Origin: Maribellus sp. YY47
Lineage (GTDB): Bacteria > Bacteroidota > Bacteroidia > Bacteroidales > Prolixibacteraceae
Direction: 5' to 3'
Assembly: GCF_023111095.1 (NCBI RefSeq)
Contig: NZ_JALGYW010000001.1
Coordinates: forward strand, 186,001 to 250,000
DNA length: 64,000 nt
The first letter of the stretch is position 1; every line of letters starts with the position of its first letter. The notes beneath the pieces were generated by a model that was not told the DNA's origin, searched no databases, and saw only the letters and a program-made list of their open reading frames with translations. This document shows positions 1 to 64,000 of the stretch, one piece after another. The translations under genes were made by a program, and so were the position numbers.

Positions 1-1863
1 CACAGCTATTGCCATTCCATCCTGGTTGCCTGATGGCAGGATGTAATCGCCTTTTTTAACTTTGCCAATTACCCTTACCTGAACCTGTCCCATGAAGGCT
101 ACTTTTTCATATTTTTTTTCGTTGTCACCTTCGGGCATGGCTCCAATTACGGTCGGGTTCTGGGTGATCACCATGAATTTTTCTGCTTTTTTGAAGTCTT
201 TGGAAATGACGCCGCCATTAACCCCAACTACCTCGCCAAACAAAAGAAGTTCGGTTTCTTCCTTTTTTTCGAGCCATTCAGCATAATCTGCTCCCCCTGA
301 CTCAAAGGCTACTCCTAATCCAATTGTATGGAATGCTTCAAAAATGCCCCATTGCAGCGATTCTGTAACTACGTCAACTCCTGACCAAACCACGTCATCG
401 ATGTCACCCAAAATAGCTTCTCCCACAAGAGCTCCCACACAGTTCACTCCAAATACAATCACTGATTTTGTAAAGTCTACGCCAATAGAATATAGTTCTA
501 CGGCATATTCACTAGTAAAGTCAATACCATCAGGTTCAATTTTCAGCGGTTTAGCTCCACTTTGATCTCCTTGTGCAGGTAAAGGTGTACCGGGCAGCTT
601 ACCATCCAGCTTTATCGAAAAAGGTTCTGGTTTTAGGATATCGTATATTACACTTAGTATTAGCCCCGGTAAACCTGAATTACCTTCAATTCTACCTTTT
701 GCACTTCCCTGCCTGTCAAAAAAAGTAATAAAATTATCCTGTCGGCTGGGAAGAATTGCTGTTGATTTAATTCCAATACCATGTTTGCTTCCTTCAATTT
801 GTAGTGCATATTCATCGTAGTCGGATGCGTCCCCTTCCGGATTATTGTATTTGATGGTAACCTGGCCACCGGCATTTACCTTGTTCATCAGATTAGTCGT
901 TCCATCAACTGTCAGCGTTTTTTTGAGATTGGTATTGCCTTCAACCATAGCATTGTTTTTAACCTCTAGATTTTGATGGAGTAGGGTATTCTCATTTACT
1001 GTTAATGTTCCGCTCAAATAGGTTGGACTTGCATTATTTACATTTAACTGGTTATTCAAATCCGAAGTTCCGTCAACTTCAAGCGTATTTTTTAAGTGAG
1101 TTGCACCCTCCACATCCAACGTCCCCGTCAATACCGTAGGACTGTTGTTGGTCACTGATAAAGGTCCGTTATTGACCGTTTCTCCGGATGCTGTATTTAA
1201 GTATACATTCTGTTTAACAGAAAGATCCTCTCCAACATCAAGACTTCTGGCCAGGTTAATGTTCCCGTTGCTCTGAATTCTTAATCGTTCTATGTTATCG
1301 GTTACCATAACCAAATCCTTGGAGTCGGTGGTTCCCAGAACATCTTTGTCGGGATCAGTTTTTGAATTTCCAAATAACGACCAGGTTTGAGATGGAACCC
1401 CATCCTTAGCAGCACTTTTTAACTCTACGCCGGTGAGCGAACCTGCTGTTTTTGCATGTAAGGCATAAGGAACCGATAAAAACTGGGAAGTGCCCATATC
1501 TATCCATCCCGCTGATTCCTCCGTTTTTACTTTAACGTTCAGGAAATGTTGAGCAGAGCCCCAGTCTATTTCTTCAAAATTGTACATTCCGGATGATTCA
1601 CCTGTTCCAATTACAAGAACAAACATCCCATAGTTGTTGGTAATGACTTTGTGATTACCTTCCCATACAACATTGCCTTGGGCTGATTCTTTGAGAATCG
1701 TCACTTTAACTTCAAGAGAAGAATTTGCAATTAGGTCTCCAATCTGGTTTCGGGCTTCTGCCTGGTAAATTATTCCTTCCGGCGCCTGTGCCCAGGTAGT
1801 AGCAGAAATTAGACATAGCACTGCCATAAAGGCAATACGAATTAACAAAGTAATGCTTTTCAT
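1..1863 (-). CDS. Secreted surface protein with tail-fibre-like C-terminal region (3' end outside window)
   Basis: An open frame of 621 codons runs from an ATG at 1863 off the left edge with no stop. Residues 1-25 look like a Sec signal peptide ending near TTWAQ. The next ~140 residues follow a pattern common in Bacteroidota surface proteins (GIIYQAEARNQIGD near the start, SVPYALHAKTAG at the end). The middle is a low-complexity run of short beta-strand-like units rich in Asn, Thr and Val, with recurring LxVxN words. Residues ~540-621 (DYAEWLEK, GEVVGVNGG, VIGAMP, GQVQVRVIGKVKKGDYI) resemble the peptidase G2 / IMC autoproteolytic domain seen in phage tail fibres and bacterial surface proteins; this is pattern recognition, not a search result. 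Probably cell-surface or secreted; the ligand is unknown. Confidence 0.75.
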   Translation of the reverse strand, partial: MKSITLLIRIAFMAVLCLISATTWAQAPEGIIYQAEARNQIGDLIANSSLEVKVTILKESAQGNVVWEGNHKVITNNYGMFVLVIGTGESSGMYNFEEIDWGSAQHFLNVKVKTEESAGWIDMGTSQFLSVPYALHAKTAGSLTGVELKSAAKDGVPSQTWSLFGNSKTDPDKDVLGTTDSKDLVMVTDNIERLRIQSNGNINLARSLDVGEDLSVKQNVYLNTASGETVNNGPLSVTNNSPTVLTGTLDVEGATHLKNTLEVDGTSDLNNQLNVNNASPTYLSGTLTVNENTLLHQNLEVKNNAMVEGNTNLKKTLTVDGTTNLMNKVNAGGQVTIKYNNPEGDASDYDEYALQIEGSKHGIGIKSTAILPSRQDNFITFFDRQGSAKGRIEGNSGLPGLILSVIYDILKPEPFSIKLDGKLPGTPLPAQGDQSGAKPLKIEPDGIDFTSEYAVELYSIGVDFTKSVIVFGVNCVGALVGEAILGDIDDVVWSGVDVVTESLQWGIFEAFHTIGLGVAFESGGADYAEWLEKKEETELLLFGEVVGVNGGVISKDFKKAEKFMVITQNPTVIGAMPEGDNEKKYEKVAFMGQVQVRVIGKVKKGDYILPSGNQDGMAIAV

Positions 1864-2302
1864 AAATTTTGTATTTAAAGAGTAGTTGGTGGGATAATCT
1901 GCTTGTCAGCAACGATATAGCATTTTCCCCCTTGTTTTTTATCAATAACAAGTTACGCTAACAATTGATAAAAAACAATATGTTAACGATGTGATTTTCT
2001 GAACATTCGTGCGTCATGCTGAAATGTTAAAAGCAGAGGGAAACACCGCGTTCTAATAAATTGGGAAAGTAAAAGCAAGCTATTATTGTTTATAGACGGG
2101 GTTTTTGAAGAAGATTCTTTTGATGAATCACATTCTGAATAATGATGGGGTTATTCCATTAGGGTTTATAGGGCAATTACATTCATTGTTAAAAAGAAAT
2201 AATGATAGATAGTATTCTGATTATAGAGTAAAGAGCAGATACTAGAACAGGCCATTCTTTTGCAAGAGATGGCCTGTTCTAAATCCGTATTGTAGTGTAA
2301 AA
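1864..2302. other. Non-coding gap between surface protein and lon
   Basis: About 440 bp, AT-rich, no convincing gene. It should carry the promoter of the surface protein (minus strand) and the 3' end of the lon transcript. The only clear structure is the perfect 12-bp hairpin at 2244-2280. Confidence 0.6.
2244..2280 (-). terminator. Hairpin downstream of lon
   Basis: Perfect inverted repeat AGAACAGGCCAT (2244-2255) / ATGGCCTGTTCT (2269-2280) with a 13-nt loop, about 23 bp past the lon stop codon. No U-run follows on either strand, so it may be a transcript 3'-end stabiliser rather than an intrinsic terminator. Confidence 0.5.
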
Positions 2303-4756
2303 TTACATTATCTTCAGCGGCTTATCCACTTTGGTTTTTAACAGAGCGATGTCCAGCACATCCATAATCGTGTTGACAAAGTGAAATTTCAAGCCTTTCA
2401 AATACTCTTCCTTAATGTCTTCCAGATTTTTCCTGTTTTGTTCCGAAAGAATGATTTCTGTAATGCCCGCCCGTTTGGCTGCCAGAATTTTCTCCTTGAT
2501 TCCTCCCACCGGAAGTACTTTTCCGCGGAGGGTAATTTCACCGGTCATTGCAAGGCTTTTCTTTACTTTTCGCTGCGTGTAGGTCGAAGCCAGCGAGGTA
2601 ACCATGGTAACCCCGGCCGACGGACCGTCTTTCGGAATCGCACCTTCGGGAACGTGAATATGGACATTCCAGTTGGTAAAAATATCCGGATTCAGATCAA
2701 GTTCTTCAGCATGAGATTTTAAATACTCGTGTGCCAGCATCGCCGATTCTTTCATCACATCGCCCAGGTTGCCGGTAAGCGTTAATGCTCCCTTTCCCTT
2801 GCTTAGGCTCGATTCTACATAAAGAATTTCACCGCCAACGGCTGTCCAGGCAAGTCCGGTTACAACACCGGCAAAATCATTGCCCTGATATTTTTCTTTC
2901 GAATATTCGGTAACACCGAGGTATTCCCGAATGTCTTCGCGGGTAAGTTTTTTATTGTATTCTTCCTCAAAAGCAATCTTTTTGGCTACCCGGCGCACCA
3001 CTTTGGCAATTTTCTTGTCGAGCTCGCGAACACCCGATTCACGGGAATAACCATCGATGATCATCTCGATCACTTCTTTTGGGAAACTGATGTCCGATTT
3101 TTTTAACCCGTGGTTTTCGAGCTGTTTTGGGATCAAATGCCGTTTTGCAATTTCTATTTTTTCTTCCAGCAGATATCCACTTACTTCAATCAGTTCCAAA
3201 CGGTCGCGGAGTGCTGGTGCAATAGTGCTCAGTGAATTGGCTGTTGCAATAAACATCACCTTCGACAGGTCGTAATCGTGTTCGATATAATTGTCGTGGA
3301 ATTCGCCGTTTTGCTCCGGATCCAGTACTTCCAGCAAAGCCGACGCCGGGTCGCCGTGGAAGTGTTTTGATACCTTGTCGATTTCATCCAGAATAAAAAC
3401 CGGGTTCGATGACTTGGCTTTTTTTATGTTCTGAATGATTCGGCCGGGCATGGCTCCGATGTATGTTTTGCGGTGACCGCGAATTTCTGATTCGTCGTGT
3501 AAGCCGCCTAAACTCATCCGGGCATATTTTCTGCCCAGTGCACGTGCTACTGATTTTCCCAGCGAAGTTTTACCAACTCCGGGAGGGCCGTATAAACAAA
3601 GGATCGGCGACTTCATATCGTTCTTTAATTTCAAAACCGCCAGATGTTCGAGAATACGTTCCTTTACTTTCTCCAGACCGTAATGATCCTCATCCAATAC
3701 TTTACTGGCATGTTTTAAATCAAAATTATCAGAGGTGTATTCGTTCCAGGGCAGATCGAGCAAAGTCTGACAGAAGGTAAACTGAACCGAATATTCTCCG
3801 GCAGCCGGGTTAAGCCTTCCCAGTTTTTCCACTTCTTTTTCGAAGAACCGGGCTACATCTTCATCCCATTTCTTGTCCTTGGCTTTATCCTTCAACGCAT
3901 TTATTTCCTGTTCTACCGGATTTCCTCCCAACTCATCCTGGATGGTTTTCATTTGCTGGTTCAGCATGTATTCACGCTGCTGGCGATCCAGGTCGGTTTT
4001 TACCTTTTTCTGGATGTCGTGTTTCAATTCCAGCATTTGAACTTCTTTCACCAAAAAGCTGATGGCTTGAATACCCCGGTCTTTCAGATTGCTGATTTCA
4101 AGCAACTTTTGTTTGTCATCAACACTCAAGTCAGTGTTAGAACAGATAAAGTTGATCAGGAAAGTAGAGTTCTCGATGTTCTTTACAGCAAAAGTAGCTT
4201 CAGGCGGAACATTCGAAGAGAACTGCGCAATTTTAATGGACAGGTCTTTCAATGAACCAACTATTGCGTTGAACTCGTTGTCGTCTTTTGAGCTGATGTC
4301 GTCCAGAGGTTCCACCGTTGCTTTGAAGTACGGATCTTCGCTGATAAATTCCCGTATCTGGTATCTTCTTTTTCCCTGGATGATCACTGAAGTCGAGCCG
4401 TCGGGCATCTCCAGTACTTTCAGGATTTCGGCAATAGTGCCAACATCGTAGAGATCTTCTTTCTCGGGTCGGTCAATTGTATAATCTTTTTGAGCTACGG
4501 TTCCCAGAAGTTTGTTGCCGCGGTTTACATCGCGAACCAACTGAAGCGAACGTTCGCGTCCAACAGTGATGGGTAACACCACTCCCGGAAAGAGTACCGT
4601 GTTGCGCAACGGAAGAATGGGTAATACCGATGGGATCTCGGTGTTTTTTAATTCCTTGTCATCTCCGTCGGCAATGATCGGGATGTATTCGGAATCGTCG
4701 TTCATAATTCCTGATGCAAATAACGCTTCAAATGCTGTATTTCTAATCTTACCCAT
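2303..4756 (-). CDS. lon: ATP-dependent protease Lon
   Basis: Lon (LonA type) degrades misfolded and regulatory proteins in the cytoplasm as an ATP-driven hexamer. All parts are present in 817 residues, a normal length: N-terminal LAN substrate-binding domain (~45-240), a coiled-coil stretch (~240-300), AAA+ module with Walker A GPPGVGKTS (390-398) and Walker B VFILDEID (453-460), and the C-terminal protease domain with catalytic Ser713 in KDGPSAG and Lys756 in GGIKEK, 43 residues apart as in E. coli Lon. The gene stands alone, with rpmE upstream on the same strand but separated by a terminator. Confidence 0.98.
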   Translation of the reverse strand: MGKIRNTAFEALFASGIMNDDSEYIPIIADGDDKELKNTEIPSVLPILPLRNTVLFPGVVLPITVGRERSLQLVRDVNRGNKLLGTVAQKDYTIDRPEKEDLYDVGTIAEILKVLEMPDGSTSVIIQGKRRYQIREFISEDPYFKATVEPLDDISSKDDNEFNAIVGSLKDLSIKIAQFSSNVPPEATFAVKNIENSTFLINFICSNTDLSVDDKQKLLEISNLKDRGIQAISFLVKEVQMLELKHDIQKKVKTDLDRQQREYMLNQQMKTIQDELGGNPVEQEINALKDKAKDKKWDEDVARFFEKEVEKLGRLNPAAGEYSVQFTFCQTLLDLPWNEYTSDNFDLKHASKVLDEDHYGLEKVKERILEHLAVLKLKNDMKSPILCLYGPPGVGKTSLGKSVARALGRKYARMSLGGLHDESEIRGHRKTYIGAMPGRIIQNIKKAKSSNPVFILDEIDKVSKHFHGDPASALLEVLDPEQNGEFHDNYIEHDYDLSKVMFIATANSLSTIAPALRDRLELIEVSGYLLEEKIEIAKRHLIPKQLENHGLKKSDISFPKEVIEMIIDGYSRESGVRELDKKIAKVVRRVAKKIAFEEEYNKKLTREDIREYLGVTEYSKEKYQGNDFAGVVTGLAWTAVGGEILYVESSLSKGKGALTLTGNLGDVMKESAMLAHEYLKSHAEELDLNPDIFTNWNVHIHVPEGAIPKDGPSAGVTMVTSLASTYTQRKVKKSLAMTGEITLRGKVLPVGGIKEKILAAKRAGITEIILSEQNRKNLEDIKEEYLKGLKFHFVNTIMDVLDIALLKTKVDKPLKIM

Positions 4757-4910
4757 ATTTCTTTTCTATAAATGACAGAATGTCGCAGGCAAAGTGCCTG
4801 ATTCTACAGGGCTAATGTTTTGCAATAGCCGTGCCAATTACAAAGAATGCAAACATTAGCTGTTTGTTCATTTCAAATACTGTAAATACCGACAAAATTG
4901 CATGTTGGGA

Positions 4911-4948
4911 GCAAAAAAAAGCACCCGTCGGTAGGCGGATGCTTTTTT
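4911..4948 (-). terminator. Intrinsic terminator of rpmE
   Basis: On the minus strand GCATCCG (4942-4936) pairs with CGGGTGC (4927-4921) through one U-G wobble, with an 8-nt loop, followed by a run of eight U (4920-4913). It lies 18 bp after the rpmE stop codon. Confidence 0.85.
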
Positions 4949-4965
4949 ATATCTTTTCGAAAAAA

Positions 4966-5229
4966 TTACTTTTTCCGGTTTTCCATGTGTTTGCTGTAAC
5001 GGCTCATGAACTTGTCAACACGTCCTGCAGTGTCCACCAATTTGGTTTTACCGGTGTAGAACGGGTGAGAAGTATTAGAGATCTCAAGTTTGTAGATCGG
5101 GTACTCAACACCATCAATAACTTCTGTTTCTTTGGTGTCAACAGTTGAGCGTGTAAAGAAAGTATGTCCGTTCGACATATCTCTGAACGCTACCAGTCTG
5201 TATTCCTTAGGATGAATGTCTTTTTTCAT
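4966..5229 (-). CDS. rpmE: 50S ribosomal protein bL31, type B
   Basis: Component of the 50S subunit (central protuberance bridge region). At 87 residues, with MKKDIHPKEYRLVAFRDMS at the N-terminus and HPFYTGKTK in the middle, it is recognisable as bL31 of the longer B type. It lacks the CxxC zinc-binding pair of the A type, so it is the zinc-independent form. The gene is monocistronic between an excellent promoter (5309-5339) and its own terminator (4911-4948). Its 5' leader contains a hairpin (5248-5278) that could be a feedback site. Confidence 0.96.
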   Translation of the reverse strand: MKKDIHPKEYRLVAFRDMSNGHTFFTRSTVDTKETEVIDGVEYPIYKLEISNTSHPFYTGKTKLVDTAGRVDKFMSRYSKHMENRKK

Positions 5230-5247
5230 TTTTTTTATATGTTTTTC

Positions 5248-5278
5248 GAATGGTTACATTCTATACTGTAATCCATTC
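5248..5278 (-). ncRNA. Hairpin in the rpmE leader, candidate bL31 autoregulatory site
   Basis: In the minus-strand transcript GAATGG pairs with CCATTC (5278-5273 with 5253-5248) and TTACA with TGTAA, with a single bulged A between the two helices and an 8-nt loop. It lies 19 nt before the rpmE ATG inside a roughly 75-nt leader. bL31 leaders exist in other phyla; that this hairpin is one is inference. Confidence 0.45.
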
Positions 5279-5308
5279 TTGCGTTATTACAATTTCTAAT
5301 TCGGGCTG

Positions 5309-5339
5309 CAAAGATAAATATTGTTTGCATTTTTCCAAA
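5309..5339 (-). promoter_or_regulatory. Promoter of rpmE
   Basis: Minus-strand TTTG (5339-5336), exactly 19 bp, then TATCTTTG (5316-5309): a perfect match to the Bacteroidota housekeeping-sigma consensus TTTG-N19-TAnnTTTG. The predicted start is near 5303, about 74 nt before the ATG. Confidence 0.85.
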
Positions 5340-5377
5340 AACTTCAGGCATTTATTTCCTTGTAATATAAGTTGTTG

Positions 5378-6547
5378 TCAGGCGCCGATTATCGGAGCTT
5401 TTTTCACTTTTTTAGTCCGGTCGAACATATACCGCATGGTGTAATGCGTTTTGGCGCGTTTGGCGCCGGTTGCCTCATAAATCGCAATAATTTTCGGATT
5501 GAAATCGCCTGCCCACGAAAGGTCAACCTCGGTATAGTGCTCGTGCGATTTTGTTTTCATAATTTGTTCCTGGTGCCAGAAAATACCTGATTCAATTCCA
5601 GAACGCTGGTATTTGGGATCGACTCCCATCAACAGAATCCGGGTGCGGGTCATCACTTTTTTGTGTTTGTACCAAAAGAATTTGATGATTCCCCACAGGT
5701 CCATTTTACCTTTCAGTTTCATGAAAATCTGGTTGACATCGGGGACCATCACAAACACGGCAATCGGGCGTTCCTGGTCGTAGGCAAACCAGATCATTGC
5801 CGGATCAACTATGGCCTTCGATTCTTTCAGAAAATCGTACAGATCGTCGGGGTTGAGTGGTTTGTAATGCTCGTGAAACGACCAGGCCGCATCGTACACC
5901 TGGCAAAAATCTTTCACAAACTTATCGGTTTCCTTGTAGTCGAAATGGCGGAATTTAAACTGTGGTTTTTGAGCCACCCAGGTAGCAATTTTCCAAAAAC
6001 GTTCGGGAAACGGAACCGTATAGTCAAGGTGGAAGGAATACTGTTCAAAGTAAACCTCGAAACCAAAACCACGGAAGAGCTTTTCGTAGTAACTCGGGTT
6101 GTAGGGCATTCCGTAAGCCTGTGGCATAAATCCATCAACCAGCAATCCCCAGTTTACATAGTTTTCGCCAAAATTAATGGGGCCGTCCATGGCTTCCATA
6201 CCATTCTGCTTGTTCCACTCAGCTGCTGCAGTAAACAACATGTTGGCTGCTTCCTGATCGTCGACACATTCAAAAAAACCACAGCCTCCGGTGAGTTGCT
6301 CGTAGGTTTTTGCCAGATCGAAGTTGATAAATGCAGCAATTCGTCCCAGCAGTTTTCCGTCGTCGCCTTGCAATATCCAACGAATGGCTTTCCCTTTTTT
6401 AAAGGTTTTGTTTTTTTTCGGGTTGAACACCGATTCAATCATCATCGGAGGAATTCCCGGCCAGTTGGGATCGTTTTTGTAAATGAGCGGCGGAACACTG
6501 TGAAACAGTTTCTTCGTTTTTTTATCGGTAACCTCTATCAGTTGCAT
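5378..6547 (-). CDS. YghO-like GNAT family protein (copy 2)
   Basis: 389 residues, cytoplasmic, no signal or membrane segment. The N-terminal half carries FNPKKNKTFKKGKAIRWIL, GRIAAFIN, GGCGFFECVDDQEAA and GMEAMDGPINFGENYVNWGL, the pattern of the YghO-type proteins annotated as GNAT N-acetyltransferases. The C-terminal half has a GNAT-like segment (GVDPKYQRSGIESGIFWHQ). Substrate unknown. It is a tandem paralogue of the gene immediately upstream (6597-7760), 49 bp away, same strand and nearly the same length, so the pair probably arose by local duplication and is co-transcribed. Confidence 0.8.
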   Translation of the reverse strand: MQLIEVTDKKTKKLFHSVPPLIYKNDPNWPGIPPMMIESVFNPKKNKTFKKGKAIRWILQGDDGKLLGRIAAFINFDLAKTYEQLTGGCGFFECVDDQEAANMLFTAAAEWNKQNGMEAMDGPINFGENYVNWGLLVDGFMPQAYGMPYNPSYYEKLFRGFGFEVYFEQYSFHLDYTVPFPERFWKIATWVAQKPQFKFRHFDYKETDKFVKDFCQVYDAAWSFHEHYKPLNPDDLYDFLKESKAIVDPAMIWFAYDQERPIAVFVMVPDVNQIFMKLKGKMDLWGIIKFFWYKHKKVMTRTRILLMGVDPKYQRSGIESGIFWHQEQIMKTKSHEHYTEVDLSWAGDFNPKIIAIYEATGAKRAKTHYTMRYMFDRTKKVKKAPIIGA

Positions 6548-6596
6548 GGTAAAATTTTAGGCCAAAATAATTCAAAAAGGACAAATGCGCGAGCTT

Positions 6597-7760
6597 TTAG
6601 TCAATAATCGGTGCGCGTACAAATTCTTTTTTCCGGTCGAACAGGTATCGCATGGTTCTGTGCGTCAGTTTATGATCGGCGCCAAACGACTTAAACAGTG
6701 CATTCATTTTAGGATTGAAATCGCCCACCCAGCTCATTTCCATGTCGTTGTACCAGTCTTTTTTCAGCATTACTTTTTTCAGGTGATGGAAAATTCCTGA
6801 CTCGATACCTTTCCCCTGGTAGCCCGGTACCACGCCCAACACAATTACCCTGCATCGTTTGATGGTTTTTCGCTTGATGAGGTAAAGCATTTTTAGCGCC
6901 TGCCACAGGTTTAGTTTACCCGTTTTTAGTTTTTGAATGATCTGGTTCAGGTCGAGGATTTGCATAAAAAAAGCGATGGGTTTACCATTGTGGTAGGCAT
7001 ACCAGATAAATTCCTCGTCCAGAATTATCCTGGCGTCTTTTAGCAGGGCTTTAACGAGTCTGAAATCGAGCGGTTTATAGTTTCCGTGATTTCCCCAGGC
7101 CTTTTGATGAATCTCGATAAAATCGCGAATGTACTTGTCCTGTTCACTGAATTTGAAATGCTCGAATGAATAGCCGGGTTTTTTAGCCACCCAGCTGGCA
7201 ATTCTCCAGAATCTGTCGGGCAGGTCGGGATTGGTGATGTCGAGTGAATAACTGTATTGACGGTAGTAGGTCTTAAATCCGTAACTTTTAAACAGACTCA
7301 GGTAGTAGTCGGGGTTGTATTGCATCCCAAAGGTTTGCGGTTGGAAACCATCGGTGAGCAGCCCCCAGTAAAAGAAGTTTTCGTCAAAATTAACCGGGCC
7401 ATCCATGGCTTCCATGCCGTTTTTTTTGAGCCACTCGTGAGCAGTATCAAAAAGCAGGTTGGCAGCTTCCTGGTCGTAAATACATTCAAAAAAACCGCAA
7501 CAACCGGTGGGCTGATCGTAGCCACCCGCATACTTTTCGTCGTAGAAAGCGGCAATCCGGCCTACATATTTTCCATCCTTCTGTATGATCCAGCGAATGG
7601 CATCGCCATTTAAAAAGCGTTTGTTTTTACTTGGGTTGAATGTGTTTTCAATCATCATCCGCAAAGGCGGAATATAGTTGGGGTCGTTCTTGTAAATTAT
7701 GTCGGGTACTCGGTGAAATTCATCTACCAATTTTCGGTTGGTAACCTGAACAATATGCAT
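6597..7760 (-). CDS. YghO-like GNAT family protein (copy 1)
   Basis: 387 residues, same architecture as its downstream neighbour: FNPSKNKRFLNGDAIRWII, GRIAAFYDEKYAGG, CCGFFECIYDQEAANLLF, GMEAMDGPVNFDENFFYWGL and, near the C-terminus, GVVPGYQGKGIESGIFHHL in the position of a GNAT acetyl-CoA loop. Both copies end in a similar HxTMRYxFDR segment. It is the promoter-proximal gene of the two. The acceptor substrate cannot be told from sequence. Confidence 0.8.
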   Translation of the reverse strand: MHIVQVTNRKLVDEFHRVPDIIYKNDPNYIPPLRMMIENTFNPSKNKRFLNGDAIRWIIQKDGKYVGRIAAFYDEKYAGGYDQPTGCCGFFECIYDQEAANLLFDTAHEWLKKNGMEAMDGPVNFDENFFYWGLLTDGFQPQTFGMQYNPDYYLSLFKSYGFKTYYRQYSYSLDITNPDLPDRFWRIASWVAKKPGYSFEHFKFSEQDKYIRDFIEIHQKAWGNHGNYKPLDFRLVKALLKDARIILDEEFIWYAYHNGKPIAFFMQILDLNQIIQKLKTGKLNLWQALKMLYLIKRKTIKRCRVIVLGVVPGYQGKGIESGIFHHLKKVMLKKDWYNDMEMSWVGDFNPKMNALFKSFGADHKLTHRTMRYLFDRKKEFVRAPIID

Positions 7761-7817
7761 GAGTTTTTATTTTTTTACATTCCGGAATTCCCGAAAGTAA
7801 TGTTTTTGACAATAAAT

Positions 7818-7858
7818 GAAAAAAGGATTCATCCCCTGGAGCGAGATAAATCCTTTTC
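7818..7858 (-). terminator. Terminator of the Bax-inhibitor-1 gene
   Basis: Inverted repeat AAAAGGATT (7821-7829) / AATCCTTTT (7849-7857) around a 19-nt loop, with further T residues after the stem on the minus strand. It lies 20 bp beyond the stop of the 7879-8649 gene and separates it from the acetyltransferase pair. Confidence 0.7.
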
Positions 7859-7878
7859 TTAAAATTAAATCAACTTTA

Positions 7879-8649
7879 TTAGTCGCGGCTGGCAACCTTC
7901 GACAACAGACGAAGAATTTCCAGGTATAACCAGATCAAAGTCACCATCAATCCAAACGCACCGTACCACTCCATGTATTTGGGAGCGCCCGAAGCCGAAG
8001 CTCTTTCAATAAACGAAAAATCGAGTACCAGGTTAAGCGCAGCGATGGCAACCACTACCAGGCTAAAACCGATGCTAAAGTTGGAGTTGCCGTAAAGGAA
8101 TGACATTTGAGCGCCAAACAATCCGGCAATAAAACTTCCCAGGTACACCAGTGCAATGCCTGCAGTAGCCGCAAAAACTACCATCATAAATTTGTTGGTT
8201 ACCTTAATGGCTCCCGAACGGTAAAGGAAAAGCATGGCTAAAAAAACGGCCATGGTTAATGCAACCGCACGAATAACAATTCCGCTGAATTGCATTTCGA
8301 GGATGGCAGAAATTCCTCCGAGCAGCAAGCCTTCGAATACGGCATAAATCGGAGCCGAAATACCCGAGCTTTGTGGTCTGAAAACAGTGACAAGCACGGT
8401 AATAAAACCACCGATTCCACCTACCAGCAACCAGGGGCCAACTGCAGCCAAACCTGCTTCTGGATTGGTAGCTATGGCATCAAAGAATTTATTCCATGTA
8501 AAAACGGCGCCGGCGATTACGAGTAAAAGCATCAGTGCGGTTTTGTTCATGGTCCCGCTTATGGTCATGGCCTGCGAAGAATACGAATAATCTTTGCTAA
8601 ATACATTTTCCTTGAAAACGGGATTCGAAGATTTTGAAATGTTCATCAT
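7879..8649 (-). CDS. Bax inhibitor-1/YccA family membrane protein
   Basis: 256 residues: a polar N-terminus of ~35 residues, then about seven hydrophobic helices filling the rest, ending near WLYLEILRLLSK. The arrangement (NKTALMLLLVIAGAVFTW, PIYAVFEGLLLGGISA, FSFIERASASGAPKYMEWYGAFGLMVTLIWLYLEI) is that of the BI-1/YccA-like family; the last motif with its acidic residues is the family hallmark. Family members act as pH-sensitive calcium leak channels or FtsH partners; the role here is inferred only from family. Monocistronic. Confidence 0.93.
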   Translation of the reverse strand: MMNISKSSNPVFKENVFSKDYSYSSQAMTISGTMNKTALMLLLVIAGAVFTWNKFFDAIATNPEAGLAAVGPWLLVGGIGGFITVLVTVFRPQSSGISAPIYAVFEGLLLGGISAILEMQFSGIVIRAVALTMAVFLAMLFLYRSGAIKVTNKFMMVVFAATAGIALVYLGSFIAGLFGAQMSFLYGNSNFSIGFSLVVVAIAALNLVLDFSFIERASASGAPKYMEWYGAFGLMVTLIWLYLEILRLLSKVASRD

Positions 8650-8770
8650 TTTAATTGTTTATAGTTTCTGTTTTTTTGAATCATGTAACAATTTACACGG
8701 CTTCAGGGTTGGGTAAATCAATTTGTTTGCCAAAATAAAGACGCCCTGACAAGATTGCAGTTAAAGTACG

Positions 8771-9484
8771 TTAAGGATTCTGTTGTTCGAATGTTTCCTG
8801 TACGTAATCGCTGTTCAGTTCCTCAAAAAGTTGTTCGCCAAGCTTTACTGCTGTTGCCGAATGGTCGAGCTTCATGTTTTGGGAAAGCGCTATACATGCA
8901 GTGTTTAGTTGTTTTGAACGGGTTCCCATAGCGATGATAGCCCGGTAGAGCGGAGTAAAAAGCTTTTCATCGCGCGCAAGGATGGGCAGTTCATCGAAAA
9001 AAGGTTCGAACATCTCGTCGATGGCTTTTTTGTCAGTAATCGCCAGGCGTCCCATCAGGTGAACACCTGTAAAACGTACGATGTGTTTTTTTCCACGGCA
9101 CCATTCGAGCGCCTTGATAAACGCAAATTTGGTTTTACACCAGAGATTGGCCGATGCCTGTTCGGCTATTTCGGTGGTCTCAAAAGTTTTGGTCCAGAAA
9201 TCCATTTGCTCTTCACTTACCTCTGCTGGTTCATCGAGCAGTGTGGCCAAAATCATGGTTTCGCGCCACTGCTTGTTCCAGAGTTTTAAGGCCAGCAGAT
9301 GATTGCGTTCGTATGTCTGTGCCAGTTCCCGCAAATCGATGAGGGAAACGCCCCAGTTCATTTTGTAGCTGATTCCCTGTTGGTTCATGCTGTCGGAAAC
9401 CTCACCGCTTTTCCTCAGTTTGATTGCCTGAAGCAGTTTTTGGTATTGTGCTTCGCTTTCCTGGTTATCGAGAATAAAATCCAT
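8771..9484 (-). CDS. DNA alkylation repair (AlkD-like) HEAT-repeat protein
   Basis: 237 residues of helical repeat sequence. The segment WGVSLIDLRELAQTYERNHLLALKLWNKQWRETMILATLL matches the N-terminal pattern of the DNA alkylation repair HEAT-like family (AlkC/AlkD, PF08713). AlkD-type glycosylases excise bulky alkylpurines without base flipping. Family membership is well supported; whether this member is catalytic is not, because the aromatic and acidic active-site residues cannot be assigned without alignment. It is 3 bp from the flippase gene upstream, so the two are probably co-transcribed although functionally unrelated. Confidence 0.8.
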   Translation of the reverse strand: MDFILDNQESEAQYQKLLQAIKLRKSGEVSDSMNQQGISYKMNWGVSLIDLRELAQTYERNHLLALKLWNKQWRETMILATLLDEPAEVSEEQMDFWTKTFETTEIAEQASANLWCKTKFAFIKALEWCRGKKHIVRFTGVHLMGRLAITDKKAIDEMFEPFFDELPILARDEKLFTPLYRAIIAMGTRSKQLNTACIALSQNMKLDHSATAVKLGEQLFEELNSDYVQETFEQQNP

Positions 9485-9487
9485 TTT

Positions 9488-10786
9488 CTAGAAAATTTGT
9501 TCAGCAAAAATAAAGATTACCACAATTCCAAAAGAATATAAAGCATATATTCCGACCGGGAGGTATGATGAAAGCACAATATCAAACTGTTTTTTTAGTC
9601 TGTATGACAGGTATGCTTTTTCAGTCAGATAAGCAATAACAGTGGCAAACGCAATTCCCGGTAATCCCCAAAACTGAACAAATACAAGGCTTAGCGCTAT
9701 ATTCAGGATTAGTTCAATAGCCGAAGCCAGCATAATAGGTTGTGTGATCCGAAGACCATTCAGGATGGTTTGCGGCATTATTAAACGGCTGATCACCAGC
9801 AAGAGGTAGACATTGAAAACCGAAGCGCTTTCCGCAAAGTCGGGATTGAAGATCACCGGGAAAAGCGGTCTGGAAACGAGAAGCAAAACTGCTGTTAGCG
9901 GAAAAAGAAAGTGCATGAGTCTCGTGACGCTGGTTTTTAACCGAAGAAGGTTTTTCTGTCGGTTTTGGTCGTTGGCAAAAGCAGGCAGCATGGCACTGCT
10001 CAAAGCATTTGCCATTAGCATGGCCAACGGAAGTTCGCGTGCGCCAAAGCGAAAAACCGCAAATGCTTCTTCGTTGAATTTGGAAGTGACAATAAATCCG
10101 TCGACAAACTGGGCCGATCCGCTTAACAGTGTGGCGACAACTAATGGAGTTCCCAGGTTTAAATGTTCGCGGATAAATTTTGAAGAAACAAAAAGCTCGT
10201 TGTTAACGATCAGCAAAATCCAGAGCCAAGCGTAGCGAAGTAAAGCCGACAATGCAAGACCAATCATTGCCCATCTGATTGGAAGGTGCATGATGACAGG
10301 AAAAACAACCAGAATAAACTGCAGCGTAAACGAAACGATCGCATAAACTACGATTGCCTTGTTTTTGCCCCTGATTAAATAATAGTATTCAACCAGGTTA
10401 GCCGGAACACTGATAACAATAAATGCCAGCAGAAAATAAATTTCGGGTAGGGGTTGGTGATTTAAAAGAAAGCGCGAAAAAAATGGCTGCAGAAAATACA
10501 AGAGCAAGGCGGCTGTCAGGCTAAAAAGCTGAACGACCAGGAAAGCGCTGAAGATGTTTGTTTTTGATCGCTCTGTGTTTTTGCCAATCGGCAACGAAGC
10601 TTTAAGTAAACCATTGAGCCAGAAAAAGCTGACTGCTCCGGCAATAAAAACAAAGGTTTCGTATTCGCCGATTTCGGTTTTTGACAGTGCTGTTTTGGTG
10701 AAAACAATACCAATTAATATAAGCGTGGAATAACGTACCAGCTGAAAAAACTGAAAAGCCGAAACTGTATTTAGTGCCTTTTTCAC
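9488..10786 (-). CDS. Oligosaccharide flippase family protein (Wzx/MATE-like)
   Basis: 432 residues with about twelve predicted transmembrane helices and short charged loops, beginning KKALNTVSAFQFFQLVRYSTLILIG, the typical start of the polysaccharide export (PST/MVF) flippases. Such proteins move undecaprenyl-linked glycans across the inner membrane. No glycosyltransferase genes are nearby, so the substrate is unknown. Transcribed away from the AI-2E family gene. Confidence 0.85.
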   Translation of the reverse strand: MKKALNTVSAFQFFQLVRYSTLILIGIVFTKTALSKTEIGEYETFVFIAGAVSFFWLNGLLKASLPIGKNTERSKTNIFSAFLVVQLFSLTAALLLYFLQPFFSRFLLNHQPLPEIYFLLAFIVISVPANLVEYYYLIRGKNKAIVVYAIVSFTLQFILVVFPVIMHLPIRWAMIGLALSALLRYAWLWILLIVNNELFVSSKFIREHLNLGTPLVVATLLSGSAQFVDGFIVTSKFNEEAFAVFRFGARELPLAMLMANALSSAMLPAFANDQNRQKNLLRLKTSVTRLMHFLFPLTAVLLLVSRPLFPVIFNPDFAESASVFNVYLLLVISRLIMPQTILNGLRITQPIMLASAIELILNIALSLVFVQFWGLPGIAFATVIAYLTEKAYLSYRLKKQFDIVLSSYLPVGIYALYSFGIVVIFIFAEQIF

Positions 10787-10890
10787 ACGTTTAATTTGCT
10801 GCTAAAAATAGAAAAATTGATGCATAAGCGTTTATGCTCCTGAAGTTTTGATTTCGTACTTCTGCTGAAGGGTTTTCAGAATTTATCTCT

Positions 10891-10898
10891 TATTTTTG
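10891..10898 (+). promoter_or_regulatory. Candidate -7 element of the AI-2E family gene
   Basis: TATTTTTG fits TAnnTTTG and lies 17 bp before the ATG at 10916. No TTTG is found 19 bp upstream, so only half of the promoter is supported. Confidence 0.4.
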
Positions 10899-10915
10899 TT
10901 AGAAAGCTCACCAAT

Positions 10916-12040
10916 ATGATTCAACTTAAAGGCTGGACCCGTAATACCCTGTTGATCCTCGGATTTCTGTTCATCCTTTTTCTCATATGGTATTTTAGCA
11001 ACATTGTAACCTATATCCTGATTTCAGTGGTGCTTTCCTTTATGGGGCGTCCGCTGATGCACTGGCTCACCAGGTTGAAATACAAACGTTTCAAAATTCC
11101 TCAGTCGTTGGCGGCTTTTATCTCGCTGGGAGTTATCTGGATTGTTTTTCTTTCGTTCTTTCGCTTTATCATTCCGCTGCTGATTCGGGAACTCGAAACG
11201 CTTTCGAAGATCGATTTTACAGCAGTGTTGGATTCAATAGAAGAGCCCTTTTTGCAAATCCAGCATTTTTTTACCCGCGAACCTGTTGACATCAATGAAA
11301 AGAATTTCCTCGATCTGATCAGTGAAAACATAGGCGCTCAAATCGATTTTTCAAAAGTATCCAACTGGTTTGGTGTGATCGCCGGAACGTTGGGGGAAGT
11401 TTTGATCGCTTTCTTCTCGGTGTCGTTTATTACCTATTTCTTTTTGAAGGAGCAGAACATGTTTCGCGAGTTTATTATTTTGCTGGTGCCGAGTAACCTC
11501 GAAAGTAAAGTTGCACACGCAATGGACTCAATTTCCTACCTGTTGCGCCGCTACTTTATCGGTTTGGTGTTCGAGGTTTTTATGGTGATGTTACTGGTCA
11601 CGGTGGGGCTTTCCATCGTTGGAATTCAGTTTGAACATGCCGTTGTGATCGGACTTTTCTGCGGTATCTTTAACGTTATTCCTTATCTCGGGCCATGGAT
11701 GGGAGCGATGCTGGGTTTGTTGATCGGTGCTGCACTTCATATCAATGCCGATTTTATGAGCGAAACCCTCCCGTTACTGGGATGGATGACCCTCGTTTTT
11801 GCGCTGGTGCAGGTGTGCGATAATGTTTTATTTCAGCCACTTATTTATTCCAGCAGCGTAAAAGCGCATCCACTTGAGATCTTTCTAGTAATACTGGCAG
11901 CCGGAAGCATGGCCGGAATACTGGGAATGATTTTGGCCATTCCGGTTTATACCATTTTAAGGGTGATTGCAAAGGAATTCTTTGAAAACATGAAGCTGGT
12001 TCAAAAGATGACCCGGGGATTGGAAAAAGAAGAGAATTGA
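10916..12040 (+). CDS. AI-2E family transporter (PerM/YdiK-like)
   Basis: 374 residues, about eight transmembrane helices: two near the N-terminus, a large polar loop (~residues 75-150), then a helix-dense C-terminal half containing FEVFMVMLLVTVGLSIVGI, FNVIPYLGPWMGAMLG and AGSMAGILGMILAIPVYTILRVIAKEF. The PYLGP and GILGMILAIP motifs are diagnostic of the family. Members include the autoinducer-2 exporter TqsA, but most have other or unknown substrates (ion/proton antiport has been shown for some), so no substrate is assigned. Single gene. Confidence 0.93.
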   Translation: MIQLKGWTRNTLLILGFLFILFLIWYFSNIVTYILISVVLSFMGRPLMHWLTRLKYKRFKIPQSLAAFISLGVIWIVFLSFFRFIIPLLIRELETLSKIDFTAVLDSIEEPFLQIQHFFTREPVDINEKNFLDLISENIGAQIDFSKVSNWFGVIAGTLGEVLIAFFSVSFITYFFLKEQNMFREFIILLVPSNLESKVAHAMDSISYLLRRYFIGLVFEVFMVMLLVTVGLSIVGIQFEHAVVIGLFCGIFNVIPYLGPWMGAMLGLLIGAALHINADFMSETLPLLGWMTLVFALVQVCDNVLFQPLIYSSSVKAHPLEIFLVILAAGSMAGILGMILAIPVYTILRVIAKEFFENMKLVQKMTRGLEKEEN

Positions 12041-12158
12041 GTCTTTTATCTGCCTTCTTCTGAGCCCATAATCCGAAAGAATTAATCCCGATTATGATCA
12101 AAAACCCTGCGCAACAAGCACATTTTCAATTCATTCAAAAAAAAAATAAATTAGTAGG

Positions 12159-12181
12159 AACAATAGAGGGAGTCTATTGTT
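12159..12181. promoter_or_regulatory. 23-bp palindrome upstream of actA
   Basis: Perfect inverted repeat AACAATAGA (12159-12167), GGGAG spacer, TCTATTGTT (12173-12181), 55 bp before the preferred actA start. The size and position suit a dimeric repressor or activator site; a short RNA hairpin is the alternative. No U-run follows. Confidence 0.45.
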
Positions 12182-12236
12182 AATATAGGTGATTTATCCA
12201 ATAAAAAGCCTTAATTATATTGCTAAACTGAACAGA

Positions 12237-13391
12237 ATGAGAAAATATTTCGTAAGGAAAATGCTACGGAAAAATCTGCCGGTTTTCATTTTCCTCTTCG
12301 CTGCATTTTTTTCAATTCCCAATACTATTTATGCTGATGCTAATGAATCTGTGGTGACCAACGGGCACTCAGAACATGAGATCAAACGCGGAGAACGTTT
12401 TTTTAAAGGTTTGTTGCCCTTTAAAAGAGAATACGCATCCTGCGTTTCGTGTCATAATCTGAATCCGGTTGATACACTGAACTGGAATCCTTCAGCGATG
12501 GATCTTGCATTGAAATTTGTTGACAAGGATTTCGAAGCATTTCAGGCGTCGGTAAAAAATCCGTCGGGAGTAAAAATGGAAGCCTCGCATGTGAACTTTA
12601 ACATTGCAGAGGAAGATTTAAAAGCGGTCAAGCTTTATCTCGACGATTTGGCACATAACGGCACAGCACCAGCCAAACCCACTTTTTTCAATCTTATTTT
12701 ATTTATCTTTTTGGGATTGTTACTGACCTGGGCGCTGGTGGAATTGATCTTCCTCCATAAAATCAAATGGAAAGCAATTCCATTGATCATTTTTGTGGGA
12801 GCTTTTGGCTGGCAGGTAAAAATGATTGTTACCGATGCCATTAAACTGGGGCGGCAGGAAAATTATGCCCCCGATCAGCCGGTGAAGTTTTCGCACAAGG
12901 TGCACGTAGGAGAGAATGGTATCGATTGTATGTATTGCCACACCACCGCAGAGAATAGCAAATCGGCCGGAATTCCGGCAGCGAATCTTTGTATGAACTG
13001 CCATGTTTTGATCAGGGAAGGAACCAACTCCGGTAAATTCGAAATTGCCAAAGTGGTGGAAGCCAACGAAACCGGCAAGCCCATTGAGTGGGTGCGCATT
13101 CATAACCTCCCCGATCACGTTTACTTCAGTCATGCTATTCATGTGGGCTCGGGTAAGCTCGATTGCAAACAGTGTCACGGACAGGTTCAGGAAATGGACA
13201 TTATGCAGCAGCATAGTGACTTATCTATGGGCTGGTGTATAAACTGCCACCGAGATACTAAGGTCGACTTTGAAGGAAACGGATATTACGAACATTTTGT
13301 AAAACTGCACGAAGACCTAAAATCGGGAGCGATCGATTCGGTGACTGCCAATGATATTGGCGCCAACGATTGTATGCGTTGCCATTATTAG
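12237..13391 (+). CDS. actA: Alternative complex III multihaem cytochrome c subunit ActA
   Basis: Periplasm-facing haem subunit of alternative complex III (quinol:electron-acceptor oxidoreductase). From the ATG at 12237 (384 residues) it has a clear signal peptide (MRKYFVRKMLRKNLPVFIF...), which is why this start is preferred over the in-frame ATG at 12189. There are six CxxCH haem motifs: Cys69 in an N-terminal monohaem domain, two hydrophobic helices (~145-193), then Cys231, 252, 310, 334 and 379 in the classical pentahaem domain. The N-terminal domain is an addition to the five-haem core described for ActA. First gene of actABCDEF. Confidence 0.93.
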   Translation: MRKYFVRKMLRKNLPVFIFLFAAFFSIPNTIYADANESVVTNGHSEHEIKRGERFFKGLLPFKREYASCVSCHNLNPVDTLNWNPSAMDLALKFVDKDFEAFQASVKNPSGVKMEASHVNFNIAEEDLKAVKLYLDDLAHNGTAPAKPTFFNLILFIFLGLLLTWALVELIFLHKIKWKAIPLIIFVGAFGWQVKMIVTDAIKLGRQENYAPDQPVKFSHKVHVGENGIDCMYCHTTAENSKSAGIPAANLCMNCHVLIREGTNSGKFEIAKVVEANETGKPIEWVRIHNLPDHVYFSHAIHVGSGKLDCKQCHGQVQEMDIMQQHSDLSMGWCINCHRDTKVDFEGNGYYEHFVKLHEDLKSGAIDSVTANDIGANDCMRCHY

Positions 13392-13507
13392 TTCAGCGTT
13401 TGAAGAAACCAAGGGAAATACGATTTGCAATTGCGTAAAGTTCAAAATTTAATGTTGAAAGTTTAAAGAGCTAGTGACGATAAGCTAGCGCCTAACAGCT
13501 AAAAATT

Positions 13508-16444
13508 ATGACAAAATATTGGAGAAGTTTAGAAGAGTTAAATGATCCGGTAGCCTTTAAGAAAAGTGAGATCAGGCTGGAGGTGGATGCCAAAAGAGCA
13601 GTCACACAAAAAGCCGCCGGTTCATCCCGCCGCGATTTTCTTAAAACTTTTGGGTTTAGCGTGGCAGCGGCAGCCGTGGTTGCCAGTTGCAAACGCCCGG
13701 TCGATAAAGCGATTCCTTATCTTGTAAAGCCAGAAGAAGTAACTCCGGGTGTCGCCAATTACTACGCATCTTCCTATTTCGAAGGCAACGAATATTGCAG
13801 CGTATTGGTAAAGGTTCGTGACGGCCGTCCGATTAAGATTGAAGGAAACGATCTTTCATCTGTGTCGAAACGCGGAACTTCGGCCCGGGTGCAGGCGTCG
13901 GTTTTGAATTTGTACGACGATGCCCGTTTTAAAACACCGCTAAAAAGAGGAGAGGCTACAACCTGGGAAGCGGTGGATGACTACATCACTAAAAAACTGG
14001 CGCAATTGAATCAGGACAACAAAAAAGTTGTACTTCTAACTTCTTCCATCATTTCGCCTTCTACCCAAAAAGTAATCCAGCAATTTCAGGAAAGATACCC
14101 GGTTGTGGAGTGGTTGCCTTACGATGCCGTTTCTGCCACGGGAATATTAAAAGCCAACGAATTGAGTTTTGGGTCGGCTTTTATTCCGGATTACCGTTTT
14201 GAAAAGGCGAAAGTAGTTGTTGGTTTTGGTGCCGATTTTCTGGGAACCTGGCTTTCGTCGGTGGAATACATCAAAGGATACTCTGCCGGAAGAAGAGTGC
14301 TTGAAAAGGGCGATGAAATGAATCGCCATTATCAGTTTGAAACGGGTATGACGGTGACCGGTTCCAATGCCGATGTTCGCTTCCCGATTAAACCTTCGGA
14401 GGAAAAAACAATCCTGACGGCGCTCTATTACCAGTTGTTGCAGGCAAAAGGTTCGATGACGGTTACAGCACCCGCCAGCCCGGTTGATATCAACGGACTG
14501 GCCGAGGATTTGCTGGCTAACGAAGGACATTCGCTGGTGGTTTCCGGAAGTAACGATGTAAATACGCAGTTGATTGTTAATGCGATCAACCAGCTGCTCG
14601 GAAACTACGGAAATACCGTTTTGACAAGCACTACACTAAATACACATCAGGGAATAGATGCCGATTTTGAGACTTTCATTTCAGAATTAAAAAATAAAAC
14701 CGTTGCCGGTGTTTTATGCTGGGGTGTTAACCCGGTGTACAACCATCCGAAAGGCAGCGAATTAAAAGATTTAATAGCAGGCGCTGAATTGTCGGTTTCT
14801 TTTTCGGATCGAAAAGATGAAACCACGGCTGCCTGTCATTGGGTTTGCCCCGAACCGCATTACCTTGAAAGCTGGAACGATGCCGAACCCAAATCAGGAA
14901 TGTATAGCCTGGCTCAGCCAACCATTTCCAAATTGTTTGACAGCCGTCAGGTGCAGGAAACTTTGTTGAAGTGGGCAGGAGAGGAAACGCCCAATTATTA
15001 TGAATATGTAAAAAAATACTGGAGCGAGGAGCTTTTCAAACTTCAGAATACTTATACCGATACCCGCATTTTCTGGAACGAAGCTTTGCAAAAAGGTGTT
15101 TTCGAACCTGAAAAAGCAAGCGGACAACTTACCTATTCCGAAGCCGGATTGGGAGAAGCGTTGAGCGCTCAATCAGAATCTAAAGGCTGGGAAGTGGTTT
15201 TGTACGAGAGTGTGGGTTTAAAAGACGGAAGCTCGGGCAACAACCCGTGGTTGCAGGAATTACCCGACCCGGTTGCCAAGATCAGCTGGGACAACTTTGC
15301 CGCAGTTCCGGTAAAATGGGCCGAAGAAAACGGACTTCAGAATGAATCGGTAATAACGATCAACGGTGTTGAATTGCCGGTGTTTATTCAGCCGGGACAG
15401 GCCGCCGGAACCATTTCGGTTGCTCTTGGTTATGGTCGTGAAATTGCCGGTAAAGTGGGTGATGGAGTGGGAACAAACATGTACCCGTTCGTGTCGGTTG
15501 AGAACGGAGCCAGGAAATTCTGGGTAGCTGGTGCCGATGTGCAAACAACTGCTAAAACCTTTGAACTGGCCTTGTCGCAAACGCATCATTCGATGGAAGG
15601 AAGGCCTATTGTTCGCGAAACCAATTTCAGCGAATGGCAAATCGATCCGCGTTCGGGCAATGAGTTAAAAGAAGAACACGAGAAACACGATGTAAGCCTG
15701 TACCCGGCTCCCGAATTCAAAGGGCACCATTGGGGAATGGCAGTGGATCTGTCGTCGTGTATCGGTTGCAGCAACTGTGCTATTTCCTGTCAGGCAGAGA
15801 ACAATGTTCAGGTAATTGGAAAAGAACAGGTCCGCAACCGCCGTATTATGCACTGGATCCGGATCGACCGGTATTTTTCCAATAATCCCGAGAATCCGGA
15901 AGTGTATCATCAGCCGGTGATGTGCCAGCATTGTGATAATGCACCGTGTGAGAATGTATGCCCCGTTTCGGCTACACCACACAGTGACGAAGGTCTTAAC
16001 CAAATGGCTTACAACCGTTGCGTGGGAACAAAATACTGTGTCAATAACTGTCCGTATAAAGTGCGCCGTTTTAACTGGTTCGAATACGTGAAAAACGATG
16101 CGTTCGATTTTAATTCAAACAGTGATTTGGGTCGGATGGTGTTGAACCCTGATGTGACAGTTCGTTCGCGTGGGGTAGTGGAGAAGTGCTCGTTCTGTGT
16201 GCAGCGTATTCAGGAAAAGAAAACCGCAGCCAGAGTTGCCGGAAGAAAAGTCGAAGACGGAGAAATTCAACCGGCTTGTGTTCAGTCATGTCCGGCTGAT
16301 GCGCTGGTGTTTGGTGATCTGAATGACCCGAACAGCAAAATTTCGAAGTACTTCAAAAATGAACGGAACTATCACCTGCTGGAAGAGTTACACACTTTGC
16401 CATCGGTAGGATATTTAACTAAAGTGAGGAATAAAAAGAGTTGA
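13508..16444 (+). CDS. actB: Alternative complex III iron-sulfur/molybdopterin-like subunit ActB
   Basis: 978 residues, the fused B1-B2 form. A twin-arginine motif (SRRDFLK, 40-46) lies ~40 residues in, the extended-Tat arrangement typical of this family, followed by a hydrophobic stretch and Cys61 in a lipobox-like context. Residues ~70-740 form the molybdopterin-oxidoreductase-like domain, which in this family holds no molybdenum cofactor. The C-terminal ~230 residues are a ferredoxin-like domain with four cysteine groups: C751-x2-C-x2-C-x3-C, CxxCxxxPCxxxCP, CxxxxYCxxNCPY and C894-x2-C...CxxxCP. The clusters wire the complex to the ActA haems. Confidence 0.96.
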   Translation: MTKYWRSLEELNDPVAFKKSEIRLEVDAKRAVTQKAAGSSRRDFLKTFGFSVAAAAVVASCKRPVDKAIPYLVKPEEVTPGVANYYASSYFEGNEYCSVLVKVRDGRPIKIEGNDLSSVSKRGTSARVQASVLNLYDDARFKTPLKRGEATTWEAVDDYITKKLAQLNQDNKKVVLLTSSIISPSTQKVIQQFQERYPVVEWLPYDAVSATGILKANELSFGSAFIPDYRFEKAKVVVGFGADFLGTWLSSVEYIKGYSAGRRVLEKGDEMNRHYQFETGMTVTGSNADVRFPIKPSEEKTILTALYYQLLQAKGSMTVTAPASPVDINGLAEDLLANEGHSLVVSGSNDVNTQLIVNAINQLLGNYGNTVLTSTTLNTHQGIDADFETFISELKNKTVAGVLCWGVNPVYNHPKGSELKDLIAGAELSVSFSDRKDETTAACHWVCPEPHYLESWNDAEPKSGMYSLAQPTISKLFDSRQVQETLLKWAGEETPNYYEYVKKYWSEELFKLQNTYTDTRIFWNEALQKGVFEPEKASGQLTYSEAGLGEALSAQSESKGWEVVLYESVGLKDGSSGNNPWLQELPDPVAKISWDNFAAVPVKWAEENGLQNESVITINGVELPVFIQPGQAAGTISVALGYGREIAGKVGDGVGTNMYPFVSVENGARKFWVAGADVQTTAKTFELALSQTHHSMEGRPIVRETNFSEWQIDPRSGNELKEEHEKHDVSLYPAPEFKGHHWGMAVDLSSCIGCSNCAISCQAENNVQVIGKEQVRNRRIMHWIRIDRYFSNNPENPEVYHQPVMCQHCDNAPCENVCPVSATPHSDEGLNQMAYNRCVGTKYCVNNCPYKVRRFNWFEYVKNDAFDFNSNSDLGRMVLNPDVTVRSRGVVEKCSFCVQRIQEKKTAARVAGRKVEDGEIQPACVQSCPADALVFGDLNDPNSKISKYFKNERNYHLLEELHTLPSVGYLTKVRNKKS

Positions 16445-16544
16445 GTATTTAGTAAGGAGTAGTGAGACTGAAATTGGATATAAATATAAATAACTAAACC
16501 TGAAAAGCCCCTTTAGGGGTTTGGGGTTAAAAGCATAGTAACTT

Positions 16545-17933
16545 ATGTATAATTCGAAGGTAAGAGGAAAACTGATCGAAGGCGACAAAAGCCTCGGGCA
16601 AATCTCGCAGGAGATCCTTGCCCCGATTCATAGGAAAAAGCCGCCACTCTGGTGGTATGCTGCCTTACTGGTCAGTCTTAGCATGTTTGGTTTTGGATTG
16701 TATGCCAAATACATTACCGTTTCCACCGGTATTGGTACCTGGGGAGTGAATAACTCCATCGCCTGGGGATGGGCCATCATCAACTTTGTGTGGTGGATCG
16801 GTATCGGGCATGCCGGAACAGCATTTTCGATTTTCCTGCTGATCCTGCGTCAGAAATGGAGAACAGCCATTAACCGCGCCGCCGAAGCAATGACAGTTGT
16901 GGCTGTATTTTGTGCGAGTTTGTTCCCGTTGTTACACATGGGGCGGCCCTGGTTGTTTTTCTGGATTTTTCCTTACCCGAATACTCGTGGTCCCTTGTGG
17001 GTAAACTTTAATTCACCGCTTTTCTGGGACTTTGTAGCTATTTCTGCTTACCTTCTGATTTCAGCCAGTTTCTGGTACTTCGGTATGGTGCCTGATTTTG
17101 CAACCATTCGCGACACTGCCAAATCAAAAATTAAAAAAGCGGTTTACGGTTTCTTTTCTTTTGGCTGGACAGGCTCGAGCAAAGAGTGGCTGCGCTTTGA
17201 AGGACTGAGTTTTGTGCTTGGAGGTATTGCCGCGGTACTGGTGGTTTCGGTTCACTCGATCGTTTCTACCGACTTTGCAGTATCTGTGAAACCCGGCTGG
17301 CACACAACCATCTTCCCGCCCTACTTTGTGGTGGGAGCGATCTTCTCCGGTTTTGCGATGGTGTTGACACTGGTAATTACCATGCGCGGCCTGTATAAAA
17401 TGAACGATTTTATCACCGACTCTCACGTTGATGCGGTTTGCCGTATCCTGATTTTTATTTCACTGATCATGGGAACGGCCTACATTACTGAAATCTTCAT
17501 GGCCTGGTATTCTGCCAATGACTACGAATTTGCGCTCTTTTTCAAAACCCGTTTATTCGGGGAATATGCATTCCAGTTTTGGGCTATGTTTATTGCCAAC
17601 GCGGTGATTCCGCAGTTATTCTGGTTCAAGGGAGTTCGCCGCCGGATGTGGATCGTATTTATCATTTCCATTATCATCAACATTGGGATGTGGTTCGAGC
17701 GCTTTAATATTGTGGTTACTTCGCTAAGCCGCGATTACCTGCCTTCTGCCTGGGCGTCGTATTCGCCTACCTGGGTGGAGATCGCCTTTTTCACCGGAAC
17801 GATCGGTATGTTTATTACCGGGGTGTTACTGTTCTTCCGCTATATCCCGATGATCGCTATTTCGGAACTGAAATCGGTGGCCAAATTTGACAAACCCAAC
17901 AACGGACAACTAAAATCGAGCAGCCATGAGTAA
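16545..17933 (+). CDS. actC: Alternative complex III membrane subunit ActC (NrfD-like)
   Basis: 462 residues with about ten transmembrane helices of the NrfD/PsrC quinol-oxidising family: WGVNNSIAWGWAIINFVWWIGIGHAGT, LLHMGRPWLFFWIFPYPN, and LGEYAFQFWAMFIANAVIPQLFWF-like segments are characteristic. It binds and oxidises menaquinol in the membrane together with ActF. The 3' end overlaps actD by 8 bp, a sign of translational coupling. Confidence 0.96.
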   Translation: MYNSKVRGKLIEGDKSLGQISQEILAPIHRKKPPLWWYAALLVSLSMFGFGLYAKYITVSTGIGTWGVNNSIAWGWAIINFVWWIGIGHAGTAFSIFLLILRQKWRTAINRAAEAMTVVAVFCASLFPLLHMGRPWLFFWIFPYPNTRGPLWVNFNSPLFWDFVAISAYLLISASFWYFGMVPDFATIRDTAKSKIKKAVYGFFSFGWTGSSKEWLRFEGLSFVLGGIAAVLVVSVHSIVSTDFAVSVKPGWHTTIFPPYFVVGAIFSGFAMVLTLVITMRGLYKMNDFITDSHVDAVCRILIFISLIMGTAYITEIFMAWYSANDYEFALFFKTRLFGEYAFQFWAMFIANAVIPQLFWFKGVRRRMWIVFIISIIINIGMWFERFNIVVTSLSRDYLPSAWASYSPTWVEIAFFTGTIGMFITGVLLFFRYIPMIAISELKSVAKFDKPNNGQLKSSSHE

Positions 17934-18423
17934 AGAATATATCCTTGGAGTTTTTAACGATGAGGCAACTTTGGTGGATGCTTTCGAAAAGATAAAAGCC
18001 AAAGGAATTATGCCTGTTGAGGTTTTTACGCCTTACCCGATTCACGAAATCTTGGAAGGAATGGGAAAGAAGACCCGGATCACGCATGCGGCATTTTTTT
18101 ACGGGCTGTTTGCTGCTGTGGGTATACTTAGTTTCCTGACTTATGCTGCAGTGATCGATTGGCCGCTGCATTACGGAGGAAAGCCTTTTAATGCTTTTCC
18201 GTCGTTTATTGTGGTGACGATTGTGGCTACCATCCTTTCGATCACTTTGCTGACACTGTTTACCTTTTCGGCCCGGGCAAAGATATTTCCGGGTAAAAAG
18301 GCCGAGATTTTTCATGAGCGGGCTACCGACGACAAGTTTGTAATCGTGCTCGATCCTGAAAGTCTTGGAGCTGACTCAAAAGCAGTGGAGGAAATTATCA
18401 GGGAACACGGAGAAGTAGAGTAA
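17926..18423 (+). CDS. actD: Alternative complex III subunit ActD (DUF3341)
   Basis: 165 residues. N-terminal cytoplasmic ferredoxin-like domain starting MSKEYILGVFNDEATLVDAFEKIKAKG with PYPIHEI, then a pair of membrane helices (~48-75 and ~95-120) forming a hairpin, then a short C-terminal tail. This is the DUF3341 family found only in alternative complex III operons, where it flanks ActC in the membrane. Starts inside the end of actC. Confidence 0.94.
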   Translation: MSKEYILGVFNDEATLVDAFEKIKAKGIMPVEVFTPYPIHEILEGMGKKTRITHAAFFYGLFAAVGILSFLTYAAVIDWPLHYGGKPFNAFPSFIVVTIVATILSITLLTLFTFSARAKIFPGKKAEIFHERATDDKFVIVLDPESLGADSKAVEEIIREHGEVE

Positions 18424-18479
18424 TGCAAAGATAAGTATGGAGACAAGGAGATATGAGTATTGAGACTAAATCAGATACA

Positions 18480-19061
18480 ATGAATTTCATCAAAAAAACA
18501 AGGTTTTCTTTTGCCTTTCGCCTTTTGCCTTTTGCCTTTTTACTTTTTGCCTTCACCTCGTGCGATTACAGCCGCAAAACAACGGGCTGGCAGTATTTCG
18601 ACGATATGGTGGAATCGTCGGCTTACGAAACGTATACGCCTAACCCAAATTTTGCGGATGGAAAAACGATGCAGCCTCCGGTTGCGGGAACCATTCCGAG
18701 GGGAATGATACCCTATCCTTATCAAAAAACAGATGAAGACCGGGCCCTGGCTGCTCAGTCGTTGGTTAATGATGTTCCGTTGACGGAAGATAACCTGGCA
18801 CGGGGCAAAAAGCAATACGGAATTTACTGTGCCCAATGTCACGGTGATAAAGGCGACGGACAGGGGCAATTGTATGTCAGAAAGAAATACACCTATCCGC
18901 CGGCCAGTTTGCTGAGCGAAAAAATGTTGGCAAATCCGGAAGCAGACATCTACCATGTGATCACAGTTGGCTACGGAATTATGGCAGCACACGGTTCGAT
19001 GATCTCGCCCGACGATCGCTGGATGATCTCAATGTATATTAAAAACGAGTTACAGAAATAG
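18480..19061 (+). CDS. actE: Alternative complex III monohaem cytochrome c lipoprotein ActE
   Basis: 193 residues from the ATG at 18480; an upstream in-frame ATG at 18453 would add nine polar residues. The signal peptide ends in a lipobox (LFAFTSC), so the protein is a lipoprotein facing the periplasm. One haem motif YCAQCHGD with a distal Met candidate in the class I cytochrome c fold (GDGQG, YPPASLLS, VITVGYGIMAAHGSMIS). It should pass electrons from ActA to the terminal acceptor. The signal-peptide codons contain four tandem 7-bp repeats (18513-18540). Confidence 0.92.
   Translation: MNFIKKTRFSFAFRLLPFAFLLFAFTSCDYSRKTTGWQYFDDMVESSAYETYTPNPNFADGKTMQPPVAGTIPRGMIPYPYQKTDEDRALAAQSLVNDVPLTEDNLARGKKQYGIYCAQCHGDKGDGQGQLYVRKKYTYPPASLLSEKMLANPEADIYHVITVGYGIMAAHGSMISPDDRWMISMYIKNELQK
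18513..18540 (+). repeat. Four tandem heptamers GCCTTTY in the actE signal peptide
   Basis: GCCTTTC followed by three copies of GCCTTTT. The unit is not a multiple of three, so gain or loss of one copy would shift the actE frame. Confidence 0.85.
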
Positions 19062-19079
19062 TTTTCAAAATATCCGATT

Positions 19080-20240
19080 ATGGAAGAGAAAGTGGTCCTT
19101 TCAGGGAAATTCAAATTAATCACCTACATACTCATCGGCATTGGTGTACTTTCGTTTGCACTGGGCTTTGTGTTCGATGCAGAACGTACGTGGGCCAATT
19201 ACCTGCTGAATAATTATTACTTTGTTTCGCTGGCCGTGGGAGCTGCCTTTTTTGGTGCCATCCAATACATTACACAATCGGGATGGTCGGCCCTGTTTAA
19301 GCGTGTCCCTGAAGCGATGGCTGCCTGGTTTCCGTTTGCTGCCGTATTTTTTATCCTGATGTTTTTCGGAATGCATTCGATCTACGAATGGACCCACGAC
19401 GAAGTAGTTCAGCACGATCATCTCCTGCAGTTCAAATCGCCTTACCTGAACATTCCTTTCTTTTTTATCCGGGTGGTTGTATTCATCGGTTTGTGGATCA
19501 TCATGTCAAGGTTATTGCGCAAACTTTCGTTACAGGAAGACGAACACGGAGGCATGGATTATTTCAGGAAGTCGGAGTTTTATTCGAAAATATTCATTTT
19601 TATCATCGCCTTTTCCTTCAGCTTGTTTGGCGTTGATATGCTGATGTCGCTCGAACCACACTGGTATAGCACCTTGTTTGCCGGGAAAAGTTTTATTGCC
19701 GGCTTACTTCATGCATCATCTATTATTGCGTTGATCGTTATCCTGCTGTCGAAACAAGGCTACTACAAACAAATGAACGGAAGTCACCTGCACGATTTTA
19801 CCCGCTACATTTTTATGGCGAGCATCGTTTGGGGCTATTTTAATTTTGCTGAATTCATGTTGATCTGGTACGGAAACATCCCTGAAGAAACTGTTTGGTT
19901 TGTACATCGCTGGGAGGGAACCTACAAAATCCTGTTTTTTGCGAACATCATACTCAACTGGGGAATTCCATTCCTGGTGTTGATGCCGCGTAAATCTTCG
20001 CGTAGTAAAATGATCATTCTTCCCGTGGTGCTTTTGCTGATCATCGGGCAGTATACCGAGCTTTATTATATCATTTGGCCGGCAACGGTTCACGAAGCCA
20101 AATTTGGCTTACTCGAAATCGGCACCTTCCTGGGGTATGTGGGCTTATTTTCATGGGTGGTTGGCACCGCGCTGACAAAAGCTTCGCTGGTACCTAAAAA
20201 TCATCCGTATTTGCAGGAAAGTATCCATCATCATTTTTAG
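19080..20240 (+). CDS. actF: Alternative complex III membrane subunit ActF
   Basis: 386 residues, about ten transmembrane helices, a second NrfD-like subunit paralogous to ActC but shorter and less conserved. Recognisable by NNYYFVSLAVGAAFFGAIQYITQSGW, ...LMSLEPHWYSTLFAG and FAEFMLIWYGNIPEET, shared by the quinol:cytochrome c oxidoreductase quinone-binding subunit 2 family. Last gene of the act cluster and followed directly by a terminator; in many Bacteroidota cytochrome oxidase genes follow here, but not in this window. Confidence 0.95.
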   Translation: MEEKVVLSGKFKLITYILIGIGVLSFALGFVFDAERTWANYLLNNYYFVSLAVGAAFFGAIQYITQSGWSALFKRVPEAMAAWFPFAAVFFILMFFGMHSIYEWTHDEVVQHDHLLQFKSPYLNIPFFFIRVVVFIGLWIIMSRLLRKLSLQEDEHGGMDYFRKSEFYSKIFIFIIAFSFSLFGVDMLMSLEPHWYSTLFAGKSFIAGLLHASSIIALIVILLSKQGYYKQMNGSHLHDFTRYIFMASIVWGYFNFAEFMLIWYGNIPEETVWFVHRWEGTYKILFFANIILNWGIPFLVLMPRKSSRSKMIILPVVLLLIIGQYTELYYIIWPATVHEAKFGLLEIGTFLGYVGLFSWVVGTALTKASLVPKNHPYLQESIHHHF

Positions 20241-20275
20241 AATAATTCGTTGTTCGATATACACAATTATTTCAG

Positions 20276-20305
20276 GCGCATTCCGGTTTCGGGGTGCGCT
20301 TTTTG
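20276..20305 (+). terminator. Terminator of the act operon
   Basis: GCGCATTCC (20276-20284) pairs with GGGGTGCGC (20291-20299) with two U-G wobbles around a 6-nt loop, followed by TTTTT. Confidence 0.85.
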
Positions 20306-20614
20306 TTTGTAAGGGAAATGCTTGAATGAGCTGCGAGCCTTGAGTACAGGCTTCGAGTCACGACCTCTTTTTTTCTGAAAGTCAATTTTTAAAAAATATC
20401 CCATTCTCAATTTTGAATGTAAAATATTCAACAAAATCCTGAAAATTGGATATTGCGAATTCTACATTGCGTGTCCTGCATTAAAAATTGAAAACAAATC
20501 CCCGATAGAAGTAAAAGTCTTTACTTTCATATCTGTTGGTGATTCCTGAGAATCATGATTGTTTTATGACTCCATCCGCTAAAATATGCCGGGCCGACTT
20601 CTAATTCAGTGTTC

Positions 20615-20641
20615 CTCTGTGTCTACTCTGTGCCCTCTGTG
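20615..20641. repeat. Triple CTCTGTG intergenic repeat
   Basis: CTCTGTG at 20615-20621, 20626-20632 and 20635-20641, followed by GTTAAAAG. Spacing is irregular (11 and 9 bp). No coding potential. Confidence 0.65.
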
Positions 20642-20822
20642 GTTAAAAGATAAAAGACAGTAGATTTTTTTGTGTTTTAGGCTGCACTCAAATGCTGTTT
20701 CCCTTAAAATTGAAAGATGTTAAAGTGTTATTGAACATATTTCAGCAAACCAGTACCCCAATTGTGTTGGAAAAAACTTCTGTTCCATTAAATTAGCTGA
20801 AAAACTACTAATACTTTTTCCC

Positions 20823-21419
20823 ATGCTATTAATTTCAATACTCCCGGATTGGTCGACAATGGAATTGTTCGAACGGATATTTTGGTACCTGGCCATTCCA
20901 ACTACGCTTATTTTGATTCTGCTGATGGTGCTTTCCATTTTTGGCGGTGATACGGATACCGATGTTGATACTGACGTGGATGCAGACATCTCGGACGGTG
21001 ATACGATTCCGTTCCAGTTTATTTCGCTGAAAAACATTGTGGCTTTTTTTGCGGTTTTCGGCTGGTCGGGGATTGGCTTTATCAATGCAGGGATGGAGCC
21101 GTGGCTGGTGATAGTGCTGGCGGTTTTTTGCGGCTTGCTGATGATGTCGCTGATGGCAACACTGTTCTACCTGATGTCGAAGCTGGCCGAGAACGGTACC
21201 CTGAAAATGAATAACGCCATTGGAAAGCTCGGCGAGGTTTATCTGCGTATTCCGGCCGAAAGAGGCGGAATGGGAAAAGTGCAGCTTACCGTTCAGGGAT
21301 CGGTGCGTACGCTCGATGCCATTACCGACGACCTGGATGAAATTGCCACCGCCTCCATTGTTCAGGTGGTCGATGTGATCGACGACAGTATTCTGCTGGT
21401 AAAAAAACAAGGAAATTAA
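20823..21419 (+). CDS. NfeD/YuaF-type membrane protein, flotillin partner
   Basis: 198 residues. One N-terminal helix (~18-42), an acidic Asp-rich linker (DTDTDVDTDVDADISDGD), two further helices (~65-115), then a C-terminal OB-fold domain (IGKLGEVYLRIPAERGGMGKVQLTVQG). This NfeD1b/YqiJ organisation occurs next to flotillins, and the flotillin gene follows 23 bp downstream. The pair presumably organises membrane microdomains or fluidity; the OB fold lies in the cytoplasm or periplasm depending on topology, which is unresolved. Confidence 0.88.
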   Translation: MLLISILPDWSTMELFERIFWYLAIPTTLILILLMVLSIFGGDTDTDVDTDVDADISDGDTIPFQFISLKNIVAFFAVFGWSGIGFINAGMEPWLVIVLAVFCGLLMMSLMATLFYLMSKLAENGTLKMNNAIGKLGEVYLRIPAERGGMGKVQLTVQGSVRTLDAITDDLDEIATASIVQVVDVIDDSILLVKKQGN

Positions 21420-21442
21420 ACACCCATAAAAACTAAAAATCA

Positions 21443-22855
21443 ATGCAAGATTATTTTGTAATTCTAATCACCGTTGCTGCCTTTTTTCTCTTTATTATAG
21501 TGGTGGCAATGATGAGGAGGTACAAACGTTGCCCCTCCGACCGCATCCTGGTGGTGTATGGTAAAATTGGCAAAGGTTCCGACCGCGAATCACGTTCATC
21601 GAAGTGTATTCACGGGGGTGCCGCGTTTATCTGGCCCATCATTCATTCGTATGCATTTCTGGATTTAACACCTATTTCCATCGAAATCAACCTGACCAAC
21701 GCACTGAGTAAGCAAAACATTCGTGTGGATGTGCCTTCCCGTTTTACGGTGGGTATTTCTACCGAACCCAATGTAATGAACAATGCTGCCGAGCGTTTGC
21801 TGGGATTGTCGCAAGACCTGATCAGTAACCTGGCAAAAGACATCATTTTTGGTCAGTTGCGTTTGGTGGTGGCTACCATGGAAATCGAAGAAATCAACAG
21901 CAACCGCGACCTGTTTCTGGCCGCCGTTTCTTCAAACGTGGAAGCCGAATTGAAAAAAATCGGTTTGAAACTGATCAACGTAAACGTCACCGACATTAAC
22001 GACGAGTCGGGCTATATTGAAGCGCTGGGTAAGGAAGCTGCTGCAAAAGCCATCAACGATGCCAAGAAAAGTGTGGCCGAGAAAAACCGTGACGGGGAAA
22101 TTGGGCAGGCTATGGCACACCGTGAACAACGTGTGCAGGTGGCCAGCGCTGATGCTACCGCCGTAGAAGGGGAGAACCTGGCAAAAGTTACGATTGCCAA
22201 CTCGGATGCCGATCGTCGCGAGAAAGAAGCTGAAGCCAACCGCCGCGCAGTTGCCGCTGAGAAGGTTACTGATGCGCAGGCGTTGCAGGAAGCTTATGCG
22301 GCTGAAAAACTGGCTGAGCAGGTAAGGGCAGAGAGAGACAAGGCTACGCAAACCGCCAACATTGTGGTTCCGGCCGAAATCGACAAACAAAAGGTGGAAA
22401 TTGATGCCGAAGCCGTTGCCGAACAAAAACGCCGGATTGCCAAAGGGGAAGCCGATGCGATTTACCTGAAAATGGCGGCAGAAGGAAAAGGTATTTACGA
22501 AATCCTGAGCAAACAAGCCGAGGGTTTCGAAAAACTGGTGAAAGCTGCCGGTGGCGATGCGCAAAGCGCTGCGCTGATGATGATCACCGACAAATTGCCT
22601 GAGCTGGTGAAAACACAGGTGGAAGCCATCAAGAACATTAAGATCGATAAAGTTACGGTTTGGGAAACCGGTAATGGAAAAGACGGCAAAACATCGACTG
22701 CCAATTTTATGCAGGGATTGCTGGGATCGCTTCCTCCGCTCGACGATGTATTTAAATCGGCCGGAATGGAACTGCCCAATTATCTGAAAGGCACACCCGC
22801 CGAAGAAGTGGCTGTAGAAGAAGCTCCCGAAGAACCTGATAACGATCTTAAATAA
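21443..22855 (+). CDS. Flotillin family protein (YuaG/FloT-like)
   Basis: 470 residues: an N-terminal membrane helix (~5-25), an SPFH/band-7 domain (~30-200; RYKRCPSDRILVVYGKIG, IHGGAAFIWP), a long Ala/Glu-rich coiled coil (~205-390; repeated AE-rich heptads such as EAEANRRAVAAEKVTDAQALQEA), and a C-terminal domain ending in a loose acidic tail. This is the full flotillin architecture. In Bacillus such proteins form membrane platforms with their NfeD partner; the same role is inferred here from the upstream gene. Confidence 0.95.
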   Translation: MQDYFVILITVAAFFLFIIVVAMMRRYKRCPSDRILVVYGKIGKGSDRESRSSKCIHGGAAFIWPIIHSYAFLDLTPISIEINLTNALSKQNIRVDVPSRFTVGISTEPNVMNNAAERLLGLSQDLISNLAKDIIFGQLRLVVATMEIEEINSNRDLFLAAVSSNVEAELKKIGLKLINVNVTDINDESGYIEALGKEAAAKAINDAKKSVAEKNRDGEIGQAMAHREQRVQVASADATAVEGENLAKVTIANSDADRREKEAEANRRAVAAEKVTDAQALQEAYAAEKLAEQVRAERDKATQTANIVVPAEIDKQKVEIDAEAVAEQKRRIAKGEADAIYLKMAAEGKGIYEILSKQAEGFEKLVKAAGGDAQSAALMMITDKLPELVKTQVEAIKNIKIDKVTVWETGNGKDGKTSTANFMQGLLGSLPPLDDVFKSAGMELPNYLKGTPAEEVAVEEAPEEPDNDLK

Positions 22856-22875
22856 TATCGGATAGGATAAAACGC

Positions 22876-22913
22876 AAAACACCGGTTTTCTTTTTTTGAA
22901 GGCCGGTGTTTTT
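22876..22913 (+). terminator. Terminator of the flotillin operon
   Basis: AACACCGG (22878-22885) / CCGGTGTT (22903-22910), loop of 17 nt, followed by TTT. Confidence 0.8.
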
Positions 22914-22915
22914 GT

Positions 22916-22955
22916 TGAAGGACTGAAGGACTGAAGGATTGAAGGACTGAAGGGA
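22916..22955. repeat. Five tandem TGAAGGAC octamers
   Basis: Copies start at 22916, 22924, 22932, 22940 and 22948; the third ends in T and the fifth is TGAAGGGA. Directly after the flotillin terminator. Confidence 0.85.
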
Positions 22956-23028
22956 AGAATGCGAAAATGCCTGAATGCTTAACTGCTGAATTAAGCTGCG
23001 GGTCGCGAGCTACGGGCAAAAAACAGTC

Positions 23029-23250
23029 AGCGTTACCGTAACGATCCTTGTCGGGATAAAAGTTGAAGCAACGTACTCAGTACGTTCGTCGCCCAACCGG
23101 GAAAGGAGGTAACGTACTCAGTACGTTTGTCGCCCAGCCGAAAAAGGAGGCAACGTACTCAGTACGTTTGTTCCCCAATTGATGGGTGAAGGAATGTACT
23201 CAGTACGTTTACTGCCCGAAAGAAAAGGGATGCAATGTACTCAGTACGGT
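23029..23250. repeat. 41-bp tandem array of palindromes (six units)
   Basis: Units begin at 23029, 23070, 23111, 23152, 23193 and 23234, exactly 41 bp apart. Units 2-4 start with the perfect palindrome AACGTACTCAGTACGTT; units 5 and 6 have small changes (AATGTACT...). The first unit is different in sequence (CGTTACCGTAACG core, 23031-23043) but still perfectly palindromic and centred in register. The 24-bp linkers are similar but more variable, most ending in a purine-rich GGAGG-like run. No frame is open through it. Confidence 0.92.
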
Positions 23251-23316
23251 TGCTGCCCAACGCCTGGTTGTTTTATTACAAACAACTGCGGGGCCTTCAC
23301 TATGATGTTGTTTTAT

Positions 23317-23344
23317 GCGCTTAGTGGTTAGAACCACTAAGCGC
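23317..23344. terminator. Perfect 13-bp hairpin
   Basis: GCGCTTAGTGGTT (23317-23329), AG, AACCACTAAGCGC (23332-23344), followed by only TTTATG. Terminator-like or a protein site; function unassigned. Confidence 0.5.
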
Positions 23345-23577
23345 TTTATGTGGAACAAACGCTATATGCCTTGGATTTTTATAAAACAGAAGATTCCTAA
23401 AATCCAATCTTTATGGGATTGCCGGTATGATATTCCTGGCGAGATCGTTTTTGTCGGCTAAAACACCCGGTTAAGCGATAATTTTTTCAGAGAATGTTAT
23501 TTTTCGGTTTTCTTTACGAATAAATAGCAAAACCGTAATTTGTACGGCAAAACTTATACTATTCAATAAAAATCAAG

Positions 23578-24501
23578 ATGGAATTATTTGAAGCGCGGAA
23601 TGTGGAGAAGGTTTTTGCCTCTACCAAGGCCTTGTCGGATGTAAGCATTTCGGTAAAAGAGCAAAGCATTTTTGGCTTGCTGGGGCCCAATGGCGCCGGG
23701 AAAACCACGCTGATCCGCATTATTAACCAGATTACAGCACCCGACAAGGGCGAGATTTTCCTGGAAGGGCGTAAAATGACACGTGCCGATATTTCGCAAA
23801 TCGGCTATCTGCCCGAAGAACGGGGCTTGTACAAAAAAATGAAGATCGGCGACCAGGCCATTTACCTGGCGCAGTTGAAGGGAATGTCGCACGGAGACGC
23901 GGTTCGCAACCTCAAAAAATGGTTCGAGAAATTCGACATTATGCCGTGGTGGCACAAAAAAGTGGAGGAGTTGTCGAAAGGGATGCAGCAGAAAGTGCAG
24001 TTTATTACCACGGTGGTGCATCAGCCCAAACTGCTGATTTTCGACGAACCTTTCAGCGGTTTCGACCCGATTAACGCCAATCTTTTAAAAGAAGAAATTC
24101 TGAACCTCCGCAACGAAGGAGCTACGATTATTTTCTCGACCCACAACATGGGATCGGTGGAAGAATTGTGCGACAGCATTGCGCTGATCAACAAATCGGT
24201 GAAAATAGAGGATGGTCCTACCGATGCGATTCGCGAAAAATACAAGTCGAACATTTACGATGTGCGGTACCGCGGGCAATTTGCCGATGTGGAAAAGGCA
24301 CTGGGGGTTCAGTACGAGATTATCAGCCACGCAGAAACGGAGAAATTCAATACGCTGAAAATTCAATACCTGAACGGTAACTCGAACAACGATCTGATAA
24401 AGGCGCTGATGCCGGTGGTTGAAATAAGCGCTTTTGAAGAGGTGATTCCGAGCATGAACGATGTGTTTATTAGGGCGGTTCAAAACGCCAACCGAAAATA
24501 A
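23578..24501 (+). CDS. ABC transporter ATP-binding protein (NatA-like)
   Basis: 307 residues, cytoplasmic ATPase of an ABC-2 exporter. Walker A GPNGAGKTT (36-44), Q-loop region near QIGYLPEERGLY, signature LSKGMQQK (132-139), Walker B LLIFDEP (152-158), H-loop in STHNM. The C-terminal ~80 residues form the extension usual in the DUF4162-containing NatA/CcmA-like group. It pairs with the permease 47 bp downstream. Substrate unknown; NatA-type pairs export sodium, antibiotics or peptides in other bacteria. Confidence 0.95.
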   Translation: MELFEARNVEKVFASTKALSDVSISVKEQSIFGLLGPNGAGKTTLIRIINQITAPDKGEIFLEGRKMTRADISQIGYLPEERGLYKKMKIGDQAIYLAQLKGMSHGDAVRNLKKWFEKFDIMPWWHKKVEELSKGMQQKVQFITTVVHQPKLLIFDEPFSGFDPINANLLKEEILNLRNEGATIIFSTHNMGSVEELCDSIALINKSVKIEDGPTDAIREKYKSNIYDVRYRGQFADVEKALGVQYEIISHAETEKFNTLKIQYLNGNSNNDLIKALMPVVEISAFEEVIPSMNDVFIRAVQNANRK

Positions 24502-24548
24502 GGGGCCGGTTGCGATAATTATCCACTTTATGAAGTAAATGAAGAACA

Positions 24549-25889
24549 ATGAATAATACATTTTTAATACTGAAACAAGAGTATCTGAAAAGGGTCAAAA
24601 AGAAATCGTTTATCATTCTGACCATTTTGATGCCGCTTTTGATTGCCGGTGTTTATGCGCTGGTCATTTATTTTTCGATAAAAGACGACACGCAGGAACG
24701 CACCATTGCCGTTTACGATGAGTCGACACTGTTTCTTGGAGAATTCGAAGACCAGGGAGCTACCCAATACCACTTTGTTCCGAAAGAAGAGTATGCCGAA
24801 CTAAAAGGCAAACTAAAAGGCAGCGGCTATTATGCAGTGCTTTACATTCCCGGAAATATTTACACCAACAACCAGGCGCAGCTGACTTCCGAGAAACAGT
24901 TGCCTTTGGAACTGACCGAGCAGATCGAGCGCAAACTAAGCCGCTTTATCGAGAACGATAAACGCCAGAAGGTAATCGACGAATCGGGGATCCCCGATCT
25001 TGACGAACGCTTAAACCAAGCCCGGACTTCAGTGCGGCTGAATACGCTGAAACTGTCGGAGTCGGGCGAAACCAAAAAGAGTTCCTCGGTAGTGGCTTTT
25101 ATTGCCAGTTATGCAATGGGAATCATCATCTACTTTTTTGTGTTTATGTACGGCGCCATGGTGATGCGCAGCGTGATGGAAGAAAAGAAAAGCCGCATCA
25201 TCGAGGTAATTATTTCGTCGGTAAAACCTTCGCAGCTGATGGCCGGAAAAATCATCGGTACGGCGCTGGTGGGTTTAACCCAGGTGGCTATTTGGGTAGC
25301 GCTGGGTGGTATCGGACTCTTTGTGGTGCAAGGACTATTTGCCCCTGAAACGGCTCAGCAAATGGGGCAAAGCCTGATGGAAGCGCAGGGAGGTATGAAC
25401 CCCGCCATGGCACAGGCCGCCGAACCCAATAAGGTGAACGAGATACTGGAAATGATCGGGAACCTGAATATTCCGCTTATCCTCTTTGCCTTTGTATTTT
25501 ATTTTTTGGCCGGTTACCTGTTGTACAGCTCGCTGCTGGGAGCCGTTGGCGCTGCAGTTGATAACGACGAAGATTCGCAGCAAATGGTATTTCCGGTTAC
25601 TTTTCCGCTGATACTTTCGATCATGTTGTTATTCCCGATTGCCAAAAACCCGGAAGGACCGCTGGCGTTCTGGACATCGATTATTCCGTTTACCTCGCCC
25701 GTTGCCATGATGGCCCGTATTCCCTACGGCTTACCCACGTGGGAAATTCTGCTTTCGATGGCCCTGCTGGTATTGGCAACTGTGGGAGCGATTTACGCCG
25801 CTGCCAAAATTTACCGGGTAGGTTTACTGATGTACGGGAAAAAGGTGAATTTGAAAGAGCTCGTGAAGTGGTTGCGGTATAAAAATTAA
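24549..25889 (+). CDS. ABC-2 type permease (NatB-like)
   Basis: 446 residues. One N-terminal helix (~20-42), a large extracytoplasmic domain (~45-175), then five to six helices in the C-terminal half with MRSVMEEKKSRIIEVIISSVKPSQLMAGKIIGTALVGLTQ, the conserved cytoplasmic loop of ABC-2 permeases of the NatB type. Ends in a Lys/Arg-rich tail. Membrane partner of the preceding ATPase. Confidence 0.93.
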   Translation: MNNTFLILKQEYLKRVKKKSFIILTILMPLLIAGVYALVIYFSIKDDTQERTIAVYDESTLFLGEFEDQGATQYHFVPKEEYAELKGKLKGSGYYAVLYIPGNIYTNNQAQLTSEKQLPLELTEQIERKLSRFIENDKRQKVIDESGIPDLDERLNQARTSVRLNTLKLSESGETKKSSSVVAFIASYAMGIIIYFFVFMYGAMVMRSVMEEKKSRIIEVIISSVKPSQLMAGKIIGTALVGLTQVAIWVALGGIGLFVVQGLFAPETAQQMGQSLMEAQGGMNPAMAQAAEPNKVNEILEMIGNLNIPLILFAFVFYFLAGYLLYSSLLGAVGAAVDNDEDSQQMVFPVTFPLILSIMLLFPIAKNPEGPLAFWTSIIPFTSPVAMMARIPYGLPTWEILLSMALLVLATVGAIYAAAKIYRVGLLMYGKKVNLKELVKWLRYKN

Positions 25890-25964
25890 GAAAACAAAAA
25901 AAATAAGGATTATCCTTGGTTGGGTTATTTAGATTTAATAAAAATTACCTATCTTGCTTCCATT

Positions 25965-26033
25965 ATGATGATATCGATGTACCATACTTATATGTGTTGC
26001 TGTTCGGAAATCTCCGGAAAGGTATTGTCGTAG
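25965..26033 (+). CDS. Poly-cysteine leader peptide of cysK
   Basis: A 22-residue frame, MMISMYHTYM then Cys11-Cys12-Cys13 (TGT TGC TGT, 25995-26003) then SEISGKVLS and TAG. Three consecutive cysteine codons by chance in a 22-codon frame exactly between a promoter-like element and a terminator before a cysteine synthase gene are very unlikely. The exact start (ATG at 25965, 25968, 25977 or 25992) is uncertain. Proposed role: the ribosome measures charged tRNA-Cys while translating these codons. Codons 17-20 (TCC GGA AAG G) also contain the antiterminator strand. Confidence 0.8.
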   Translation: MMISMYHTYMCCCSEISGKVLS

Positions 26034-26097
26034 TATAAATTGAACTTAGTCGAGTCACGATAACAAGGCCTTTCCGAGTAACGGGAAGGCCTTTTTT
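26015..26097 (+). promoter_or_regulatory. Cysteine-responsive transcription attenuator of cysK
   Basis: Terminator: AAGGCCTTTCC (26065-26075) / GGGAAGGCCTT (26083-26093), 11 bp with one U-G pair, 7-nt loop, six U. Antiterminator: CGGAAAGG (26015-26022, inside the leader ORF) is perfectly complementary to CCTTTCCG (26069-26076), the terminator's 5' arm. A ribosome stalled on the Cys codons would leave 26018-26033 free and favour the antiterminator; one that reaches the stop at 26031-26033 would cover the antiterminator strand and let the terminator form. A weak CGGA/TCCG hairpin (26005-26016) could act as an extra competitor. The mechanism is inferred; the sequence elements are seen. Confidence 0.75.
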
Positions 26098-26223
26098 ATT
26101 GACATTTATTTAGAAGAAACATATAACTCAAAAAATAGAACAAGATGAAACAGGTCCCGTCGTTCAAAAGACAAAGGGAAAGGTGGCATCTTAATCCGTA
26201 AAGGAGAAATTAAAATTAACAAG

Positions 26224-27135
<912 letters not shown>

Positions 27136-27140
27136 TTTTG

Positions 27141-27172
27141 ATAGCCGGTTAGTTTTAGCCGGCTATTTTTTT
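27141..27172 (+). terminator. Terminator of cysK
   Basis: ATAGCCGG (27141-27148) / CCGGCTAT (27159-27166), 10-nt loop, then a run of T. Confidence 0.88.
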
Positions 27173-27258
27173 AGTGTAAAAATGTTCGAAACCATGAATG
27201 GCGTATCAATGGAATCGATCGAACAAAAGTCCAAAAAAAGTTGTTTCTTTCGTAAGTA

Positions 27259-27744
27259 ATGAACTTAAAAATGAAGAAAGGAACAACTATGTTTTTAACA
27301 GGATTAATTGTAGGAATTGGGCTAACGATCGTTTTAATCGTTGTGATCTTGCCAAAAAAGATGTTTGTCATCAACGAGAGCAAACTGGGTTTTGACGAAA
27401 CGGTGGAAGCGATCACGCAATCAGTTCAGGAAAATAAATGGAGTATGCCGCATATGTACGATTTGCAGGCGACCATGAAAAAGAACGGATTTGATGTAAA
27501 GCCTGTAAAAGTGTTTTCGCTGTGCAAACCCGAACATGCCTACAAAATTCTCAGCGACGATAAGGTACGAATGGTATCGGCTTTAATGCCCTGCCGGGCT
27601 GCGGTGTACGAGAAGGGAGGTAAAACCTATGTTTCGATGCTGAACTCGGGACTTTTCTCCAGGTTTATGGGAAAGAAGGTAAAAGATGTAATGGGAGACG
27701 CAAGCGCTGAAAACCTACAGATTTTGGCTCCTGTTATCAAATAG
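27259..27744 (+). CDS. DUF302 domain protein, membrane-anchored
   Basis: 161 residues. An N-terminal helix (~10-33) anchors a periplasmic DUF302 domain: SKLGFDETVEAI, MPHMYDLQATMKKNGFDVKPVKVFSLCKPEHAYKIL, MPCRAAVYEKGGKTYVSML. The conserved Cys in FSLCKP and MPC fit the family. DUF302 proteins are often found with thiol or sulfur/metal genes; next to a copper-chaperone-like gene here. Function unknown. Starts at 27259, 27271 or 27289 are all possible. Confidence 0.85.
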   Translation: MNLKMKKGTTMFLTGLIVGIGLTIVLIVVILPKKMFVINESKLGFDETVEAITQSVQENKWSMPHMYDLQATMKKNGFDVKPVKVFSLCKPEHAYKILSDDKVRMVSALMPCRAAVYEKGGKTYVSMLNSGLFSRFMGKKVKDVMGDASAENLQILAPVIK

Positions 27745-27781
27745 TTGGATGAAGAAATAAAAAATCAAAAAACTAACAGAG

Positions 27782-28093
27782 ATGAAGAAAGTATTGTTTT
27801 TATTGCTGACCGTTGGTTTGTTTGCCTGTGGTTCGGCCGAAAAGAAAACGGAAACTAAGGCGACAGCGCAGGCCGAAATAACTGAAGTTTCGCTGAGTAT
27901 CGGGGGAATGACCTGCGAGCATTGTGTGATGTCGGTTGAAAAAGGTATCAACAGTTTGGAAGGAATCGAAGCGGTGAAAGTAACACTAGCAGATTCTACT
28001 GCTGTTGTCAAATACAATGCCTCGGTGCTGCAGCTCGACGATATTAAAGAAGCCGTAAAAAAGCGTGGCTACGAAGTGAAATCTGCCGAATAG
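27782..28093 (+). CDS. Lipoprotein with heavy-metal-associated (HMA) domain
   Basis: 103 residues: signal peptide with lipobox ending LFAC (Cys16), a short Lys/Thr/Glu linker (~17-33), then a complete HMA fold with the metal-binding GGMTCEHC motif (Cys45, Cys48) and the usual C-terminal VKKRGYEV. It would carry Cu(I) or another soft metal outside the cytoplasm, unlike the cytoplasmic CopZ chaperones. 37 bp after the DUF302 gene, probably one operon. No metal ATPase is nearby. Confidence 0.92.
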   Translation: MKKVLFLLLTVGLFACGSAEKKTETKATAQAEITEVSLSIGGMTCEHCVMSVEKGINSLEGIEAVKVTLADSTAVVKYNASVLQLDDIKEAVKKRGYEVKSAE

Positions 28094-28188
28094 GCTTGTT
28101 TTAAGCCGGTTGTGGAAAATAATCGGCATTAAATCATTGATGTTTGGGTAGATTTTGTATATTGAGCCAATGCTATGAAACAGATAAA

Positions 28189-28335
28189 ATGAAAGGAAAC
28201 AACAAAAAACTCGAAACAAGCGAACGAGGCTCGGTTTGGGAAGCAAAAATCGGCTTGCGTTCGGGGATTTCCGAAAAGACATATACGGTCTTCCGGAAAT
28301 CGAAAAAATGGGAAATGCACATCTATCTGAATTAA
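28189..28335 (+). CDS. Small hypothetical protein
   Basis: 48-codon frame, basic (rich in Lys, Arg, Glu), no signal peptide; SVWEAKIGLRSGISEKTYTVF forms a plausible core. Not recognised. The frame also extends upstream to 28144. Support comes from its place directly before a strong terminator (28340-28372) that would otherwise have no gene of its own within 250 bp; it could equally be the tail of the HMA transcript. Confidence 0.45.
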   Translation: MKGNNKKLETSERGSVWEAKIGLRSGISEKTYTVFRKSKKWEMHIYLN

Positions 28336-28339
28336 AATA

Positions 28340-28372
28340 AAAGCTCTGGCCAATACGACCGGAGCTTTTTTT
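28340..28372 (+). terminator. Terminator
   Basis: AAAGCTCTGG (28340-28349) / CCGGAGCTTT (28359-28368), one U-G pair, 9-nt loop, followed by more T. Ends the DUF302-HMA-small ORF unit. Confidence 0.85.
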
Positions 28373-28563
28373 ATGCTTCGAATTCTTCATGGAGAACCTT
28401 CTGCCAGAAGCTCAAGAAACAAAGTGAAAGGTGAGTGCATTCTTGCTAGTTTATATTGACGCCCTTATTCAAAATCACATCTATTTTTTTCTGATGTTCA
28501 GATGCATGATATCGTGGGATTATGCTAAATTGCAGAGACTAAAAAACAACTACTTAAGCCAAC

Positions 28564-29787
28564 ATGATCAAAAATCTAAGCTTCTTTCTGGTGTTATTTC
28601 TGCTTTTGTCGGTAATGAGCTACGGGCAAAAGATCAATGGATACATTCTTAACAACAAGGGTGAAAAAAACGAGTGTTTTTTGCGCAACATCGGTTCGGG
28701 TGAATCTACAGGAAAATATGAATACAGTCTTCCGGGGGAAAACATATTTCACTTGATGGACCTTGCCAAAATCAAGGAATTTGCCATTTACAACCAGGTA
28801 AAATGCGTGCGTGAGTTGATACAGATCGATGTGTCGCCTAACCGTATCCGGAATGCGAAAGAAATAGAAAAAGGGCCAGAGTTGGACGAAGGGCATGCCT
28901 ACCTGAGAGTGTTGTTCGAAGGGAAGCTAGGATCGTTGTACGCTTATTATGATCAAGGGAATACTTTTTATTATTACCGTGTTCGACAGTCAACGATAGA
29001 ATTGTTGTATCACAAACAGTATCAAATGGAAATAGCTACCGGTGTTGTTGAAACGAGCCGGGACGATACGTATAAGGAGCAACTGGCACAGGCGTTTCAT
29101 ATTCAAGAAGAGCGCACGTTGCAAAAATTGAGCTACACCAAAAACAGTCTGGTGCAATTTTTCGAGAACTATCATAAAGCGCACAACGCCAGTGGCGAAA
29201 ATATTGCGAAGAACGATTCGAAACCGATATTTACGGTTAGGGGAGTGTTAAACAGCAATAGCTTTAGTTCGCGAATGCAGGATCTTGGCGATACCGAGTT
29301 TGTTTCTTTTAAAGCAGCTCAATCTTTTGGTTACGGGCTCGAAGTGGAATATAATTTTGCCTTCAATCGTAATAAGTTGGCTGTTTTTGGCGGCGCAAAT
29401 TATGCCTCCTATTACAGTGATTATTCTGATCATTCCATCCAGGTCACTCACGATGGTTATAAATGGGATTATTATTCCATGGACTTGCCGGTTGGTTTAA
29501 GGTATTATGGTCACCTTTTTCCCGGGGGGAGATTGTTTCTAGAGGTGGGGTTCTGTCCCCAAATTATTCTTGACAATTCAGAATTGTTTCTTAACTCTAA
29601 TCATACCTATCGTTTCGACTCCTCTGCCAAAGAGATGTTTGGCGCCGGTTTTAGTTACGGCCGGTTTGCTTTGGCGGGCAGAGTTTTCACTACCAATAAT
29701 GTTACGCAGAACTTGTACAAAAGAGGATCGAAACTGAAGCAGTGGACTATCAGTGTGCAATACGACATTTTTCGCTCAATCCGGTAA
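28564..29787 (+). CDS. Hypothetical outer-membrane beta-barrel protein
   Basis: 407 residues with a signal peptide (ends near SYGQ, residues 1-21). Residues ~25-200 form a mixed domain with a charged helix-rich end; residues ~215-407 alternate polar and hydrophobic residues in barrel-like strands with many Tyr, Phe and Gly, and the protein ends in an aromatic/hydrophobic strand (WTISVQYDIFRSIR). This suggests an outer-membrane barrel of the porin-like type common in Bacteroidota. No specific family recognised. Confidence 0.75.
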   Translation: MIKNLSFFLVLFLLLSVMSYGQKINGYILNNKGEKNECFLRNIGSGESTGKYEYSLPGENIFHLMDLAKIKEFAIYNQVKCVRELIQIDVSPNRIRNAKEIEKGPELDEGHAYLRVLFEGKLGSLYAYYDQGNTFYYYRVRQSTIELLYHKQYQMEIATGVVETSRDDTYKEQLAQAFHIQEERTLQKLSYTKNSLVQFFENYHKAHNASGENIAKNDSKPIFTVRGVLNSNSFSSRMQDLGDTEFVSFKAAQSFGYGLEVEYNFAFNRNKLAVFGGANYASYYSDYSDHSIQVTHDGYKWDYYSMDLPVGLRYYGHLFPGGRLFLEVGFCPQIILDNSELFLNSNHTYRFDSSAKEMFGAGFSYGRFALAGRVFTTNNVTQNLYKRGSKLKQWTISVQYDIFRSIR

Positions 29788-29852
29788 TGTGATGGTCGAT
29801 GAGTCCCTTGATTCCGCTTTTTGAATAGGGAAAAGAGAAAGACTATTCAATA

Positions 29853-29893
29853 AAAAAAAACTCCGATCAAACGAATTCGACCGGAGCTTTTTT
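29853..29893. terminator. Bidirectional terminator between barrel protein and carB
   Basis: CTCCG (29861-29865) / CGGAG (29882-29886), preceded by an A-run and followed by a T-run, so it can end both the plus-strand barrel gene and minus-strand carB. Confidence 0.75.
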
Positions 29894-29914
29894 ATTCTTG
29901 CAATTTGGCTGATC

Positions 29915-32900
29915 CTATTTGTATTCGTCCCAGCTTTTTATCTTGATATCTTCCATGGTGTACTTACAAATTCCGTAAATGAAAGCACTTGCCACACGGG
30001 CATTGGTGATCAGCGGAATGTTGTAGTCGATGGCGCTACGTCTGATGTTGTATCCATTCTTCAACTCCCGGGTGGTATGGTTTTTCGGGATGTTGATCAC
30101 CAGGTCGATTTTCTTTTGTTTGATGTAATCCAGTGTATTTGGAACTTGCCCATCTTCGTCGGGCCAGTAGATCAGCGTATTTTCTACACCGTTCTCGCGG
30201 AAAAATTTGTGCGTTCCTTCAGTGGCGAAGATATTGTATCCACGTTCTACCAGCATTCTGGCGCTGTTTAGCAATTCGATTTTTCCCCGAGATGGTCCGG
30301 ATGAAATCAGGATGTTTTTCTTTGGGAAATTATAGCCTACTGACAGCATTGACTTCAAAATCGCTTCGTAGAAGTTTTCGCCTATACAACCTACTTCTCC
30401 GGTCGATGACATATCCACACCCAAAACCGGGTCGGCTTTCAGCAGACGGGCAAACGAGAACTGTGGCGCTTTCACACCTACATAATCCAGTTCAAACAGC
30501 GATTTGTCGGGTTTCGGAACATCAATTCCCAGCATCACTTTGGTAGCGATCTCAATCATGTTGAGTTTCATTACTTTCGACACAAACGGGAAGCTTCGCG
30601 AAGCGCGGAGGTTACATTCAATTACTTTTATATCGTTGTCTTTTGCCAGGAACTGCATATTGAAAGGTCCTGTAATTTCGAGACCTTTTGCAATCTGGCG
30701 TGCAATCTTTTTCACCCTGCGGATGGTTTCCACATACAATTTCTGTGGTGGGAAAACGATCGTGGCATCACCCGAGTGAACGCCGGCAAATTCCACGTGT
30801 TCCGAAATCGCGTAGGCGATCATTTCTCCGTTATTGGCTACTGCATCAATCTCAATTTCCTTGGCGTTTTCGATAAATTCGGTCACTACCACCGGATGTT
30901 CTTTTGATACGTTAGCCGCCATTTCGAGGAAGTGTTCCAACTGATCGGGGTTAGAAACCACATTCATGGCTGCTCCCGAAAGTACGTACGACGGACGGAT
31001 CAATACCGGGTAGCCTACTTCATCCACGAACTTGTGAATTTCTTCGATGGTCGAAAGGCGGGCCCAGCGTGGCTGGTCAACATTCAGTGTATCCAGCAAC
31101 GACGAGAATTTCTCGCGGTCTTCTGCATTGTCGATCTTCACCGGCGATGTTCCCAATACAGGGACATTCTGTCCGTGCAGTTTCATGGCCAGGTTGTTTG
31201 GGATTTGTCCCCCCATGGAAACCACCACTCCGTGCGGATTTTCAAGGTCGTAAATATCCATTACACGCTCGAAACTCAGCTCGTCGAAATAAAGCCGGTC
31301 GCAGGTATCGTAGTCTGTACTTACCGTTTCCGGGTTGTAGTTGATCATTACCGCACGGTAGCCTTGTTCTTTGATAGTGTTGATCGTGTTTACGCTACAC
31401 CAGTCAAATTCTACCGAGCTTCCAATTCGATAAGCTCCGGATCCGAGCACCACCACCGATTTGTGATCACCTAAATAGTGAACATCATTTTCGGTTCCGT
31501 TGTGTGTCAGGTACAGATAGTTGGTTTGAGCGGGATATTCGCCCGCCAGCGTGTCGATCTGTTTTACCACCGGAACAATGCCATGTTCTTTACGGTAAGC
31601 GCGGACACGCAGCAAATCGTTGTAAATTTCTTTTACCGAACTTTTAATCACCAGCCGGGCAATCTGGAAGTCGGAGAAACCTGCCTGTTTGGCTGCTTTC
31701 AACAGCGGTATTGGAAGTTGTTCCAGTTCGTTTACCTGGCGCAGCTCCAGTTTTATCTTGTAAATGTTGTTCAGCTTTTGCAGGAACCAGCGGTCGATCT
31801 TGGTTTTCTCGTGAATCTCGTCGATCGAATACCCTTTGTTAAAAGCTTCGGCAATGGCAAAGATCCTGCGGTCGGTTGGATTGGTCAGCTCTTGTTCAAT
31901 TTCCGGGATGTTGATTTCTTCGCGGTTGGCTACAAATCCGTGCATGCCGAGTCCTACCATTCGGATACCTTTCTGAATGGCTTCTTCGAAAGTACGACCG
32001 ATGGCCATAATTTCGCCCACCGATTTCATCGAGCTTCCGATGTTTTTCGAAACGCCTACGAATTTACTCAGGTCCCAGCGTGGAATTTTTACCACACAGT
32101 AGTCGAGTGCGGGTTCAAACGCGGCAGTGGTTACTTTTGTTACCGAGTTTTTCAGTTCGTGCAAGCCATAGCCCAAGCCCAGTTTGGCGGCTACAAATGC
32201 CAGCGGGTAACCGGTTGCTTTCGACGCCAGCGCCGATGAACGGGATAAACGTGCGTTTACTTCAATTACGCGGTAATCTTCAGAATTTGGATCAAGTGCG
32301 AATTGAACGTTACACTCGCCAACCACACCCACGCGGCGGATGATTTTTATAGAGATTGCTCTTAGTTTGTGGTATTCTGAGTTGGAAAGCGTTTGCGAAG
32401 GTGCTACTACTATACTTTCTCCGGTGTGAATTCCCAGCGGGTCGAAATTCTCCATGTTACACACCGTGATACAGTTGTCGTATTTGTCGCGTACCACTTC
32501 GTATTCCACCTCTTTCCATCCTTTTATGGATTCTTCAACCAGGATTTGAGGAGAATAGGCGAAAGCGCTTCCGGCCAGTTTTTCAAGTTCCTCTTCGTTT
32601 TCGCAGAAACCCGAGCCAAGTCCTCCAAGTGTATACGCTGCCCGGATAATGATCGGGAATCCGACTTGTTTGGCAGCTGCTTTTGCCTCTTCCATGTTCG
32701 AGGCAGCGATGCTTTTAGGTGTTTTAACATCGATCTCTGCCAACATTTTGGAGAAGATATCGCGGTCTTCGGTATCGATGATCGATTGCACCGGAGTTCC
32801 AACAACTTCAACGTTGTATTTCTCCAGAACGCCCGACTTGTATAGAGCTACTCCACAGTTCAATGCAGTCTGACCACCAAAAGCCAGCAAAATTCCCTGA

Positions 32901-33145
32901 GGCTTTTCCTTTTTAATAACTTCTTCCACAAAGTGTGGCGTTACCGGCAAAAAGTAAATTTTGTCGGCAATGTTGTCCGAAGTCTGGATGGTGGCAATGT
33001 TCGGGTTGATCAAAACCGTTTCAACGCCTTCTTCTTTCAGCGCCTTTAGAGCTTGCGAACCTGAATAGTCAAACTCACCGGCTTCTCCAATTTTCAGGGC
33101 ACCCGAACCCAGTACAATCGCTTTTTTAATATGTGTTTCTATCAT
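29915..33145 (-). CDS. carB: Carbamoyl phosphate synthase large subunit
   Basis: 1076 residues, full length. Two homologous halves, each with an ATP-grasp domain: the first starts VLGSGALKIGEAGEFDYSGSQ, the second VVLGSGAYRIGSSVEFDWCSV. The C-terminal ~140 residues are the MGS-like allosteric domain (KKNILISSGPSRGKIELLNSARMLVERGYNIFATEGT). With CarA it makes carbamoyl phosphate from glutamine, bicarbonate and 2 ATP for arginine and pyrimidine synthesis. Downstream of carA in the same direction, but with an unrelated small gene between them. Confidence 0.98.
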   Translation of the reverse strand: MIETHIKKAIVLGSGALKIGEAGEFDYSGSQALKALKEEGVETVLINPNIATIQTSDNIADKIYFLPVTPHFVEEVIKKEKPQGILLAFGGQTALNCGVALYKSGVLEKYNVEVVGTPVQSIIDTEDRDIFSKMLAEIDVKTPKSIAASNMEEAKAAAKQVGFPIIIRAAYTLGGLGSGFCENEEELEKLAGSAFAYSPQILVEESIKGWKEVEYEVVRDKYDNCITVCNMENFDPLGIHTGESIVVAPSQTLSNSEYHKLRAISIKIIRRVGVVGECNVQFALDPNSEDYRVIEVNARLSRSSALASKATGYPLAFVAAKLGLGYGLHELKNSVTKVTTAAFEPALDYCVVKIPRWDLSKFVGVSKNIGSSMKSVGEIMAIGRTFEEAIQKGIRMVGLGMHGFVANREEINIPEIEQELTNPTDRRIFAIAEAFNKGYSIDEIHEKTKIDRWFLQKLNNIYKIKLELRQVNELEQLPIPLLKAAKQAGFSDFQIARLVIKSSVKEIYNDLLRVRAYRKEHGIVPVVKQIDTLAGEYPAQTNYLYLTHNGTENDVHYLGDHKSVVVLGSGAYRIGSSVEFDWCSVNTINTIKEQGYRAVMINYNPETVSTDYDTCDRLYFDELSFERVMDIYDLENPHGVVVSMGGQIPNNLAMKLHGQNVPVLGTSPVKIDNAEDREKFSSLLDTLNVDQPRWARLSTIEEIHKFVDEVGYPVLIRPSYVLSGAAMNVVSNPDQLEHFLEMAANVSKEHPVVVTEFIENAKEIEIDAVANNGEMIAYAISEHVEFAGVHSGDATIVFPPQKLYVETIRRVKKIARQIAKGLEITGPFNMQFLAKDNDIKVIECNLRASRSFPFVSKVMKLNMIEIATKVMLGIDVPKPDKSLFELDYVGVKAPQFSFARLLKADPVLGVDMSSTGEVGCIGENFYEAILKSMLSVGYNFPKKNILISSGPSRGKIELLNSARMLVERGYNIFATEGTHKFFRENGVENTLIYWPDEDGQVPNTLDYIKQKKIDLVINIPKNHTTRELKNGYNIRRSAIDYNIPLITNARVASAFIYGICKYTMEDIKIKSWDEYK

Positions 33146-33157
33146 GATAACTATTGA

Positions 33158-33217
33158 TTTTCGAATGATGATTAACGATTGAAGATTTCGGATTGAGTGG
33201 TCTCAAATTAATCTTAA
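33158..33217. repeat. Dispersed intergenic repeat, copy A
   Basis: TGATTAACGATTGAAGATTTC-type sequence and its flank match, in opposite orientation, the carG-distal copy at 37390-37455 between argG and argC. Both are bounded by ATTAACGA/TCGTTAAT-like arms. Confidence 0.55.
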
Positions 33218-33588
33218 TCGTTGTGTTCTTCACTTTTATTCTTTTTTGCTGTTTCAATACTTTTAACAAAGATGGATATCAATTCGTTGTTCTCAATAAA
33301 ACATTCTTCCAGTAAATCAATTGATTTTGTAAGGTCGGAATACTTAATGATTTTGATAGCAACAAACGTTTCCCTGAGTTCCTTAAGGCAAATGCTCATT
33401 TTATGAATGAAATCTTTTTTCGATTCAGCACTTTGAGCTTCGCCATAATTTAGAGCAGGAGATGTTCCCGAACGGACGATTTGATTTTTCATATGAACAC
33501 CAACCGGAGAATTGGGTAAAGTCTCTGCCAGCTTGATAATCAAAGCTGCAAACTTTATCAATCTTTCCTCCAAATCAAATCTGTTCAT
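33214..33588 (-). CDS. Four-helix bundle protein (S23/IVS family) between carA and carB
   Basis: 124 residues, entirely helical. MNRFDLEERLIKFAALIIKLAETLP, HMKNQIVRSGTSPALNYGEAQSAESKKDFIHKM and LKELRETFVAIKII are the signature of the four-helix bundle family first seen encoded in 23S rRNA intervening sequences and later found widely as a free-standing gene in Bacteroidota. Molecular role unknown. Its position splits the carA-carB pair, and repeat-like AT-rich sequence lies on both sides, suggesting insertion by recombination. Confidence 0.9.
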   Translation of the reverse strand: MNRFDLEERLIKFAALIIKLAETLPNSPVGVHMKNQIVRSGTSPALNYGEAQSAESKKDFIHKMSICLKELRETFVAIKIIKYSDLTKSIDLLEECFIENNELISIFVKSIETAKKNKSEEHND

Positions 33589-33637
33589 CTCTTCTTTTTG
33601 TTCTTAATTCTTAAATCGTTAATCGATATTCTGCGGT

Positions 33638-34723
33638 TCAATCCTGTTTTTTGTATTGCACAATATTTTTTATGAATTCATCAAATAAAAACTCTGTGTC
33701 AGTCGGACCACTCGATGCCTCGGGGTGGAACTGAGTAGAAAAGAACGGCTTGGTTTTGTGTCTGATTCCTTCGTTGGTGTCATCGTTCACGTTGGTGAAC
33801 AAAGGCTCCCAGTCTTCAGGCAATGTTTGGGTTGCAACGGCAAAACCGTGGTTCTGAGAAGTAATGTAACATTTGTTGGTTCCCTGCAGCAGTACCGGTT
33901 GGTTGTGGCTGCGGTGACCGTATTTCAGTTTGTAAGTGTCAGCTCCGGCAGCACGGGCAAGCAGCTGGTTCCCCAGGCAAATTCCCATGATCGGTTTCTC
34001 TTCGGCAATTGCTGTTTTTATGTAGCTTACGGTAGCGTCGCACATAGCCGGGTCGCCGGGGCCGTTCGAGATAAATACACCGTCGTACTCTTCCTGGGTG
34101 AAGTCGTAATCCCAGGGCACGCGAATCACGGTTGCATTCCGGTCGAGCAGGCAGCGGATAATGTTGTTTTTTACCCCGCAGTCAATCAGAACAACTTTGT
34201 GTTCTCCATCGCCGTATACTTCCCGTTTTTTACAGCTGGCCACTGCCACCAGGTTTTGTTTGTTGGGATCGTAGAAATCAATTTCTTCATCAAATTCAAT
34301 TTTTCCCAGCATCGAACCTTTCTCACGTAAAATTTTTGTTAAGGCTCTCGTGTCAATGTCAAATAAGCCCGGAACTTCGTATTCTTTCAACCAATCAGAC
34401 AAACTCTTTTCAGCGTTCCAGTGGCTGAATTCAAACGAATAATCAGAGATGATTAAACCGGTGATATGCAGTTTGTTCGATTCGTAATACTTGTGGATGC
34501 CGTTTTCTTTCTGATTAAACGGAACCCCGTAGTTTCCTATCATAGGGTAGGTTGAAACCAGTATTTGTCCGGTGTACGACGGATCAGTCAGACTCTCGGG
34601 ATAACCGGTCATTGCGGTATAAAACACTACTTCTCCGGCTACCGATTTCTCACTTCCGAATGATTTTCCAACGAAAACAGTTCCGTCTTCCAATGTTAAT
34701 TTTGCCTGTCTTACTTTAAACAT
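33638..34723 (-). CDS. carA: Carbamoyl phosphate synthase small subunit
   Basis: 361 residues. N-terminal CPSase small-chain domain (~1-150) and C-terminal class I glutamine amidotransferase with nucleophile Cys249 in GICLGNQ and the His/Glu pair in FSTQFHPEA. It hydrolyses glutamine and tunnels ammonia to CarB. Preceded by a leader that contains a complete terminator-like hairpin (34738-34778), so expression is probably attenuated. Confidence 0.97.
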   Translation of the reverse strand: MFKVRQAKLTLEDGTVFVGKSFGSEKSVAGEVVFYTAMTGYPESLTDPSYTGQILVSTYPMIGNYGVPFNQKENGIHKYYESNKLHITGLIISDYSFEFSHWNAEKSLSDWLKEYEVPGLFDIDTRALTKILREKGSMLGKIEFDEEIDFYDPNKQNLVAVASCKKREVYGDGEHKVVLIDCGVKNNIIRCLLDRNATVIRVPWDYDFTQEEYDGVFISNGPGDPAMCDATVSYIKTAIAEEKPIMGICLGNQLLARAAGADTYKLKYGHRSHNQPVLLQGTNKCYITSQNHGFAVATQTLPEDWEPLFTNVNDDTNEGIRHKTKPFFSTQFHPEASSGPTDTEFLFDEFIKNIVQYKKQD

Positions 34724-34737
34724 ATTCCGATTTGATA

Positions 34738-34778
34738 TTAAAAAAAATGCGTTTGTTCTAAAATCGACAAACGCATTT
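34738..34778 (-). promoter_or_regulatory. Terminator hairpin in the carA leader (candidate attenuator)
   Basis: Minus-strand AAATGCGTTTGT (34778-34767) pairs perfectly with ACAAACGCATTT (34756-34745) around a 10-nt loop; the last stem bases merge into a run of eight U (34747-34740), 17 nt before the carA ATG. A 21-residue frame (minus strand, ATG at 34823, stop TAG at 34760-34758) ends inside the loop, so a translating ribosome would disrupt the hairpin. The frame contains two Arg codons (AGA, CGA). An intrinsic terminator is clear; attenuation is inference. Confidence 0.6.
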
Positions 34779-34859
34779 CAGTTCTTCTCTATAAATATTT
34801 TCTGATAAGTATTCCCCATACATAATGATTGTAACGTGAAGTCAAAATCAAAATCGATG

Positions 34860-34867
34860 CAAAAATA
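34860..34867 (-). promoter_or_regulatory. Candidate -7 element of carA
   Basis: Minus-strand TATTTTTG (34867-34860) fits TAnnTTTG; no TTTG 19 bp upstream. It would start the transcript near 34853, upstream of the leader frame and hairpin. Confidence 0.4.
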
Positions 34868-34907
34868 GTAAATATTCTGAATAAATTAGTTTGATTCTAA
34901 ATTAAAA

Positions 34908-34942
34908 TGAATATTATTGCAACGAAAATGAATATTTATTCA
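34908..34942. promoter_or_regulatory. Pair of ARG boxes (ArgR operator)
   Basis: TGAATATTTATTCA (34929-34942) is a perfect match to the ARG box core TGAATwwwwATTCA; TGAATATTATTGCA (34908-34921) is a weaker copy. Their starts are exactly 21 bp apart, the canonical spacing of paired ARG boxes on which ArgR hexamers bind. They end immediately before the preferred argR start. Confidence 0.8.
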
Positions 34943-35422
34943 ATGAAGAATAAGGTACAGCGACAACTTGAAATCAGAAAAATAATCCAAAACGGGAAGG
35001 TGCAAAGTCAGGAAGATTTGCTGTCGGCGTTGAGAAGTAAAGGATATGAGCTGACACAAGCCACGCTTTCGCGCGATCTGAAAATGTTGCAGGTAGCGAA
35101 AGTGCCACATCCGGTGCTGGGTTACATTTACACCATTCCCGAAAACGGTACTACCATGTCGGTTATGGAGCAGAACCGGGTTAATTACCTGGCGGATGGT
35201 TTCAAGGATTTGCAATTTTCGGGTAACCTGGCGGTGTTAAGAACCTTGCCCGGTTATGCCAGTAGTATTGCAGCTGTGGTCGATGCTTCAAATTCATGGG
35301 AGATCATAGGCACAGTTGCCGGTGATGATACCATTTTAATTATACAGAGGGAAGGAATTTCTAAAAATGATTTGATGGAGGCGTTAGTTAAAATAATGCC
35401 AAAGCTGAAAGAAAAGTTATAG
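34943..35422 (+). CDS. argR: Arginine repressor ArgR
   Basis: 159 residues from the ATG at 34943. An in-frame ATG at 34907 would add 12 residues but would place the ARG box pair inside the coding region, so the later start is preferred; KNKVQRQLEIRKIIQ is also the usual ArgR N-terminus. Winged helix-turn-helix DNA-binding domain (~1-70, with TQATLSRDLKMLQVAKV), then the C-terminal hexamerisation and arginine-binding domain with GTVAGDDTILI, whose two Asp residues bind arginine. It should repress its own operon, and possibly carA, when arginine is plentiful. Confidence 0.95.
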   Translation: MKNKVQRQLEIRKIIQNGKVQSQEDLLSALRSKGYELTQATLSRDLKMLQVAKVPHPVLGYIYTIPENGTTMSVMEQNRVNYLADGFKDLQFSGNLAVLRTLPGYASSIAAVVDASNSWEIIGTVAGDDTILIIQREGISKNDLMEALVKIMPKLKEKL

Positions 35423-35430
35423 AAACGAGA

Positions 35431-36087
35431 ATGAAAAGTTTGGATAAAATTAAAGTTGAGGTGGCCAGCGAGGAGCACCTTAAGTTTGTTGACGATATAA
35501 ACGATGCCATTGATGAAGCCTCGAAAAAAAGAGGAACGGGTATCGCCCGCCGAACATACGAATATCTGGCCTCGAAAATGCAGGAGGGTAAAGCCATAAT
35601 TGCGTTAGATGAAGATCAGTTTGCAGGTTTTTGTTACATCGAAACCTGGCAGGAGAAAGGTTTTGTAGCGAATTCCGGATTAATTGTCAAGGAGGAATAT
35701 CGTGGTGTCGGATTGGCAAAAGCGATCAAAAAGAAAGCCTTTGAACTTTCGAGGAAGAAGTATCCGAATGCAAAAATATTTGGATTGACTACAGGTTTGG
35801 CGGTGATGAAGATCAATCATGAGCTGGGTTACCGTCCGGTGACGTTTTCGGAATTGACCATGGACGATCAGTTTTGGAAAGGATGCCAGGGCTGTGTGAA
35901 CCATGATATTCTGGAAAGAACCGGCCGCAGCAAGTGCTTGTGTACCGGAATGTTGTACGACCCGGCCTGGGAAAAACCGGTAATTAACGGTAGTCCAATA
36001 AAGAAGCGCAGCCTGTTGGAATTGATTCCAAAACTTAAACCGGGACTGGCAAACAAAAAGAACAAATTACTGAAAAAGAATAAATAA
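35431..36087 (+). CDS. GNAT acyltransferase, candidate N-acylglutamate synthase of arginine synthesis
   Basis: 218 residues, 8 bp after argR. GNAT fold with acetyl/succinyl-CoA loop VKEEYRGVGLAKAIKK (R/Q-x-x-G-x-A at 91-96). As I recall, the corresponding gene in Bacteroides thetaiotaomicron, in the same place between argR and argG, was assigned by genetics as the first enzyme of a pathway that uses N-succinyl rather than N-acetyl intermediates. Unusual: a C-terminal cysteine group, C152-x2-C155-x2-H158 and C169-x-C171, that could hold a metal, followed by a Lys-rich tail. No other argA or argJ candidate is nearby. Confidence 0.75.
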   Translation: MKSLDKIKVEVASEEHLKFVDDINDAIDEASKKRGTGIARRTYEYLASKMQEGKAIIALDEDQFAGFCYIETWQEKGFVANSGLIVKEEYRGVGLAKAIKKKAFELSRKKYPNAKIFGLTTGLAVMKINHELGYRPVTFSELTMDDQFWKGCQGCVNHDILERTGRSKCLCTGMLYDPAWEKPVINGSPIKKRSLLELIPKLKPGLANKKNKLLKKNK

Positions 36088-36182
36088 GAGGGTGGCAGCA
36101 CTGTGGATGTGAACAGACAGCTACAGGTTACCTGGGGGGAGGTTAATTTTGCTGTCATTCTTCTTTCAAGAAAAAATATATC

Positions 36183-37376
36183 ATGAGCAAAAAAGTGGTT
36201 TTAGCATTTAGCGGGGGGCTCGATACCTCGTTTTGCGTTAAGTATTTAAAAGAGGAAAAGGGTTTTGAAGTTTATACAGCCATTGCGAATACAGGTGGTT
36301 TTTCGGATGAAGAACTACAGGTGATTGAGAAACGCGCTTTGGCGTTGGGCGCCGTAAAACACATTACCCTCGATGTAACCAACGAGTATTACGAAAAGTG
36401 TATCCGCTACATGGTTTTCGGAAATGTGCTTCGAAACAATACCTATCCTATTTCTGTAAGCTCGGAGCGTGCTTTTCAGGCAATTGCCACCATTGAATAT
36501 GCCAAGGAAATTGGAGCCACTGCGATAGCACACGGAAGTACCGGTGCCGGAAACGACCAGATTCGTTTCGACCTTACTTTCCAGGTACTGGCGCCCGAAA
36601 TCGAAATTATTACGCCTACCCGCGATTTGTTGCTGACCCGTCAGCAGGAAATTGACTACCTGAAAAAGCACGGGTACGAAGCTGATTTTACCAAAATGGA
36701 GTACTCCATTAACCAGGGGCTTTGGGGAACCAGTGTTGGCGGAAAAGAAACGCTGACCACCGATAAAAATTTGCCGGAAAGTGCCTACCCGAAACAATTG
36801 GAAGCAACCGGCGAGCAGGTGATTGAACTGGGATTTGAGAAAGGGGAGTTTGTTGCATTGAATGGCGAGTTTTATGAAAACGGCCCGGAAATTATCCGCG
36901 CGTTGGAAGAAATAGCATCGAAATATGCCATCGGCCGTGATACGCATGTTGGTGATACCATTATCGGAATTAAGGGTCGTGTAGGTTTCGAGGCCGCAGC
37001 TCCGCTGATCATTATCAAAGCACATCATTTACTCGAAAAACATACACTTACCAAATGGCAGATGTATTGGAAAGAACAGCTGGGCAACTGGTATGGAATG
37101 TTCCTGCACGAAGCCATGTACCAGGAACCGGTGATGCGCAACATCGAAGATTTTCTGGAATCAACACAGGAGAAGGTAACCGGAAAAGTGATCGTAAAAT
37201 TGCGTCCGTATCATTTCGACCTGGTTGGAATCGAATCGGAGCATGATCTGATGAATTCAGGATTTGGACAATACGGCGAAACCGTAGAAGCCTGGACCGC
37301 CGACGATGTAAAAGGGTTTACCAAGATTTTGTCGAACTCGTTGAAGATTTATAATAAGGTAAACGGAGATTTATAA
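36183..37376 (+). CDS. argG: Argininosuccinate synthase
   Basis: 397 residues, normal length. ATP pyrophosphatase PP-loop AFSGGLDTSFC (8-18), STGAGNDQIRFD, and C-terminal EAMYQEPVMRNIEDFLESTQ region all as in ArgG. Condenses citrulline with aspartate. The exact TAATTTTG at 36144-36151 could provide an internal promoter, but no -33 TTTG accompanies it. The last step, argH, is not in the window. Confidence 0.97.
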   Translation: MSKKVVLAFSGGLDTSFCVKYLKEEKGFEVYTAIANTGGFSDEELQVIEKRALALGAVKHITLDVTNEYYEKCIRYMVFGNVLRNNTYPISVSSERAFQAIATIEYAKEIGATAIAHGSTGAGNDQIRFDLTFQVLAPEIEIITPTRDLLLTRQQEIDYLKKHGYEADFTKMEYSINQGLWGTSVGGKETLTTDKNLPESAYPKQLEATGEQVIELGFEKGEFVALNGEFYENGPEIIRALEEIASKYAIGRDTHVGDTIIGIKGRVGFEAAAPLIIIKAHHLLEKHTLTKWQMYWKEQLGNWYGMFLHEAMYQEPVMRNIEDFLESTQEKVTGKVIVKLRPYHFDLVGIESEHDLMNSGFGQYGETVEAWTADDVKGFTKILSNSLKIYNKVNGDL

Positions 37377-37389
37377 GAATGTTGAATTT

Positions 37390-37455
37390 CGATTAACGAA
37401 TGCCGATAGATGAGGAAAATCTGAAATCTTAATTCGTTAATCATCAATCGCCAAT
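37390..37455. repeat. Dispersed intergenic repeat, copy B
   Basis: ATTAACGAAT (37392-37401) and ATTCGTTAAT (37431-37441 region) form a perfect 10-bp inverted repeat; the reverse complement of the block closely matches copy A at 33158-33217, including TGATTAACGAwTkAAGATTTC. Confidence 0.55.
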
Positions 37456-37458
37456 CAA

Positions 37459-38427
37459 ATGGTTAAAGTTGGAATTATAGGAGGAGCCGGTTATACAGCC
37501 GGTGAGTTGTTGCGTATTCTTATTCATCATCCGGAGGTTGAGGTGGTGTTTGTTCAGAGCACAAGTAATGCAGGAAATACTATTTCAAGCGTGCATGTTG
37601 ACTTGCTGGGCGATACCGACCTGGTTTTTACCGAAGAAATGCCTTTTGAAAAGGTTGATGTGATCTTTCTGTGTATGGGGCACGGAAAGTCAAAAGAATT
37701 TGTGGAAGAAAATCAATTGCCCGAAGGGTTGAAAATCATAGACCTGAGTCATGATTTTCGCTTGAAAAGAGCAGGGAACGATTTTATATACGGTTTGCCC
37801 GAGTTAAATCGCGAAGCCATAAAATCGGCCAAATATATTGCCAATCCGGGATGTTTTGCTACCGGAATTCAGTTGGCATTTTTGCCTTTGGCGGCCAACG
37901 GTTTGTTGAAAGATGAGGTACATGTTCAGGCCATTACCGGTTCAACCGGCGCCGGACAAAAACCCACTTCCACTTCGCATTTTAGCTGGCGCAACAATAA
38001 CCTTTCAGCATACAAAATATTTGAACATCAGCACGAAGGCGAGATCCTTCAAAGCTGGAAGCAGTTGCAGCCCGGTTTTGCAAGCGGCTTTAACTTTGTT
38101 CCGATTCGCGGAAACCATACCCGTGGTATTTTTGTTGCCGCTTATACCAACTATAATGGTTCGATCGAAGAGGCAAACGAGATTTACAAAAACTATTATG
38201 CCGGTCATCCGTTTGTTTTTGTGATGGATGAGAATCCATCTGTAAAGCAGGTGGTGAACACCAATAAAGCGGTAATTTATCTCGAAAAGCACGGAAATAA
38301 ACTGGTGGTGGTTACGGTAACTGATAACCTTTTAAAAGGTGCATCCGGGCAGGCGGTTCAAAACATGAACCTGATGTTCGGACTGGATGAAAAAGCAGGA
38401 TTAGGTTTAAAGCCTGTTGCTTTTTAA
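37459..38427 (+). CDS. argC: N-acetyl(succinyl)-gamma-glutamyl-phosphate reductase
   Basis: 322 residues, NADPH-dependent. Rossmann start KVGIIGGAGYTAGELLRIL, catalytic Cys in NPGCFATG (Cys135 region), and HxxEI-type GNHTRGIF in the substrate domain. Reduces the acylglutamyl phosphate. The preceding kinase ArgB is not encoded in this window. Confidence 0.96.
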   Translation: MVKVGIIGGAGYTAGELLRILIHHPEVEVVFVQSTSNAGNTISSVHVDLLGDTDLVFTEEMPFEKVDVIFLCMGHGKSKEFVEENQLPEGLKIIDLSHDFRLKRAGNDFIYGLPELNREAIKSAKYIANPGCFATGIQLAFLPLAANGLLKDEVHVQAITGSTGAGQKPTSTSHFSWRNNNLSAYKIFEHQHEGEILQSWKQLQPGFASGFNFVPIRGNHTRGIFVAAYTNYNGSIEEANEIYKNYYAGHPFVFVMDENPSVKQVVNTNKAVIYLEKHGNKLVVVTVTDNLLKGASGQAVQNMNLMFGLDEKAGLGLKPVAF

Positions 38428-38501
38428 TTAAAAAACTGGAATTAGAAATTATTAATTGGGAGGAAGAACTGTTCTGGCTTCGTACTTCCAACTTGAAGAA
38501 T

Positions 38502-39656
38502 ATGAAACTATTTGACGTATATCCGCTTTTTGATATTACTCCGGTAAAAGCCGAAGGATGTCATGTTTGGGACAAGGATGGAAACAAATACCTCGATTTG
38601 TACGGGGGACACGCCGTAATTTCGATCGGACACAGTCATCCGGTTTATGTGCAAAAAATTTCGGATCAGTTGTCGCAAATCGGATTTTATTCGAACTCTG
38701 TTCAAAATCCTTTGCAATACGAACTGGCAGATAAACTGGGACAGGTGTCGGGTTGCGACGAGTATCAGCTTTTCCTGTGTAATTCGGGTGCCGAAGCCAA
38801 CGAAAACGCATTGAAACTGGCTTCTTTCATTACAGGAAAGAAAAAGGTGATCAGTTATAAAAAAGGTTTTCACGGACGAACTTCGGCAGCGGTGGCGATT
38901 ACCGACAATCCTAAAATTGTTGCGCCGGTAAACGAAACTCCGAATGCCATAATTCTTCCGTTTAACGATATTGAAGCGACTGAAGAAGTTTTGAAAAACG
39001 GCGATGTTGCTGCTGTTATTGTGGAAGGTATTCAGGGAATTGGAGGTATCCGCGTTCCGGACATGAACTTTTTGCAGCAACTTAAAAAGCTCACCGAAAA
39101 ATATGTGGCTGCGCTTATTATTGATGAAATCCAGTCGGGTTACGGGAGAAGCGGTCGCTTTTTCGCGTTCCAGTATGCCGGAATTAAACCTGACATTATT
39201 ACCATGGCAAAAGGAATGGGCAACGGTTTTCCGATCGGAGGTGTGCTGATTCAGCCTGAAATTGAACCGTGGTACGGAATGTTGGGAACAACCTTTGGTG
39301 GAAACCATTTGGCTTGTGCCGCCGCCATTGCCGTTCTGGATGTTATTCAGAATGAAAAACTGGTGGAAAATTCTGAAAAAACCGGAAATTACCTGATGGA
39401 AGCGCTGGCTGCGATCGACGGTGATTTTGAAGTACGGGGAAAAGGATTGATGATTGGTATTGAATTTCCGTTTCCGATTGCCGAAATTCGTAAAAGACTG
39501 CTGTTTGACTACGGCATTTTTACCGGCGTTTCAGGCCAAAACATTATTCGTTTGTTGCCGCCTCTTGGATTAACAATTTCGCAGGCTAACGAATTTTTGG
39601 CGGCTTTCGAAGCGGTTTATGCGGATATTGCAGCAATGTTTTCCGATAATAAGTAG
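38502..39656 (+). CDS. argD: Acylornithine aminotransferase
   Basis: 384 residues from the ATG at 38502 (an upstream in-frame TTG at 38493 is less likely). Class III PLP aminotransferase: PLP lysine in TMAKGMGNGFPIGG, phosphate contact in CNSGAEANENALKLA, EGIQGIGG and IDEIQSGYGRSGRFFAFQ. Converts acylglutamate semialdehyde to acylornithine. Confidence 0.95.
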   Translation: MKLFDVYPLFDITPVKAEGCHVWDKDGNKYLDLYGGHAVISIGHSHPVYVQKISDQLSQIGFYSNSVQNPLQYELADKLGQVSGCDEYQLFLCNSGAEANENALKLASFITGKKKVISYKKGFHGRTSAAVAITDNPKIVAPVNETPNAIILPFNDIEATEEVLKNGDVAAVIVEGIQGIGGIRVPDMNFLQQLKKLTEKYVAALIIDEIQSGYGRSGRFFAFQYAGIKPDIITMAKGMGNGFPIGGVLIQPEIEPWYGMLGTTFGGNHLACAAAIAVLDVIQNEKLVENSEKTGNYLMEALAAIDGDFEVRGKGLMIGIEFPFPIAEIRKRLLFDYGIFTGVSGQNIIRLLPPLGLTISQANEFLAAFEAVYADIAAMFSDNK

Positions 39657-39687
39657 AAATAAAATTTGAACCAGTAACTTGCGAATT

Positions 39688-40488
39688 ATGAGGAATAAGA
39701 AAATAGCGATAATAGGTGTTGGAAATATGGGAGGTGCGATTGCCATTGGGTTGGTAAAGTCAGGCTTTGTGCCTGCTTCCGATATTTCTGTTTCCGACCG
39801 GAAAGAAAGCACGCTGGCAAAAATGGCCGAACTGGGTGTAAATACATTCAAGGAAAACCTGGATGCAGCAAAAAATGCCGATGTGGTAATTGTAGCCGTA
39901 AAACCTTATCATATTGAAGGAGTGCTGAAAGAAATCAAAGCTGTACTTTCTGCTGATAAAATTTTGATTTCTATCGTTTCGGGAGTGGGCATGGATACTT
40001 TGGCTGAAATGGCCGGATCGGAAATTCCGATTTTCAGGGTGATGCCCAATACTGCCATCGCGCTTCGTGAGTCGCTGACTTGTATTTCTGCCAACGGTAA
40101 CACAGCACCGCACAAAGATTTTGTAGTGGAGATGTTCAACAATATGGGTAAGACTATTGAAATTCCGGAAGAGCTGATGGCGGCGGCGACCGTGCTTTCT
40201 TCCTGTGGAATTGCATACGCTTTGCGCTACATTCGTGCTGCTATGCAAGGCGGTATCGAAATTGGTTTCGGAGCAGAAATGGCCCAGTTTATTACGGCTC
40301 AAACCGTAAAAGGAGCTACCGAACTTCTGTTACAGTCGGGTCATCATCCGGAACGTGAGATCGACAAAGTTACCACACCAATGGGCGTTACCATTACCGG
40401 TTTGAATGAAATGGAGCACAAAGGTTTCAGTTCTTCGCTTATTCAGGGAGTGCTGGCTTCGTATAAAAAAATTGCTCCAAACAAATAA
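39688..40488 (+). CDS. proC: Pyrroline-5-carboxylate reductase
   Basis: 266 residues from the ATG at 39688 (in-frame TTG at 39679 rejected). NAD(P)-binding GVGNMGGAI (9-17), VAVKPYHI, and the C-terminal proline-family motif TTPMGVTITGL. Final step of proline synthesis. Sits between argD and proB, so proline and arginine genes share one transcript unit. Confidence 0.96.
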   Translation: MRNKKIAIIGVGNMGGAIAIGLVKSGFVPASDISVSDRKESTLAKMAELGVNTFKENLDAAKNADVVIVAVKPYHIEGVLKEIKAVLSADKILISIVSGVGMDTLAEMAGSEIPIFRVMPNTAIALRESLTCISANGNTAPHKDFVVEMFNNMGKTIEIPEELMAAATVLSSCGIAYALRYIRAAMQGGIEIGFGAEMAQFITAQTVKGATELLLQSGHHPEREIDKVTTPMGVTITGLNEMEHKGFSSSLIQGVLASYKKIAPNK

Positions 40489-40572
40489 ACGATCAGGCAG
40501 CGGTTCCATGTGGAGGTAGGCTGCAGAATATTTAAAAGAAGTCCCCCGGCGCGAATTTGAAGATGAAAAGAA

Positions 40573-41676
40573 ATGCAATTTCGATATAAAAAAATAACCA
40601 TAAAAGTTGGCAGTAATGTATTGGCCAAATCCGACGGGACACTGAATGTTTCGCGCATCGCACATTTGGTGGATCAGATTGCCTATCTGCACAAACACGG
40701 TGTGGAGGTGGTGCTGGTATCTTCAGGGGCGGTGGCTGCCGGACGTGCCGTAATGCAACCGCACAAAAAAACGGATGCAGTGTCGCAACGCCAGCTGTGG
40801 GCAGCTTTGGGCCAGGTGAAACTGATCTCGCGGTATTCCGATTTTTTTCAGGAAGACGGTCTGACTTGTGCGCAGGTGCTTACGACCAAAGAGAATTTCT
40901 CGAGCCGCGGGCACTATCTGAACATGAAAAATTGTTTCAGCACGTTGTTGGAGAACAAAGTGATACCGATTGTAAACGAAAACGATACAATTTCGGTCAC
41001 CGAACTGATGTTTACCGATAACGATGAGCTTTCGGGCTTGATCGCTTCAATGGTAGATTCTGAGGCGCTTATCATCTTAAGTAACATCGATGGTGTTTAC
41101 AATGCCCATCCGAAAAGCGAAGATGCACAACTGATTGAGCGAATTGAGATTGCGGATAACGACGCACAAAATGCGATTTCATCGGAACGTTCGAATTTTG
41201 GACGTGGCGGAATGCTTACCAAATTCAGAATTGCCAAGAAAGTGGCCGGCGACGGAATTGGAGTTCACGTCGCCAACGGCACCCGCGACAATGTGTTGAT
41301 CGATTTGCTGGATGTTCAGAAATCGTTGAAACATACTTTTTTTGTGCCAAAGGAAAAACCATCGAGCGGCGTAAAAAAATGGATCGGCTATTCCGACGGA
41401 TTTGCGAAAGGCCAGATTGTAGTTAACAAAGGTGCAGTAAATGTCCTTTGTTCGGAAAAGGCAGTAAGTTTATTGCCAGTGGGGGTGGTGCGTATCGATA
41501 TTGAATTCAAAAAGGGCGACCTGATCAAGATCATCAACGAAAAGGGAGAACCCATTGGATTAGGAAAGGCAGCCTACAACTCAGATAAATTGGAAAAAGA
41601 AAAACTATCGGAGAAACAACGGCCGGTAGTGCATTACGATTACCTGTACCTGGAAAATAAAAACGGAACAAGTTAA
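40573..41676 (+). CDS. proB: Glutamate 5-kinase
   Basis: 367 residues: amino acid kinase domain (~1-255; KVGSNVLAKSDG, SSGAVAAGR, VNENDTISVTEL) followed by a PUA domain (~275-360; GYSDGFAKGQIVVNKGAVNVL, GDLIKIINEKGEPIGLGKAAYNSD). First step of proline synthesis, normally inhibited by proline. Confidence 0.96.
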   Translation: MQFRYKKITIKVGSNVLAKSDGTLNVSRIAHLVDQIAYLHKHGVEVVLVSSGAVAAGRAVMQPHKKTDAVSQRQLWAALGQVKLISRYSDFFQEDGLTCAQVLTTKENFSSRGHYLNMKNCFSTLLENKVIPIVNENDTISVTELMFTDNDELSGLIASMVDSEALIILSNIDGVYNAHPKSEDAQLIERIEIADNDAQNAISSERSNFGRGGMLTKFRIAKKVAGDGIGVHVANGTRDNVLIDLLDVQKSLKHTFFVPKEKPSSGVKKWIGYSDGFAKGQIVVNKGAVNVLCSEKAVSLLPVGVVRIDIEFKKGDLIKIINEKGEPIGLGKAAYNSDKLEKEKLSEKQRPVVHYDYLYLENKNGTS

Positions 41677-41797
41677 AACGGGATTACGGACAGACGATTA
41701 TATATGTAAAAACAGCTCAGGGTAAACTTCAACAAAAGCCGGTTTACGGCAATCAATTCTCCCTTTTTTTATACCCTATTAGAAATTATTCTGAGCT

Positions 41798-41828
41798 CCC
41801 TCTTCCTCCCCCGGGAGAGGGTTTTATT
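41798..41828 (+). terminator. Candidate terminator between proB and proA
   Basis: CTCCC (41806-41810) / GGGAG (41813-41817) inside CCCT (41798-41801) / AGGG (41818-41821), with a 4-nt bulge and then TTTTATT. A partial terminator would lower proA and downstream expression; weak because of the 2-nt loop. Confidence 0.4.
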
Positions 41829-41867
41829 AGAAATCAGGGCTTTTTAGAGCCATAATACAATACGAAG

Positions 41868-43118
41868 ATGAAGATCGAACAACAACTAAGGAAAGTCCTT
41901 GAAGCATCGCGTCAGCTCAATCTGGTTGAGAACGATCGCGTAAAGGAAGTGTTGCTGGAGCTGGCGCTTCAGGCCAGGGCAAATACCGCTTATATTTTGG
42001 AAGAAAACCAAAAAGATTTGGACCGGATGGACCCGGAAGATCCAAAATACGATCGGTTGAAACTCACCAAAGACAGGATTGACGGTATCGCATCCGACAT
42101 TGAAAATGTGGCTTCGCTGGATAGCCCGGTTGGGATAACGTTGAAAGAAACAGAACGCCCGAATGGCTTAAAAATCAAAAAGGTTACGGTTCCGTTTGGC
42201 GTAATCGGTATTATTTATGAAGCACGTCCGAATGTTACCTTCGATGTATTTGCGCTGTGTTTAAAGTCAGGAAACGCCTGTGTTCTTAAAGGAGGAAGCG
42301 ATGCGATCGACTCTAACCAGGCTATTGTTTCGATCATTCAAAACGTACTTAAGAAATTCGGATTAAACGAAAATTCGGTTGCTTTGCTACCTGCCGGTCG
42401 CGAGGAAACCAACGAAATGTTGCGGGCTCGCGGTTACATCGATCTGATCATTCCGAGGGGAAGCCAGGGATTGATCAATTTTGTTCGCGAAAATGCCTCC
42501 ATTCCGGTAATTGAAACCGGAGCCGGAATCTGTCATACTTATTTTGATGAATTTGGCGATGCAGAGAAAGGCCGTGAAATCATTTTCAATGCCAAAACAC
42601 GCCGTCCGTCGGTTTGTAATGCGTTGGATTGTTTGGTGATTCATGAAAGCAGATTGAATGACTTACCAGTTTTCGCTGCAAAACTGCAGGAAGAGAACGT
42701 GATAATTTATGCCGACGAGAAATCCTATAAAATATTTGACGGGCACTATCCGCATGAATTGCTTTTTCAGGCAACTCCCGAAAGTTATGGTACGGAGTTT
42801 CTATCGCTTAAAATGTCGGTAAAAACCGTTGCAGATTTTGATGAGGCGATCGCGCACATTAGCCAGCACAGTTCGAAACACAGCGAGGCAATCGTTAGTG
42901 AAAATGCTGAGCGAATCAACACTTTTCGAAAAATGGTGGATGCTTCATCGGTATATTCGAATGCGTCAACAGCATTTACCGATGGAGCTCAGTTTGGGCT
43001 TGGCGCTGAAATCGGGATCAGTACCCAGAAATTGCATGCACGCGGTCCGATGGCGCTCGAAGAATTGACAAGCTACAAGTGGATTGTAGAAGGAAGCGGC
43101 CAGGTACGGCCCAAATAG
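41868..43118 (+). CDS. proA: Gamma-glutamyl phosphate reductase
   Basis: 416 residues, aldehyde dehydrogenase fold. [48 protein letters not shown] and catalytic Cys in [10 protein letters not shown]. Uses the ProB product. 191 bp after proB with a hairpin between; otherwise in the same directional cluster. Confidence 0.96.
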
Positions 43119-43212
43119 TTGAAGGATTAAATTCGAACAGAAAGTTAAAGCAACGTAATTTTAGAGATAAAAACCAAATCAAAAGACAAGTAAACACCGC
43201 GAAAAACATATT

Positions 43213-44160
43213 ATGAAAAAGTTCATTTCTGTAAAAGACCTGCCCAGCATCGAAAAAGCGTTAGAAACGGCTTTCGAAGTCAAAAAGAATCCCTATGGAT
43301 TTCAACATCTTGGAAAAAATAAAACGATGGTGTTGGTGTTTTTTAATTCCAGCTTGCGTACCCGTTTAAGTACGCAAAAGGCTGCCATGAATATGGGTAT
43401 GAATACCATGGTGCTCAATGTAACGGAAGACAGCTGGCAGTTGGAGTCGGAAATGGGCGTGGTAATGGACGGTAAAAATGCCGAACACTTGCGCGAAGCA
43501 ATTCCGGTTATCGGTAAATATTGTGATATTATCGGGGTGCGTGCTTTTGCGAAGTTCGAAGATAAAGAAGCAGACTATTCGGAGCGGATTTTAAGTCAGT
43601 TTGTTGATTATGCCGGTGTTCCGGTGGTGAGTATGGAGGGAGCAACCCGCCATCCGCTGCAGAGTTTTGCCGACCTGTTAACCATCGAAGAACACAAAAA
43701 AACCGCTCGGCCGAAGGTGGTACTTACCTGGGCTCCGCACCCACGGGCTTTACCTCAGGCTGTACCTAATTCGTTTGTGGAATGGATGCGCGAAACCGAT
43801 TACGAACTGGTGGTAACTCATCCCGAAGGCTACGAACTGGCCCCCGAATTTATGGGTGATGTAAAAGTGGAATACGATCAGAAAAAGGCATTTGAAGGAG
43901 CTGATTTTATTTATGCAAAAAACTGGGCGTCGTATACGCATTATGGTCAGATTCTTTCGAAAGATTTTGCCTGGACCGTTGATGAGGAGAAAATGGCCTT
44001 AACCAACAATGCTAAATTTATGCATTGTTTGCCGGTTCGCCGAAATGTGGTGGTTACCGACGGTGTGATCGATAGCCCCAACTCCATTGTTGTGGAGGAA
44101 GCTTATAACCGTGAAGTTACTGCCCAGGCAGTGTTGAAAATGATTTTGGAAGATTTGTAA
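43213..44160 (+). CDS. argF': N-acylornithine carbamoyltransferase (N-succinylornithine type likely)
   Basis: 315 residues, the aspartate/ornithine carbamoyltransferase fold, with [13 protein letters not shown] (43-55) in place of the S-T-R-T of true ornithine transcarbamylases, [12 protein letters not shown], and a C-terminal [17 protein letters not shown]. This variant is characteristic of the acylornithine carbamoyltransferases known from Bacteroides and Xanthomonas. In Bacteroides fragilis the substrate is N-succinylornithine; that is the best guess here, but acetyl- versus succinylornithine cannot be settled from this reading. Confidence 0.88.
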
Positions 44161-44197
44161 GCAGAAACTTTGCATCTTTGCGGCTAACAAAAGAAGA

Positions 44198-44929
44198 ATG
44201 AGTAAGAAAATAGAAATAATTCCGGCCATTGATTTGATTGACGGGAAATGTGTTCGTCTTTCACAGGGAGACTACAACCAGAAAACGGTTTATAATGAAA
44301 ATCCCCTGGAGGTGGCACAAATGTTTGAAGATGCCGGTATTTCGCGTTTACACCTCGTGGATCTCGATGGGGCAAAAGCACAGCACATTGTAAATTACAA
44401 AGTACTGGAAACCATCGCATCGAAAACCAGGCTGGTGATCGATTTTGGAGGAGGCTTAAAAGCCGATAAAGACCTGGAAATTGCCTTCAGTTCGGGTGCG
44501 TCGATGGTTACGGGAGGGAGTATCGCGGTAAAACAGAAAGAGACATTTTTAGCCTGGCTCGAAAAATACGGCAGCGAAAAGATTATTCTCGGGGCAGATG
44601 CAAAAGACGGGAAAATAGCTGTAAGCGGCTGGCTCGAATCAACCGAACTTCCGGTTGTCGAGTTTATGAAAGATTATCATCAGCAGGGAATTTCAAAAGT
44701 GATTTCGACCGATATCAGTCGCGACGGAATGCTAAGTGGACCTGCTTTTGATCTTTATGCCCGGATTATGGAAGAGCTGCCAAAAGTGGAAATAATTGCC
44801 AGTGGCGGTATTGCATCGATGGACGACGTATTAAAATTAGATGAAATGGGCGTGCCTGGCGTGATTACGGGCAAAGCCATTTATGAAAATAGGATAACTT
44901 TGAAAGAAATTGAGAAGTTCATACTTTAA
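44198..44929 (+). CDS. hisA: ProFAR isomerase HisA
   Basis: 243 residues, TIM barrel. Active-site Asp in [38 protein letters not shown] and [11 protein letters not shown]. 37 bp after argF', so the histidine genes follow the arginine cluster. A CATCTTTG element just upstream resembles a weak promoter. Confidence 0.95.
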
Positions 44930-44958
44930 ACGCTGAACTATCGACTTTGAACTCAAGT

Positions 44959-45714
44959 ATGCTGGCAAAAAGAATCATACCCTGTTTAGATATCCGTAAC
45001 GGGCAGACCGTTAAGGGAGTAAATTTTGTGAATATTCAGGAAGTGGGAGATCCGGTGGAGCTGGGCGCAAAATACGCTGCCGAGGGAGCCGATGAATTGT
45101 GTTTTCTGGATATTACTGCCACTCACGAAGGGCGTAAAACCTTTGTGGAACTGGTAAAACGGATTGCGGCACATCTGAACATTCCGTTTACGGTGGGTGG
45201 TGGAATCAGCGAAATTTCAGACGCTGAAAAACTATTGAGTGCCGGTGCCGACAAAATCTCGATCAACTCGTCAGCAGTCCGGAATCCAAAACTGATTGAC
45301 GAACTGGCCTTGAATTTTGGAAGTCAGTTTGTGGTGGTGGCCATTGATGCCCGAGGCGACGAGAATGACCACTGGACAGTTACGGTAAACGGTGGACGAA
45401 TTCCAACCGATAAGGAACTTTTTTCGTGGGCAAAAGAAGCAGAAGATCGTGGTGCAGGAGAGATTCTGTTTACTTCGATGAACCACGACGGAACCAAAAA
45501 CGGTTTTGCCAATCACCAGCTTTCGCGCATGGCCGACATGCTGAAAATTCCGATTATTGCATCGGGAGGAGCCGGTGCAAAAGAACATTTTGTGGATGTT
45601 TTTACCCAGGGAAAAGCCGATGCCGGGTTGGCAGCCAGTATTTTCCACTACAACGAAATACCGATCCCGGTACTTAAAAAATATTTAAAAGAACAAGGAA
45701 TTGTCGTTCGTTAG
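44959..45714 (+). CDS. hisF: Imidazole glycerol phosphate synthase cyclase subunit HisF
   Basis: 251 residues from the ATG at 44959 (an upstream TTG at 44947 would add four residues). TIM barrel with [19 protein letters not shown], catalytic Asp residues in CLDI and the second half ([15 protein letters not shown]), [10 protein letters not shown]. It needs the glutaminase HisH, which is not in the window. Confidence 0.95.
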
Positions 45715-45750
45715 GCGTACGATGCTTAACTTCGCAGCAAAATTGAATAA

Positions 45751-46368
45751 ATGAAGACTTTAACAGCAACATCAGATATCGATTTTAATAAAATGGACGG
45801 TCTGGTACCAGCCATTATTCAGGATGCCGAAACTCAGAATGTATTAATGCTGGGTTTTATGAATGAAGAAGCGCTTTCGAAAACACGGGAAATTGGGAAA
45901 GTTACTTTTTTTAGCCGTACCAAAAGCCGTTTGTGGACCAAAGGAGAAGAATCGGGTAATTTCCTGAATGTGGTTTCAATGGCAGTAGATTGTGATAACG
46001 ATACCTTGCTGATTAAGGTTAATCCGGTTGGTCCGGTTTGCCACACTGGCGCTGATACCTGTTTTGAAGAGACCAACTCGGGCAACGACATTCAGTTTTT
46101 AACTTACCTGCAGGATTTTATCGACAAACGTAAAGCCGATATGCCTGAAGGTTCTTATACTACTTCGCTGTTTCAGAAAGGAACACGGAAAATTACCCAG
46201 AAAGTAGGGGAGGAAGCTGTAGAAACCATTATTGGTGCTATGGCCAACGACGATGAGAACTTCATTTATGAAGCCGGAGACTTACTTTATCACCTCATTG
46301 TTCTGCTTACTCACAAAGGATACAGGATTGAGGATATTGTAAGGGAATTAAAAAAGCGACATAAATAA
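45751..46368 (+). CDS. hisIE: Bifunctional phosphoribosyl-AMP cyclohydrolase / phosphoribosyl-ATP pyrophosphatase
   Basis: 205 residues, the fused form. N-terminal HisI (~1-115) with SRTKSRLWTKGEESGN and zinc/active-site cysteines in CDNDTLLI and CHTGADTCF; C-terminal HisE (~120-205) with FQKGTRKITQKVGEEAVETIIGA and DLLYHLIVLL. Steps 2 and 3 of histidine synthesis. Last gene of this cluster; no clear terminator follows. Confidence 0.95.
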   Translation: MKTLTATSDIDFNKMDGLVPAIIQDAETQNVLMLGFMNEEALSKTREIGKVTFFSRTKSRLWTKGEESGNFLNVVSMAVDCDNDTLLIKVNPVGPVCHTGADTCFEETNSGNDIQFLTYLQDFIDKRKADMPEGSYTTSLFQKGTRKITQKVGEEAVETIIGAMANDDENFIYEAGDLLYHLIVLLTHKGYRIEDIVRELKKRHK

Positions 46369-46437
46369 GACGCTCTTCTTTAGCTGTTTTCTCTTAACCC
46401 TGACGGTTTGGGTGGTGCCATATGTTCATAAATAGGT

Positions 46438-46476
46438 GTTGCGTAACATAGTTGCGTAACATAGTTGCAAAACATT
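46438..46476. repeat. 13-bp direct repeats GTTGCGTAACATA
   Basis: Two perfect copies (46438-46450, 46451-46463) and a third imperfect GTTGCAAAACATT (46464-46476), 84 bp upstream of the next gene. TTGCG-TAAC-like halves could be a regulator site. Confidence 0.7.
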
Positions 46477-46520
46477 GTAAATAAAGGTTTTGTGATTAGG
46501 TTTTATTGTTGGGTAGTCCG

Positions 46521-46528
46521 TAGCTTTG
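46521..46528 (+). promoter_or_regulatory. -7 element of the 46560 gene
   Basis: TAGCTTTG fits TAnnTTTG exactly, 31 bp before the ATG; no TTTG exactly 19 bp upstream. Confidence 0.5.
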
Positions 46529-46559
46529 TTATACTACTAACTTCAAAAAACAACTTTTT

Positions 46560-47240
46560 ATGGAAACACTAACCGTTTGCCCAACCAGTACGGCTACGAT
46601 CTTAGCGTGCCAGAAAATAGCCAAAACCTTTAAAGAGAACATCTACGAACTCAGTATCCTGCGTAATGAATGGGATCCTGAATACGCCACTTCACTGAAT
46701 ATCTGGATAGACGACACCATTGAAAAACACTATTCCGATAGTCTTGATTCGATAGCAGATGAACACTACAAACACTGGCACGAAGTAATGGTAGAAGGTC
46801 TCCAGCATTTAAAGGTACTGCGGGCTTCCATGAAAGTTGACTTTAAGAAAGAGAAGGAGTTCCTGAAGGAATTTTTCGATAAAACGGGTTACTCCGAGTA
46901 TTTCAGCGATGCCAAAAACGGCGATCATTTTAGCCTGTATAAATTTCTGAAGACATTTGAACGAAACCTTGATCCCGAATCAAGACGAAGAATTTCAGAG
47001 AAGGGAACAGTTGATTCGCTTTTTGATAAAATTTTGACTTGTGCCGAACGTGTCGATGAATGCGAAGATTGTTTCATGGCACTCGAAAGCGAGACAGAAC
47101 TGAATAAATACGGGAGGCAGGAAGTTGCCGGTATTTACTCCGTTATTCAGGATATTTGCAGAATCGCGATTGCCTATTACCAGTTTGATCCGGATAAGCG
47201 ATGTAAATTCAATTACTATAAGGTGCTCGTAAATTTGTAG
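46560..47240 (+). CDS. Hypothetical helical protein
   Basis: 226 residues, no signal peptide or membrane segment, predominantly helical and acidic. Many aromatic and charged residues (SLNIWIDDTIEKHYSD, HYKHWHEVMVEGLQHL), a Cys pair in DECEDCF. Not recognised. Own candidate promoter and shared bidirectional terminator with queA mark it as a single-gene unit. Confidence 0.75.
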   Translation: METLTVCPTSTATILACQKIAKTFKENIYELSILRNEWDPEYATSLNIWIDDTIEKHYSDSLDSIADEHYKHWHEVMVEGLQHLKVLRASMKVDFKKEKEFLKEFFDKTGYSEYFSDAKNGDHFSLYKFLKTFERNLDPESRRRISEKGTVDSLFDKILTCAERVDECEDCFMALESETELNKYGRQEVAGIYSVIQDICRIAIAYYQFDPDKRCKFNYYKVLVNL

Positions 47241-47262
47241 ACATTACACAGTCTTTACAGCA

Positions 47263-47309
47263 GATAAAAAAGCCGCGGTCCTTTAACGAATCGCGGCTTG
47301 CAATTTTTT
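47263..47309. terminator. Bidirectional terminator between the hypothetical gene and queA
   Basis: AGCCGCG (47271-47277) / CGCGGCT (47292-47298), 14-nt loop; a run of U follows on the minus strand (queA), and a T-run starts four bases past the stem on the plus strand. Confidence 0.8.
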
Positions 47310-47322
47310 TTGAAATTGCTTT

Positions 47323-48372
47323 TTATATAATCAGCATTGCATCTCCGTAGGTGCCAAAGCGGTAGTTTTCTTTAATCGCTGATTTGTAGGCTTCCATAAC
47401 AAAGTCGTAACCTCCGAAGGCAGCTACCATCATCAACAGCGTTGAATACGGAAGGTGGAAGTTGGTAATCATTGAATTGGCTACACTGAAATCGTAAGGA
47501 GGGAAAATAAATTTATTTGTCCATCCTTCAAATGGCTTTAGGTGTCCCTGTGTTGATACCGAACTTTCGAGCGTACGCATTACAGTGGTACCTACCGCAC
47601 ACACATTTCTCTTGTTTTCTTTTGCGTTGTTAACAATGTTGCAAGCTTCCTCGCGTATCCATATTTGTTCAGAATCCATTTTATGCTTGGTCAGGTCTTC
47701 CACATCTACACTGCGGAAATTTCCCAGACCCACATGAAGCGTGACGTAGGCAAAGTCGATTCCTTTGATCTCGAGACGTTTCATCAGTTCGCGACTAAAA
47801 TGCAAACCAGCTGTTGGCGCAGCAACAGCGCCTTCGTGCTTGGCATAAATTGTCTGGTAACGATCCTTATCTTCGGGCTGAACCTGGCGGTTGATAAACT
47901 TCGGTAGCGGAGTTTCGCCCAGACCGTAAAGTGTTTTCTTGAACTCGTCGTACGGGCCATCAAACAAAAACCGAAGGGTACGACCACGTGATGTTGTATT
48001 GTCAATTACTTCTGCTACCAGCAGATCGTCGTCACCAAAGTATAATTTATTCCCGATACGGATCTTTCTTGCAGGATCAACCAACACATCCCAAAGACGT
48101 TGTTCGCGGTTGAGTTCGCGAAGCAGGAAGACTTCGATTTCGGCGCCGGTTTTTTCCTTGTTTCCGTACAGACGGGCAGGAAAAACTTTGGTATCGTTGA
48201 AAATCATTACATCATTATCATCAAAATAGTCAAGTACATCTCTGAACAAGCGGTGTTCGATGGTACGTGTGGCCCTGTTAAGAACCATCAGTTTCGACTC
48301 ATCACGATTGTCAGCTGGATGTAAGGCAATTCTTTCCGGATTAAGGTCATACTTGAATTTTGATAATTTCAT
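47323..48372 (-). CDS. queA: S-adenosylmethionine:tRNA ribosyltransferase-isomerase
   Basis: 349 residues. Builds epoxyqueuosine on tRNA from SAM. Recognised by [47 protein letters not shown] and [20 protein letters not shown]. Last gene of the ftsX-uppP-truB-queA group, 97 bp after truB. Confidence 0.97.
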
Positions 48373-48469
48373 ATGCTTCTTTTTTTAAGTATTTCTTTCT
48401 TAAGTGATTGACAAAAATAATACAGATTGTCAGTTTTTTTATTCAGAGTTCCGTTATACGGCTGAATTT

Positions 48470-49183
48470 TCATTTTGATTCATCTAAAGTTAAGTTTTCC
48501 AGGAAATAATTCACGTTAAATGCATCGTCCAAACCAAAATCTCCTATTCTTGTCCTTGTCAGAGCGGTTAAATATGCCCCACAATTTAAGGCTGCCCCTA
48601 TATCGCGGGCTAGTGCGCGGATATAGGTTCCTTTACCACATGTAATTCTTAATTTTATGTAAGGTAAATCAAACTGCTCTGTCTTTATTTCTTTTATAAC
48701 AATTTTTTTTGGCTGAAGTTCTAGCTCTTTCCCACTGCGGGCATAATCAAAAGCTCTCTTGCCCTTTACTTTAACTGCCGAAAATATGGGCGGTACCTGG
48801 TCGATCTCTCCAACGAAAGTTTCTAAAACTTTATTCAATAATTCCTGAGTAACGTGGCTGTAATCAGCAGTACTGTCTTCTTCGGTTTCCAGATCGAATG
48901 AAGGAGTGGTGGCCCCCAGTTTTAAGGTCGTCAGGTATTCTTTCTCCTGATACTGGATTTCTTCTATATTTTTTGTGGATTTACCTGTGCACAGGATCAT
49001 TAGTCCGGTTGCCAGGGGATCGAGTGTCCCGGCATGCCCGACTTTCAGCTTTTTAATACCAAGTTTTTGACACAGTTCGTAGCGTACTTTGTTGACCAAA
49101 TCAAACGAAGTCCAATTTAAATCTTTGTCAAACAATAAAACCTCTCCTGCAGGAAAGTCGTATTTGTTTTTAAATTCGGGCAT
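48470..49183 (-). CDS. truB: tRNA pseudouridine55 synthase
   Basis: 237 residues from the ATG at 49183. A longer frame to 49249 would begin within uppP without a normal start codon and is rejected. Catalytic Asp55 in GHAGTLDPLATG (49-60), KGTYIRALARDIG near the C-terminus. Isomerises U55 in the T-loop. Shorter than E. coli TruB, normal for Bacteroidota, without the PUA extension. Confidence 0.95.
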   Translation of the reverse strand: MPEFKNKYDFPAGEVLLFDKDLNWTSFDLVNKVRYELCQKLGIKKLKVGHAGTLDPLATGLMILCTGKSTKNIEEIQYQEKEYLTTLKLGATTPSFDLETEEDSTADYSHVTQELLNKVLETFVGEIDQVPPIFSAVKVKGKRAFDYARSGKELELQPKKIVIKEIKTEQFDLPYIKLRITCGKGTYIRALARDIGAALNCGAYLTALTRTRIGDFGLDDAFNVNYFLENLTLDESK

Positions 49184-49229
49184 ATGTAAATCTCTGTAAT
49201 TCAGAGTATTGAATTGAAATTCTCGAAAA

Positions 49230-50009
49230 TCAGGCAGCAAAGATAGCAATTACCCCAATAAGCGCGCAATAAATTGCGAAATAAATTAATTTTCCCCGTT
49301 TTACAATTTTGATCATCCAGGAGCAGGCCAGTAAACCCGAAACAAAAGCAGCAAAGAATCCGATAAGCAGGTTTTTAATCTCTGTTACTTCCAGGGTAAC
49401 ACCTTCTTTAGTAACATCATATACTAATGCGCCAAGGATGGGCAGCAATACCATTAGAAACGAAAAACGTGCAATATCTTCCTTTTTGCCTTTCAGCAAC
49501 AAACCGGTGGCGATGGTCGATCCACTTCGTGAAATGCCGGGTAAAATGGCGAGTGTTTGAGCCAGGCCAATAATAAAAGCATTTTTGTAGGTGATTTTGC
49601 CATCGCTTTTCTTTACAAAACTGGTGAGAGTGAGTAGTCCGGCAGTAACCAGCAGCATCAGTCCTACAAATAAAAGATTTCCGGTAAACAGACTTTCAAT
49701 CTGCTTTTTAAACAGCAGGCCAACAATGGCTATTGGTACAGCTGACAAAAAAAGTTTGGCGATGTACTGTGTTGATTCGTTCCATTTAAACTGGAACAAA
49801 TCTTTGCATAAAACTGCGATGTCTTTCCTGAAGACAACCAGTGTGCTTAATACAGTTGCAACATGTACAACCAACACAAAAAGCAAGTTGTTTTCTCCAT
49901 GAATTCCGAGCAAAGCATGGCCCATCTCAAGATGCCCGCTTGAGCTGATGGGTAAAAATTCTGTAAGTCCCTGGATAATTCCGAGTAAAAGTGCCTGGAG
50001 TTCGTTCAT
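49230..50009 (-). CDS. uppP: Undecaprenyl-diphosphatase
   Basis: 259 residues, about eight helices. Both active-site motifs: GLTEFLPISSSGH (14-26) and PGISRSGST (157-165). Recycles the lipid carrier for peptidoglycan and other glycans at the inner membrane. 8 bp after the DUF3098 gene. Confidence 0.97.
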   Translation of the reverse strand: MNELQALLLGIIQGLTEFLPISSSGHLEMGHALLGIHGENNLLFVLVVHVATVLSTLVVFRKDIAVLCKDLFQFKWNESTQYIAKLFLSAVPIAIVGLLFKKQIESLFTGNLLFVGLMLLVTAGLLTLTSFVKKSDGKITYKNAFIIGLAQTLAILPGISRSGSTIATGLLLKGKKEDIARFSFLMVLLPILGALVYDVTKEGVTLEVTEIKNLLIGFFAAFVSGLLACSWMIKIVKRGKLIYFAIYCALIGVIAIFAA

Positions 50010-50017
50010 CGACCTGT

Positions 50018-50275
50018 CTATTCCTCTTCTTTGGGTTTTTTCATAATGGCATAAATCTCAAAAACAAAGCCGATGAAAAGTAGAATTGGGGCCAGCGTAA
50101 TTCTGCGGAAACTGAAAATATCTTCACTAAATACATTGGGATCATGACTGCCGCCGCCTGCCATTAATATAAATCCTAATATAATGATAGCAAAGCCAAT
50201 TGCCAGCAATTTATAATTCTCCTTTCCGAGTGCGAGTCCCGCGGTATCTTTCATTTCTTTTGTTCTTTTTGCCAT
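50018..50275 (-). CDS. DUF3098 small membrane protein
   Basis: 85 residues, two hydrophobic helices (~22-42 and ~60-78) with LAIGFAIIILGFILMAGGGSHDPNVFSEDIFSFRRITLAPILLFIGF pattern and a charged tail. DUF3098 is almost confined to Bacteroidota and regularly sits between ftsX and uppP, as here. Likely works with cell-envelope synthesis or division; function not known. Confidence 0.92.
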   Translation of the reverse strand: MAKRTKEMKDTAGLALGKENYKLLAIGFAIIILGFILMAGGGSHDPNVFSEDIFSFRRITLAPILLFIGFVFEIYAIMKKPKEEE

Positions 50276-50305
50276 ATTTCAGAGGAATTGGTCGGGTAAA
50301 GATAG

Positions 50306-51184
50306 TCAATAAAATAATTCGTCAAATTTCAACCTGAGGAATTTGTTAAGCGCAAGCCAGGTCGACAGCAGTGAAATAACAAAGCCCAGTGCAAATACAA
50401 TCGCCACTACGTACAAAACAACTTGTATGTCGCTCTCCGAAATCAGTCCGTAAAGTTCTTTTTTGTAGGTGTATGCTGCTGCCAGTAAAATTATATTGGC
50501 AAGTAATGCCCCGGCGGCCCCCAAAATAATGCTTCTTTTTAGAAAAGGTTTTCGGATATAGTTTCTACTGGCTCCAACCATTTGCATGGTGTGAATGATA
50601 AACCGCTGAGAATAAATCAATAGCCGGATGGTATTGTTGATTAATCCGAAAAAGATAAAAGTCAGTAAACCGCTGACGATTAAAATGATCAAACTAATTT
50701 TCTGAACGTTGTCGTTAATTAAGGATACAAGGTTTTTCTGATAATAGACTTCCGTTACCTGCTGGTATTCGAGGAACTTTTGTTCGAGCATAATAAGGCT
50801 GTCGTTTTGCGTGTAAAGAGCATAAAGTTTTACATCGAGCGAGGCAAAAAGCGGGTTATAGCCCAGAAAGCCCGAAAAGTCTTCGCCAAGTTGGTCTGTT
50901 AATTCTTTGGCAGCGTCTTCCTTACTAATGAAACGGGTCGATTTCACGTATTCGCTGGCGTTTAGTGTTTTTTGCAGACGCAGAATCTCGGTTTCCTTTA
51001 AATTGTCTTTCAAAACCAGGGTAAATCCAATCTGCTCGCGCACGTATTCCGATAACTTGCGCGTATTTAATAAAATCAGACTTAGCAGGCCCATCAATAC
51101 CAAAACCAGTGTGATGCTTACCAGCGAAGTCATCCACGAGTTCATAAATCGCTTTTTCAATTTCCCGGGTCTTTGCTTTTTCAT
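50306..51184 (-). CDS. ftsX: Cell division permease-like protein FtsX
   Basis: 292 residues, four helices: one near residue 30, an extracytoplasmic domain (~55-165), three in the C-terminal half. FtsX regulates peptidoglycan hydrolases at the septum together with the ATPase FtsE, which is not adjacent here. The sequence LLIYSQRFIIHTMQMVGASRNYIRKPFLKRSIILGAAGALLAN is the family's conserved cytoplasmic loop and TM. First gene of its operon. Confidence 0.93.
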   Translation of the reverse strand: MKKQRPGKLKKRFMNSWMTSLVSITLVLVLMGLLSLILLNTRKLSEYVREQIGFTLVLKDNLKETEILRLQKTLNASEYVKSTRFISKEDAAKELTDQLGEDFSGFLGYNPLFASLDVKLYALYTQNDSLIMLEQKFLEYQQVTEVYYQKNLVSLINDNVQKISLIILIVSGLLTFIFFGLINNTIRLLIYSQRFIIHTMQMVGASRNYIRKPFLKRSIILGAAGALLANIILLAAAYTYKKELYGLISESDIQVVLYVVAIVFALGFVISLLSTWLALNKFLRLKFDELFY

Positions 51185-51208
51185 GCTTATTCAATCATCG
51201 GCGGTCAA

Positions 51209-51216
51209 CAAATGTA
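51209..51216 (-). promoter_or_regulatory. -7 element of ftsX
   Basis: Minus-strand TACATTTG fits TAnnTTTG exactly, 25 bp before the ATG; no good -33 match. Confidence 0.45.
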
Positions 51217-51476
51217 ATTAAATAAAAAGGCTGTTGCCGAAACATTTTGTGGTTTTATTTACATTTTTCGCTTGTATCGATAAAGGTTAACGGATAAAAG
51301 CGAGGAAGATTATTTAGAGTTGAATTTCTTGTAAGTCGGTTAATGATTTCTTTTTTACTTTCAGTATTTGTTCTCGAAAAGTGTGGATTATTAATGTTTT
51401 GAAAATCAATTAAAGGCCCGATTTGTTAATTTTGAGTGGAACCCTGCTAAGTGCATGAAAATTTGATGTTTATTTC

Positions 51477-51507
51477 TTTGGATTTCAAAAAAAAGAAAAT
51501 ACTTTTG
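51477..51507 (+). promoter_or_regulatory. Promoter of rplM-rpsI-rpsB-tsf
   Basis: TTTG (51477-51480), exactly 19 bp, TACTTTTG (51500-51507): a perfect Bacteroidota consensus promoter, fitting a highly expressed ribosomal operon. Predicted start near 51514. Confidence 0.88.
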
Positions 51508-51513
51508 CAGTCC

Positions 51514-51651
51514 CGATTATTATCCTTATTTATAAGGAGTGTAAATAATTGATTTTCTTGATGTAAGGGCGGTTGTCGAAAAATTCCGTTGAGGCAGTCA
51601 GTACCGCAGCAAGAAGATCAGAAATGTAGAATACAAAAAAAACAGTTAAAA
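51514..51651 (+). ncRNA. rplM 5' leader, candidate uL13 autoregulatory RNA
   Basis: About 138 nt of untranslated leader. It begins with a perfect hairpin CCTTA-TTTA-TAAGG (51523-51536 region) and has GCGGT (51569-51573) / ACCGC (51603-51607) closing a larger domain. Such a long leader on a ribosomal operon suggests feedback by uL13; inference. Confidence 0.4.
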
Positions 51652-52104
51652 GTGGACACACTTAGCTATAAAACAATTTCGGCGAATAAAGAAACCGTTA
51701 ACAAAGAGTGGATTCTTGTTGATGCTGAAGGACTTGTTTTGGGGCGTTTGGCCAGTGAAGTGGCAAAAATGCTAAGAGGAAAAAACAAGCCAAACTTTAC
51801 TCCGCACGTTGATTGTGGGGATAACGTAATCGTGATCAATGCTGAAAAAGTTGTATTGACCGGTAAAAAAATGAGCGACAAACAATATGTACGTCACTCA
51901 GGTTACCCGGGCGGACAACGTATTCAAAATCCTCTGGAAATTCTTGCTAAATATCCGGAGCGCCTAGTGGAAAAAGCCGTTAAAGGTATGTTGCCTAAAA
52001 ATAAACTGGGTCGCAAACTGTACGGTAACTTGCATGTAGTTATTGGTGCTGAGCACAAATATGCTGCGCAGCAACCAAAAGTTGTTGATTTAAAAACTAA
52101 ATAA
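51652..52104 (+). CDS. rplM: 50S ribosomal protein uL13
   Basis: 150 residues from a GTG start at 51652 ([15 protein letters not shown] is the family N-terminus; a longer frame from a TTG at 51589 would encode an unrelated 21-residue extension). HSGYPGG and [14 protein letters not shown] are uL13 motifs. rpsI follows by 5 bp. Confidence 0.96.
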
Positions 52105-52109
52105 ACAAG

Positions 52110-52496
52110 ATGGAAGTAATAAATTCATTAGGACGTAGAAAAACCGCAGTTGCGCGTATTTTCGTTAGCGAAGGTAAAGGTAACATTACCATCAACAAAA
52201 GGGAGCTGAAAGAATACTTTCCGTCAGAAATCCTGCAGTACATCGTATTACAACCACTGAATCTGCTTCAGGTTTCTGAAAAATACGATATCAAAGTGAA
52301 CCTCGATGGCGGTGGCCCAAAAGGACAGGCAGAAGCGCTGCGTTTGGCAATCACCCGTGCTTTAATGGAAATTGATCCTGAGTCAAGACCACAACTGAAA
52401 GCTGCCGGATTTGTTACAAGGGATCCGCGCGAAGTTGAACGTAAGAAACCAGGTCAGCCAAAAGCAAGAAAACGGTTCCAGTTCTCAAAACGTTAA
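52110..52496 (+). CDS. rpsI: 30S ribosomal protein uS9
   Basis: 128 residues: LGRRKTAVARIFV at the N-terminus, GGGPKGQAEALRLAITRAL, and the C-terminal KKPGQPKARKRFQFSKR tail that reaches the P-site tRNA. Coupled to rplM. Confidence 0.98.
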   Translation: MEVINSLGRRKTAVARIFVSEGKGNITINKRELKEYFPSEILQYIVLQPLNLLQVSEKYDIKVNLDGGGPKGQAEALRLAITRALMEIDPESRPQLKAAGFVTRDPREVERKKPGQPKARKRFQFSKR

Positions 52497-52524
52497 TATT
52501 TTTATTATTATTCACTTATATGGA

Positions 52525-52579
52525 TCTAAAACGGCTGAGATCTCCGACTTTGAGGAGCTACCCAGCGGTTGCTTTTAGA
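52525..52579 (+). ncRNA. Structured element before rpsB, candidate uS2 leader
   Basis: Nested helices: TCTAAAA (52525-52531) / TTTTAGA (52573-52579); GGCTG (52533-52537) / CAGC (52563-52566); CTCC (52542-52545) / GGAG (52554-52557). The 3' side of the middle helix is followed by a GGTTGC internal loop. It ends 19 nt before the rpsB ATG, in the only sizeable gap of this operon. Proposed binding site for uS2; inference. Confidence 0.6.
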
Positions 52580-52598
52580 ACATAGAAAAAGTAAAAAG

Positions 52599-53390
52599 AT
52601 GCCAAGAACAAATTTTCAAGATTTATTGGAAGCAGGTGCACATTTTGGTCACCTGAAAAGAAAGTGGAATCCCAACATGGAGCCTTATATCTTCATGGAG
52701 AAAAACGGTATCCACATTATCGATCTGCAAAAAACAGTTGTAAAAATTGACGAATCAGCGGCAGCCATTAAGCAAATTGCAAAATCGGGCCGTAAAGTTT
52801 TGTTTGTTGCAACAAAAAAGCAAGCCAAAGAATTGGTGGGCGATTTGGTAAAAGGTGTAGGAATGCCTTATGTAACTGAACGCTGGCCCGGAGGTATGCT
52901 TACGAACTTCCCGACTATCCGTAAAGCGGTGAAAAAAATGATCTCCATCGACAAAATGATGAAAGACACCAGTTGGGATAACCTTTCAAAACGTGAAAAA
53001 TTGCAGATCACAAGGCAGCGTGCCAAACTGGAAAAAGTTTTGGGTTCTATCTCAGATCTTACCCGTTTGCCTGCAGCCCTTTTTGTAGTTGACGTATTAA
53101 AAGAAAAAATCGCTGTTCGTGAAGCCAAAAAATTGGGTATTCCCGTGTTTGCGATCGTTGATACCAACTCAAACCCAGAAGATGTTGACTTCGTAATTCC
53201 TGCCAACGACGACGCATCTCAATCTATTAAACTGATTGTTGGAGCTATGTGCGAAGCTATCAGCGAAGGATTGGGCGAACGTAAAGTAGAGAAGGAAAAA
53301 GAAGATGCTGATGTTGCTTCCGGCAAAAAAGCAGCAAAAGCAAAAGAAGATTCAGACGATGATTTCGATGAAGATTCAGACGACGAGTAA
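52599..53390 (+). CDS. rpsB: 30S ribosomal protein uS2
   Basis: 263 residues from the ATG at 52599; a longer in-frame start at 52569 overlaps the leader structure and is rejected. LLEAGAHFGHLKRKWNPNMEPYIF, ERWPGGMLTNFPTIRKA and IPVFAIVDTNSNPEDVDFVIPANDDA are uS2 motifs. It has an acidic, Asp/Glu-rich C-terminal tail. Confidence 0.97.
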   Translation: MPRTNFQDLLEAGAHFGHLKRKWNPNMEPYIFMEKNGIHIIDLQKTVVKIDESAAAIKQIAKSGRKVLFVATKKQAKELVGDLVKGVGMPYVTERWPGGMLTNFPTIRKAVKKMISIDKMMKDTSWDNLSKREKLQITRQRAKLEKVLGSISDLTRLPAALFVVDVLKEKIAVREAKKLGIPVFAIVDTNSNPEDVDFVIPANDDASQSIKLIVGAMCEAISEGLGERKVEKEKEDADVASGKKAAKAKEDSDDDFDEDSDDE

Positions 53391-53426
53391 GGTTAACATT
53401 CTATAAACTAATAAAAAGATTTTATC

Positions 53427-54251
53427 ATGTCTTTTACAACAGCTGACGTAGTTAAACTGCGTAAAGTATCCGGAGCAGGGATGATGGATTGCAAGAATGC
53501 CCTGACTGAAGCCGACGGTAACTTTGAAAGAGCACTCGAAATTATCCGTGAAAAAGGAAAATTGATTGCAAACAAACGTGCAGACCGCGACGCTGCTGAA
53601 GGTGTTGCGCTGGCGAAAGTTACAGAAGATGGCAAATTCGGTGCATTGGTTGTACTGAACTGCGAAACCGACTTCGTAGCTAAGAACGAAAGCTTTGTTG
53701 CATTCGCTGAAAGAATTCTGAATGCAGCCCTTGAAAATAAAGTAGAAAGCCTGGAAGCCCTTAAAGCGATTGAGCTTGACGGGACTCCTATTGAAACACT
53801 GGTAACTGAACAAACCGGTGTAACAGGTGAAAAACTTGATCTTTCATACTACAAGTGTTTGAGTGATGCTGCTGTAGTTGGTTACATCCACCCTGGAAAT
53901 AAACTCGCTACAATGGTAAGTTTCAACAAAGAAGTTGAAATTCAGGTAGGAAAAGACGTTGCGATGCAGGTTGCAGCGATGGCTCCGCTTGCCGTTGACG
54001 AAAAGTCTATTCCACAGGCTGAAATTGATAAAGAACTGGCTTTTGCTAAAGAAAAATATCGTAACGAAGGTAAACCTGAGGAAATGATTGAAAAGATCGC
54101 TTTGGGTTCACTGAACAAATGGTACAAAGACGTAACGCTTTTGAACCAGACTTACGTGAAAGATGGAAAAATTTCTATCAAAGATTTTCTGAAGCAAAAT
54201 GATGGTGGATTGACAGTTACGGCTTTCGATCGCTATTCTTTGAATGCTTAA
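53427..54251 (+). CDS. tsf: Elongation factor Ts
   Basis: 274 residues. Nucleotide exchange factor for EF-Tu. N-terminal UBA-like domain with VVKLRKVSGAGMMDCKNALTEADG, the TDFVAKN motif that contacts EF-Tu, and the C-terminal core. Last gene of the operon; strong terminator 22 bp downstream. Confidence 0.98.
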   Translation: MSFTTADVVKLRKVSGAGMMDCKNALTEADGNFERALEIIREKGKLIANKRADRDAAEGVALAKVTEDGKFGALVVLNCETDFVAKNESFVAFAERILNAALENKVESLEALKAIELDGTPIETLVTEQTGVTGEKLDLSYYKCLSDAAVVGYIHPGNKLATMVSFNKEVEIQVGKDVAMQVAAMAPLAVDEKSIPQAEIDKELAFAKEKYRNEGKPEEMIEKIALGSLNKWYKDVTLLNQTYVKDGKISIKDFLKQNDGGLTVTAFDRYSLNA

Positions 54252-54273
54252 TTAAAAGCTAAAGAAATAAATG

Positions 54274-54309
54274 AAGGGGTTGTCAGTTTTTGACAACCCC
54301 TTTTTTTTA
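54274..54309 (+). terminator. Terminator of rplM-rpsI-rpsB-tsf
   Basis: AAGGGGTTGTCA (54274-54285) / TGACAACCCCTT (54291-54302), perfect 12-bp stem, 5-nt loop, eight T. Confidence 0.95.
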
Positions 54310-54310
54310 G

Positions 54311-54346
54311 AAAAAAAGCCCCCCGCCGGAGTGGCAGAAAGGCTTT
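54311..54346 (-). terminator. Terminator of the T9SS cargo gene
   Basis: Minus-strand AAAGCC (54346-54341) / GGCTTT (54320-54315) around a 20-nt GC-rich loop, then a run of U. Confidence 0.7.
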
Positions 54347-54369
54347 GTGCTATGTTGTTTGAAGCTTGC

Positions 54370-55902
54370 CTAGCGATTTTTCACCAGGCGTTGTACGTTG
54401 GTTACGTTCCCGTTTCGTATTAGTCTCACCAGGTAAATACCCGATGTCGCGGCACCGCCGTTTGTAATGTCGCCATTCCATACTAACTTATGTGTACCTT
54501 CCTGTAGTTCCGCGTTCGCCAGCACCTTTATTTCCTGTCCGAAAAGATTGAAAATACTTAGCTGTACTTCTGTGCTTTGTTCGAGTTCGAATTCAATCTT
54601 TGTTCGATCACTGAAGGGATTAGGATAGACCTCAAACGGATTATTTTCTTCGGGATTGATTTCTTGAACCGTAGTTTTTGAGTCGGCAGACTTGACAACA
54701 ATGGTGCTAAAGTGTTCGATAGAAGCATAAAGCCGATGTCGTGCAGTATCCACCCTGGCGATCCGGTCATCAACAGCTACAAAGCCCGTATTGTCTGCAA
54801 AGAAAACATCCAGATTCATAGGGTCAATGCCCAGCGAATCAAGAAGGTCTTGTTTGTAAACCAGTTTCAATTCAACGGGAATGTTAAACCAATAAGGTTC
54901 TGCAATGGTGTCAGATCCGGCCGGGACAACACTGAATTTTACACCGGTAATGATGCCGTCGGAAAACTCAACCTCAGTGCTGTCATCGCTCATTTCAGCA
55001 TATTTCTCCGGGATGAACATATAAATATCAATGTCTTCGCTAATACAGCCAAACGGAAAATGCAGCATTCCTGCATTCAGCAAATTTAACGGATAGGGAA
55101 GTCCTCCAATTCTATACGATTCTCCTTCTTTAAAATATTTCGGGTGCAATTCGTTGCCGTTGGGCAGGACGCGTCTGATTGATATGGTATTCACTTCCAA
55201 ATCAACGGTAGAGTCTACCACTAGCAATTCAACCGAAGCCACGAAATTACTGTAATTCGCAGTTATCAATGTCATTCCGGTTTCTCCCGATAAAGTAAGT
55301 AATCCGTACTCATCAATTTTTGCGATAGAAGTATCAGTAACACTCCACACATAGGTCGCATTCTGATGCTTTATACCATTTGTTTTGTAAGTTGCTGAAT
55401 ATTGAATGGGATCGTGGCCCGCATAAACTGTCATGTCGTTTGGAATGATGGTGAGTTGTTTCCCGCGATTGTTTTGTTGATCTTTTTCTTTCTCGATTTT
55501 ATCTTTTTTTTCGCGGGTTTCGTAAATGGTTATTTTGGCTGTGTCTGCTAAATCTCCCAAATGGGCAATAATAATTCCTTTGCCAGGCACTTCGGGCGAA
55601 TAGAAAAGATTGGGAATGGAAACGGAGAAGCTGCCAAGTTCCATTGGTTCTATCCTCCATTCAAAGGTTGGGTCGATTCTCATTCCGGTAGAATCAATAT
55701 AAAAAGCAGTAAGCTCTACCGAATCACTTATTTCAACACGAATGTTATCCGGAACGATTTTAATTTTTGGATATTCATCGTTCATCATTCCTTCTTTGTC
55801 ACGTGGTTTTGACATTAGTGATTCCTGGCTAATAGCAGCCAAGCTGTAGAATAAAACGACAATAAGGAGGAGGGGTTTTCTGAATTTGTAAAATCTCTTC
55901 AT
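54370..55902 (-). CDS. Secreted Ig-like protein with type IX secretion sorting domain
   Basis: 510 residues. Signal peptide (~1-25, ends near AAISQ). Two Ig-like/BIG2-type segments: ~50-125 (DNIRVEISDSVELTAFYID...) and ~150-230 (TVYAGHDPIQYSATYKTNG... SGETGMTLITANY). A middle domain of unknown type (~235-415). The C-terminal ~85 residues (VYPNPFSDRTKIEF, FNLFGQEIKVL, SGIYLVRLIRNG) are a type A sorting domain (Por secretion system). It should be exported and attached to the cell surface by the T9SS. Function unknown. Confidence 0.9.
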   Translation of the reverse strand: MKRFYKFRKPLLLIVVLFYSLAAISQESLMSKPRDKEGMMNDEYPKIKIVPDNIRVEISDSVELTAFYIDSTGMRIDPTFEWRIEPMELGSFSVSIPNLFYSPEVPGKGIIIAHLGDLADTAKITIYETREKKDKIEKEKDQQNNRGKQLTIIPNDMTVYAGHDPIQYSATYKTNGIKHQNATYVWSVTDTSIAKIDEYGLLTLSGETGMTLITANYSNFVASVELLVVDSTVDLEVNTISIRRVLPNGNELHPKYFKEGESYRIGGLPYPLNLLNAGMLHFPFGCISEDIDIYMFIPEKYAEMSDDSTEVEFSDGIITGVKFSVVPAGSDTIAEPYWFNIPVELKLVYKQDLLDSLGIDPMNLDVFFADNTGFVAVDDRIARVDTARHRLYASIEHFSTIVVKSADSKTTVQEINPEENNPFEVYPNPFSDRTKIEFELEQSTEVQLSIFNLFGQEIKVLANAELQEGTHKLVWNGDITNGGAATSGIYLVRLIRNGNVTNVQRLVKNR

Positions 55903-56397
55903 ACGCCGTTAGGTTTTATTATTAGCATTAATAAATAAAACTTTCATCTTCTTCGATTGACAAAGAACCTGTATTGAAATAAAATTTGGCAATCGTCCCA
56001 ACAGTATCAAAAAGGGTGATAATCAGTCCGTAAAATCATATCAATTTACTAAATATCAGTGTGAAATACAAGTTTGTTCCCGTTGAAATCATGGCCGGCT
56101 CTTTCGAAAATATCTAAGACAGAGCAGCCTGCTTCCTGTTCTCATCCATAAAATGGGAAGCGATAGTTTTTGATAGCAAACAGGATTCTTTCTTCTGGAA
56201 GATGCTTGAAGCCTGAGCTTCCAGAGTATGTGGAATGATTTTCATTGCAAAGAAAACTAAGTGTATTTGTTTTGCGTATACATTTAAAAATGAGAAAACA
56301 CTGAAAACCTGGAGTGTTATGAACTATGAGAAAAACCTGAGCAGGAAAATGAATCCGGTTATCATGCCGGAAGTAGATCGTTTAAAAGTAAAAAGTC
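55903..56397. other. Non-coding gap upstream of the first small membrane peptide
   Basis: 495 bp. Two mutually exclusive hairpins are present at 56194-56225: TCTGGAAG / CTTCCAGA, or the inner GAAGC / GCTTC. A short CCGG/CCGG hairpin lies just before the 56398 ATG. An 82-codon frame at 56235-56483 is not convincing. Confidence 0.5.
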
Positions 56398-56490
56398 ATG
56401 GGAGCACTTATCGCATACGCTGTCCTGTTGCTGGTTGTAGTAGCAATCGTGTTATACTTGAGCTATCGGGATGTAAAACATAACGGATAA
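56398..56490 (+). CDS. Small single-pass membrane peptide (copy 1)
   Basis: 30 residues: MGALIAYAV, a strongly hydrophobic run to about residue 20, then YLSYRDVKHNG and TAA. One transmembrane helix with a charged C-terminus. It is paralogous to the 30-residue peptide at 57539-57631: same length, same YAxLLL core, and the shared ending YLSYRD-x-K-x-N. The conservation of the protein, not just of hydrophobicity, argues that both are real genes. Function unknown. Confidence 0.7.
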   Translation: MGALIAYAVLLLVVVAIVLYLSYRDVKHNG

Positions 56491-56640
56491 AAAAGTGCTG
56501 GTTTCGATGAATCAGATATGTTTACCTTTTTTATCGATTGAGGATGCGCAAGCCTTGGAAAGGAGGAGTCTGTTCTTTTCTGAGGTTTGTTGTTTTAAAA
56601 TAACCTTCTGAAATAAAGGCGTTCAATGAAAATGTTTTTG

Positions 56641-56713
56641 AGCCTCTCACGGGACTCGAACCCGCGACCTGCTCATTACGAATGAGCTGCTCTACCAGCT
56701 GAGCTAAAGAGGC
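56641..56713 (-). tRNA. tRNA-Thr (anticodon CGT)
   Basis: 73-nt cloverleaf on the minus strand. 5' GCCTCTT acceptor pairs with the GAGAGGC 3' strand (one T-G); D arm TAGCTCAGCTGGTAGAGC; anticodon stem GCTCA/TGAGC with loop TTCGTAA, anticodon CGT; T arm CGCGGGTTCGAGTCCCGTG; discriminator T. CCA is not encoded. Reads ACG threonine codons. Confidence 0.97.
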
Positions 56714-56829
56714 TTATTGATGTACGAAGTAAACAAATTAGATGAGAATTTACAATAGGAAATTTGCGCATTTTGTTTAAAAATGACGAGCTGTGTCTTT
56801 ATTTTCAACACCAAAACCTACTCAAGTTT

Positions 56830-57195
56830 CTATTTTCGGGTAAACACAATATTTTCACCATCTTCGGTAAGTGTCAGCGTATTTCCTGATACCGAATAAG
56901 TAAGACTAACAGTCTCTCCGCTTTCTGTCATGGTGAGCGTCGACCCGTTGGTACTGTATGTAAAGCTGGTTGTTTCACGCTCTGTTTCTCCGGCAAAAAC
57001 TGTGACCATTGTGGATGTTCCCGTATGGTTTGCATTAAATGTCATGGTAATTGTCATCGAGAATCCTTCCATTGATTCGACAAATTCCCAGGTGCCGACA
57101 ATTGAATCATCAGAGGAATCATCTTTATTGCAGGCCGAAAGGCTAAATAGCAGTAAAAATACTGAGGTGATCGCAAGAAAACGAAGCTGGTTCAT
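56830..57195 (-). CDS. Lipocalin-like lipoprotein
   Basis: 121 residues. Lipobox LSAC with Cys22, an acidic Ser/Asp linker, then a small beta-barrel domain: IVGTWEFVES at its start and repeated strands (SLTYSVSGNTLTLTEDG...VFTRK). GTW plus the closing strand are typical of the lipocalin-like families (e.g. DUF4923/lipocalin_4-like) common in Bacteroidota lipoproteins. Ligand unknown. Confidence 0.85.
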   Translation of the reverse strand: MNQLRFLAITSVFLLLFSLSACNKDDSSDDSIVGTWEFVESMEGFSMTITMTFNANHTGTSTMVTVFAGETERETTSFTYSTNGSTLTMTESGETVSLTYSVSGNTLTLTEDGENIVFTRK

Positions 57196-57538
57196 GATTA
57201 TTCGTTTTTGATTTTGCCTACTCTTATCGATTTTTGGCTTACTCGGATATTATTGTTGTTCAAATAGTTTACCGGGAAATTTCAAATTGCGACCTACTGT
57301 CAGACTCTGGATTTTCTTACTTTTTTGGCGTTAAATACAAGTTACGACAAATTTATGAACGAGGAATACAGAGCCGGAATCCTTTTATTTAAAGGTTCCC
57401 CGCGTTTTTTTCTGGCGCATATCAACAAACGCCGTTTGATAAGTTTCTTTAAAACAGATCGTTGTATTGGTCGTTTGGTCGTAATTTGAATCCGAAATAT
57501 CCGATGCTGTCTTAATGTGTCGGGCAAAACTTAGAGTT
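57196..57538. other. Non-coding gap upstream of the second small membrane peptide
   Basis: 343 bp. Contains a 13-bp perfect palindrome CAAACGCCGTTTG (57426-57438) and a GTAATTTGAA box (57480 region) resembling a degenerate -7 element. No other gene seen. Confidence 0.5.
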
Positions 57539-57631
57539 ATGGTAGCAATTATTACTTACGCAATTCTTTTGCTGATGGTGATTTCTGTAATGATGTATCT
57601 AAGTTACCGGGATCTGAAGCAAAATCGTTAA
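57539..57631 (+). CDS. Small single-pass membrane peptide (copy 2)
   Basis: 30 residues: MVAIITYAILLLMVISV, then MMYLSYRDLKQNR and TAA. One transmembrane helix, basic C-terminus. Paralogue of the 56398-56490 peptide, about 1.1 kb apart on the same strand, with no similarity seen in the flanking DNA, which argues for selection on the protein. Candidates include a type I toxin-like peptide or a small subunit of a membrane complex. Confidence 0.7.
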   Translation: MVAIITYAILLLMVISVMMYLSYRDLKQNR

Positions 57632-57798
57632 CACAGTGTAACGGCTTCCTGAAAATCCCCGACTAATAGATTGAGGTGCGAGACCTGATTAAAGGAAATG
57701 TGTCCTCGTGTTTTCCTGTCGCATCAGACCTGTCAAAGATAAACTCAGTATCAAACTCCCGATTGCTGTATTAAGCATCTACATATTCAGCATCCAAA

Positions 57799-57836
57799 AT
57801 AAAAAAAGCCCCTCCGTCAACTGACGAAGAGGCTTT
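57799..57836 (-). terminator. Terminator of lysS
   Basis: Minus-strand stem of 15 bp with two U-G pairs (57836-57822 with 57819-57805), 2-nt loop, followed by a U-run. Confidence 0.92.
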
Positions 57837-57858
57837 GCTATTATCTGGTTTTATTTGT

Positions 57859-59574
57859 CTATAGCAAGGTAACCGTTAATCCGGCATCGGTATTTTCAAC
57901 TTTTGCCACTTTTTTGCTGGTAAGCCCTTTAATAGCTTTGTCCCACTTTTTATTGCTGAGTTCCGAGTCTATCTTTAACTCATCAAGAGGATAAGTCTGC
58001 TTCTCTCCATCATCTTGAAGAAGATTGAAAATCTTTTTCTCGTCTTCCGACAGTTCAACCGCTTTTTTCTCGGGCTTCATTTGAGGAAAGAACAGCACAT
58101 CCTGAATCGAAGGACTGTTGGTCATAAACATGGTCAGGCGGTCCATGCCAATTCCCATACCCGATGTTGGAGGCATGCCATATTCCAGGGCACGCAGGAA
58201 GTCCTGGTCGATAAACATCGCTTCGTCGTCTCCTTTTTCCGAAAGTTTTAACTGATCCTGGAAACGTTCGCGCTGGTCGATCGGGTCATTCAGCTCAGAG
58301 TAGGCGTTTGCCAGCTCTTTCCCATTAACCATCAGCTCAAAGCGTTCGGTCAGTTCCGGATTGTCGCGGTGCTTTTTGGTTAGCGGCGACATCTCAACCG
58401 GGTAATCGATAATAAAGGTTGGCTGAATGTAGTTGTGCTCACATTTTTCGCCAAAAATCTCGTCGATCAGTTTGCCTTTTCCCATTGTTTCATCGGTTTC
58501 GATGCCAAGTTTATCGCAAATCTCGCGCAGCTCAGCTTCCGATTTTCCTGAAATATCATAACCGGTGTATTCTTTAATGGCATCGGTCATGGTCACACGT
58601 GGGAACGGTGCTTTGTAGTCGATAATGTGCTCGCCCAACTGAACTTTTGTTGTTCCGTGTAAAGCCATCGCAACGCGTTCACAGATTTCTTCGGTGAACT
58701 CCATCATCCATTTGTAGTCTTTGTAGGCCACGTAGATTTCCATCACCGTAAATTCCGGGTTGTGGGTGCGGTCCATTCCTTCATTCCGGAAGTCTTTCGC
58801 AAACTCGTACACACCTTCGAAACCACCTACGATCAGTCGTTTCAGGTAAAGCTCGTTGGCGATACGCATGTACAACGGCATGTTCAGTGCGTTGTGGTGC
58901 GTAATAAACGGACGGGCAGTAGCGCCTCCCGGAATGGGCTGCAAAATCGGAGTTTCCACCTCGTGGTAGCCATATTCGTTGAACATCTGGCGCATGGTGT
59001 TGTAGATCTTCGTACGTTTTATGAAAGTATCTTTCACCTGCGGATTCACGATCAAATCAACATAACGCTGACGGTATCGTTGTTCGGGATCGGTAAATGC
59101 GTCGAATGTTTTTCCTTCTTTTTCTTTTACAACCGGAAGCGGACGCAGTGATTTACTCAGCACCGTAATTTCTTTTACATGAACGGTGAGTTCGCCCATT
59201 TGAGTAATAAAGGCAAATCCTTTTACCCCAATGATATCGCCCATATCGAGCAGCTTCTTAAACACTTCGTTGTACAAAGTTTTGTCTTCTCCCGGACAAA
59301 TTTCGTCGCGGTTTACATATATCTGAATACGTCCTTCCTGATCCTGGAGTTCAGCAAACGCTGCTTTTCCCATAATTCTGCGGCTCATCAGTCGGCCGGC
59401 AATCACAACATCCTGGAAATTGTTGGCTTCTTCCTTGTAATTTTCTTTTATGTCGGCTGAAGTGGCATTTACATGATACTGTGCTGCAGGATAAGGCTCA
59501 ATGCCCAGTTCACGCAGTTTTTGCAACGAATTTCTCCTGATTAATTCCTGTTCACTTAATTCCTGATGACTCAT
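57859..59574 (-). CDS. lysS: Lysyl-tRNA synthetase (class II)
   Basis: 571 residues from the ATG at 59574. An upstream in-frame ATG at 59616 would add 14 residues; [24 protein letters not shown] is the common start. N-terminal OB-fold anticodon domain (~55-165), class II core with motif 1 to 3 ([34 protein letters not shown]). A C-terminal extension of ~70 residues beyond the catalytic core ([16 protein letters not shown]...) is normal for Bacteroidota. Charges tRNA-Lys in the cytoplasm. Confidence 0.96.
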
Positions 59575-59672
59575 TTTATACTCTGTTTTTGGCTGCTCTT
59601 TTACCGGCGAATGCAAATCGTTTTTTTCCGGCCATAAAGAGGTAACCTGCTGAATGTTTGCAAAAATTTCGG

Positions 59673-59680
59673 CAAAGATA
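59673..59680 (-). promoter_or_regulatory. -7 element of lysS
   Basis: Minus-strand TATCTTTG, an exact TAnnTTTG match, about 100 bp before the preferred start; no -33 TTTG at 19 bp. Confidence 0.5.
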
Positions 59681-59888
59681 ATAAAACAAGTTGCTCATCC
59701 TTTTTTGTATTTATGAAATGCCTGCAAAGTCTTTAAAGGATAACATAGTGTTCATGAATCGCTTGTCTCTTCTGAGGTGTGGCCGAATTCTCAATTAGTC
59801 ATCGGATTACATCTTTTCGGAGTGGAACTTTGTTAATAATAAAAAGCGGACAATTTTAGGTTTTTTTTAAATATGAACGGGCATTTTG

Positions 59889-59896
59889 TATCTTTG
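59889..59896 (+). promoter_or_regulatory. -7 element of recJ
   Basis: TATCTTTG, exact TAnnTTTG match, 33 bp before the ATG; upstream T-rich run instead of a clear TTTG. Confidence 0.55.
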
Positions 59897-59929
59897 CTCC
59901 TTCTTGTCTGAAATCAATAAAAACGCAGA

Positions 59930-61660
59930 ATGGAAAAAATTTGGAACTATAAGAAACAAGGCGACCAAAACGAGGTAAAACACCTTTCCGCTGCGTTAAA
60001 TGTAAACATGGTAACGGCCCGGCTGCTGGTACAGCGCGGCATAAAAACCTATAACGAAGCCAAAGCATTTTTCCGCCCCCGACTTAGTGATTTGCACGAT
60101 CCTTTTTTGATGAAAGACATGAAGGAAGCGGTTGCACGTCTCGAAAAAGCCATCGAAAACCAGGAAAAGGTAATTGTTTACGGCGATTATGATGTGGACG
60201 GTACCACCTCTGTGGCGCTGATGTACCTCTTCCTGAAAGAAAGAATCAAGGAAATAGAATATTATATCCCGGACCGGTACAGTGAAGGATACGGAATTTC
60301 TCCGAAAAGTATCGATTATGCCGCCGAAAATGGTGTAACACTGGTGGTGGCTCTTGACTGTGGAATTAAAGCAGTTGAAAAAATTGAGAAAGCGAAAGAA
60401 CTGGGAATCGATTTTATCATTTGCGATCACCATAATCCGGGAGAAAAAGTACCAAAGGCAAGCGCTGTTTTGGATCCAAAACAGCCCGGATGTAAATATC
60501 CTTACAAAGAGCTTTCCGGTTGCGGTGTTGGCTTTAAGCTGCTTCAGGCCTACTGCACCAAAAACAATATCGACCTGGAAGAAATTTATGACTTGCTCGA
60601 CCTGGTTGCCGTTAGTATTGCGGCCGATATTGTACCGATAACCGGAGAAAACAGGGTACTGGCATACTACGGGCTGAAAAAACTGAATTCTGATCCCGGA
60701 GTGGGGCTGCAAACCATTATAAATTTTGCCGGAATCAACGGAAGCGATATCACCATCAGCGATATTGTTTTTAAGATTGGCCCGCGATTGAATGCATCAG
60801 GAAGGATTGAGCACGGTAAAAAATCAGTGCAAATTCTGGTTTCTGACGACGAGGATAAATCGGATCTTTTGGGTGAAGAAATCGACTCGTTTAACGAGAT
60901 CCGTAAAACGCTCGACCGCGATATTACACAGGAAGCGCTGGATACAATCGAAAATAGTGAGGAGTTAAAAGAGATGAACAGCACTGTGCTGTATAACCGC
61001 GACTGGCATAAGGGAGTTGTGGGGATTGTAGCGTCGCGTGTTACCGAATATTACTACCGGCCAACGGTTATTCTGACCGAATCGAATGGCCTCGCAACCG
61101 GATCGGCGCGTTCGGTGCGTGATTTCGACTTGTACGAAGCCATCGGGCAGTGCAGCGATTTGCTGGAGTCGTACGGAGGGCATATGTACGCCGCCGGACT
61201 TACCATGAAGATCGAGAATATTCCGGAATTCAAACGCCGTTTCGAAGAGATTGTGACACGCCAGATTACTGATCAGCAGCAGGTTCAGTCGATCGATATT
61301 GATGCAAAGATTACCTTGAGTGAGATTACTCCGCGCTTTTTCCGGATACTGAAACAATTCGCGCCGTTTGGACCGCATAACATGATGCCGGTATTTGTAA
61401 CCGAAGATGTTTTTGATGCCGGAACCAGTCGTTTGGTCGGCAAAAACAAAGAGCATCTGAAACTGGATTTGGTGGAGCCTGACGTGAATTCCGGTATTTT
61501 CCCGGGAATCGCATTTAACCAGTCGGATGCATATGATTTGATTACATCCGGTTCTCCTTTCGATATTTGCTATTCGATCAACGAAAACGAATACCGCGGC
61601 AAAACCAGTCTACAGTTGTTTATTCGCGATATAAAGAAGCGCGAGTCATTTGGCTGGTAG
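59930..61660 (+). CDS. recJ: Single-stranded-DNA-specific exonuclease RecJ
   Basis: 576 residues. 5'-3' ssDNA exonuclease of recombination and mismatch repair, DHH phosphoesterase superfamily. Motif DYDVDG (86-91) and CDHHNPG (165-171) supply the manganese-binding Asp and His residues; DHHA1 region with GSARSVRDFDLYEAIGQCSDLLESYGGHMYAAGLTM, and a C-terminal OB fold. The stop codon abuts the stop of the convergent HAD gene (no gap). Confidence 0.97.
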   Translation: MEKIWNYKKQGDQNEVKHLSAALNVNMVTARLLVQRGIKTYNEAKAFFRPRLSDLHDPFLMKDMKEAVARLEKAIENQEKVIVYGDYDVDGTTSVALMYLFLKERIKEIEYYIPDRYSEGYGISPKSIDYAAENGVTLVVALDCGIKAVEKIEKAKELGIDFIICDHHNPGEKVPKASAVLDPKQPGCKYPYKELSGCGVGFKLLQAYCTKNNIDLEEIYDLLDLVAVSIAADIVPITGENRVLAYYGLKKLNSDPGVGLQTIINFAGINGSDITISDIVFKIGPRLNASGRIEHGKKSVQILVSDDEDKSDLLGEEIDSFNEIRKTLDRDITQEALDTIENSEELKEMNSTVLYNRDWHKGVVGIVASRVTEYYYRPTVILTESNGLATGSARSVRDFDLYEAIGQCSDLLESYGGHMYAAGLTMKIENIPEFKRRFEEIVTRQITDQQQVQSIDIDAKITLSEITPRFFRILKQFAPFGPHNMMPVFVTEDVFDAGTSRLVGKNKEHLKLDLVEPDVNSGIFPGIAFNQSDAYDLITSGSPFDICYSINENEYRGKTSLQLFIRDIKKRESFGW

Positions 61661-62308
61661 CTACGGCAATAATTTCAGAAATTCCGGATCCATGAGATCT
61701 TCGAGCTTGTCGGCCACAAAAGCGCCTGTGCTTTCCAGTCTCTCTTTGGATTGATGCCCGTTGGCAATCAGGATACAAGTGATTCCCAGTTTTTCTGCTA
61801 CTTCGTAATCGTGAATCGTATCACCGATCATTACTGCTTTTTCTTTCTGTATCTGATGTGATTCAATTAGTTGCTCGCCCCGTTCAATTTTGGAGGCCGC
61901 ATAATGATCATTCAGTCCGGCAATCCCTTCAAAATAGTGGAGGATATTCTGATGACCGAGCGTTTCCTGCAGCATATTCTGCTTCATGGCCGAAAGAACA
62001 AACTGCCGTTTGCCTGCATTTTTGAAGAAATCGAGCACTTTTACTGCTGATCGGTGCAGGTTGCAGCTTTTTACGCCGTTGTCGTATATGTCGATAAATT
62101 CGCGGGCCGGAATGGCGAAATCCTCTTTGCTGAAATCAAAGCCAATGGTGGCATAATAATCTTTTACCGGAAACGAAAAAACTTCCTTGTATTGAACGTG
62201 ATCCAGCAATTCAAGGTCTCTTTTCTCAAGAATTTGATTGATGGTCGAAATACAAAAATTCAGATCATCGAGCAGGGTTCCGTTCCAGTCCCAAATAACA
62301 GAACGCAT
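61661..62308 (-). CDS. HAD family hydrolase (phosphoglycolate phosphatase-like)
   Basis: 215 residues. DWNGTLLDD (7-15), a variant of the DxDGT nucleophile motif with Asn in place of the second Asp-containing position; helical cap; Ser/Thr motif in LSAMKQ; Lys in ERGEQLIE region; and GDTIHDYEVAEKLGI for the metal-binding acidic pair. Substrate unknown. Convergent with recJ; co-directional with the acyltransferase upstream, 1 bp apart. Confidence 0.88.
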   Translation of the reverse strand: MRSVIWDWNGTLLDDLNFCISTINQILEKRDLELLDHVQYKEVFSFPVKDYYATIGFDFSKEDFAIPAREFIDIYDNGVKSCNLHRSAVKVLDFFKNAGKRQFVLSAMKQNMLQETLGHQNILHYFEGIAGLNDHYAASKIERGEQLIESHQIQKEKAVMIGDTIHDYEVAEKLGITCILIANGHQSKERLESTGAFVADKLEDLMDPEFLKLLP

Positions 62309-62309
62309 A

Positions 62310-63452
62310 TTAAATATCTTTCACTTTAAGTTTATTGATCACCGGATTGGCGTACAATTTCAGGAAGCGCTCCTGTATGTCGGTCACCGGGAAATCGACG
62401 TGAACCATGGCTTGTTCCACCATGATTTCAAATTTCTTTTGTTCCTCGTTCGTGTATTTATCCTTAAAACGGTGTTCCTGCATCAGCATGTCGTAGGCGA
62501 CGTAATTGCTGGGCCACAATTTAAAGTTTTTGTAGATCTGTTTATCGATCATTTCGGCTATGTCGCGAATGTATTTGTTGCGTTGTTCGTTGTTTTCTGC
62601 TGGAGGAAAATGCGTCTCAATCGGTTCGCCAAAGGCAAAACGTATCCTGCCTTTTGGTGCAAACATCCCCATCGACATGCTTTTCAAATCGTCTTTGCTG
62701 GTTTTTAGCTGACCGTAGTGTTCTTTCTTGATCAGCTCTTTTAGTTTGGCCAATCCGCAAGGTTCTATTTCATACGAAATAGATACGGGAACAATGTTGA
62801 GTTCATTGAATCCATCCGATATGGTTCCCTTGTTGCTCATATTGAGCATTTTGAGGAGGCTGTCCTGCGTTTTGTCGTTCCCGTCTTTTGTGCGGCCTTC
62901 CCTTTGTGCGATCCAGATCGACATTTTGTCCTCGGTGATCGACTTCCGGATGAAATGCGATACTTTCCGCGATGCCGTCATTAGTTCGCGGGGCGGGAGA
63001 TTTCTTTTGATCACAAACGAGCGATTGAGTTTAACGGTGTGCTCAATCCATTCGTATTGCAGGAGGTTGTCGCCAATCGCAATTTCCGTGGTATTCATTC
63101 CGTGTTCGAAAATGAGCACGTTAAGAAGTGCAGCGTCCAGAATAATATCGCGGTGATTGGAAATAAACAGGTACGGCTTCTTTTTGTCCAGTTTGTCAAT
63201 CCCGGTACATTTTAGCCCGTTGGACGTTTTATCCACCAGCCAGTGCAGCAGGTCGTAAATAAAAACACCCTGCAGCTGTTTCACGCTTTTGATACGCCGC
63301 AGCTGAAATTTCACCATTTCCACTTTCGGACGATTTTTGAACAGGATCATTAATACCTCGTCAAAAACCCTGTCTTTCAGCAGTAAACGCATCTTTTGCT
63401 TTACTTCCGAATCGTAATAAGGACGAATGTCATCGAAATTGTAGCCCGTCAT
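62310..63452 (-). CDS. PlsC-type acyltransferase
   Basis: 380 residues; no signal peptide. Acyltransferase domain (~85-330) with ISNHRDIILD (97-106) as motif 1 and EGRTKDG as the substrate-binding motif. The usual HX4D catalytic pair is spaced as H100-x5-D106 here (H100-x-D102 is the other option), so the acid residue is uncertain. Length and the long N-terminal region distinguish it from short PlsC proteins. Likely acts on lysophospholipid or related glycerol phosphates at the inner membrane. Next to a HAD gene; the two probably share a transcript. Confidence 0.8.
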   Translation of the reverse strand: MTGYNFDDIRPYYDSEVKQKMRLLLKDRVFDEVLMILFKNRPKVEMVKFQLRRIKSVKQLQGVFIYDLLHWLVDKTSNGLKCTGIDKLDKKKPYLFISNHRDIILDAALLNVLIFEHGMNTTEIAIGDNLLQYEWIEHTVKLNRSFVIKRNLPPRELMTASRKVSHFIRKSITEDKMSIWIAQREGRTKDGNDKTQDSLLKMLNMSNKGTISDGFNELNIVPVSISYEIEPCGLAKLKELIKKEHYGQLKTSKDDLKSMSMGMFAPKGRIRFAFGEPIETHFPPAENNEQRNKYIRDIAEMIDKQIYKNFKLWPSNYVAYDMLMQEHRFKDKYTNEEQKKFEIMVEQAMVHVDFPVTDIQERFLKLYANPVINKLKVKDI

Positions 63453-63492
63453 ATTTTAGATGATTTAACTCAGCAAAGTAACACATTCAATC

Positions 63493-64000
63493 TCAAAATT
63501 TCAACCGGAGCTGCATTTTTACTTCTGTTTTATCTTTTCCTGCAATTCCGTTATAGCCCGATCCGATGGTTTCGCCATTGGTCCAACGGGTGTTGGCGAG
63601 TTTAATCCAGCATTCGGCCCCGTCCGAAATTTTGTATTTGAGGTTCAGGTAAGTACGCCAGCCCTTGCCAAAAAAAGCGGGCACCGAAAACGTGTGCAAT
63701 AAATCGTTTTCGTAAGCGTAAATGCGGGCGTCGTAGTTGCTGGTGTTAAAGTATGCGATTCTGCCCGAGAGGCTGAGCGGAGCACCCTGAGGTTTGTAAA
63801 GCACATCCTGAAAGATCAGTATTCCGTGTTCTTTTGAAACTCCGTTAAACGAAGAGTGTTCGAAACGGCTGCTCCATCTCCAGTTGTCGGTAATGAAATA
63901 TTCAGTGTGAAGTCGGATTCGCCGAGTGTGTTCCGGCAGATTCACGTATAGCTTTTCCGCTTTATTTTTCTGATCTTTTGTTTCTGATTTGATGCGCAGG
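63493..64000 (-). CDS. C-terminal part of an outer-membrane barrel protein (5' end outside window)
   Basis: 169 codons visible, open to the right edge. The sequence is beta-barrel-like with alternating residues, ends in RLKF as expected for an outer-membrane assembly signal, and resembles the C-terminal region of Bacteroidota helix-hairpin-helix/ComEA-annotated proteins (IYAYENDLLHTFSVPAFFGKGWRTYLNLKYKI). The helix-hairpin-helix part, if present, lies outside the window. Confidence 0.7.
   Translation of the reverse strand, partial: LRIKSETKDQKNKAEKLYVNLPEHTRRIRLHTEYFITDNWRWSSRFEHSSFNGVSKEHGILIFQDVLYKPQGAPLSLSGRIAYFNTSNYDARIYAYENDLLHTFSVPAFFGKGWRTYLNLKYKISDGAECWIKLANTRWTNGETIGSGYNGIAGKDKTEVKMQLRLKF

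Follow-up and report, generated by a model that had tools for sequence, protein, structure and literature searches.

Does a short reading frame with three tandem Cys codons, followed by an intrinsic terminator and then by the cysteine synthase gene cysK, form a transcription attenuator that senses cysteine? This question was raised by the initial annotation of the window (the whole 64,000-nucleotide stretch of DNA that was analysed), in which attenuation of the trp/his type was proposed for cysteine. The trp and his attenuators of Proteobacteria are built from protector, antiterminator and terminator hairpins, and their regulatory codons lie beside an arm of the protector. According to a 2010 survey, leader peptides outside Proteobacteria and Actinobacteria had not been known before its Firmicutes cases, with the exception of ermC (PMC2965389). 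For the phylum of the window, a transcript map of Flavobacterium psychrophilum has given strong clues that leader-peptide attenuation operates upstream of amino-acid biosynthesis operons (PMC9723704), and short ORFs reminiscent of it were noted in the long 5' UTRs of Bacteroides thetaiotaomicron (PMC7366714); the parts of the two main texts considered here present no cysteine case.

Results

Architecture of the leader region

The features of the locus were collected in Table 1. The 22-codon frame, the Cys triplet, the terminator 31 nt behind the stop codon and the succeeding cysK were all reproduced from the sequence at the positions initially annotated, and so was the exact complementarity between CGGAAAGG in the frame and the 5' arm of the terminator. 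The Cys run occupied leader codons 11-13, and nine codons separated its end from the stop. In the terminator stem, 26065-26076 paired with 26082-26093, and the 3' strand of the antiterminator was located inside the terminator 5' arm. By folding, the terminator alone reached -20 kcal/mol (z -5.9), and the leader together with the terminator gave a z of -4.0. Nine terminator-like sites passed the filter on the two strands of the window, and only the one at 26065 had a triple-Cys short ORF at the right distance; together with the Cys enrichment in the family described below, this argues that the combination of leader and terminator did not arise by chance.

Table 1. Positions of the leader, its helices and the neighbouring elements in the window
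Feature	Position	Strand	Partner or detail	Basis
-7-like promoter element TATCTTGC	25950-25957	+	near Bacteroidetes TAnnTTTG	sequence, genus comparison
P0 5' arm (start-codon region)	25962-25975	+	partner 26021-26034	minimum-energy fold, swap test
Leader peptide ORF ATGATGATATCGATGTACCATACTTATATGTGTTGCTGTTCGGAAATCTCCGGAAAGGTATTGTCGTAG	25965-26033	+	encodes MMISMYHTYMCCCSEISGKVLS, 22 codons and stop	sequence, family comparison
Three tandem Cys codons (TGT TGC TGT), putative sensor	25995-26003	+		sequence, residue control, conservation
P1 hairpin	26003-26018	+	26003-26008 with 26013-26018; overlaps 5' half of antiterminator strand	fold, shuffles
CGGAAAGG	26015-26022	+	complement CCTTTCCG, 26069-26076	sequence
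Antiterminator 5' strand CGGAAAGGT	26015-26023	+	partner 26068-26076 (GCCTTTCCG)	folds, covariation
P0 3' arm	26021-26034	+	overlaps 3' end of antiterminator strand and stop codon (26031-26033)	
Intrinsic terminator AAGGCCTTTCCG-AGTAA-CGGGAAGGCCTT and T run	26065-26099	+		fold, covariation
cysK, cysteine synthase A, 303 aa	26224-27135	+		NCBIfam TIGR01139, 406.6 bits (cut-off 350.95)
Terminator-like hairpin and T run 3' of cysK	27140-27172	+		fold, -17.5 kcal/mol, z -5.2

Upstream, an ABC permease-like gene ended at 25889, about 175 nt 5' of the terminator. The start of cysK followed about 125 nt beyond the terminator, and this interval was variable among relatives. The terminator-like hairpin behind cysK suggests that the unit probably consists of the leader and cysK alone, and co-transcription of a CopZ-like gene (27782-28093) with cysK was dropped for the same reason. 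No Cys leader was found in the upstream region of the genome's own cysE.

At 26100-26223 the window carried some 80-90 extra nt between terminator and cysK, which were also found at L003, L004, L015 and L060 and were absent from most leaders of the genus. A small ORF in the same interval, at 26145-26201, was discarded, its frame being seemingly not conserved in a by-eye comparison (L001, L003, L004).

The sequence TAnnTTG was located 5-9 nt 5' of the leader ATG in 24 of the 30 leaders of the window's genus. As the -7 consensus of the phylum is TAnnTTTG (PMC7366714), the transcription start is probably no more than a few bases away from the leader ATG, which would make the leader near-leaderless; 5' UTRs shorter than 10 nt account for only about 3.7% in Bacteroides (PMC7366714).

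Conservation in Prolixibacteraceae

The CysK of the window shared 98% identity with the CysK of Maribellus luteus, a member of Prolixibacteraceae, and CysK matches at E ≤ 1e-80 were obtained in 129 of 140 family genomes. The orthologue set (at least 71% identity) started from 98 listed family rows; after removal of the two that were truncated by contig ends (G007, G102), 96 upstream regions remained. A terminator-like hairpin preceded cysK in 86 of these, a terminator plus a short ORF with tandem Cys codons (at least two) in 79, and a terminator plus at least three Cys codons in a row in 65. Tandem Cys codons with a terminator were present in 30/31 regions of the window's genus, 16/20 of g2, 3/4 each of g11, g16 and g23, and 24/24 across nine other genera, and in 0/8 of g3 and 0/1 of g22. 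The arrangement was also kept where the upstream gene, judged by ORF starts, was not ABC permease-like (L169, L182, L189).

To evaluate the residue specificity of the run, we took the 84 cysK regions of the family in which a terminator lies no further than 260 nt away. A triple-Cys run was found at the leader site in 65 of them. The other residues gave 0-2 triple runs each, apart from Leu (23) and Met (16), whose counts we attribute to the overlapping TTG frame of TGTTGT and to an ATG run before the Cys codons, respectively. Outside the Cys run the leader peptide sequence was highly variable.

A tandem-Cys leader with terminator was missing from 17 of the 96 regions, including all eight of genus g3; two of the 17 (L036, L075) had separated Cys codons when read by eye. 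At L055, L057 and L063 the leader and the antiterminator were lost and the terminator stood directly behind the ABC permease-like gene. Judged by sequence, these loci are natural losses of the sensor, and the retention of the terminator in them indicates that the hairpin can act as an ordinary 3' terminator. The initial annotation had named the lack of a conserved Cys-rich frame or terminator upstream of orthologous cysK genes as evidence that would count against it; in the comparison both were kept in 79 of 96 orthologues. The element is thus real but not universal, since it is absent from the whole of g3 (8/8) and reduced to the terminator at three loci.

Fourteen upstream regions of more distant CysK paralogues were also compared. 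In three (L101, L107, L108) a run of at least three Cys codons closed a short ORF or lay close to its end, and of these only L108 had a terminator-like site, a weak one.

Covariation of the antiterminator with the terminator

Covariation was tested on an alignment of 56 sequences. The antiterminator cells were paired in 88.6%, compared with 85.3% in shuffles and 73.1% in the best slid version. Changes on both sides were found in 24 cells, distributed over 3 of the 9 pairs; neither this cell count nor the covariation score was equalled in any of 500 shuffles. The number of doubly changed pairs (3/9) was not above that of shuffles, 342 of 500 being as high, and the signal therefore resides in the cell count and in the swap test. 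In the latter, which ignores phylogeny, antiterminator duplexes of own strands averaged -14.39 kcal/mol, compared with -12.07 for swapped and -7.67 for shuffled strands (n = 56 at 80% redundancy; 0/2000), the shuffles here, as for P0, P1, the phylum residue runs and the distant antiterminators, keeping base content and not dinucleotides. The own-versus-swapped result was the same with all 78 loci. In the terminator, 96.9% of cells were paired and 7 of 11 pairs had changed on both sides in the 56 sequences. The compensatory changes that the initial annotation suggested looking for are thus present in the family, both within the terminator and between it and the antiterminator.

An extended antiterminator (26025-26031 with 26057-26063), suggested by single-sequence folds, was rejected, as swaps were as good in 100/2000 at 80% redundancy and in 164/2000 with all 78 loci.

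Two further helices were supported as means across loci. The stretch that contains P1, running from the Cys codons to the antiterminator, had a mean minimum free energy of -6.67 compared with -4.64 after shuffling, and none of 100 rounds was as low (78 loci); at L091 and L094 it folded worse than the shuffles. P0, the pairing of the start region with the 3' side of the antiterminator strand, had been missed by the initial annotation. Its own duplexes reached -12.45 kcal/mol versus -9.27 for swapped ones (n = 50 at 80% redundancy; 0/2000, phylogeny ignored), and -14.45 versus -10.96 in 15 leaders of the window's genus (0/2000). P0 was weak at L049, L094, L095 and L097.

Occurrence of Cys leaders beyond the family

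A covariance model of the family leaders scored 85 bits at the window and 37 bits at the next-best place in the same genome. In 393 genomes of the order it gave matches in 198 at E ≤ 0.01, of which 29 loci (L122-L150) were examined. Twelve of the 29 were Cys leaders with terminators: three before family cysK, eight before ORFs of 254-280 aa and one, at L134, before an ORF that we take to be OsmC-like. For five of the eight ORFs the best NCBIfam family was serine acetyltransferase (the cysE model), below the equivalog cut-off. The figure of 198/393 was rejected as a count of cysteine attenuators, because the other 17 of the 29 examined loci were other terminators or leaders, including Asn and Ile/Val ones.

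Among cysE genes of the order (the best 30 of 124 genomes with CysE), 6 were preceded by a leader with terminator and 24 were not; L265 was missed by the terminator filter in this survey, and the same place passed in two other analyses. The phylum set, limited to those of 198 genomes that had a CysK match at E ≤ 1e-100, comprised 33 places in 32 genomes, the window's excluded. Leaders with at least three Cys residues in a row were found in 10 of these 33 upstream regions; the corresponding counts were 0-3 for the other residues and 0.03 after base-content shuffling. In 23 of the 33 cysK units no three-Cys leader was found, with or without a terminator. Four of the ten Cys-run leaders also had a terminator. 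In the other six, the Cys codons were mostly near the leader end, and the leader stop was 54-74 nt before cysE.

In the named loci, many of which coincide with family loci and are hence not independent of them, a tandem-Cys leader with terminator preceded cysK in 20 of the 65 examined (of 80), and it preceded cysE in 5 of the 33 of these 65 whose upstream cysE region was also inspected. Leaders were observed in Maribellus luteus, Draconibacterium sediminis and Sunxiuqinia elliptica, and L180 and L201 were labelled as Ignavibacteria relatives. The antiterminator was better than 95% of base-content shuffles at 15 of the 17 distinct distant places tested, the exceptions being L127 and L180. L290 and L291 had CC-x-CC instead of CCC. 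The layout is thus shared, with a patchy distribution, by cysE or cysK genes of some other Bacteroidales and of other classes, and the genes behind the Cys leaders examined were, with few exceptions, cysK or cysE-like.

At ten loci (L232, L234, L236, L239, L251, L256, L177, L190, L196, L218) Cys-rich leader ends without a convincing terminator were observed 50-75 nt before cysE, and at L196 a CTATCTCTTAA stretch was nearly complementary to the ribosome-binding region of cysE. Such terminator-less leaders ending in Cys could be a translational version of the system.

Leaders for other amino acids were met on the way. In the window's genome, the leaders MKFNISIINILLGILLLTRQK and MRLTINILVVLVLILGISERG, each ending in a stop and read by eye, were found with terminators before leuA and ilvD (L114 and L120, on C54 and C34). 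In other Bacteroidales, Asn-rich leader frames, also read by eye, with terminators preceded genes at L128, L138, L140, L143, L144 and L149, and the genes behind L138 and L140 were confirmed as asnA, aspartate--ammonia ligase. These may be asparagine attenuators; a search of the open-licence literature showed none of this kind. At L137 (G227, about 1486-1641), a leader MNQTFFHTNLCWCWNCIKIYMERFVLQFFR, ending in a stop, with a terminator preceded an ORF 31% identical to CysK; its Cys and Trp codons alternated, and it was left out of the Cys-leader count.

Discussion

The comparison of sequences suggests that the element upstream of cysK is, very probably, a ribosome-mediated transcription attenuator that senses the charging of tRNA-Cys and controls cysK. 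When cysteine is ample, the leading ribosome would clear the Cys codons, reach the stop at 26031-26033 and cover CGGAAAGG, so that the terminator would form and RNA polymerase would stop before cysK. A shortage of Cys-tRNA would halt the ribosome on 25995-26003, where it would cover the 5' arm of P1 and leave CGGAAAGGT free to pair with GCCTTTCCG; the terminator would then not form and cysK would be transcribed. Both the stalling and this direction of response are inferred from the logic of known systems. If the leader is untranslated, or the ribosome has left, P0 and P1 would close the leader, hold the antiterminator strand and favour termination. A ribosome stalled on the Cys codons leaves the 5' arm of P0 bare, and P0 could therefore also compete with antitermination.

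The trp/his-type reading given in the initial annotation is supported by the conservation in 79 of 96 orthologues and by the covariation. Comparison supports each component: the ORF with its Cys run, the terminator and the antiterminator pairing that excludes it, and the helices P1 and P0. The features of such attenuators are found here as consecutive codons for the end product (three Cys codons in 65/96 and two in 79/96, with terminator), an intrinsic terminator between leader and cysK, an antiterminator that excludes the terminator and whose 5' strand follows the regulatory codons (covariation and swaps), and, on average, a protector hairpin (P1) whose 5' arm the stalled ribosome could reach, to which P0 adds a second clasp.

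The hairpin might instead serve to end transcription of the ABC transporter operon that lies upstream, the Cys frame being coincidental or unrelated. The ABC permease-like gene does end only about 175 nt before the terminator, and at L055, L057 and L063 the terminator is located right behind that gene with no leader. However, the tandem-Cys ORF accompanies the terminator in 79 of 96 regions, the terminator 5' arm covaries with a strand inside this ORF, and the arrangement also occurs with other upstream genes and before cysE, which makes this explanation very unlikely; terminating the upstream operon may be a second job of the hairpin. Control of translation, in which the stalled ribosome frees the ribosome-binding site of cysK, is equally hard to sustain, even though the polycysteine leaders of mycobacteria have been reported as translational attenuators (PMC13236596, PMC9031893) and leaders with a Cys run close to their end and no terminator occur among relatives in other classes. 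Here a strong terminator stands between leader and cysK, its 5' arm covaries with the leader, and the start of cysK lies about 125 nt further on at a distance that varies in relatives. It is hardly credible that the signal is not Cys-tRNA but another one, such as a metal or oxidation, sensed by the nascent Cys-rich peptide. Copper sensing by a nascent exported protein reportedly concerns Rhodobacter. Such translational sensing has been published (PMC9973294), and a CopZ-like gene is located in the window; the hairpin behind cysK, however, probably places CopZ outside the unit, the genes behind the examined Cys leaders are nearly always cysK or cysE-like, and the leader peptide varies widely outside the Cys run.

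Beyond the attenuator of cysK, we give about even chances to a wider reading, in which a widespread but patchy Cys-run leader system for cysK or cysE-cysK exists in Bacteroidota and related classes, with one sensor and different outputs. The output would be either a covarying intrinsic terminator, as in Prolixibacteraceae and some other Bacteroidales and classes, or terminator-free and probably translational. In the terminator form the start-codon region would serve as an anti-antiterminator, so that an untranslated or finished leader would be reset to the off state.

The initial annotation knew of no transcriptional version of a cysteine leader in Bacteroidota. For this phylum the statement stands within the open-licence literature, where no cysteine attenuator was found among the matches listed; a transcriptional one has been predicted for cysS of Rhodobacterales (PMC8632094). 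This uORFC-8-2 motif, the nearest transcriptional case described in the sources considered, is a predicted attenuator with a tandem-Cys short ORF, stems and an intrinsic terminator, as here (PMC8632094). The likeness is one of description, and the motif differs in belonging to Alphaproteobacteria, in its target, cysteinyl-tRNA synthetase instead of cysK, and in having two Cys codons inside a stem (PMC8632094). In mycobacteria and other actinobacteria, polycysteine leader ORFs (Canestrari 2020, cited in PMC13236596, PMC9031893 and PMC9094748) likewise place runs of Cys codons before cysteine genes; they are described as leaderless, and the leader of the window is possibly near-leaderless. Actinobacterial Cys leaders were predicted with runs near the stop codon and no terminator (PMC1262725), in contrast to the internal run and following terminator of the window. 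Membership in an Rfam leader family (release 15) was rejected, no hit scoring near the gathering cut-off (Phe_leader, 22.6 bits of 55). With the trp and his attenuators the element shares the layout of protector, antiterminator and terminator, and it differs in sensing cysteine and in the additional helix between start region and antiterminator. The logic of attenuation itself is already known; as far as we have seen, there is no description of this amino acid, these genes and this phylum in combination, of a P0 clasp, or of two outputs within one phylum.

If this interpretation is true, Bacteroidota would have a defined switch of transcription that responds to cysteine and is open to testing in relatives that are named and culturable. 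It would also provide a case backed by covariation for a phylum in which attenuation appears in the sources considered only as clues from transcript maps (PMC9723704, PMC7366714). Related bacteria that carry the same codon-run sensor with and without a terminator would, moreover, open the evolution of the output to study.
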